IMG/VR virus record: IMGVR_UViG_3300044627_002021
Location: 1-25,293 of that record
Source of the DNA: a virus
Length of the DNA: 25,293 bases
Reading direction: 5' to 3' (one strand)
This document shows positions 1 through 25,293 of this stretch, piece by piece. Both the position numbers and the translations under genes were made by a program. The notes under the pieces are model-generated. The model was not told the origin of the DNA and searched no databases. It was given only the letters and a program-made list of their open reading frames with translations. The first letter of the stretch is position 1, and each line of letters begins with the position of its first letter.

Positions 1-550
1 CTTTCATTTCAATGGGTACATAAGACCTAAATAAGTCCAATGTAGCTTTATTGCTATTCCATTCAAGGCAAATCATTTGCGTATGTTCTAAATTGATTTG
101 CTTGAGTATATCGTAGTCGAGCCCTTCGGCGTCTATTGTAATAAAATCGTAAACATTTTCAATTTCGCTATAAGGAACGGTTTTAACCTTTTTAGTTTTA
201 AACTCTATGCCATCCCAACGTTTTAATTCATCTTGTACCAATGTGCTTAATAAACTGCTATCCGTTTCGTCTACATGGTTACCCATATCATAATAGGTTG
301 CCGTTCCTTTACTTGTGCTTATAGCTACATTATGCAGCTTTACATTGGCATTATTGGCGTGTAATTCTTTTAACTTTTTAAATGCCGTTGGTGATGGCTC
401 AACCAATACCGCTGCCCATCCCGAATCAATTAAAGCAAGTGAATTGCTAAAAGTATAACCGTCATTTGCACCAATGTCTAACAATACGCCTGTTCTACCT
501 TTGAAGTAGTTTGTAATAACAATATCTTCGTTGTTTTGGGAGTAGTTCAT
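1..550 (-). CDS. FkbM-family SAM-dependent methyltransferase (partial, 3' end beyond window)
   Basis: I translated this from the reverse strand; it is open from the ATG at 550 to the window edge, about 183 residues seen. It has a methyltransferase motif I (LLDIGANDGYTFSNS, about residues 24-38), an acidic post-I segment (VLVEPSP) and the FkbM-type segment DFITIDAEGLDYDIL. FkbM-family enzymes (Methyltransf_21) methylate sugars or small hydroxylated substrates with SAM. The start overlaps the stop of the upstream glycosyltransferase as TCAT on the plus strand (ATGA, 547-550), so the two are probably translationally coupled. The neighbours suggest a sugar substrate, for example a glycan on the host surface or on the virion; that is inference. 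The family call is fairly sure, the substrate unknown. Confidence 0.85.
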   Translation of the reverse strand, partial: MNYSQNNEDIVITNYFKGRTGVLLDIGANDGYTFSNSLALIDSGWAAVLVEPSPTAFKKLKELHANNANVKLHNVAISTSKGTATYYDMGNHVDETDSSLLSTLVQDELKRWDGIEFKTKKVKTVPYSEIENVYDFITIDAEGLDYDILKQINLEHTQMICLEWNSNKATLDLFRSYVPIEMK

Positions 551-1098
551 TTAAAGGAGTTGTATTTGTAGTGATAGATAAATTCGTCAATTAACACTTG
601 TGTTTTAAGCAACTTTTGATTGTGTATTTTAGTAGCCCAATCGTAATCTTCGCCAATGGTTCTATTGGGAAACAATACCTTATTTGCTATCTCCCTTTTT
701 ATGGGGCAAAGATGGTTCGGGTAGCGAAGATAAATCTGCTTACCCTTATGCTCTACTTGTGCGTATGGGTAATTTATGCTAAAATGAAAGTCTTTTCTAT
801 TTGCACCATCAACGGTCATCCAACCTTTAAAGCAAATTACATCGGGGTTTTCTTGCGCCGCTTTAAGTATTTCGGGAATGTATTTTGGCGTTATGTAATC
901 ATCATCATCAATATGCACAACATATTTTCCTTGCGCTTTCTCAACTAATTGATTGCGCTTATTACCTGTACTTATTCTACCATCATCAATATGGGTAAGT
1001 ACTTCTACTCCTTCGCGTGTTCCTATTAAAGATAACAATGTACGAAGGCTACCCCTTCTACTTTCTAATGATGGTATAAGGATGGATAGGATAATCAT
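547..1098 (-). CDS. Glycosyltransferase family 2 (GT-A fold)
   Basis: A 183-aa protein with a GT-A nucleotide-sugar fold: the N-terminal strand ILSILIPSLESRRGSL, the metal-binding acidic motif VVHIDDDDYITP (about residues 75-86) and a downstream acidic pair IGEDYDWATK that could supply the catalytic base. It is short for GT2, essentially only the catalytic domain with no membrane segment, so it should act in the cytoplasm. It overlaps both neighbours by ATGA (1095-1098 and 547-550), forming a coupled three-gene cassette with a second glycosyltransferase-like gene and an FkbM methyltransferase, directly downstream of the large terminase. The acceptor may be a lipopolysaccharide precursor, a virion protein or modified DNA; the sequence does not decide. 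Confidence 0.85.
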   Translation of the reverse strand: MIILSILIPSLESRRGSLRTLLSLIGTREGVEVLTHIDDGRISTGNKRNQLVEKAQGKYVVHIDDDDYITPKYIPEILKAAQENPDVICFKGWMTVDGANRKDFHFSINYPYAQVEHKGKQIYLRYPNHLCPIKREIANKVLFPNRTIGEDYDWATKIHNQKLLKTQVLIDEFIYHYKYNSFK

Positions 1099-1757
1099 TT
1101 CTCAAATATACTAAGTTTAGGGAAACCTAAATTTTTTCTTTTTATGTATGTTCTTTCGTCTTGTCGGTAATAAATATCATTGCGCCTACCTAATGAATCC
1201 GTTTGACCGAATCCCCAAGCTGGGTGCTTATGTTCAAATAAATGTTGGTTCAAATAAACGTACCTATTTAATTCAATTGCTACATCCATAGCTTCATTAT
1301 CGCACCAAAGTGAAGTATAATCTGGATGGTAAATGTATTTAAAGCGATTGTAATATTCACGCCCCATTATTGACATAGTTGGAAGCAACTCATTAACGTG
1401 TCCATCGGGTAAATGCAAGAATTGGTCTAAGCCGCAATGTTCGCGTATAACTTCATCAAATCCATATTGCGTAAATTCTTGATCATCCGATAAATTAACC
1501 AATATATCCCATCCGTCTTTTGGTATATCTCGGTTGATGGCTTCAACTTTGCTTTTGCTATCACCTATGCAAACGGTAACATTTTTATCTAATTTAATTG
1601 CTTTTAGTTCCTCACTTTCAAGCGTTAGGGCATCGTCATAATCTAACGATACAACAAATTTATATTCATCCGTTGCCGAATTAGCTACAACGCTATCATA
1701 AGCAAGTAGCATCTTTGCGGGGCGGTTGCGTGTTGTTAGTTTGTAAAGTATTACCAT
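1095..1757 (-). CDS. Glycosyltransferase-like protein
   Basis: A 220-aa protein whose pattern fits a GT-A-like glycosyltransferase. An N-terminal strand (MVILYKLTTRNRP) is followed by alternating strand/helix segments, then the acidic DILVNLSDDQEFTQYGFDEVI (about residues 84-104), where SDDQ occupies the place of a DxD-type metal site, and a C-terminal region rich in His, Trp and Tyr (LFEHKHPAWGFGQTD). The start overlaps the end of the terminase gene by 7 nt and the stop overlaps the next glycosyltransferase by ATGA, so it belongs to the same message. No transmembrane segment is visible. The DxD position is atypical, so the assignment rests partly on context. Confidence 0.65.
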   Translation of the reverse strand: MVILYKLTTRNRPAKMLLAYDSVVANSATDEYKFVVSLDYDDALTLESEELKAIKLDKNVTVCIGDSKSKVEAINRDIPKDGWDILVNLSDDQEFTQYGFDEVIREHCGLDQFLHLPDGHVNELLPTMSIMGREYYNRFKYIYHPDYTSLWCDNEAMDVAIELNRYVYLNQHLFEHKHPAWGFGQTDSLGRRNDIYYRQDERTYIKRKNLGFPKLSIFEK

Positions 1758-2914
1758 GTTTCGCGGGGTATAAATGTAAATTTAGGTTTATCATGATAGT
1801 TATATATCGCATAGCGTGTTGCGTCCATTCCGTCATCGTTAGCCTTTACAGGTTCTTCGATAATGTTATCCTCTTTATCTTTTTTCCATTTGTAGGATTG
1901 TATTTCACGCTTTAAGTTAGTACTGCTATCGGTCAAATATAACGGAAAACTTTTAACCTTAACAATCCCCGCCCAAACATCCTTATTGGCTGCGTGTATG
2001 TTAAACCCGCTGCGATATATTTCTTCAATGCTTTTTGGTTCGGCGGCATCGGCAAATATCATTCCCCTACCTATGTCAAGCGTTTGCATCTTGCGTATAA
2101 GTTCGGTCAATGTTAAATTGGATTGATAGATTAATTCTTGAACGTAGTGAGCGCCTTCATGATATTCTACTTTTACCAAAGCGGCGGGGTGATTATATCC
2201 AAAGTCTAAGCCGTAAAATACTTCGCCTTTGTTTGGTAGTTCCGATATGCCCCATTTTGTGTAAATAAGTTCCTTTGCCGCGCCTCTTTGCCCTAATCCG
2301 TATACTTTCCACATAAAGTCATCGGGTAGGTCTTTAAACGCCTCTATTGCGTTAATTTGGCTTTCCGTTAAATTGGCTTTGTTGTTTAAGTAAGTAGAAT
2401 GAATCCGTTTATTTTTAGGATTATCGGCAACGCCATAAACCCAACTTACAAAATCGGCGGGATTCCAGTCAAGGAATATTTGTCCTGTGGTCCTCATTGC
2501 CAATTGGTCAAACAATGGCTTAGTAAGTAGATTTGCTTCGTTGATAAAAAGTATATCCCTTCCAGGTCCACGCGCTTTGCCTTCATCTTCTAAACCAAAT
2601 AGTTCAATATAACTACCGTTCTTGAATGTGTATATAAAATCGGAATAGCTAAATTGGTTATCATCCCAAAGCTGCAACTCATTCATAATTAACTTAAAAT
2701 CCCTATAAACACCGCGTTTAATATGGGGTAAGCTATGCGATACGCAACTAATACGCTTCATTGGATTGCGTGTAGCTAAATATACAAGCAACTGCATAAC
2801 CGAATACGATTTGCTTGAACGACTACCGCCCTCATTGCAAATAATCGGATAGCCTTCGTTATAGGCGTTTAGGTTTTCCTTAAATACGGGTGTTACCTTA
2901 CTTGATAGGCTCAT
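1751..2914 (-). CDS. terL: Terminase large subunit (ATPase-nuclease, Terminase_3/PBSX-like)
   Basis: A 387-aa DNA-packaging motor subunit. The ATPase has a phage-type Walker A, GGSRSSKS (residues 29-36), and a Walker B, DILFINEANLL (120-130), with the catalytic Glu following the Asn. An RNase H-like nuclease follows, with a first acidic residue in GLDFGYNHPA (about 231-240), a second in IFADAAEPKS and a third in NDDGMDATRYAIY near the C-terminus. Length is slightly below the usual 400-450 aa of PBSX/SPP1-type TerL, but all motifs are present. It overlaps the small subunit gene by 17 nt upstream and the glycosyltransferase gene downstream. Its role is to translocate genomic DNA into proheads at the portal and cut it. 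Confidence 0.95.
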   Translation of the reverse strand: MSLSSKVTPVFKENLNAYNEGYPIICNEGGSRSSKSYSVMQLLVYLATRNPMKRISCVSHSLPHIKRGVYRDFKLIMNELQLWDDNQFSYSDFIYTFKNGSYIELFGLEDEGKARGPGRDILFINEANLLTKPLFDQLAMRTTGQIFLDWNPADFVSWVYGVADNPKNKRIHSTYLNNKANLTESQINAIEAFKDLPDDFMWKVYGLGQRGAAKELIYTKWGISELPNKGEVFYGLDFGYNHPAALVKVEYHEGAHYVQELIYQSNLTLTELIRKMQTLDIGRGMIFADAAEPKSIEEIYRSGFNIHAANKDVWAGIVKVKSFPLYLTDSSTNLKREIQSYKWKKDKEDNIIEEPVKANDDGMDATRYAIYNYHDKPKFTFIPRETW

Positions 2915-3254
2915 TACCTTCTTGTTCTATGAAATTGATTTGAATAGGAGTTAATCCACTATGTTCGGTTTCGGTCTTATCTTTCCATCCCATGTTTTTC
3001 AATGCGAAGATAATGCCAGTTACATTTTGCCCTGCTAACTTTTTAGCGTAAACCGATTCAATTTTAAGTATCGCTCTTTTTATTGAGTAAGAGAAAATCT
3101 CCCTTTCTTTGTAATCATATATACTTTGGCGTGATTCAAAACCTAAATGATAGGCTAAACCAGGAATAGTTAAATCATCACCATTTTCATCAAAATAGCT
3201 TTGGATAGCTAAATCCAAATCCTCTACTGTTTCATAATATCTTGGTACTCCCAT
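2898..3254 (-). CDS. terS: Terminase small subunit (gp3-like DNA-packaging protein)
   Basis: A 118-aa protein with an N-terminal helix-turn-helix: VEDLDLAIQSYFDENG, then LTIPGLAYHLGFESRQSIYDY, in which a recognition helix would start at SRQSIYDY. Helices with a Gly-rich turn follow (YAKKLAGQNVTGIIFALKNMGWKDK), the usual layout of gp3/P22-type terminase small subunits, which bind pac/cos DNA and load TerL. It lies immediately upstream of terL with a 17-nt overlap. The HTH-containing N-terminus is the probable DNA-binding part; the GGTAATA repeat cluster just upstream of this gene is a possible target. The start is preceded at 3259-3266 by TAACTTTG, which resembles a Bacteroidota -7 element very close to the ATG. 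Confidence 0.85.
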   Translation of the reverse strand: MGVPRYYETVEDLDLAIQSYFDENGDDLTIPGLAYHLGFESRQSIYDYKEREIFSYSIKRAILKIESVYAKKLAGQNVTGIIFALKNMGWKDKTETEHSGLTPIQINFIEQEGNEPIK

Positions 3255-3258
3255 AATG

Positions 3259-3266
3259 CAAAGTTA
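3259..3266 (-). promoter_or_regulatory. -7-like element (TAACTTTG) abutting terS start
   Basis: The minus strand reads TAACTTTGCATTATG up to the terS start codon. TAACTTTG fits the Bacteroidota -7 consensus TAnnTTTG, but no TTTG lies about 20 nt upstream. If it is used, transcription would begin at or next to the ATG, giving a leaderless message. A near-identical arrangement precedes the tail tube gene (20872-20879). Confidence 0.3.
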
Positions 3267-3308
3267 GTTAAAATATTTCTTTTACATAAAAAGCAAAAAG
3301 TAATGTTT

Positions 3309-3495
3309 GGTAATAGGTAATAGGTAAATCACTTATAAAGTATAAGTATATATATATATACTCTATATTATTATGGTTTTTACTATTACCTTATTACCTT
3401 GCTTGTAACTAATTGATTATTAAAGACTTAAGAGGTAATAAAATGGTAATAGCTTATTACCAAAAAAGGCATAAAAAAGGGTAATGGTTATTACC
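3309..3495. repeat. Cluster of GGTAATA heptamers (iteron-like; candidate replication origin or packaging/operator site)
   Basis: In the 268-nt gap between the helicase-like gene and terS, GGTAATA occurs exactly at 3309, 3316 (tandem), 3434 and 3445. Its complement TATTACC occurs exactly at 3384, 3392, 3455 and 3489. One-base variants lie at 3323 (GGTAAAT, two changes) and 3480 (GGTAATG). Copies at 3445/3455 and 3480/3489 form dyads. Between the left and right groups is an alternating TA tract (about 3347-3360), a plausible easily melted element. Eight exact copies on the two strands in about 190 nt is far above chance for a heptamer. The site sits next to the primase and helicase genes, favouring an origin, but also next to terS, so a packaging signal is possible. 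Confidence 0.7.
3473..3495 (-). terminator. Rho-independent-like terminator after the helicase-like gene
   Basis: On the minus strand, downstream of the stop at 3523, GGTAAT-AACC-ATTACC forms a perfect 6-bp stem with a 4-nt loop, followed by C and TTTTTT. It is built from two of the GGTAATA-type repeats, so the same bases may work as a protein site in DNA and as a hairpin in RNA. The stem is AT-rich and therefore weak; termination is likely to be partial. Confidence 0.45.
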
Positions 3496-3522
3496 AAAAC
3501 CCTTTCTTTTATTACTAATAAA

Positions 3523-4857
3523 TTAAACCTTTTTATAATATTTGTCATCTGCTTTTATAACATATTTACCTTTATACTTTTGTCTAAAAGTTATTAAAAA
3601 GTACTTAGAAGAACATTTAAGCTGCAAACAAATATCGGCGGCATCCTTTGCGGTAAATTTATCGGGTAATGAATTATACAACTCTAACTGTTTGCCTTCT
3701 AAATCGGTTTGAGTAGTATTGTTTATTTCGGTAAGTAATTTAATAGCTTGGCTCTTAAAATAATAAAATACTTTTTCAGAGTTTTGCACATCAATAATAT
3801 CTATTATTGGGGATTTATGATTTCTTATAATAGAGCAAATCAATGTAAGTCTATTATAATAAGCAAACATCTTACCTAAATATCCAATTAGTAGTTCACT
3901 TACATCGCCTTCCCTTCTATTTTTTATAATTATATTGCTTTCAGATGTTATTCTATTTCTTGTATCGTTAAACAATATTTTTGCTTCATCGGTAAATTTT
4001 ACCCATCTTGGATTACCTTCCGTATAAAATACCCCTATATTAAACAAATGCTCAATAATAGATTCCCAATGTACGGTTACTCTACTTTTAACACTAAAAG
4101 CATCCCTATTGGCGTTTAATTCTACATAATCCGATGAAACAAATAAGAACCTATTAAGCAACCCCGATTCAACGGCTTGTTTATTAAACATCTCATTTAT
4201 TCGCTTTGATTGCATCCCCGTAAGTACGCTAATAGCAGGATTTGTAACCCTATTTTCCAAAGTTGGATCTTTTCTAAGGTCATCAATAGTTTTACCATTC
4301 CAAACGTTATTCCAAAAATCAACGGAATTGTTATCCTTAGTATACGAACCCCCTTGATAAAGTTTTTTCCCTTCGTCAAAATATACCCCAAAACCCGCAT
4401 GATTTGTTGAAGCATATTTTGTAATCGCTTCTAAGGTAGCGCCCGATGCGCTTCTAATTATACGAATAGGTCTTGGATCGGTAAATACTGTATTATTTGC
4501 CTTAGCTTTCATTTTAGCTATTTCCCATTCTTTTTCTTTTGTAGCATAATCTTTATATAATTTATCTGCCAAAGGCTCTATTATATCGCCAAAAACAAGG
4601 TCATAGGCTTTTGTCTTACCTATTGAAGATGGACCAACCATCATGCAATAAAGTATTGATTTCATTTCTCCGCCCAATTGAGTTGTAAACATATTGCCAG
4701 AAAGGGAAGCGACCGCCCATAAAGCGGAAACTGCAATATAATCAACAGGCAATGAATATTCTTTTGCAAGGTCTTTAAATGATTGCTCTACAATAGGCTC
4801 GAATATTTCTAGCGGAAATGTTTCGTTTGTGTTTTCTAACTTTAAATTAATTAACAT
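3523..4857 (-). CDS. DUF3987-type primase-associated helicase/ATPase
   Basis: A 444-aa protein with the layout of DUF3987 proteins. An N-terminal helical region (PLEIFEPIVEQSFKDLAKEY, then YIAVSALWAVASLSGN) leads to a Walker A, GPSSIGKT (residues 75-82), then a Walker B-like acidic segment, GFGVYFDEGKKLY (about 155-167), and an SVLTGMQ..GLLNRFLFVSS segment typical of the family's C-terminal ATPase half. A possible winged-helix-like tail ends the protein. DUF3987 proteins are linked to AEP primases in phages and mobile elements and are thought to be the replicative helicase. Here the primase gene lies 3 nt upstream, which supports a primase-helicase pair. It is followed by a terminator-like hairpin and the GGTAATA cluster. 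Confidence 0.8.
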   Translation of the reverse strand: MLINLKLENTNETFPLEIFEPIVEQSFKDLAKEYSLPVDYIAVSALWAVASLSGNMFTTQLGGEMKSILYCMMVGPSSIGKTKAYDLVFGDIIEPLADKLYKDYATKEKEWEIAKMKAKANNTVFTDPRPIRIIRSASGATLEAITKYASTNHAGFGVYFDEGKKLYQGGSYTKDNNSVDFWNNVWNGKTIDDLRKDPTLENRVTNPAISVLTGMQSKRINEMFNKQAVESGLLNRFLFVSSDYVELNANRDAFSVKSRVTVHWESIIEHLFNIGVFYTEGNPRWVKFTDEAKILFNDTRNRITSESNIIIKNRREGDVSELLIGYLGKMFAYYNRLTLICSIIRNHKSPIIDIIDVQNSEKVFYYFKSQAIKLLTEINNTTQTDLEGKQLELYNSLPDKFTAKDAADICLQLKCSSKYFLITFRQKYKGKYVIKADDKYYKKV

Positions 4858-4860
4858 AAT

Positions 4861-6057
4861 TTACCAATTTGAAGGAAATGAATAATCTTTATTAACCCAT
4901 ATTCTTTGACCGTTGCAAGAATCTAGCAAACAATTTGGCTCAATAATATCTTTAATTTGTTCTTTTGTGTATTTATTTGGGGAATCTAAGATAGTCCATG
5001 TATAATTAGGAGCAACCAAATGCATAAAAAAAGCCAATAATTTATTGTCAACGCTATATGTACCATCTTCACCAAAATATGTTTCTTGACCGTAATTATC
5101 AATATGTAGTTTCAATAAATCCTTTTTAACGTACTTTAAAAGCCATTTTAGCACTTTAAACGAATATTCGGGCATTGGTAGTTGTTTTGTAGAGTGCTGC
5201 GCCTTATAAGACCTATAAACAAGTGTAATCGGTTTTATTAAATCTAAATGTGTTATATGAGTTTTATGAGCAAATGTATCAATAACAAATGCTTTGCAAG
5301 TATCTTCGTGCATCCCTACCAAATTACAATACGCGGCTATTCTTAATAAATAATGATGTTTATATCCATCCTCAAAATTGCCCCATAAATTAGCGTTTTC
5401 TATTGCATGGCTAAAAGTACGAATGCTATTAACATTTCTTGATGGCTTAAATTTTATCTTTGGTTCTTCATTTTCGTATTTGTCATTCGGCAAAGCTAAT
5501 TCCGCTTCATCAAACAAACGTATTTTAGCATTTGGATCGTAGCTTGAAAATCTTACCCTTACTAAGTCTTTACATTGAATATCAATAGTTATATTAATTG
5601 CCGCAAGTTCATGCATTATAGTGTTGAATACTTGAAAATGATGGGCTGGTAATATTTTAAATATAACCGCCAAACCTTTACCCGATGCACTAATAAAAGC
5701 CGAAACAATAGATTTGCCATTTATAAATAAATCATCTCTCAACTTACCCCAATCCTCTATATGTGGGTTATTGTGTGCATCAATATCAATACAAATCAAT
5801 CCTGTATGTTGTATTATGTTTTCGGTATTTCTCCAATCTTTACAAACACTACTAACGGTAAAGCATGGAAGTTTCGCGGCTTTAAATGTTCGCTTTTCTT
5901 CATGGTCGGTTATTGTGCGAAGTTGGTTTATTATATCTATATGCTTACCGCTTATAATATCTTCTATCTCTTGTTCTAATGTAGAATCGTAAGGAATACA
6001 ACCAGCCGTTGTTTTGCCTTCTTTGTTGGTGTATGGATGGTAAGAACTTATTTGCAT
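4861..6057 (-). CDS. AEP-type primase/polymerase (BT4734/VirE N-terminal domain)
   Basis: A 398-aa protein. Residues 60-175 carry the signature of the archaeo-eukaryotic primase-like domain known in Bacteroidota as the BT4734/VirE_N domain. These are the metal-binding acidic pair ICIDIDAHNN (Asp91 and Asp93), the SASGKGLAVIF segment (123-133) and the third site DLVRVRFSSYDP (164-175). A helical region and a C-terminal PriCT-like or winged-helix segment follow (KEQIKDIIEPN). It probably primes phage DNA replication. It overlaps the upstream PD-(D/E)xK nuclease gene by 10 nt and sits 3 nt from the DUF3987 gene, so all three are likely co-translated. The C-terminal half is not assigned. Confidence 0.8.
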   Translation of the reverse strand: MQISSYHPYTNKEGKTTAGCIPYDSTLEQEIEDIISGKHIDIINQLRTITDHEEKRTFKAAKLPCFTVSSVCKDWRNTENIIQHTGLICIDIDAHNNPHIEDWGKLRDDLFINGKSIVSAFISASGKGLAVIFKILPAHHFQVFNTIMHELAAINITIDIQCKDLVRVRFSSYDPNAKIRLFDEAELALPNDKYENEEPKIKFKPSRNVNSIRTFSHAIENANLWGNFEDGYKHHYLLRIAAYCNLVGMHEDTCKAFVIDTFAHKTHITHLDLIKPITLVYRSYKAQHSTKQLPMPEYSFKVLKWLLKYVKKDLLKLHIDNYGQETYFGEDGTYSVDNKLLAFFMHLVAPNYTWTILDSPNKYTKEQIKDIIEPNCLLDSCNGQRIWVNKDYSFPSNW

Positions 6058-6599
6058 TGCTTGTACTTTTCAATATTAAAAAAAGTAGGGTTCAATGAAT
6101 CCCAAATAATATAAGTATTTATAACTAACCTAAAATTTCCTACTCCTTTATTGTCATAAAACTTTTGCATTTCACCAAATCCATGTGCTTTGTATAAGTA
6201 CGAATTTACGTTATTATGCGCTCCAGCTGAATACGGCTTTTCTACATCATGTTTTGCAACCCTTTCACCTTCATCAAGATACCAACCACTAATTTGAGGA
6301 GCAATAAATATTAAAGGTATATGATTGTTAAATTCTAGTTTAGTATATTCGGATGCTTGGTTGCACCAATCTCCAATATGACCGCCTCTTTTAACGCTTG
6401 TTTTTTTTAACTCAATACCAATAGGATAATCTTTGTTCAAATCGGTATTATGGTACATCAATAAATCAATTCTACGTTTTTTGCATTTTGAAGTAATTTC
6501 TGAAAATACATTAAAATTAGTTTTAAAATAATTAAATACCTTGTCTTGTAATACTTTTTCAGGTAATGCTTCAAAGTTGTATCTATCTTGTGTTGCCAT
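6048..6599 (-). CDS. PD-(D/E)xK nuclease-like protein
   Basis: A 183-aa protein with a probable restriction-endonuclease-fold core: a helix (LQDKVFNYFKTNFNVFSE, Glu34), then RRIDLLMY with Asp45, then YPIGIELKKTS with Glu63-x-Lys65, i.e. the order E...D...ExK. The rest (IPLIFIAPQISGWYLDEGER and NTYIIWDSL) looks like further strands of the same domain. In this replication block the enzyme could be a recombination or resolvase nuclease; a restriction function is less likely because the methyltransferase is three genes away. No Shine-Dalgarno is present: the ATG follows directly on an 8-U tract that ends the structured RNA at 6600-6731, so expression may depend on read-through of that element. 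Confidence 0.6.
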   Translation of the reverse strand: MATQDRYNFEALPEKVLQDKVFNYFKTNFNVFSEITSKCKKRRIDLLMYHNTDLNKDYPIGIELKKTSVKRGGHIGDWCNQASEYTKLEFNNHIPLIFIAPQISGWYLDEGERVAKHDVEKPYSAGAHNNVNSYLYKAHGFGEMQKFYDNKGVGNFRLVINTYIIWDSLNPTFFNIEKYKQCK

Positions 6600-6676
6600 A
6601 AAAAAAACCTGAGAAGTGGTCTAGGGTAGAAGCGAAAAAACCGCGTTAGTTTTTTCTCCTAAACCGCCCTCTCAGG
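6600..6676 (-). terminator. Intrinsic terminator formed by the S2 stem and U8 tract
   Basis: The 17-bp stem between 6658-6676 and 6608-6625 is followed immediately by eight U (6607-6600) on the minus-strand RNA, the form of a strong rho-independent terminator with a large structured loop. The U-tract abuts the start codon at 6599. Termination here would release a roughly 110-nt RNA; read-through would express the nuclease, primase and helicase-like genes. Confidence 0.6.
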
Positions 6677-6717
6677 CGTTTCTTTTGATTAATTATATTA
6701 CGGCTTCTACCTCGTAA
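6600..6717 (-). ncRNA. Structured RNA, H-type pseudoknot with internal hairpin (novel candidate riboswitch/attenuator or sRNA)
   Basis: Three helices can form together on the minus-strand RNA. S1 pairs 6710-6703 with 6633-6626, 8 bp, perfect (GTAGAAGC/GCTTCTAC). S2 pairs 6676-6658 with 6625-6608, 17 bp including two G-U pairs, with one 2x1 internal loop. An inner hairpin pairs 6656-6649 with 6641-6634, 8 bp, perfect (GAAAAAAC/GTTTTTTC). The 3' strand of S1 lies in the loop of S2 and directly abuts the 3' strand of S2, which is the topology of an H-type pseudoknot with coaxial stacking. The RNA ends in eight U and then the ATG of the nuclease gene. A good Bacteroidota promoter lies just upstream. 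I recognise no known RNA family; an HDV-like fold was considered and lacks the linker and P4 between S1 and S2. Confidence 0.65.
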
Positions 6718-6723
6718 CTTGTA

Positions 6724-6754
6724 CAAATATACTATAAACTCATTACATAATCAA
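6724..6754 (-). promoter_or_regulatory. Bacteroidota-type promoter for the structured RNA
   Basis: On the minus strand a -33 TTG at 6754-6752 is followed after 20 nt by TATATTTG at 6731-6724, an exact fit to TAnnTTTG. The predicted start, near 6717, lies 6-7 nt before the 5' strand of the first helix of the RNA at 6600-6717. It overlaps the end of the upstream VRR-NUC gene. Confidence 0.6.
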
Positions 6755-7256
6755 TAAAGCTAAAAAATTCTTGCGGGTTATGCACTACCGCATATAATCC
6801 GCCTGTTGAATTTATCTTGCGTTCATATTCTTTCTGATCTTCGCTTTGCTTATCCTTAATCTTTATTTCAATATAAACAGGTAAGCCATATTTATGATTC
6901 GGAGTAACTATGTGCCCTTTCAAATCGCTTGTTCCTTTTGAGCCAGTGCCTTTGCGCCACTCAATGCCGCCGTCTAATTGTTCTAATTTGCCACTAAATA
7001 TATTGAATTTCGGTATCTTCTTTTTTACAGGAACTCCCATATTATTAGTGCGCTCTAAATGTCCATTAGTCCATTTGATGTAATTAGCGCAAAAGGTTGT
7101 TAATCCATTGGCAGTTTTTACTTTGGGTATTATCGGAGCGGAATAATGCCCATCGGCATATCCTTGAGCATATTTTATTTTACTCATTTCCTCATGTGCA
7201 TTGCAATAGCGACTTTTCCACGATTCTTTCATATCGTTACATTTTTTACATCCCAT
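6732..7256 (-). CDS. VRR-NUC domain nuclease
   Basis: A 174-aa protein ending in a VRR-NUC fold, the virus-type replication-repair nuclease subgroup of the PD-(D/E)xK superfamily: WRKGTGSKGTSDLKG with Asp111, then VYIEIKIKDKQSEDQ with Glu130-x-Lys132 and Gln137/Gln141, then GGLYAVVHNPQEF. The N-terminus carries CKKC (Cys3, Cys6) and YCNAH (Cys18, His21), which looks like a small zinc site fused to the nuclease. Phage VRR-NUC proteins are thought to act as structure-specific nucleases or resolvases. The start overlaps the end of the zinc-ribbon gene upstream by 28 nt. The first Cys residues depend on the start at 7256, which the overlap supports. Confidence 0.8.
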   Translation of the reverse strand: MGCKKCNDMKESWKSRYCNAHEEMSKIKYAQGYADGHYSAPIIPKVKTANGLTTFCANYIKWTNGHLERTNNMGVPVKKKIPKFNIFSGKLEQLDGGIEWRKGTGSKGTSDLKGHIVTPNHKYGLPVYIEIKIKDKQSEDQKEYERKINSTGGLYAVVHNPQEFFSFIDYVMSL

Positions 7257-7420
7257 TCAAAATACATTGATTGCTTATTGTACTTAGGGTGATGCCTATT
7301 GCTTATTGCTTTCTGACATTCTTTGCAATACGGATTCAATTTAAGTTCCCCATGCGGGTGTTTGTAATAGTTTGTTATTGGCTGCACTACCTTGCAGCGT
7401 GAGCATTGTTTATTCATCAT
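7229..7420 (-). CDS. Small zinc-ribbon protein
   Basis: A 63-aa protein with four cysteines in two pairs, CSRC (residues 5-8) and CKEC (about 32-35), spaced like the zinc ribbon that often precedes HNH nuclease domains; the intervening ITNYYKHPHGELKLNPY fits that pattern. Here the protein ends shortly after, without an HNH motif, so it is either a stand-alone nucleic-acid-binding ribbon or the remnant N-terminus of an HNH protein. It overlaps genes on both sides, so it is probably co-translated with the VRR-NUC nuclease, itself with a putative N-terminal zinc site. Confidence 0.65.
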   Translation of the reverse strand: MMNKQCSRCKVVQPITNYYKHPHGELKLNPYCKECQKAISNRHHPKYNKQSMYFEWDVKNVTI

Positions 7421-7610
7421 ATCTTCTTAATTGTATGTAATAATTATTGTGTGGATTTGCATAAGCCGCCTTGCTTACTTCATTGAACATGGCTTTAATG
7501 AATCTATTTTTATCAACCTTTGATTTATTGTATATTCCCAAAGTCCTTTCTAGTTCGCCATTGCGGTAAACTTCAATATGCGTGTAACTTGCGTAGGTTG
7601 CTGTTTTCAT
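7410..7610 (-). CDS. Hypothetical small protein
   Basis: A 66-aa protein with no family I recognise. It begins with a probable beta-hairpin (YTHIEVYRNGELERTL) followed by an amphipathic helix (KNRFIKAMFNEVSKAAY) and a final strand (NNYYIQLRRYD). Its start overlaps the stop of the cytosine methyltransferase by 4 nt, and its end overlaps the zinc-ribbon gene by 11 nt, so it is embedded in the same message. No signal peptide or membrane segment is seen. Confidence 0.6.
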   Translation of the reverse strand: MKTATYASYTHIEVYRNGELERTLGIYNKSKVDKNRFIKAMFNEVSKAAYANPHNNYYIQLRRYDE

Positions 7611-8902
7611 TTGATATAATTAAAAATGTGAGCAATAACATCAACAGTCCAACCATTACCAAGCATTTTATAACGCTGTGAATCAGAAACGTGAACAGTA
7701 TAGCCATCTGCAACAGTTTGTAATCTTTCACATTCTAAAGGTGTTAATCTGCGGATGCGTGATGTGTTTTCAATAATCCCAACACCACGTAACACCCCAC
7801 CTGCGTTTGCCCTTAAGCAGTCTTTTTTACCATTTACATCGTTTGGAGCATCTTGTCTATAACTAAATACTAAATTATCAGCCGTTTGTGAAGTTAATAA
7901 AGCGCCTATTTTGCCATCTGTTCTTTTAACTAATTCTTTGGCTCTTTTTGGATTTGTTCCTGTTTCTTTTCTTATTTGTTTTGCTTCTTGCGTTCTTACT
8001 TCGGTCAATCCAACTATCTCCACCGCATTAGTATTTCCAGTATCTAAGCAATAAGTTTTGCCATCTTTTCTGCTTAAATGTCCAGTGCCACCTTTGCCGC
8101 TTGTTGATGAACGTGGCATAGTATTGTGAACCACTATTTGATTGTATGGAATGCCGCTTTGGTATCTTGCAACTACACATCCGCTTTTGTTATCATTTTC
8201 ATTCATTTGAAATGATAAGTTTCTTTCATTTCTATTTATATAATTAATAGCTTTCTCACTCAAATAATACTTTTCATCAACATTGCTTTCAAGTATATCT
8301 TTTAGCAATACACCCCTATCTTTTGGCTGCTCAATCTTACAAACCAAATCACCAAATAGTCCCCCTGGTTCGTGTCCTATATTAGTCCAATAAATACGTT
8401 TACGGTTTTGAGCAGAAACCAAAGCAGAGTTAATATGTATGCCATTTATCCCTATTGCTTTACTTAATACCCTTTCCCATTTTTCGCCCATTTCTACATT
8501 TTCTAATAAAAAGTATTTAGGTTTACATTCATTAAGCAATCTCATATATTCCCAAAATAAATAAGATTGCCCTTCAAATTCGTAGCCTTCACTTTTTAAT
8601 TGTAGATAATGTTCTAAGGTTAATATTTCGGTTTCGCATTTGGTACTCATTCCTTTTCGCTTACCAGCAAAACTAAATGATTGACAAGGTGATCCACCAA
8701 TAAGCAAATCTATTTTAGGCAACGAATAACCATCCACATCAACTACGCTTCCTAATTGTATTGTATTAGGATAGTTTGCCATTGTTACCTTTATAGCGTG
8801 TTTATCAATTTCAGAAGCAAAGTATTTATCTACTTTTATCCCTACTCTTTCAAGTGCTTGTTGTCCGCAAGACATTCCGTCAAATAATGATAGTATATTC
8901 AT
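7607..8902 (-). CDS. DNA (cytosine-5-)-methyltransferase
   Basis: A 431-aa C5-methyltransferase with all main motifs: I, LSLFDGMSCGQQAL (residues 4-17); IV, GGSPCQSFSFAG with catalytic Cys73; VI, YFLLENVEMG (Glu134-Asn135-Val136); VIII, AQNRKRIYW (164-172); a variable target-recognition region from about 180 to 370; and IX/X, RRLTPLECERLQT and YKMLGNGWTVDVIAHIF at the C-terminus. It modifies cytosine with SAM in a sequence-specific way and probably protects phage DNA from host restriction, since no cognate restriction enzyme is adjacent. The start overlaps the stop of the upstream small gene by ATGA. The recognition sequence cannot be read from the protein. Confidence 0.95.
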   Translation of the reverse strand: MNILSLFDGMSCGQQALERVGIKVDKYFASEIDKHAIKVTMANYPNTIQLGSVVDVDGYSLPKIDLLIGGSPCQSFSFAGKRKGMSTKCETEILTLEHYLQLKSEGYEFEGQSYLFWEYMRLLNECKPKYFLLENVEMGEKWERVLSKAIGINGIHINSALVSAQNRKRIYWTNIGHEPGGLFGDLVCKIEQPKDRGVLLKDILESNVDEKYYLSEKAINYINRNERNLSFQMNENDNKSGCVVARYQSGIPYNQIVVHNTMPRSSTSGKGGTGHLSRKDGKTYCLDTGNTNAVEIVGLTEVRTQEAKQIRKETGTNPKRAKELVKRTDGKIGALLTSQTADNLVFSYRQDAPNDVNGKKDCLRANAGGVLRGVGIIENTSRIRRLTPLECERLQTVADGYTVHVSDSQRYKMLGNGWTVDVIAHIFNYIK

Positions 8903-9093
8903 ATTAACCAGGCTTTTGTTTTATCAGGGTTTTCTTTGCAGCCGTTTAACACCGTAGGTATTATGTGCATCGCTTTAAATTGTTTTTCGGGTATTTCTAC
9001 ACCATCAACAAGATAAAAGCCTTTGCCCTCGCGGCGAATGTAGGTTGTATATCGTAAAGCGTATAAGTGTTTAATGTATTCTTGTGCGGTCAT
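8899..9093 (-). CDS. Hypothetical small protein
   Basis: A 64-aa protein without a recognised family: a Tyr- and Arg-rich N-terminus (YIKHLYALRYTTYIRREGKGFYLVDGVEIPEKQ would form helix, strand, turn, strand) and a short C-terminal helix. It follows a GC-rich stem-loop at 9105-9126 and overlaps the methyltransferase start by 4 nt. No membrane segment or zinc motif. The coupling to its neighbour is the main reason to regard it as real. Confidence 0.6.
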   Translation of the reverse strand: MTAQEYIKHLYALRYTTYIRREGKGFYLVDGVEIPEKQFKAMHIIPTVLNGCKENPDKTKAWLI

Positions 9094-9104
9094 GGTTTAA
9101 AAGT

Positions 9105-9126
9105 GTGGCAGTATTACCGCTGCCAC
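9105..9126 (-). repeat. GC-rich stem-loop carrying a GGTAATA loop
   Basis: On the minus strand GTGGCAG, an 8-nt loop CGGTAATA and CTGCCAC make a perfect 7-bp GC-rich hairpin in the 49-nt gap between two genes. Only ACTTTT follows, so it is a weak terminator at best; attenuation or mRNA processing are alternatives. The loop contains the same GGTAATA heptamer that is clustered at 3309-3495. Confidence 0.5.
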
Positions 9127-9142
9127 TCGGTTAATTTAGTAA

Positions 9143-9436
9143 TTATTCCCAAGGTAGTTTTTCTCCTTGTTCGTCTTGTTGCGGTGCTGCATCTTTCTTT
9201 GGTGCAAGTGTAACTTTGCCGTCTGTCCAAAATACACCGCCATTACCTAAATAAACTTTAGGTACTTTTGCATCTCTTTGTTCTTTAGTTTGTGCAATGG
9301 TAGCACTTACATTTTGTCTGTACTTGTTCGCTTCATCGTTTACTGAAATAGTAACGTCTAAGCCTTTGTCTGTTGATGCGTTAAGCATCTCTTGTAGTTT
9401 TGTTTTCGTAAAGAAAACACTCATTAATGTAGCCAT
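9143..9436 (-). CDS. Small protein with SSB-like C-terminal tail
   Basis: A 97-aa protein. Residues 1-75 could form a small mixed fold (a helix FTKTKLQEMLNA, then strands LDVTISVND, YRQNVSATIAQ, KVYLGNGGVFWTDGKV). The C-terminus is a Pro/Gln/Asp/Glu-rich linker ending in GEKLPWE. The linker plus a terminal hydrophobic pair after Pro resembles the acidic tip of single-stranded-DNA-binding proteins (which usually ends LPF), the docking site for replication proteins. It lies in the recombination block downstream of the RecT-like gene, where phages often encode an SSB. No OB-fold can be proven by eye, so the SSB role is a hypothesis. Confidence 0.6.
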   Translation of the reverse strand: MATLMSVFFTKTKLQEMLNASTDKGLDVTISVNDEANKYRQNVSATIAQTKEQRDAKVPKVYLGNGGVFWTDGKVTLAPKKDAAPQQDEQGEKLPWE

Positions 9437-9446
9437 AATTAATAAC

Positions 9447-9465
9447 CCTAGTTAGTAAGTCTAGG
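9447..9465. repeat. Short inverted repeat in the gap upstream of the SSB-tail gene
   Basis: CCTAG at 9447-9451 and CTAGG at 9461-9465 form 5-bp arms around a 9-nt loop, between the stop at 9478 and the start at 9436. No U-tract follows, so it is not a convincing terminator; it might stabilise or regulate the leader. Confidence 0.25.
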
Positions 9466-9477
9466 AACTTTAAAAGT

Positions 9478-9744
9478 TTATATTGTTTCTACTGCTTCGT
9501 TAAATATTGCTAAAAAATCAACTTTTGGGGCTTTTTTATAAAGTTCCATTGTAGCATCGTTACCCTTGTATTTATTCATTGTTGGGTGTGGAATTTCGCG
9601 CAATGCCTTTACAAGCATTTCTTTTGCATCGGGTGTAATTTTACCGAATATCCGTTTGCAATGTTGGATTTCTTTATACAATTCAATTCTATATTCCGTT
9701 GCTACGCGGTGGTGTTCATCGTCAAGCCATTCAAGAAAACTCAT
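9478..9744 (-). CDS. Hypothetical helical protein
   Basis: An 88-aa, mostly helical protein (MSFLEWLDDEHHRVATEYRI.., then GKITPDAKEMLVKALREIPH, then a C-terminal helix). No family recognised, and no signal peptide, membrane segment or zinc motif. It sits between the small charged protein upstream (gap 11 nt) and the SSB-tail protein downstream in the RecT operon, so an accessory role in recombination or replication is likely by context only. Confidence 0.6.
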   Translation of the reverse strand: MSFLEWLDDEHHRVATEYRIELYKEIQHCKRIFGKITPDAKEMLVKALREIPHPTMNKYKGNDATMELYKKAPKVDFLAIFNEAVETI

Positions 9745-9755
9745 GTTAATTTAGT

Positions 9756-9950
9756 TTAATAGTGATAATCTTGTTTTTTGCGTTCTTGGTATTCGCGCTC
9801 AAGTTCTTTATGCCTTTGGTTATTAGCGTTATCGGCTAACCATTTCTTTTGGTCATCATTACGTTTAAACCATCGTTTTGTAGGGATGGGTGAGCCTTTG
9901 CCAAGCTCTAACCCATCGCGTTCAATGTCTAATATAGTTACTTGTTCCAT
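9756..9950 (-). CDS. Hypothetical small charged protein
   Basis: A 64-aa hydrophilic protein rich in Lys, Arg, Asp and Glu; the C-terminal half (DDQKKWLADNANNQRHKELEREYQERKKQD) is likely one long helix or coiled coil. Its start overlaps the stop of the RecT-like gene by one base. No family recognised. The antisense frame is also open over the same bases but has no start context, so the minus-strand reading is preferred. Confidence 0.55.
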   Translation of the reverse strand: MEQVTILDIERDGLELGKGSPIPTKRWFKRNDDQKKWLADNANNQRHKELEREYQERKKQDYHY

Positions 9951-10630
9951 TATTCCGCGCCCTCACTATTAAGGTTAAGTAATTCTTGTTTTTTAGCCGC
10001 GCAATGCGCTATAACACTTTTATCCTTTTGCAATTCCTTTGGCAATGATTTGTAAACGGCTGCAATAACATCGACATCGGTTACGGCGTTAATCATTATT
10101 TTAGCTTGGTCGGCGGTTACTACTTCTATAACTTCTGCTTTTACTTCTTCGGTAACAATAGGCGCTTCCATTTCTTCTGGAACGTAAACAGGACCAGCAA
10201 AAACATCGGGCGTGTACCATTTAACGCCGTTGCTCATAGCCCTTGCAAATAGCATATTTTTAGGGAACTTGTCAAGGTTTTTTGTACCAGCTTTTTTTGC
10301 ATCCGCAATAGTGAATGTACTATTACCAATCTTTTCTTTACCTTGAAAAAAGTCGATTGAGCAAATTAATTCGCTACTTTCAATAACTCGGTAATCGTAC
10401 TTGTTAGAACCTTTTACCATTGCTGCCATAACTCCAGCCCCGATTGTCGGCTTACCTTGTATAATGTGGATGCCGCTCATTGATGCAAAAGGCGGTATTC
10501 CAATTTCGCTACCTGCCTGGATTTTAACTATTGCTTGTGCTGCGCTTTTAATGTCGGGGAACATTCCTGATTCGGCAAATGCCTTACCGATTGACATAAT
10601 TTCTGTTGGGGTTGCTTTTTGTAGTTGCAT
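9950..10630 (-). CDS. RecT-like single-strand annealing protein
   Basis: A 226-aa protein resembling the RecT-type recombinases of phages: GKAFAESGMFPDIKSAAQAIVKIQAGSEIGIPPFASMSGIHIIQGKPTIGA-type N-terminal half, then strands ending in ADAKKAGTKNLDKFPKNMLFARAMSNGVKWYTPDVFAGPVYVPEEM. Such proteins bind single-stranded DNA and anneal complementary strands, usually together with an exonuclease. Here several nuclease genes (VRR-NUC, PD-(D/E)xK) lie downstream in the same direction. The last 60 residues are an acidic helical tail. It is the first gene after a strong divergent promoter (10656-10687), so it is probably expressed early. Confidence 0.7.
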   Translation of the reverse strand: MQLQKATPTEIMSIGKAFAESGMFPDIKSAAQAIVKIQAGSEIGIPPFASMSGIHIIQGKPTIGAGVMAAMVKGSNKYDYRVIESSELICSIDFFQGKEKIGNSTFTIADAKKAGTKNLDKFPKNMLFARAMSNGVKWYTPDVFAGPVYVPEEMEAPIVTEEVKAEVIEVVTADQAKIMINAVTDVDVIAAVYKSLPKELQKDKSVIAHCAAKKQELLNLNSEGAE

Positions 10631-10655
10631 AATGTTTGTTTTATTGTTTAGGGTG

Positions 10656-10687
10656 TAAAAGTATATAGTTTAAAGTTACCAACCAAA
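10656..10687 (-). promoter_or_regulatory. Bacteroidota-type promoter for the leftward recombination/replication operon
   Basis: On the minus strand TTTG at 10687-10684 is followed after exactly 20 nt by TACTTTTA at 10663-10656, one base off TAnnTTTG. It lies 26 nt before the RecT-like start codon and is divergent to the HTH gene at 10736, the classical layout of a regulatory switch. Confidence 0.6.
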
Positions 10688-10718
10688 TAAATTTTTATTT
10701 TTTTTATTAAGGTTTAAA

Positions 10719-10734
10719 GTTGTAATATTGCAAC
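10719..10734. promoter_or_regulatory. Palindromic operator at the HTH gene start
   Basis: GTTGTAATATTGCAAC is a 16-nt dyad, 14 of 16 positions symmetric, ending 1 nt before the ATG of the HTH gene. It overlaps TAATATTG (10723-10730), a one-mismatch -7 element. The half-site GTTRYAA recurs in the palindrome at 12222-12236. It is a likely autoregulatory site. Confidence 0.5.
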
Positions 10735-10735
10735 T

Positions 10736-10912
10736 ATGGAAAAAATGACTATAAGACAATATGCCGATAGTGTCGGGATATCTGTACAAGCTGCCCATAA
10801 GCGTGTTAAAAATATGGAAAAATACAAAGAAATCAAAGAAGTTGAGAAAATTACAAATAAATTTTTTCTGCTCAAAGTCAATACCAAAAAGGGTTTCACT
10901 AAATGTGGATAA
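10736..10912 (+). CDS. Small helix-turn-helix DNA-binding protein (58 aa)
   Basis: Translated directly: 58 codons from the ATG at 10736 to TAA at 10910-10912. The N-terminus MEKMTIRQYADSVGISVQAA followed by HKRVKN is a clear helix-turn-helix: helix 2 TIRQYADSVG, turn, recognition helix SVQAAHKRVKN, as in MerR/excisionase-like and small plasmid-type regulators. A basic, Lys-rich wing follows (KITNKFFLLKVNTKKG). It starts 1 nt after a near-perfect palindrome and faces the RecT promoter 50 nt away, so it probably represses itself and/or the leftward operon, in the manner of a Cro or CI analogue. It is also first in the rightward island of very small genes. Confidence 0.75.
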   Translation: MEKMTIRQYADSVGISVQAAHKRVKNMEKYKEIKEVEKITNKFFLLKVNTKKGFTKCG

Positions 10913-10928
10913 CTATTTTTAAAATATA

Positions 10929-10961
10929 TTTGGTTTATATGTTTAAACCTATGTATATTTG
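10929..10961 (+). promoter_or_regulatory. Bacteroidota-type promoter
   Basis: TTTG at 10929-10932, a 21-nt spacer, then TATATTTG at 10954-10961, an exact TAnnTTTG. The predicted start lies near 10968, 14 nt before the ATG at 10982, in an A/C-rich leader. Confidence 0.6.
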
Positions 10962-10981
10962 TGTAACAAAACAAAAACAAC

Positions 10982-11197
10982 ATGATACAAGTTACAAAAT
11001 CAGAAATTACAGAAGTTTTACAAAATATGGAAAAAACCATAGTTTATGTTAAGGAAAATTCTTCTTATCAATTTGTTAGCAATTCACAAAACAATGTAAT
11101 GTTTAGGTTTGATTTAAACACAAATAAATATAAGTTTTATTATAATAAAGAACAATTTGCAAGATCAATAGTAAGATTTTATAAAAGAGGTTTTTAA
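10982..11197 (+). CDS. Hypothetical small protein
   Basis: A 71-aa protein (N-terminal helix EITEVLQNMEKTIVYVKENS; strands YQFVSNSQNNVMFRFDLNTN and YKFYYNK; C-terminal helix EQFARSIVRFYKR). The order helix-strand-strand-helix suggests a compact fold, but no family is recognised. It follows a well-formed promoter (10929-10961) and has an A-rich leader typical of the host group, which supports the start. It is probably an early small protein of the rightward island. Confidence 0.65.
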   Translation: MIQVTKSEITEVLQNMEKTIVYVKENSSYQFVSNSQNNVMFRFDLNTNKYKFYYNKEQFARSIVRFYKRGF

Positions 11198-11227
11198 CCC
11201 CCGCAGGGGTGCGACTGCTAAACGCAC
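11197..11227 (+). repeat. Two overlapping GC-rich hairpins after the 71-aa gene
   Basis: ACCCC-CGCA-GGGGT (11197-11210) forms a 5-bp stem with a tetraloop, and GTGCG-(9 nt)-CGCAC (11209-11227) a second; they share two bases, so only one can be complete. There is no U-tract. They lie between a stop codon and the leader of the next small gene and may act as an RNA processing or stability element. Confidence 0.35.
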
Positions 11228-11244
11228 ACTTTAAACAACCAAAC

Positions 11245-11319
11245 ATGAAAAAACAAACACTCCAAACAATCGCAATCGTTGCAATGCTTTTATTATTCAC
11301 CTTAGCCGATAACATTTAA
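11245..11319 (+). CDS. 24-aa membrane peptide
   Basis: An ATG at 11245 opens a 24-codon frame: two Lys, a hydrophobic stretch of about 14 residues (IAIVAMLLLFTLA) and an end in DNI. It has the shape of a single-pass membrane microprotein. The leader AACCAAAC just before the ATG recurs before the next gene at 11332, suggesting both are translated. No function can be assigned. Confidence 0.45.
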   Translation: MKKQTLQTIAIVAMLLLFTLADNI

Positions 11320-11331
11320 AACAAACCAAAC

Positions 11332-11514
11332 ATGAAACAATCAGATTTACACTTTGCCGCCGCACAATGTTGCATTAAAATTGAAATGCTAAACCGTATG
11401 ATTAAGTCATCGGATAGTTACACATGTATGTTTTTACGCGACATGAAAGAAATTGAGATTAAAAGATATGCCGAAATAATGGATCACATTACTGCACCTT
11501 TAAATCTAGTATAA
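11332..11514 (+). CDS. Hypothetical small protein
   Basis: A 60-aa predominantly helical protein with three Cys/Met-rich helices (DLHFAAAQCCIKIEMLNRMI; CMFLRDMKEIEIKRYAEIMDH). No family recognised and no membrane segment. It starts 12 nt after the 24-aa peptide, behind the same AACCAAAC-type leader, and ends 3 nt before the next ATG, so it is part of a tight rightward operon. Confidence 0.6.
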   Translation: MKQSDLHFAAAQCCIKIEMLNRMIKSSDSYTCMFLRDMKEIEIKRYAEIMDHITAPLNLV

Positions 11515-11517
11515 CCT

Positions 11518-11775
11518 ATGAAAACAGCAATGCAAGAAGCAGAAGAATTGTTTAATCAATATGCAAATGTTATTTATGATAGAGCATTAACCGTAATGCA
11601 ATATGAAATATGTAAACAATGTGCATTAATAACAGTAGATGAGATAATTAAAGCTAGTCCTTTAGAACCAAATGATACCCCAGAGTGGTTACAACCAGAA
11701 GATTGGTTTCCAGACTCAAATATATCTGCTGAAAAATATTGGCAAGAAGTTAAAATAGAAATAGAAAACCTATAA
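11518..11775 (+). CDS. Hypothetical small acidic protein
   Basis: An 85-aa protein with an N-terminal helix pair (MQEAEELFNQYANVIYD and YEICKQCALITVDEIIKA) and a Trp/Pro-rich C-terminal part (PEWLQPEDWFPDSN; EKYWQEVKIEIENL). It is acidic, soluble and resembles the many short uncharacterised proteins of Bacteroidota phages; the spacing CKQCALITVDEII is typical of that group in my experience. Tightly packed between neighbours (3 nt upstream, 16 nt downstream). Confidence 0.65.
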   Translation: MKTAMQEAEELFNQYANVIYDRALTVMQYEICKQCALITVDEIIKASPLEPNDTPEWLQPEDWFPDSNISAEKYWQEVKIEIENL

Positions 11776-11791
11776 CCAAAACCCATAACCT

Positions 11792-11881
11792 ATGCTACCA
11801 TACATTCTCCTTGCCATTTACCTTGTATGCCTGTATTGGGCTTACCAAAGTGCCGAACAAGATTTAAATGATGAACTATGA
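11792..11881 (+). CDS. 29-aa membrane peptide
   Basis: An ATG at 11792 opens 29 codons to TGA: a hydrophobic N-terminal span (LPYILLAIYLVCLYWAY) followed by a polar, acidic tail (QSAEQDLNDEL), i.e. a single-pass membrane microprotein. Its stop overlaps the next start as ATGA (11878-11881), which supports both being genes. Function unknown. Confidence 0.5.
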   Translation: MLPYILLAIYLVCLYWAYQSAEQDLNDEL

Positions 11882-11985
11882 AATCAACAAATGATAAAAT
11901 AAAGGAAGCGGAAGCGGAATCGTTATGGAATAACTTTGCTGGTATTACCGCAATACTTTGTATATTATTTGCTTTATTTGGGTAG
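11878..11985 (+). CDS. 35-aa membrane peptide
   Basis: An ATG at 11878 opens 35 codons to TAG: a charged N-terminal half (STNDKIKEAEAESLWNN) and a hydrophobic C-terminal segment (FAGITAILCILFALFG), so a tail-anchored microprotein. It overlaps the stop of the 29-aa peptide by ATGA. The two together would place one peptide in each membrane orientation; function unknown. Confidence 0.5.
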   Translation: MKSTNDKIKEAEAESLWNNFAGITAILCILFALFG

Positions 11986-12017
11986 TGTTATTACTACTTT
12001 TAACAAAATTTAAAAAT

Positions 12018-12203
12018 ATGGATTATTCATTAATTACAAACATTGAGTTTGCCGATATTGACTATTACGATTATCCCGATTATTGCGATGCTTATATCGT
12101 TAGGGCTTTGTACAATGGCTTTGAAATGTCTATTGAAATGCTTGACGAATTAAACCAAGATACCAGTTATGTATATGATAGGCTTATGGAATACTTGCAT
12201 TAA
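12018..12203 (+). CDS. Hypothetical Tyr/Asp-rich small protein
   Basis: A 61-aa acidic protein from the ATG at 12018: FADIDYYDYPDYCDAYIVRALYNGFEMSIEMLDELN and a C-terminal helix. The Asp/Tyr-rich start followed by a strand and helix is common among short Bacteroidota phage proteins. A longer reading from TTG at 11958 would add a hydrophobic stretch, but it overlaps the previous gene out of frame; the internal ATG with the A-rich leader AAATTTAAAAAT is the better start. Confidence 0.6.
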   Translation: MDYSLITNIEFADIDYYDYPDYCDAYIVRALYNGFEMSIEMLDELNQDTSYVYDRLMEYLH

Positions 12204-12221
12204 ATTTGGAATTTGCAAACT

Positions 12222-12236
12222 GTTACAAATTGTAAC
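12222..12236. promoter_or_regulatory. Palindromic operator upstream of the last rightward gene
   Basis: GTTACAA-A-TTGTAAC is a perfect 7-bp dyad around one base, in a 144-nt non-coding gap. Its half-site GTTRYAA matches the dyad at 10719-10734, so both may bind the 58-aa HTH protein. A weak promoter candidate follows at 12253-12282. Confidence 0.5.
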
Positions 12237-12252
12237 GGATTGAAAATAAAAT

Positions 12253-12282
12253 TTTGCAATATAAAAATAATAAATACATTTA
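12253..12282 (+). promoter_or_regulatory. Weak promoter candidate
   Basis: TTTG at 12253-12256 and TACATTTA at 12275-12282 are separated by 18 nt, slightly short for the Bacteroidota type, with one mismatch in the -7 element. It would serve the membrane protein gene at 12348. Confidence 0.3.
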
Positions 12283-12347
12283 CTGGACCATTACCGAGAA
12301 TCCCGCAAAAACAAGGGAAAATGGGTTAACTCTTATAACTAACTTTT

Positions 12348-12545
12348 ATGTTAAATAGCGCACAACAGAATATTAAGAAAAAAGGCTCTGCTTCTATTAC
12401 TTATGTTTTGTTGAATCGTTTAGATGAATGTATAGAAAGTTTTTTAACGTATCTATCCTTGCCTTTTGGATGCCAACCGAATCAGATATTTTCTGTAATT
12501 GTTGGTCTTGTTGTTGGTTTGATAGTTGGTTCGTTATTACAGTAG
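12348..12545 (+). CDS. Small tail-anchored membrane protein
   Basis: A 65-aa protein: a basic N-terminus (QQNIKKKGSAS), a middle helix (VLLNRLDECIESFLTYLS) and a C-terminal hydrophobic span with glycines every four residues (IFSVIVGLVVGLIVGSLL), a pattern favouring packed membrane helices. It may be a holin-like or superinfection-exclusion-type peptide, but nothing in the sequence decides. It is the last gene of the rightward island and ends 20 nt from the converging stop at 12566. Confidence 0.5.
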   Translation: MLNSAQQNIKKKGSASITYVLLNRLDECIESFLTYLSLPFGCQPNQIFSVIVGLVVGLIVGSLLQ

Positions 12546-12565
12546 CTAATATCCCAAATTAAGTA

Positions 12566-12808
12566 CTAATCTTCTTCATCCGATTCGTTCAACTCATCGT
12601 ACATTTCGGCAACCATGTCATCAAGTATTTTTAAGCATTTGCGCTTAATTCTATTTACTTTGGCGGTATCGGATGCGGTCATAGGGTTAAGCGTTTCAAC
12701 GGTAGCTAAAGCGTAACAAGCGCAGTTAATGTACTCCTCGCGGGTTGTGAACTCTAGTATACCATCTTCTTCTTTGCCGTCTATTGGTAGTTCTAAATCT
12801 TCGCTCAT
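12566..12808 (-). CDS. Hypothetical acidic protein
   Basis: An 80-aa strongly acidic protein: acidic start (MSEDLELPIDGKEEDG), a helical middle with ten or so regular residues per turn (EEYINCACYALATVETLNPM; KVNRIKRKCLKILDDMVAEMYDEL) and a terminal NESDEED. No family recognised. It is the last leftward gene before the rightward island and converges with the gene ending at 12545. Its 157-nt upstream gap shows no clear promoter, so it may be read from the lysis/tail message. Confidence 0.6.
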   Translation of the reverse strand: MSEDLELPIDGKEEDGILEFTTREEYINCACYALATVETLNPMTASDTAKVNRIKRKCLKILDDMVAEMYDELNESDEED

Positions 12809-12819
12809 TTGTTAGGTTT

Positions 12820-12909
12820 TTATATATTTCCCTTACATAGTGGCATAACGCAAGTAGTGTTTGCAGTCCTACATTCTACCCTCTCAACTTTTCGCAATGT
12901 ATGCCCCAT
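12820..12909 (-). CDS. Possible 29-aa microprotein
   Basis: The ATG at 12909 opens 29 codons (MGHTLRKVERVECRTANTTC, then VMPLCKGNI) to TAA. It is basic with three Cys and fills most of the otherwise empty 157-nt gap between two leftward genes. No coupling, leader or family supports it strongly; it may be chance. Confidence 0.25.
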   Translation of the reverse strand: MGHTLRKVERVECRTANTTCVMPLCKGNI

Positions 12910-12965
12910 TCTACTAAGTGTTTTTTTGAGTATTCTTTTCTTGAATTATTGCGGTTTATAAAATC

Positions 12966-13949
12966 TTAATGCAATTTCCCTTTAATTATTTGATAATTTT
13001 TAACCGTATAATCTCCATTTTTTTCAACAGTTATATGAGCAAATCCATGTTGATAATTACTAACTAATGGTGAATAGTCGGGTTTTAATTCGCACAAGGA
13101 ACCAGTACTCCAAGTTGTAATAACATCGCCATCCATGTTAGTTTCCGAATGCGTTGAAACCTTATGTACATGCCCTATAATAGTTGATTGCTTTGCTTTC
13201 ATGTACACGCCCCTTGCGCTATTTACAGGGCTAAAAAATCCTTTCATTACATGGTGTCCATGTGTTACCGATAATTTTCCAATCTTTACCAATTGCTTAT
13301 CATCTATTATAGTTACCTTTTGTTCGTTAAGTCTTAACCTTTGTTCTAAATGGTAGTATTCATCATCAAATACTTCATAAGCCTTTTGCTTTAACCATAA
13401 TTCATAGCGAATACAATGGTTACCTTTTAACCAATATATTGAAGCAGCTGGGAATGTTTGCCTTAAAGTAACTAAAAATTGTTTACATGCATCAAACTCT
13501 TGTTTAACACTACGTTTTTTTGGATCTTTATCAAACCTAGATAACATGTGAAAATCCAATAAATCCCCATTAATAAATACTGTATTAATTTTGTTTTGTA
13601 CCCCATAATCTAAAGCTATTGTTATGGCTTCTATGTCGTGATAAGGTATGTGTAAATCGGATATAAATAGAACATTGTTACAAATCTCTGGCAGTTTAAA
13701 CGCCCCCCTATCTTCGCTATGGCTTTCAGGTAGCTTGTATGGGTTTCTTGACCTTTCTGGTGCAGGATGAGTTGCTTTTACTAAATTTCCTTTTGATTTG
13801 CCTTCAATATATCTTAAATTAGACCTTGCTTCTTCAACATCTTTGAATAATAAATCATTTTCTTTGTACATTATCCTGGCAAGTTTTAACGTAGGCATTT
13901 CCATTCCGTATTGGTTACGGTAATCTCTCGCAATTGATGTTTTAGTCAT
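12966..13949 (-). CDS. Calcineurin-like metallophosphoesterase
   Basis: A 327-aa protein. After about 90 N-terminal residues, of which 1-50 are helical and possibly DNA- or protein-binding, comes a metallophosphoesterase core with the full metal signature: FISDLHIPYHD (Asp98, His100), FINGDLLDFH (Asp129), LKGNHCIRYE, VTHGHH and IIGHVHKVS. Such enzymes hydrolyse phosphomono- or diesters with two metals; phage members may act on nucleic acid ends, nucleotides or signalling molecules. It lies 9 nt downstream of the PAS membrane protein, in the lysis message. That proximity makes a nucleotide or host-signal substrate worth considering, but the enzyme is common in phages in other contexts too. Confidence 0.85.
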   Translation of the reverse strand: MTKTSIARDYRNQYGMEMPTLKLARIMYKENDLLFKDVEEARSNLRYIEGKSKGNLVKATHPAPERSRNPYKLPESHSEDRGAFKLPEICNNVLFISDLHIPYHDIEAITIALDYGVQNKINTVFINGDLLDFHMLSRFDKDPKKRSVKQEFDACKQFLVTLRQTFPAASIYWLKGNHCIRYELWLKQKAYEVFDDEYYHLEQRLRLNEQKVTIIDDKQLVKIGKLSVTHGHHVMKGFFSPVNSARGVYMKAKQSTIIGHVHKVSTHSETNMDGDVITTWSTGSLCELKPDYSPLVSNYQHGFAHITVEKNGDYTVKNYQIIKGKLH

Positions 13950-13958
13950 GTTGTTTAT

Positions 13959-14720
13959 TTAATCTTGCTTTGGTAGATTCTTGTTGCTTTCTTGAGTAGC
14001 ATATTTAATACCCATTATAGTACCAACTATTGAAAATGCGTTTGTCAAAAGCACTGAAAACATATTGCTCCATGTTGAGCCTATTATCTGCGTATCCTTG
14101 TTAGATAATATTGCAAACGAATACATTACGGTTGTAATAAATCCAACGCTCATAATTACAAATAAAGCTGATTTAACAATTGTTTTAATTAACTCGTTTT
14201 GGCTTTTTTTAATCATTACATCTAAGTCATTCAACGCTGCGTTTTTCTCTATTTCTATTGCGTTTTTAAGTTTTTGCGACTTATCCAACTCAATTTGCAA
14301 GTCTTTTGAAAGAGCATCTATTTTGTTTTTGCTATTGACGGTATGTGTAATGTCGGTAGCAATCTTCATTATTTTTGTAATGGTATTGCTTTCATCTAAT
14401 ATGGGGTTGTAAGTTGCTTGTAGGTAAATAGGACTTCCATCCATTTTCCTTCTTTCAAATTCTCCTTCAAAATACTTACCGCTTCTTAGCGTTTCCCAAA
14501 ACTTTTTATATTCATCTGACTTAGAATAATCGTAACTCACAAAAACGCTATGATGCTTTCCAATAAGTTGTTTATGATCCTCATCATCATACCCCATTGC
14601 TTGTAAAAAGATAGAGTTCATCCCTAGAATAAAACCGTCAAGGTCAAAATAAATAATAGCATTGCTTCTATTTATAGCCTCTAGTCTACTTAGCAACTCT
14701 TCTTTAGATAAATTTTTCAT
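13959..14720 (-). CDS. PAS-domain sensor fused to a two-TM (holin-like) membrane domain
   Basis: A 253-aa protein of three parts. Residues 12-127 are a PAS domain close to those of BdlA/Aer-type chemoreceptors: EAINRSNAIIYFDLDGFILG, FLQAMGYDDEDHKQLIGKHH, FWETLRSGKYFEGEF, GSPIYLQATYNPILDE and IATDIT. These PAS domains bind flavin or haem and sense redox or oxygen. Residues 130-178 are a coiled coil. Residues 181-204 and about 217-238 are two membrane spans with a short polar loop and a charged tail, a holin-like shape. No HAMP, kinase or methyl-accepting domain follows. Its ATG overlaps the endolysin stop by ATGA (14717-14720), so the two are translationally coupled. The role is inferred: an environment-responsive lysis regulator or holin. 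Confidence 0.75.
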   Translation of the reverse strand: MKNLSKEELLSRLEAINRSNAIIYFDLDGFILGMNSIFLQAMGYDDEDHKQLIGKHHSVFVSYDYSKSDEYKKFWETLRSGKYFEGEFERRKMDGSPIYLQATYNPILDESNTITKIMKIATDITHTVNSKNKIDALSKDLQIELDKSQKLKNAIEIEKNAALNDLDVMIKKSQNELIKTIVKSALFVIMSVGFITTVMYSFAILSNKDTQIIGSTWSNMFSVLLTNAFSIVGTIMGIKYATQESNKNLPKQD

Positions 14721-15178
14721 TTGTACGGTATATATGAAGTCTTGCCGTTTGCCTTGATTACTTTTAGTATTTGCTTACGTTGTTTGCCTGTGCTTTCGTA
14801 ACTTACATGAACCCAATCGGGGTTTGAATCATTACCAAACTCCCACAAAAGCTGATCAAAGTTTAAGTTATCCTTAATGTAGTTAAATATTTCGGCGTTT
14901 GTAATTGTAGTACCATCCATGTCAATATCTATCGCCTCACCTTGACAATGTTGCGAACTTGAACTTCCCCCAACCGCTGCATTTAATTCCTTGCTTCTGT
15001 ATCCTGAACTAATATGAATAGGCACACCGAAATGCTCACGAATAGGCTCAAATATATTTTCAGCCAATTTCTTAAAGTTTTCTAAATGCTCACCCGATGG
15101 GGTGTTATTTATTCCTTTGCGCTTTGCGGTTTCGCTTCTACTAACTTCTGCTAACGATAAATGCTTTGAAATTTGCAT
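14717..15178 (-). CDS. Peptidase M15 endolysin (D-Ala-D-Ala carboxypeptidase-like)
   Basis: A 153-aa M15A-type zinc peptidase, the usual endolysin of Bacteroidota phages. N-terminal HLSLAEVSRSETAKRKG and FEPIREHFGVPIHISSGYRS lead to the zinc motif SSQHCQGEAIDID (His77, Asp84), then FDQLLWEFG (Glu113) and WVHVSY (His124), giving the full SxHxxGxAxD / HxH-type set. It cuts peptide bonds in the peptidoglycan stem or cross-bridge. No signal peptide, so export to the periplasm needs a holin. It lies 6 nt after the lipoprotein gene and overlaps the PAS membrane gene, placing it in the lysis cassette. Confidence 0.93.
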   Translation of the reverse strand: MQISKHLSLAEVSRSETAKRKGINNTPSGEHLENFKKLAENIFEPIREHFGVPIHISSGYRSKELNAAVGGSSSSQHCQGEAIDIDMDGTTITNAEIFNYIKDNLNFDQLLWEFGNDSNPDWVHVSYESTGKQRKQILKVIKANGKTSYIPYK

Positions 15179-15184
15179 ATTTTA

Positions 15185-15688
15185 CTATTTTATTATTTTC
15201 ATTAATTTAATTATTCCCGAACCTATAAACGCTATAAACAAACAAATGGCTATCATTCGCCAAATGCTTTTGCTATTTTTTACCTTGTTATATTCAAGGC
15301 GTTGCTCGTGTATTGCACCTTGTAGCTTTGCTTCGCGCAAACGTAAGGCGTTAATGCTATCAATGTCTTTATTCACTTCTCGCTTATCAACTACAACGGT
15401 GTTAATAGTCTTTGTATTGGTTTTATAAACTATTGCCGTATCATAGTAATAAACAAAGGTAGTATCGTTTATTTGCTTTACTAACGTGTCGCGTATGTAT
15501 TCGGTATTGTTTACTATTGTGCTATCATGAATAAATACCAAAGAATCATTGGCACATGGCAGCAATACATCTGTTTTGGCTCTAACTCTTTTTACTGATT
15601 CCCAATCAGCTAATACTTTATTTTCTGCTTTCTTTATGTTTAAGCAAGAACTAAAAATTATTAATAATAAAATAAAGTATTTACGCAT
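15185..15688 (-). CDS. Lipoprotein with C-terminal TM segment (candidate unimolecular spanin)
   Basis: A 167-aa protein with a lipoprotein signal (MRKYFILLLIIFSSC, Cys15 as the lipidated residue), a periplasmic domain with beta-rich (NDSLVFIHDSTIVNNTEYI; VYYYDTAIVYKT) and then coiled-coil parts (DIDSINALRLREAKLQGAIHEQRLEYNKV), and a C-terminal membrane span (about residues 143-162) ending in basic residues. An outer-membrane lipid anchor plus an inner-membrane TM in one chain is the layout of u-spanins (as T1 gp11), which fuse the two membranes in the last step of lysis. The position directly before the endolysin fits. A lipidated inner-membrane protein is the alternative. It overlaps the HNH stop by 8 nt. 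Confidence 0.65.
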   Translation of the reverse strand: MRKYFILLLIIFSSCLNIKKAENKVLADWESVKRVRAKTDVLLPCANDSLVFIHDSTIVNNTEYIRDTLVKQINDTTFVYYYDTAIVYKTNTKTINTVVVDKREVNKDIDSINALRLREAKLQGAIHEQRLEYNKVKNSKSIWRMIAICLFIAFIGSGIIKLMKIIK

Positions 15689-16196
15689 AAATAAATTTTG
15701 TATTGTTCTTTAATCTTCCGTTTAATTTAGATCGCATTGTTGAGTATGGTATATTATATAAATCAGAAACCTCTCTAGCACAAGAATAAAAAACTCCTGA
15801 TTCTGTATCTAAAATAATTTTAGACAATAAATTATCTTCGCCTAATTTATTTACATTTAACCCAGTTCTCCTTGCGTGTTGGTTATTTTCTTGTTGGGTT
15901 GCCCATTCTAAATTCTCTACCCTATTATCATCTTTAACACCGTTAATATGGTTAACAGTATTTTTATTTTTAGGATTACTTATAAATGCTTGTGCTACTA
16001 ATCTATGAATAAAAAAATTACTATACTTGCCATTAATAAATAATCTAACCTTTGTATATCCTTGCTTGTTTTTATTCTGATTAACTAATCTTGGGTATTC
16101 TTTTTTTCTTGTATCGCTACCAAACATTATTTCTATATCTCCGTTTTCGTAAACCCTATATTTATAATCTGATTTGTCAATGTATCTATATCGCAT
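15681..16196 (-). CDS. HNH homing-type endonuclease (NUMOD4-HNH-NUMOD1 layout)
   Basis: A 171-aa free-standing HNH endonuclease. An N-terminal NUMOD4-like DNA-binding segment (YRVYENGDIE..GYTKVRLFINGKYSNFFIHRLVAQAF) leads to the HNH core: His64, NHINGVKDDNRVENLEW (Asn82-His83, Asn91, Asn95) and a C-terminal NUMOD1-like helix-turn-helix (SCAREVSDLYNIPYSTMRSKLNGR). Such enzymes nick or cut DNA and spread themselves between related phages. It is inserted in the lysis cassette, splitting a truncated lipoprotein start (16208-16342) from a full-length lipoprotein gene whose start it overlaps. That arrangement suggests it was acquired at the lipoprotein locus. Confidence 0.85.
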   Translation of the reverse strand: MRYRYIDKSDYKYRVYENGDIEIMFGSDTRKKEYPRLVNQNKNKQGYTKVRLFINGKYSNFFIHRLVAQAFISNPKNKNTVNHINGVKDDNRVENLEWATQQENNQHARRTGLNVNKLGEDNLLSKIILDTESGVFYSCAREVSDLYNIPYSTMRSKLNGRLKNNTKFIYA

Positions 16197-16207
16197 AATG
16201 TTTTAGT

Positions 16208-16342
16208 TTATTTTTCAATATTTGCAAGTACTCGGTTTTCGGCTTTCTTTAATGGGTTACAACTCCAAAGGCATAGGAGTAATACTATCCCAATAAGGTA
16301 TATTAGCAATAGCTTTGCTATTTCACTTATATTGATTCTCAT
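16208..16342 (-). pseudogene. 44-aa lipoprotein; truncated paralogue of the u-spanin candidate
   Basis: Translated from the ATG at 16342 to TAA at 16208-16210: 44 residues with a hydrophobic N-terminus and lipobox LWSC (Cys28), then NPLKKAENRVLANIEK. From the Cys, KKAENxVLA and the following Glu align without gaps to the lipoprotein at 15185-15688 (KKAENKVLADWES), 9 identities in 16 residues, with similar DNA as well. The start overlaps the holin stop by ATGA (16339-16342), so it sits where an intact lipoprotein gene would start. It reads as the cut-off 5' end of a former lipoprotein gene, broken where the HNH gene follows. It may still make a tiny lipoprotein (o-spanin-like). Confidence 0.6.
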
Positions 16343-16554
16343 TTTACTTCCTTTGTAGGCGGTGTAAAGAAGTTTTTAACTAAATAACTTACCCCACCCG
16401 CAACGGATGCAAGTAATACGGTATGCCATTCAATTTTTAAACTACCCGCTTCTAAAGATTGTTGAAGGATAAAAACCGCAGGGGTTAATATAGCCATCAA
16501 TAAACCTTTTAAAATGTCTTTTGTGTTTACGCTAAATAACTTTGATTCATTCAT
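16339..16554 (-). CDS. Holin-like small membrane protein
   Basis: A 71-aa protein with two membrane spans: residues 13-33 (DILKGLLMAILTPAVFIL) and about 44-62 (WHTVLLASVAGGVSYLVKNF), and a basic, Pro-rich tail (FTPPTKEVK). Size, two hydrophobic helices and charged end fit class II holins. It precedes the lipoprotein and endolysin genes and starts one base from the upstream coiled-coil membrane protein. It is the best simple holin candidate; the PAS protein further down is the second. Confidence 0.6.
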   Translation of the reverse strand: MNESKLFSVNTKDILKGLLMAILTPAVFILQQSLEAGSLKIEWHTVLLASVAGGVSYLVKNFFTPPTKEVK

Positions 16555-16555
16555 T

Positions 16556-16783
16556 TTATTTATGTTTTAATAGTTCAAAAATTTTATCTCCTATCCATGC
16601 AAGGATAGTTCCACAAGCAACAAGAAATGAAAGCCCAGCCATTGTTTTTTGCCTAAAACTTTTGCTCAATTTGGCTTCTTTTTCAACATTGGTAAGCCTA
16701 TCTACTATGCCTTTGCTGCCAAATTCATCACCTAATAAAGCAACGTAAATTTTATCAATCTTTTGCTCAAGACTTTCTTGCAT
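16556..16783 (-). CDS. Coiled-coil single-TM protein (XhlA-like holin accessory)
   Basis: A 75-aa protein: an N-terminal coiled coil (SLEQKIDKIYVALLGDEFGSKGIVDRLTNVEKEAKL), a basic stretch (SKSFRQK) and a C-terminal membrane span (about residues 48-68, MAGLSFLVACGTILAWIGDKI) with a Lys/His tail. This layout matches XhlA/haemolysin-type proteins found beside holins, which assist lysis. The spacing to the next gene is one base, so it is co-translated with the holin candidate. Confidence 0.6.
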   Translation of the reverse strand: MQESLEQKIDKIYVALLGDEFGSKGIVDRLTNVEKEAKLSKSFRQKTMAGLSFLVACGTILAWIGDKIFELLKHK

Positions 16784-16787
16784 TGTG

Positions 16788-17033
16788 TTACTTTTTAATA
16801 GTTTCTTTTGGTTTATCAGCCACTAACTTTGCGTTATTGTAAAGCGGTGCTAAAATGCTTTGCAACAATAGTTTGCCAGTAGTTGTATTGCCGTTAATGT
16901 TTTCTTGAATTAATGCCACTACATTTTTAAAAGTAGTAGTATCAATAGTAATTTGAAGCACCAAAGAATCTTGCTTTTGTGCTTTGGTTGTTGTGGCGGC
17001 AAATAATGCGGCAATAAATAATAGTTTTTTCAT
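16788..17033 (-). CDS. Secreted small protein with Q-rule signal peptide
   Basis: An 81-aa protein whose first 18 residues are a Sec signal peptide (MKKLLFIAALFAATTTKA) ending before Gln19, the cleavage pattern typical of Bacteroidota. The mature part is about 62 residues (KQDSLVLQITIDTTTFKNVV; helical ALIQENINGN; LLLQSILAPLYNNAKLV). It has no recognised family, and no membrane span besides the signal. It sits 2 nt from the next secreted protein and 5 nt from the XhlA-like gene, between fibre and lysis genes. Confidence 0.65.
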   Translation of the reverse strand: MKKLLFIAALFAATTTKAQKQDSLVLQITIDTTTFKNVVALIQENINGNTTTGKLLLQSILAPLYNNAKLVADKPKETIKK

Positions 17034-17034
17034 G

Positions 17035-17364
17035 TTATTTTTTTAGCAAACCTAAGTATTTTAAGATATAATCGTCAATAATGTTATCACTTGTCCATAA
17101 AGTTATTATGGCATTTGGGATTTGAATGTTCATTTGCCCTATGCTTTTTGCTTTACGGTCAAATAATTGAACGTAAGAATTTGCACCGCTTGTATCGTGT
17201 CTTGGGATGCCTAATACTGTCCAACTAACTTGGTATACCGTATCTTTAAGCAAAGCATTGTAAAGCACAGGCTTTACTTGTATTGCGTTTGCAACGGTGT
17301 CGACTTGTTGTGCTGATGCGTTTAAGGTGAACGCTAAACCGATGATTAATAGTACTTGTTTCAT
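17035..17364 (-). CDS. Secreted small protein with Q-rule signal peptide
   Basis: A 109-aa protein starting with a Sec signal peptide (MKQVLLIIGLAFTLNASA, cleavage before Gln19-Gln20). The mature domain looks beta-rich (LYNALLKDTVYQVSWTVLG; YVQLFDRKAKSIGQMNIQIPNAII) with a terminal helix (DDYILKYLGLLKK). No family recognised. It follows the 928-aa fibre-like gene, which also has a signal peptide; the three secreted proteins are adjacent, which suggests a joint role in the periplasm or at the surface. Confidence 0.65.
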   Translation of the reverse strand: MKQVLLIIGLAFTLNASAQQVDTVANAIQVKPVLYNALLKDTVYQVSWTVLGIPRHDTSGANSYVQLFDRKAKSIGQMNIQIPNAIITLWTSDNIIDDYILKYLGLLKK

Positions 17365-17384
17365 ATTTGTGTTCGGGGTTTAAT

Positions 17385-20171
17385 TTATTGTACTTGATAT
17401 TGAAAAGAAAATGATATAGTGTTACTTCCTACTGTTGCTCCGCTCATTGATGTAAATATTTGATTAGTTGATGCACTCGCTGTTGAATTATACATAACTA
17501 ATCCGTTTGCCCCATTTCCGTTACTACCTGTGGCTTGATTGCTATTTGAAAAATTATTACCAACGGGGATTGTAACATTTATGCCGCAAACAGAACTAGA
17601 AGCCGTAAAACTAACTCTCATGTAAACAGTGCAAATATTTCCAATTCTAGTATAACTTGCGTGTTGAACGGTATAACTAGATGTATTAAGATTATCCGTA
17701 ATCGTAGGCGTATAAGTTCCACTAGCAATAGTTTGCGTTGCACTTAACTCACCCGATGAATTAGCTTGTACTAATCTATCTCCTGTACCTGCAAGACTAC
17801 TAAACGTAGCTGCGCCTGTTGAGGAGATAGTGGCAATTTCTGAGCCTGAATTATTTTGAAATTGAAATCCATCAGACCTAAATAATGTTCTACCATTACC
17901 TTCATATTGAATCCTTAACCTACCTTCAGAAGATATATTCCAAGTATTTGCAGATAGATTAAGAAGGCCGCCAACCGTCACACTACTACTAAACGTAGCT
18001 GCGCCTGTGGTAGCAAATGTTAAAGAAGGAGAAAAGGAAGTTCCGTTATCAAAACCTATTTCTATACCAGTTGCAAAAGCATTTTGCGCTATTCTTAGTC
18101 TATCTGCTGGTGTTACAGGTAAAATGTATCTTAAATTATTATCAAAAGCTATTCTTTGTCCTGCAGTTGCTAAAACAAAATTTCCATTGGTTGTAACACT
18201 ACCACTAAACGTAGCACTCCCCGCCACCTGCAACCTTGCACCGTTGTCTGTGGTTGTGTTCAAAAGCAAGTTGCCATTAGCCCCTAACGTCATAGCTTGT
18301 GTAAAGGTTATAGCGTTACCTGCCGTTCCTGAAGGAGCTTGTAGCCATGCAAAGCCACCATCCCATTGTTGGAAAATAGTAGCAAAATTACTTGTTAAAT
18401 ATCTGCTTGTTCCATCATTATATAAGTTATTAGAAAATCCTGAAACACTTGAAATGTCCCAAATAGCAGTTGTGCCACCTAACTGCATTACTTTAAATGG
18501 TGTATTCCACGCACTCGGTGTAACTCCTAATCCTAAATTGCCTGAAGTATTAAGACGCATACGTTCATTACCCGAACTAAAGTCGTATGAATTACTTCTA
18601 AATACTAAATCTCCACTTCCAGCAGGACTACCTATTAAATATCTATCAGCTACTCCATTTTCAGTAAAAAATAAATAATTAGCATTTCCCGATGCACTTC
18701 TTGCATTTATAGCACCATAGGTTGTTCCTTGAACTACAAATTCATTATTTTGAATATAAGCTATTGAATTCCCTATTGTACTTCCTGTAAACTTAGGTAG
18801 GTAGTTAGTAGTGCCTGTACCTGTTACAGGGTTGGTTAATACGCTTTGGTATTGCGGAATATTTAAAGTAGAGCCTACTAATGTAGCCGCCCCACTTGTG
18901 CCTGTGGTTGTTAAGGTTAAAATGTTTTGTTTTGTCTGAATCCTACTTTGTACGTTGGTAAGTGAATCGGTAAACCTTTGAACCCTTGTGTAAGGCAATA
19001 GCATAGCCGCCGTATCGCTTATATTTAGTTTCAAAGCATTTTGTGATGTAGTAGTATAAGTATTGTTATCAACGCTTCCATCCGCTTTTAAAAACTGTGA
19101 TGAAGTGCCACCGTTCTTTACTAATGTAGTAGCTTCCAATGTACCTGTAATCGTTGCAGCATTGCCACTCCCGCTTGTTTTGTTTACTATTAAACCTTCC
19201 CCATTGCCGCCTTTGGTAATATTTAAAGCAACTCCACTACCAGATCCATGATTGATTATAACATTACCAGAATTTCCAGATACATTAAATGTTTTTTGAC
19301 CCGTTATGGTTTGGCTTGTAGTTAAATCAACAAAGTTTTGTGTTGATGACCCCGTACCTCCATTTGCTATTGGAACTATTGAAGTTGTTCCTAATACACC
19401 TGCACTTGTATTTGTAACAATACCCGCAGTTGATAAACTGTTTATACTGGTAACACCTGCGCTGCTAATTGAAATTGCATCAACATTATTGCCAGATGTA
19501 TTTGTTACACCTAAAACCATATCGTTGCCAGTAAACGACAAATGATTGCTAGTTGATTTTATATAGCTACCATACAATATTCCAGACCCAACTGAAGTTC
19601 CTATTTTCAAAAAATCAGTACTAAGGCTATTTGTGTTTTTTCTTATATTTAATTCCTGACTTAGAGATATACCTGCATCGGCTTGTATTCTTAATACGGA
19701 CAAGCCTGCGCCTATCCTCATACTATCTCCAAATGCTTTAATCCCAAATACCGTTTGCGCCCCAAATGTTCTAACTACTTGGTTTAACAATCCCGTTGTA
19801 TCGCTATCCCTAAAGTAAGGCGCTAACATACTAGCCGTATCGCTTATATTCACTTTGGTTGCTGCAAGGCTATCTAAGCCTTGTTTTAGTCTTGCCCTTG
19901 TAGTATATCCATTATTAAACAAAGTGTCTGAAATTAGCTTATATGCGCTTAAATTACCGCCTGTTGCAATAGGTCGCCAAAAGCCTCTATATCTATAATA
20001 CATAACGCTATCCCTTGCAATGGTTAAGGCAATAGTATCAGCCGCCGTAAATTGGCTTGTATCTTTGCTACCAATCCCGATACCATTAACAAACTTAGTT
20101 TTTGCACTTGTTGGCGCAAATTGTGCTTGTGCAACACTAAACAAACATAGTAACCCGATTAAATACTTCAT
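17385..20171 (-). CDS. Tail fibre-like protein with an N-terminal signal peptide
   Basis: A 928-aa protein, long and rich in Ser, Thr, Gly and Asn, with repeated beta-motifs (GAATFSSSVTVGG, SGSVTTNGNF, TNYLPKFTGST and similar) and heptad-like stretches such as YFRDSDTTGLLNQVV, as in trimeric tail fibres of Bacteroidota phages. The C-terminus (GTYTPTITDNLNTSSYTVQH, YTRIGNICTVYMRVSF) is a compact beta domain common in such fibres, probably a receptor-binding head. Remarkably, residues 1-16 (MKYLIGLLCLFSVAQA) form a Sec signal peptide with Gln next. It lies 3 nt after the tail tube gene. A fibre assembled in the cytoplasm would not need export, so a host-surface or secreted role cannot be excluded. 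Confidence 0.7.
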   Translation of the reverse strand: MKYLIGLLCLFSVAQAQFAPTSAKTKFVNGIGIGSKDTSQFTAADTIALTIARDSVMYYRYRGFWRPIATGGNLSAYKLISDTLFNNGYTTRARLKQGLDSLAATKVNISDTASMLAPYFRDSDTTGLLNQVVRTFGAQTVFGIKAFGDSMRIGAGLSVLRIQADAGISLSQELNIRKNTNSLSTDFLKIGTSVGSGILYGSYIKSTSNHLSFTGNDMVLGVTNTSGNNVDAISISSAGVTSINSLSTAGIVTNTSAGVLGTTSIVPIANGGTGSSTQNFVDLTTSQTITGQKTFNVSGNSGNVIINHGSGSGVALNITKGGNGEGLIVNKTSGSGNAATITGTLEATTLVKNGGTSSQFLKADGSVDNNTYTTTSQNALKLNISDTAAMLLPYTRVQRFTDSLTNVQSRIQTKQNILTLTTTGTSGAATLVGSTLNIPQYQSVLTNPVTGTGTTNYLPKFTGSTIGNSIAYIQNNEFVVQGTTYGAINARSASGNANYLFFTENGVADRYLIGSPAGSGDLVFRSNSYDFSSGNERMRLNTSGNLGLGVTPSAWNTPFKVMQLGGTTAIWDISSVSGFSNNLYNDGTSRYLTSNFATIFQQWDGGFAWLQAPSGTAGNAITFTQAMTLGANGNLLLNTTTDNGARLQVAGSATFSGSVTTNGNFVLATAGQRIAFDNNLRYILPVTPADRLRIAQNAFATGIEIGFDNGTSFSPSLTFATTGAATFSSSVTVGGLLNLSANTWNISSEGRLRIQYEGNGRTLFRSDGFQFQNNSGSEIATISSTGAATFSSLAGTGDRLVQANSSGELSATQTIASGTYTPTITDNLNTSSYTVQHASYTRIGNICTVYMRVSFTASSSVCGINVTIPVGNNFSNSNQATGSNGNGANGLVMYNSTASASTNQIFTSMSGATVGSNTISFSFQYQVQ
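17796..18008. repeat. Direct repeat within the fibre gene
   Basis: A 24-nt identical sequence occurs at 17796-17819 and 17985-18008 (starts ACTACTAAACGTAGCTGCGC on the plus strand), and a partial third copy near 18202. All encode the AATFSS motif of the fibre's beta-repeats, so the DNA repeat reflects protein repeats and may recombine to change the fibre length. Confidence 0.7.
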
Positions 20172-20174
20172 AAA

Positions 20175-20867
20175 CTACTGTATTAAAAATATAAAACTTT
20201 CTGCCTCTGTCGCTGGTATATAAACCGTAGCCGTTCCTGTTGAACTATTCCAAGTTACACCGCTATTGTAAGCACCCGCCGAACCAATTGGGGCTATAAC
20301 GGAAGCGCCACGCGAAGCATAAACCAAATCCAATCCTGACACTCCGCTAAAAGTGAATGTTGTTTGCCCTTCATTTGCATTTGATTGCTTTACTTGAATA
20401 GGCGAACCGCTTATGATAATCACACCGCCTGGAGTTACGCTCGTTCCGCTCAATGTATATTCTTCTACTCCCTTAAGGCTTACGGCATAAGTAGCCAAAT
20501 CCTCATAAGGGCTACTTATTGTTAAGCTATTAATCCACACATCGCCAGAAAATATTGTTAATCCTAATGCCGTTCCGTTATCAATAACAAAGCGGATGTT
20601 AAATACATCTCTATTTTTTACCGCTCCCAATAAACTTAAATAATTGTATTGGTCATTTAATATAACCAATCCATCTCCCTCAATAGTCCAACGCCCAATA
20701 TTTGGTTTGCTTTTCTCCCAATAGGCGGAAGTTTGCGAAGTAGTTATTTTTTCGTCTATTTCAATGCTTAAATCACAATTGCGCATACAAGCAAAAGGGA
20801 TGTCAATATCTAAATCGTCATCGTGCTTATAAAGCATTACATTATTTCCAATTATCGCGTTTGCCAT
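20175..20867 (-). CDS. Major tail tube protein (TP901-1-like) with extra C-terminal domain
   Basis: A 230-aa protein. Residues 1-140 follow the TP901-1-type tail tube pattern: LSIEIDEKITTSQTSAYWEK, GRWTIEGDGLVILN, YLSLLGAVKNRDVFNIRFVI, IFSGDVWINSLTISSPYEDL and ATYAVSLKGVEEYTL. Residues about 145-230 are a separate beta-rich domain (PGGVIIISGSPIQV to ATVYIPATEAES), possibly surface-exposed. Tail tube genes usually precede the chaperone and tape measure; here it lies after the baseplate-like gene. A -7-like element abuts the start (20872-20879), which would allow strong separate expression of this abundant protein. A distal tail ring role is the alternative. Confidence 0.65.
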   Translation of the reverse strand: MANAIIGNNVMLYKHDDDLDIDIPFACMRNCDLSIEIDEKITTSQTSAYWEKSKPNIGRWTIEGDGLVILNDQYNYLSLLGAVKNRDVFNIRFVIDNGTALGLTIFSGDVWINSLTISSPYEDLATYAVSLKGVEEYTLSGTSVTPGGVIIISGSPIQVKQSNANEGQTTFTFSGVSGLDLVYASRGASVIAPIGSAGAYNSGVTWNSSTGTATVYIPATEAESFIFLIQ

Positions 20868-20871
20868 ACTG

Positions 20872-20879
20872 CAAATTTA
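20872..20879 (-). promoter_or_regulatory. -7-like element (TAAATTTG) abutting the tail tube start
   Basis: The minus strand reads TAAATTTGCAGTATG up to the start codon, 13 of 15 bases identical to the sequence before terS (3254-3266). No TTG lies about 20 nt upstream. It may be a late, leaderless-type promoter or a chance match. Confidence 0.35.
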
Positions 20880-20885
20880 CATTTT

Positions 20886-23000
20886 TTAACCACATGGACC
20901 ACCATAACTTATCTGCTCTATTGTTGCAGGTGTGCTATTACCAAAATATGGTAACAACGAGCCAAATTGAATACAATCAACAATTACATTAGGTCCTATT
21001 CCGCCACTAAATTGTATTACAGAACTTCCATCACAAAGCGCATAAGATACATCACCAGCAACAACTACTTCATAAACTACACCATCCGCGCAATCAGTTG
21101 TAGGCTCTGTTCCTTTTGTTCTATTTACATAAGTTGTTGTTATTGTTGCATTTTGGTCGGTATCTGTTACCTCTAACAAAGTACCTTGAAATTCATTCAT
21201 ATCTAATGAAATAGTAGTGTTTCCAATTAAGTAAACTTTATCTTCTACATTAATTTGCGCGGGGTCTGTGTCGGCAAATGATAATCTATTAAACCCGCTA
21301 TTTAACCCCTCAATGCTACTATCTATATTTATGATATTTTTACGGTATTGAATTACGTAGTTTTTTACCATTAATTCAGCCAATGAGCGGTAAGTATCCG
21401 TTGGTCTTTCTAAGTTATACCAATTTACATACATATTGCCGTTGGAATCAGATATGAAACCTTTGTAACTAAATCTACCCAATACGTTAGAATTTACACC
21501 AAAAGGAAATTCAACGCTTTTTGTGTATGCTTTTGTATTGTCAATTTTGCTTTCTATAATAACTTCCTTAAAATCAGAATCTACTGTAACTCTAAAATCC
21601 CCTATTAATAAATTTTGCCCTGTTGCTGAATCTAAAATAAATCCAACATAAAGAGTTCCAGTTGATGGAGCTTGAAATGAATCAAAATTTTTATTTACAG
21701 AAATAGGATCACCGTCTACAATGTAGTAATCTGTAATAGGACCAGTAGCTATTTTCCAAGTTCCTTTTTTAGTTCCAGATGTAGTATTGCTAACATAATA
21801 TGTATTAATTCCATCATTTAATATCATTACCATTTTGCAAGTTGCCGTTCCAGATGGAGAAGTTGCAGGGGTTGAATCAATTACCGAATACTTAAAGTTT
21901 ATAATATCATATTTTGATATTAAAAATGGTGCTGTAGTTTCTACTTTAGCAAAATCACCAGCACTAAATAATTCTAATTCCCAATAATTAAATTCTTGAC
22001 TTTCTTTTATTATTAAAAATGCTGCACCACTTCCGCCATTTGATTTAGCCCAACCTGGCGTTGCACCTGTATCAGAAAGTAATTTTAAATTAGCATTAAA
22101 AATATAGTTTTCGGGATATTCTATTTTGTTTCTGCTTATAATATTGTTGAATCCCTTTTTTAATATCTTTATTTGATTGCCAGTAACAAAAATCATATCA
22201 GTAGGAACGTTGCTAATATCTTCTAATGTTCCGCTTGATAATATCGTACCTTCAATGTCATACAATGTATAATAAGGATTTGGCAAAGCCATTTGATTAA
22301 TCTGCAAAATATTCCATCTACCTTTTGCATAAAATATCCTACAACCAAATGATTGAAGTATATTTTTTATTAAATCTAATGAACTAATGTATTCGTTATT
22401 TTCTATAATTCCGCTAAGTTGTATAAACGATTGTTGGAATGGGTCGAATGATGGGTCATCGTTTCTATCATTCATTGCTTCTGCATAAATACTAACGGAA
22501 GCGAAAATATTGTTATCCGTTGGCGTTCCAACATCGGATATTGCTTTGCATAAACAATATAAAATGCTTTTATATACGTTGGTTTCGGTCAATTGCGATT
22601 CGCTAAAAGTTATATCTTTCAACATACCTAATCCACAAATAGCATTGAAAAATATAGACTTTATGCCTGTGCTAAAATTAAATTGCACGTCATCCGATAA
22701 AACCCATCCTTGCCATTCTAAAGTAGAATCTTTTATTACCTTACAAATGTATTTACGATCATTTAAGGTCGTAAAGTCTGGCATATCTTCTACGTTATCC
22801 GTTACATCTAATTCAACATTCACTTGACTTGCATATATCATCTCAAAGGGATCATCGCCTTGCGGTATGTATTGCAAATTAAATGAATCGCAAGGGTACT
22901 CAATAACGCTGCCATCATATCCATCTTCCCATAATTCAATGTAGATTTGTTCGCCGCTTTGCGAATTAAATTCAGATAAGTATTTTTTTGCGTATGCCAT
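20886..23000 (-). CDS. Distal tail/baseplate-like protein
   Basis: A 704-aa protein with no membrane segment. The N-terminal 250 residues (YIELWEDGYDG, ELDVTDNVEDMPDF, WQGWVLSDDVQFNF, LDLIKNILQSFGCRIFYAKGRWNILQI) resemble distal tail and tail-associated proteins of Bacteroidota siphoviruses. The middle is a beta-sandwich-like, carbohydrate-binding-type stretch (WELELFSAGDFAKVETTAPF..TGTLYVGFIL). The C-terminal part includes a WYNLERPTDTYRSLAELMV segment as in phage baseplate hubs. It sits 2 nt after the tape measure gene, the position of Dit/Tal genes. Role: tail tip structure and host attachment; the exact subunit is not certain. Confidence 0.65.
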   Translation of the reverse strand: MAYAKKYLSEFNSQSGEQIYIELWEDGYDGSVIEYPCDSFNLQYIPQGDDPFEMIYASQVNVELDVTDNVEDMPDFTTLNDRKYICKVIKDSTLEWQGWVLSDDVQFNFSTGIKSIFFNAICGLGMLKDITFSESQLTETNVYKSILYCLCKAISDVGTPTDNNIFASVSIYAEAMNDRNDDPSFDPFQQSFIQLSGIIENNEYISSLDLIKNILQSFGCRIFYAKGRWNILQINQMALPNPYYTLYDIEGTILSSGTLEDISNVPTDMIFVTGNQIKILKKGFNNIISRNKIEYPENYIFNANLKLLSDTGATPGWAKSNGGSGAAFLIIKESQEFNYWELELFSAGDFAKVETTAPFLISKYDIINFKYSVIDSTPATSPSGTATCKMVMILNDGINTYYVSNTTSGTKKGTWKIATGPITDYYIVDGDPISVNKNFDSFQAPSTGTLYVGFILDSATGQNLLIGDFRVTVDSDFKEVIIESKIDNTKAYTKSVEFPFGVNSNVLGRFSYKGFISDSNGNMYVNWYNLERPTDTYRSLAELMVKNYVIQYRKNIINIDSSIEGLNSGFNRLSFADTDPAQINVEDKVYLIGNTTISLDMNEFQGTLLEVTDTDQNATITTTYVNRTKGTEPTTDCADGVVYEVVVAGDVSYALCDGSSVIQFSGGIGPNVIVDCIQFGSLLPYFGNSTPATIEQISYGGPCG

Positions 23001-23002
23001 TT

Positions 23003-24598
23003 TTAACCTCTCCTTAAACCCATACTTGTACGAGTTCTATTTTGCCCCATTAAAATATTATTGCCCGATAAGAAACCAAAGAAACCGCTTCCGCCACCTT
23101 GACTATTAGCAACAGACGCCCCGATGCTGCCTAAAGCGCTACCACCAGCCCCGCCAAATGCACCAGCTACAACACTTCCGCCACCTGTAAAGGCTGCCAT
23201 AAGAGCCTTAAATATTAAAGCCTTTGCAATAGCCGCCGTTAAATCTAATACTATCTTTTTCAATGTATTTGTAAGCGCTTCGCCCATATCTTGACCATAC
23301 AATAAAGCGTTACCCATTGAAGTAAATAGACTAGTACCTGCGGTTGCTAATTCGTTAGCCATTGCTTGTTGTTGGTTAAACAATACATCGGCATTGTAAT
23401 TGGCTAATATAAGCTGCTCTCTTTGCATCAACAAAGAGTTGCCTAATGTCAAATTTTCAAGGCTTTTAACGCCTGTATTCCCTGTATATGGTATTGAAAC
23501 CAATGAAGTATCAACGGGCTTGAATCCGCTTTTATCTACAACATTTGCAGTTGCTAAATAATTATCTAATGAAGTTGCTTTTAAATTTGTAGCACCACCT
23601 TTTTTTGGAGCAGCGCCAAGCATTTGCGCATCATTAAACTTATTTTGCTCTTTAGTTGTTGCATTTAACATATCTTTCATCTTAGAAAGATATTTTGAAC
23701 CAAAATCATATGATTCAGAAGCCTTATCTACTGCATCAACGGCTAATTTATTTTTAACAATATTTGCAGTAGTAGCATCAGTTAAAGACATTAAAGGAAC
23801 TACATAATCATTTATTGCTTTACTAACCGCGCCTAATCTATTAGCCCTATCCTTATCGTTTTCAATAGCTATTTTAAATTGCTTTGCTTCTTCTTCTGCT
23901 ATAATAGTTGAATATGCTTGAATCCTTGCTTTTCGCATTAAAGCATCTGAAAGATTATCAGTTACATTTTTTAAAGATGCGGCATCATTTATATCTACTT
24001 TTTGTAATTGATTATATCCTGGATATGCTTCTTTTAATTGATTTAACGCGCGTTTTCTTTCGTCAGTAGAAACGGTTACATCATTTGTAATAGCTACCAA
24101 AGATTGTATTGTAGCTATTTCCGCTTTTGCAGAACCCATGCTTTTACTTAATGTATCCGAAAAAGCAGTTTGTGCTTTGTTCAAAGCAACAGTTTCTTTA
24201 CTAGCAGACATTAAATCATCGCCAAACGTAACCAACAAAGCACTTGCAACCGATAAGGCAACCCCTATACCCGCTGGACCCATCAATCCAGCCCCTAACG
24301 CTTTTAATGCCGTTCCTGTGCTTCCTGTTTCAGCCTTTAATCTTTGAAATGATTCTAATAAAGGGTTAAGGTTATTTTGAATACCAATAAACCCATAAGG
24401 TGAATCTTGGGCAACCCTTCCTAAATTTGTTAATGCATTCGCGGCTTTTTCAGTTCCTTTTGCCGAATTACTTAATGCAGCATTGGCTTTTGTTGCTTCT
24501 TTACTTACATTATTTAACTCTGCAGTAGTTTCTTTTAACCCAGCAATGGCAGCTTTATTGTTAGCCGTTATATCAATCCGTAAAGTTTCATTAGCCAT
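23003..24598 (-). CDS. Tail tape measure protein
   Basis: A 531-aa protein. The N-terminal 80 residues are coiled coil (ANNKAAIAGLKETTAELNN, KEATKANAALSNSAKG), followed by a hydrophobic Gly/Ala-rich span (LGAGLMGPAGIGVALSVASALLV, about residues 102-124), long helices in the centre, and a C-terminal hydrophobic/Gly-rich region (ALIFKALMAAFTGGGSVV, GGAGGSALGSIGAS). This is the typical tape measure layout, and the position after the chaperone genes is canonical. It is short for the family; at about 1.5 angstroms per residue it would set a tail of roughly 80 nm. Its start overlaps the end of the frameshifted chaperone by 8 nt. Confidence 0.85.
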   Translation of the reverse strand: MANETLRIDITANNKAAIAGLKETTAELNNVSKEATKANAALSNSAKGTEKAANALTNLGRVAQDSPYGFIGIQNNLNPLLESFQRLKAETGSTGTALKALGAGLMGPAGIGVALSVASALLVTFGDDLMSASKETVALNKAQTAFSDTLSKSMGSAKAEIATIQSLVAITNDVTVSTDERKRALNQLKEAYPGYNQLQKVDINDAASLKNVTDNLSDALMRKARIQAYSTIIAEEEAKQFKIAIENDKDRANRLGAVSKAINDYVVPLMSLTDATTANIVKNKLAVDAVDKASESYDFGSKYLSKMKDMLNATTKEQNKFNDAQMLGAAPKKGGATNLKATSLDNYLATANVVDKSGFKPVDTSLVSIPYTGNTGVKSLENLTLGNSLLMQREQLILANYNADVLFNQQQAMANELATAGTSLFTSMGNALLYGQDMGEALTNTLKKIVLDLTAAIAKALIFKALMAAFTGGGSVVAGAFGGAGGSALGSIGASVANSQGGGSGFFGFLSGNNILMGQNRTRTSMGLRRG

Positions 24599-24902
24599 TG
24601 CCGTACAATTTTAACATTTTTAATCTTTCATCTTCACTTATTGCTTTGCCTCTTTCTTTCTTTTTATCCCAAACCAACGGCAAAATTTGTTCGGGCGTTT
24701 TCTTTTTCTTATCCGCACTATTCATCGCATATTGCATCCAATACAAAAGGCGTGTTTGTTCCCATTTATTACGCGACCTATTTTGATAGCCACGAATAAA
24801 TAAAGTCAAATCACGCCAATTAATATCTTCCAAATCACTAGGCTTCATCCCCGCCTCGTAGGCGTTTACTTCAATGTCATCCCATGTAAATTGCTCTAAC
24901 TT
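24591..24902 (-). CDS. -1 frameshift extension of the tail assembly chaperone (gpGT-type)
   Basis: This frame is open upstream of the ATG at 24848 as far as the A9 run: from AAG at 24902-24900 it reads KLEQFTWDDIEVNAYEAG and then MKPSDLEDINWRDLTLFIRG to the stop at 24591. The part before the Met has good coding character, so the natural product is a fusion made by -1 frameshifting from the 115-aa upstream chaperone, about 217 aa in total. This is the gpG/gpGT arrangement of lambda-like tails, in which the longer product brings the tape measure to the tube protein. The C-terminal part is helical and basic (DKKKKTPEQILPLVWDKKKE). An independent start at 24848 is less likely. Confidence 0.75.
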   Translation of the reverse strand, partial: KLEQFTWDDIEVNAYEAGMKPSDLEDINWRDLTLFIRGYQNRSRNKWEQTRLLYWMQYAMNSADKKKKTPEQILPLVWDKKKERGKAISEDERLKMLKLYGNG

Positions 24903-25243
24903 TTTTTTTCCGCTTCTTCTTTCTCACTTAAGTTAGTTGTATGCGAAGCAATCACATATTTCAAATAATCCATTATAACTCCTTCTGCTTTTACGCCACC
25001 CGCTTCATCTATCCACTCACATACTTCTATTTCACTAAAAGCCCTATCACTTTTTGACTTTGCAGCCGCGTATTCAGCACCAATTAAAAGAAACTCGGTA
25101 ACATAATTTAATATACTATCACCTTCACTAAGCATTAAGAAATATTCAGTTGGTTTTAAATTATGTTTTGCGCAAAATTGCTTCATTGCAAAATAACCCC
25201 ATTTTAATTGAATTGTTCCGCTTGGTAGTTTTAATTCAAACAT
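24896..25243 (-). CDS. Tail assembly chaperone (gpG-like)
   Basis: A 115-aa, mainly helical protein: an N-terminal beta start (MFELKLPSGTIQLKWGYFAM), a helical core (KQFCAKHNLKPTEYFLML, ILNYVTEFLLIGAEYAAAKS, FSEIEVCEWIDEAGG) and a charged end (SEKEEAEKKS). Size, position before the tape measure and the slippery A9 at its 3' end identify it as the short chaperone of a G/GT pair, which keeps the tape measure soluble during tail assembly. A small share of ribosomes should read on in the -1 frame. Confidence 0.8.
   Translation of the reverse strand: MFELKLPSGTIQLKWGYFAMKQFCAKHNLKPTEYFLMLSEGDSILNYVTEFLLIGAEYAAAKSKSDRAFSEIEVCEWIDEAGGVKAEGVIMDYLKYVIASHTTNLSEKEEAEKKS
24902..24908 (-). other. Programmed -1 frameshift slippery site (A AAA AAA)
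   Basis: In the zero frame the minus strand reads GAA AAA AAA AGT TAG; the run of nine A (24909-24901) allows both tRNA-Lys to slip back one base, giving AAA AAA AAG and avoiding the stop at 24896-24898. A AAA AAA fits the X XXY YYZ heptamer. I see no obvious stimulatory stem directly downstream. Confidence 0.75.
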
Positions 25244-25244
25244 A

Positions 25245-25293
25245 TTAATAAGTTACGGTTTGCGTAAATGGTGGAGCAGCACAAGTGAAAGTA
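25245..25293 (-). CDS. C-terminal end of an upstream tail gene (partial)
   Basis: The last 16 or so codons of a frame that enters from the right edge end in TAA at 25245-25247, one base from the chaperone start: ...TFTCAAPPFTQTVTY. Too short to identify; by position a tail tube or tail completion protein would be expected. Confidence 0.4.
   Translation of the reverse strand, partial: TFTCAAPPFTQTVTY

Follow-up and report, generated by a model that had tools for sequence, protein, structure and literature searches.

A short RNA is predicted on the minus strand of the window, the whole 25,293-nucleotide stretch of viral DNA that was analysed, in which the loop of a 5' hairpin pairs with the loop region of the intrinsic terminator that ends the transcript. 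Relatives carry quite different sequences in the same slot with the same architecture. Judged by these comparisons, the RNA fold is under selection, with pairing kept while the letters change almost completely. Our tentative interpretation, which we put at close to an even chance, is that the RNA is the attenuated leader of a phage replication operon and that it also yields a short terminated RNA.

The RNA lies on the minus strand in an intergenic gap of 132 nt, which is bounded by the stop codon of a VRR-NUC-like gene (7256–6732) and the ATG of a gene of 183 amino acids (6599–6048). A promoter of the Bacteroidota type (consensus TAnnTTTG) was identified from its −7 box, TATATTTG (6724–6731, minus strand), located directly 3' of the upstream stop codon, and from a −33-like TTG (6752–6754, minus strand) within the end of the upstream gene, with a spacer of 20 nt between the two. 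Among relatives the TTG shows loose conservation only, and TAnnTTTG is found 3–22 nt 5' of hairpin 1, except in L066, which has no box; these relatives were fetched via protein homology and not via the box. The predicted RNA (6600–6718, minus strand; about 115–118 nt) would begin near 6718 and stop where the U tract ends. Its folding energy is −38.1 kcal/mol (z −4.6), far below that of shuffled sequences.

Hairpin 1, predicted by folding and with counterparts in relatives, occupies 6697–6718 (minus strand); its arms are 6718–6713 (GTTACG) and 6702–6697 (CGTAAT), and its loop comprises the 10 nt 6712–6703. The terminator hairpin, S2, was obtained from the fold (6608–6676, minus strand; arms 6676–6658 and 6625–6608) and has 17 bp with one bulge and one mismatch. 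Within it, the fold contains an apical hairpin, S3, of 8 bp (6634–6656, minus strand; arms 6656–6649 and 6641–6634). The U8 tract of the terminator (6600–6607, minus strand) adjoins the ATG at 6599. The first kissing strand, GGTAGAAGC (6703–6711, minus strand), is located in the loop of hairpin 1 and is complementary to the second, GCTTCTACC (6625–6633, minus strand), between the apical hairpin and the 3' arm of the terminator. Helix S1 comprises 8 bp (6710–6703 with 6633–6626), and C6625 can either extend it to 9 bp or close S2, never both. No further occurrence of GGTAGAAGC was found in the window in either direction.

A preliminary description of the locus, made from the letters of the window, had located the TTG, the 20-nt spacer, the −7 box, S1, S2, S3, the U8 tract and the ATG at 6599, and each of these coordinates was base-for-base correct. 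Its pseudoknotted RNA of about 110 nt running from promoter to terminator is likewise supported, at a length of about 115 nt, by the fold and by the architecture shared with relatives. It had classed S1 and S2 as an H-type pseudoknot. The interleaved pairing is real; the class was revised because the 5' strand of S1 sits in the loop of hairpin 1, a helix that had not been listed, so that S1 is a loop–loop (kissing) contact with the internal loop of the terminator and not a simple H-type pseudoknot.

In L005 and L007 the relatives of the nuclease have 75–77% protein identity and the intergenic DNA is unrelated; both have the box, a hairpin, a second hairpin, a terminator and a match of 7–8 nt between first and last loops. 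Further versions of the RNA were obtained through relatives of the VRR-NUC-like gene. Some pairs of RNAs differ in the kiss by one compensatory base pair, namely L010 and L065 (GTTCGAG/CTCGAAC versus GGTCGAG/CTCGACC) and L005 and L011 (ATTGCGG/CCGCAAT versus ATTGCAG/CTGCAAT). The upstream proteins of L010 and L011 are 97–98% identical, yet their loop alleles have been exchanged as a pair. Among RNAs of the window type, L004 has an A–U pair in place of a G–U pair in the terminator, and L047 has lost one base from each terminator arm and has its apical stem swapped for a different paired sequence. In L065 and L007 the 7-nt loops are entirely paired loop to loop, and in pseudoknot-free folds of 18 RNAs the kissing strands were left in loops in most members. 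L054 and L073, which have different upstream contexts, have a 6-bp kiss in common (CTGCCA/TGGCAG) and a similar terminator loop, through either common ancestry or convergence. L066 (1805–1915) has a 6-bp loop match (GTGGCA/TGCCAC), a hairpin 1 reduced to 3 bp and no promoter box; it is a possible decayed copy and was left out of the RNA counts.

The complementarity of the loops was evaluated by permutation of partners. Cognate loops of 17 distinct RNAs have 6–9 complementary bases, with a mean of 7.18 against 3.02 for mismatched loops, and none of 200,000 permutations (loops only) equalled this; since loop boundaries were set by eye with the match already known, the cognate values are too high in absolute terms, a bias that is offset partly, not wholly, by permuting partners among the same loops. 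When the hairpin 1 loops of 12 RNAs were compared with the terminator regions, cognate pairs gave 7.25 nt and non-cognate pairs 4.06 nt (0 of 100,000 permutations). Across 84 loci (635 kb), a promoter-anchored scan, independent of the by-eye loop choices, returned 17 matches scoring at least 50, every one of them in the slot that corresponds to that of the window; many of these loci are overlapping stretches of one contig, and identical sequences were counted once. Among 1300 shuffled boxes no match reached 50 and the maximum was 44; the settings of the scan had been relaxed once, after true cases missed by its first version were seen. In an alignment of six RNAs (A6), 20 of the 28 pairs are changed on both sides, including six of the seven pairs of the kissing helix. 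The structure pairs in 92.3% of the cells of A6, against 37–45% when slid, with L007 shifted by one column, to the disadvantage of the structure; no shuffle out of 500 reached any of the measures. For hairpin 1, the alignable group shows two-sided changes in eight of 12 stem pairs. The preliminary description had made its proposal depend on compensatory changes in the helices, and such changes are present among the relatives, both in the cognate-loop permutations and in A6.

Cultured phages were reached only via the architecture scan, which covered a few hundred kilobases from such phages. The RNA was found in Flavobacterium phage 11b (8-bp kiss CGGGCAGG/CCTGCCCG, score 59) and in elemoA (kiss TGAGAGC/GCTCTCA, score 57). 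Candidates in mumin6-4 (46.6), Cellulophaga phage phi13:2 (43.2) and phi19:3 (47.2) scored lower, within the range of noise or barely above it; these weaker assignments rest on position as well as score, the candidates in phi13:2 and phi19:3 lying in the gap before the replication initiator and that in mumin6-4 at the border of the early and replication genes. Other sub-threshold matches, scoring 35–45 elsewhere, are probably noise. No convincing copy was found in the phages or stretches scanned from BK735P3, PM682P3, ctfjg026 (27 kb), 1/32, 6H, Porphyromonas phage005b, phiSM (15 kb), P12024S and RAP44. In related phages (L067–L072 and L074–L079) the slot before a DnaG-like gene holds a plain hairpin and a T run, with no box and no kiss.

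Searches with tblastn using the two flanking proteins returned no cultured phages. A 21-mer scan of 84,980 species genomes gave no prophage or host copies, and the VRR-NUC profile found no relative among genomes. The preliminary description had recognised no known family, in agreement with a covariance-model search against Rfam 15, which at the gathering cut-off gave no match in the window or in 17 loci holding relatives except one tRNA; permissive thresholds gave weak sub-threshold matches only. Tyrosine integrases were absent from all 12 viral records searched, most of them fragments, and lysogeny is thus not indicated.

The upstream gene of the window (6732–7256, minus strand) encodes a VRR-NUC-like nuclease of 174 amino acids (phrog_824); its relative in L025 gives a weak Pfam VRR_NUC match, below the cut-off. 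The gene before the RNA is usually VRR-NUC-like, in differing versions (L004, L007), which is partly a sampling effect since relatives were mostly fetched through that gene; cultured phages are a fairer sample, and the gene is of another kind in 11b, L047 and L073. In L004 the window's RNA and nuclease are present, but the VRR-NUC-like gene upstream (2061–2552 of L004) is different from that at 6732–7256 of the window. The similarity switches near the promoter box, the last shared bases lying about 10 nt upstream of it, which would fit a recombination boundary at the RNA.

Downstream, the variable gene of 183 amino acids (6048–6599, minus strand) was recognised by eye from its motif as encoding a PD-(D/E)XK-like protein. 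It has no Pfam or PHROG match and lies outside the conserved unit. Across relatives the gene right after the RNA is PD-(D/E)XK-like, HNH, GIY-YIG, DUF6378, a small ORF, a helicase or an initiator. In the slot directly after the RNA (6048–6599 in the window; also in L010, L014, L016 and L020), small nucleases, often of homing type, replace one another, among them HNH, GIY-YIG with NUMOD3 and PD-(D/E)XK-like proteins. The RNA stays in place while genes on either side are swapped (L011/L012, L002/L004, window/L048); by DNA scan and protein matches, L047 has almost the window RNA and L048 the same RNA, before quite different genes. A nuclease-linked element was considered and rejected, since the RNA persists where the nuclease has been replaced or is missing.

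The recurrent feature is a downstream block of replication-initiator, primase or helicase genes with the same orientation, in most cases separated from the RNA by one or a few small genes. In the window this block comprises a gene with a BT4734-like primase N-terminal domain (4861–6057, minus strand; PF08800) and a DUF3987 helicase gene (3523–4857, minus strand; PF13148, phrog_2373). The RNA precedes primase/helicase or initiator genes in the window, L007, L010–L012, L014, L045, L047, L048, L065, L073 and L080, and replication genes are also downstream in the cultured phages 11b, elemoA, mumin6-4, phi13:2 and phi19:3; in L025, L016 and L054 the next genes are not replication genes. No iterons marking an origin at the RNA were found. 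Between the DUF3987 helicase and small terminase genes of the window there is an AT-rich gap (3281–3500) with a 34-nt direct repeat and inverted repeats, and a TAACTTTG box is located at 3266, just before the small terminase gene; this is a possible late promoter or origin region.

In the leader model, transcription would start at the 5' edge of hairpin 1. Most transcripts would end in the U tract as a short RNA with a hairpin closing each end, and some polymerases would continue into the replication genes. The terminator loop exits the polymerase ahead of the 3' arm of the terminator, so that the kissing helix can be the first to form; it would then set the speed or firmness with which the terminator closes, and the loop pair would tune how much short RNA is made relative to replication mRNA. 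For several members, calculations on truncated transcripts favoured the kiss as long as the 3' arm had yet to be made. No conserved antiterminator opposing the 5' arm of the terminator was found in these transcripts, pairing of the arm with upstream sequence amounting to 0–0.31, so that the kiss would tune termination and not exclude it. A classical on/off antiterminator switch is accordingly disfavoured, there being no alternative fold that excludes the terminator. The 800 nt downstream of the terminator contain no TAnnTTTG box in ten of 19 cases, among them the window, and the replication genes there seem to depend on readthrough. Counting against the leader model are candidate boxes that certain replication genes have for themselves further downstream, the possibility that early promoters upstream transcribe the replication genes, and the gene order in L016, L025 and L054 noted above.

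The main rival is a stand-alone small RNA, trans-acting or structural, with a host target or a protein as its partner; the terminator would merely end the RNA, and the position would reflect a compact genome order. We regard this as possible, though improbable; it overlaps the leader model, the short RNA being present in both. The preliminary description had offered an attenuator or a stand-alone phage small RNA, and both remain plausible here. The rival accounts for the RNA having its own promoter box and terminator and both ends sealed by hairpins, for the compatibility of all helices, as expected of a stable end product, and for the persistence of the RNA through the three neighbour swaps named above. 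A target-pairing seed would be expected to remain constant, yet every loop changes, and the terminator would block the replication genes if there were no readthrough.

Two further rivals give the short RNA or the leader a more specific role. In the first, which resembles self-recognition by the CI RNA of phage P4, the free short RNA would use its exchangeable loops to pair with leaders of its own phage type as they are being transcribed, and would halt transcription of the replication genes. This is unlikely, as is its proposed outcome of feedback and type-specific superinfection control. The position of the leader before replication genes, a short stable RNA, the pairwise exchange of loop alleles between L010 and L011 and the P4 precedent, in which CI RNA pairing terminates the replication operon (PMC4825925), speak for it; however, both partners are present in one molecule and the in-cis kiss should win, and no tyrosine integrase was seen in the 12 records. 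Extra copies of the kissing sequences, sought as targets in trans, are not in excess in most contigs: the window, L010, L048 and L065 have only the pair, and other contigs are mostly at chance level. In its broadest form, a long shot in our estimation, these would be a widespread phage RNA family whose sole conserved property is a self-matching loop pair, an exchangeable identity code by which the short RNA throttles a replication operon of the same type, its own or that of a superinfecting sibling. In the second, the RNA would be a regulatory leader of homing-type endonuclease genes that limits their expression, as the frequent HNH, GIY-YIG with NUMOD3 and PD-(D/E)XK-like genes in next position and the terminator hairpin adjoining the start codon might suggest. 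We consider it very improbable: L012, L045, L047, L065 and L073 have the RNA without any nuclease, and RNA and nuclease are not co-inherited. The preliminary description had placed the nuclease, together with the primase and helicase genes, under an attenuator; a specific link to the nuclease is not supported, because the next gene varies and identical RNAs precede different genes (L011 versus L012; window versus L048).

A ligand-sensing riboswitch, also envisaged there, would fit the order of promoter, compact pseudoknotted leader, terminator and gene, but a binding pocket would need conserved unpaired nucleotides, of which there are none across 17 RNAs; with no alternative antiterminator fold and no Rfam match, small-molecule sensing is most unlikely. 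An ordinary terminator with chance complementarity, to which the terminator kept in the slot of related phages lacking the RNA might point, is refuted for the family as a whole by the cognate pairing (0 of 200,000 permutations) and by the scan, in which none of 1300 shuffles reached the cut-off.

The leader model, if correct, adds a regulatory design in which a terminator is engaged through loop–loop pairing. The structured RNA is invisible to homology searches because its sequence is unconserved, and it recurs before replication genes of freshwater and marine Bacteroidota phages. Phage RNAs can be found by cognate loop complementarity instead of sequence similarity, and replication timing in Bacteroidota phages, cultured phages included, becomes testable in the laboratory.

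Several known RNAs share individual features with the one described here. Packaging RNA of the phi29 type has a diverged sequence, a kept fold and covarying interlocking loops; these loops pair between molecules and serve packaging. The present RNA resembles it as a phage RNA of diverged sequence with a retained fold and covarying loops, but here pairing is possible within one molecule and the RNA lies beside replication genes; the packaging RNA belongs to a DNA-packaging module of small terminal-protein phages, and the window phage has a Terminase_3-type large terminase. RNAI and RNAII of ColE1 are transcribed from opposite strands and form a kissing complex of entirely paired 7-nt loops, as the loops of L065 and L007 do, whereas here a single RNA is involved. 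In type III toxin–antitoxin systems, ToxI is a tandem-repeat pseudoknot RNA with the ToxN endoribonuclease downstream. The order of promoter, pseudoknotted RNA, terminator and ORF is the same, but the present fold is single-copy, with no tandem repeats and no constant partner gene, and the downstream genes that were scanned had no Pfam match to a ToxN-like endoribonuclease.

IsrK of prophage Gifsy-1 provides an example of one promoter giving both a terminated short transcript and an mRNA produced by readthrough (PMC4825925), the two products that we infer here. Its target is the translation of an anti-repressor gene, and no kissing terminator loop is described for it (PMC4825925); its sequence and host phylum are unrelated. 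The closest parallel in organization is the leader and CI RNA of the satellite phage P4, where the CI RNA pairs with seqA and seqC and terminates the replication operon (PMC4825925). A structured leader before replication genes, a short RNA and termination governed by RNA–RNA pairing are common to both, though predicted in the present case. The P4 CI RNA is processed and pairs in trans at separate sites, in contrast to the intramolecular loop-to-loop pair and own terminator found here; separate target sites of the seqA and seqC type were not encountered in the window, L010, L048 or L065, and neither sequence nor model matches the kissing leader RNA. No published description of such an RNA was found in a search outside the subscription literature. 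The kind, a leader RNA or phage small RNA, is known; the kiss of a 5' hairpin with a terminator loop, conserved free of sequence, appears to be a new form of it.
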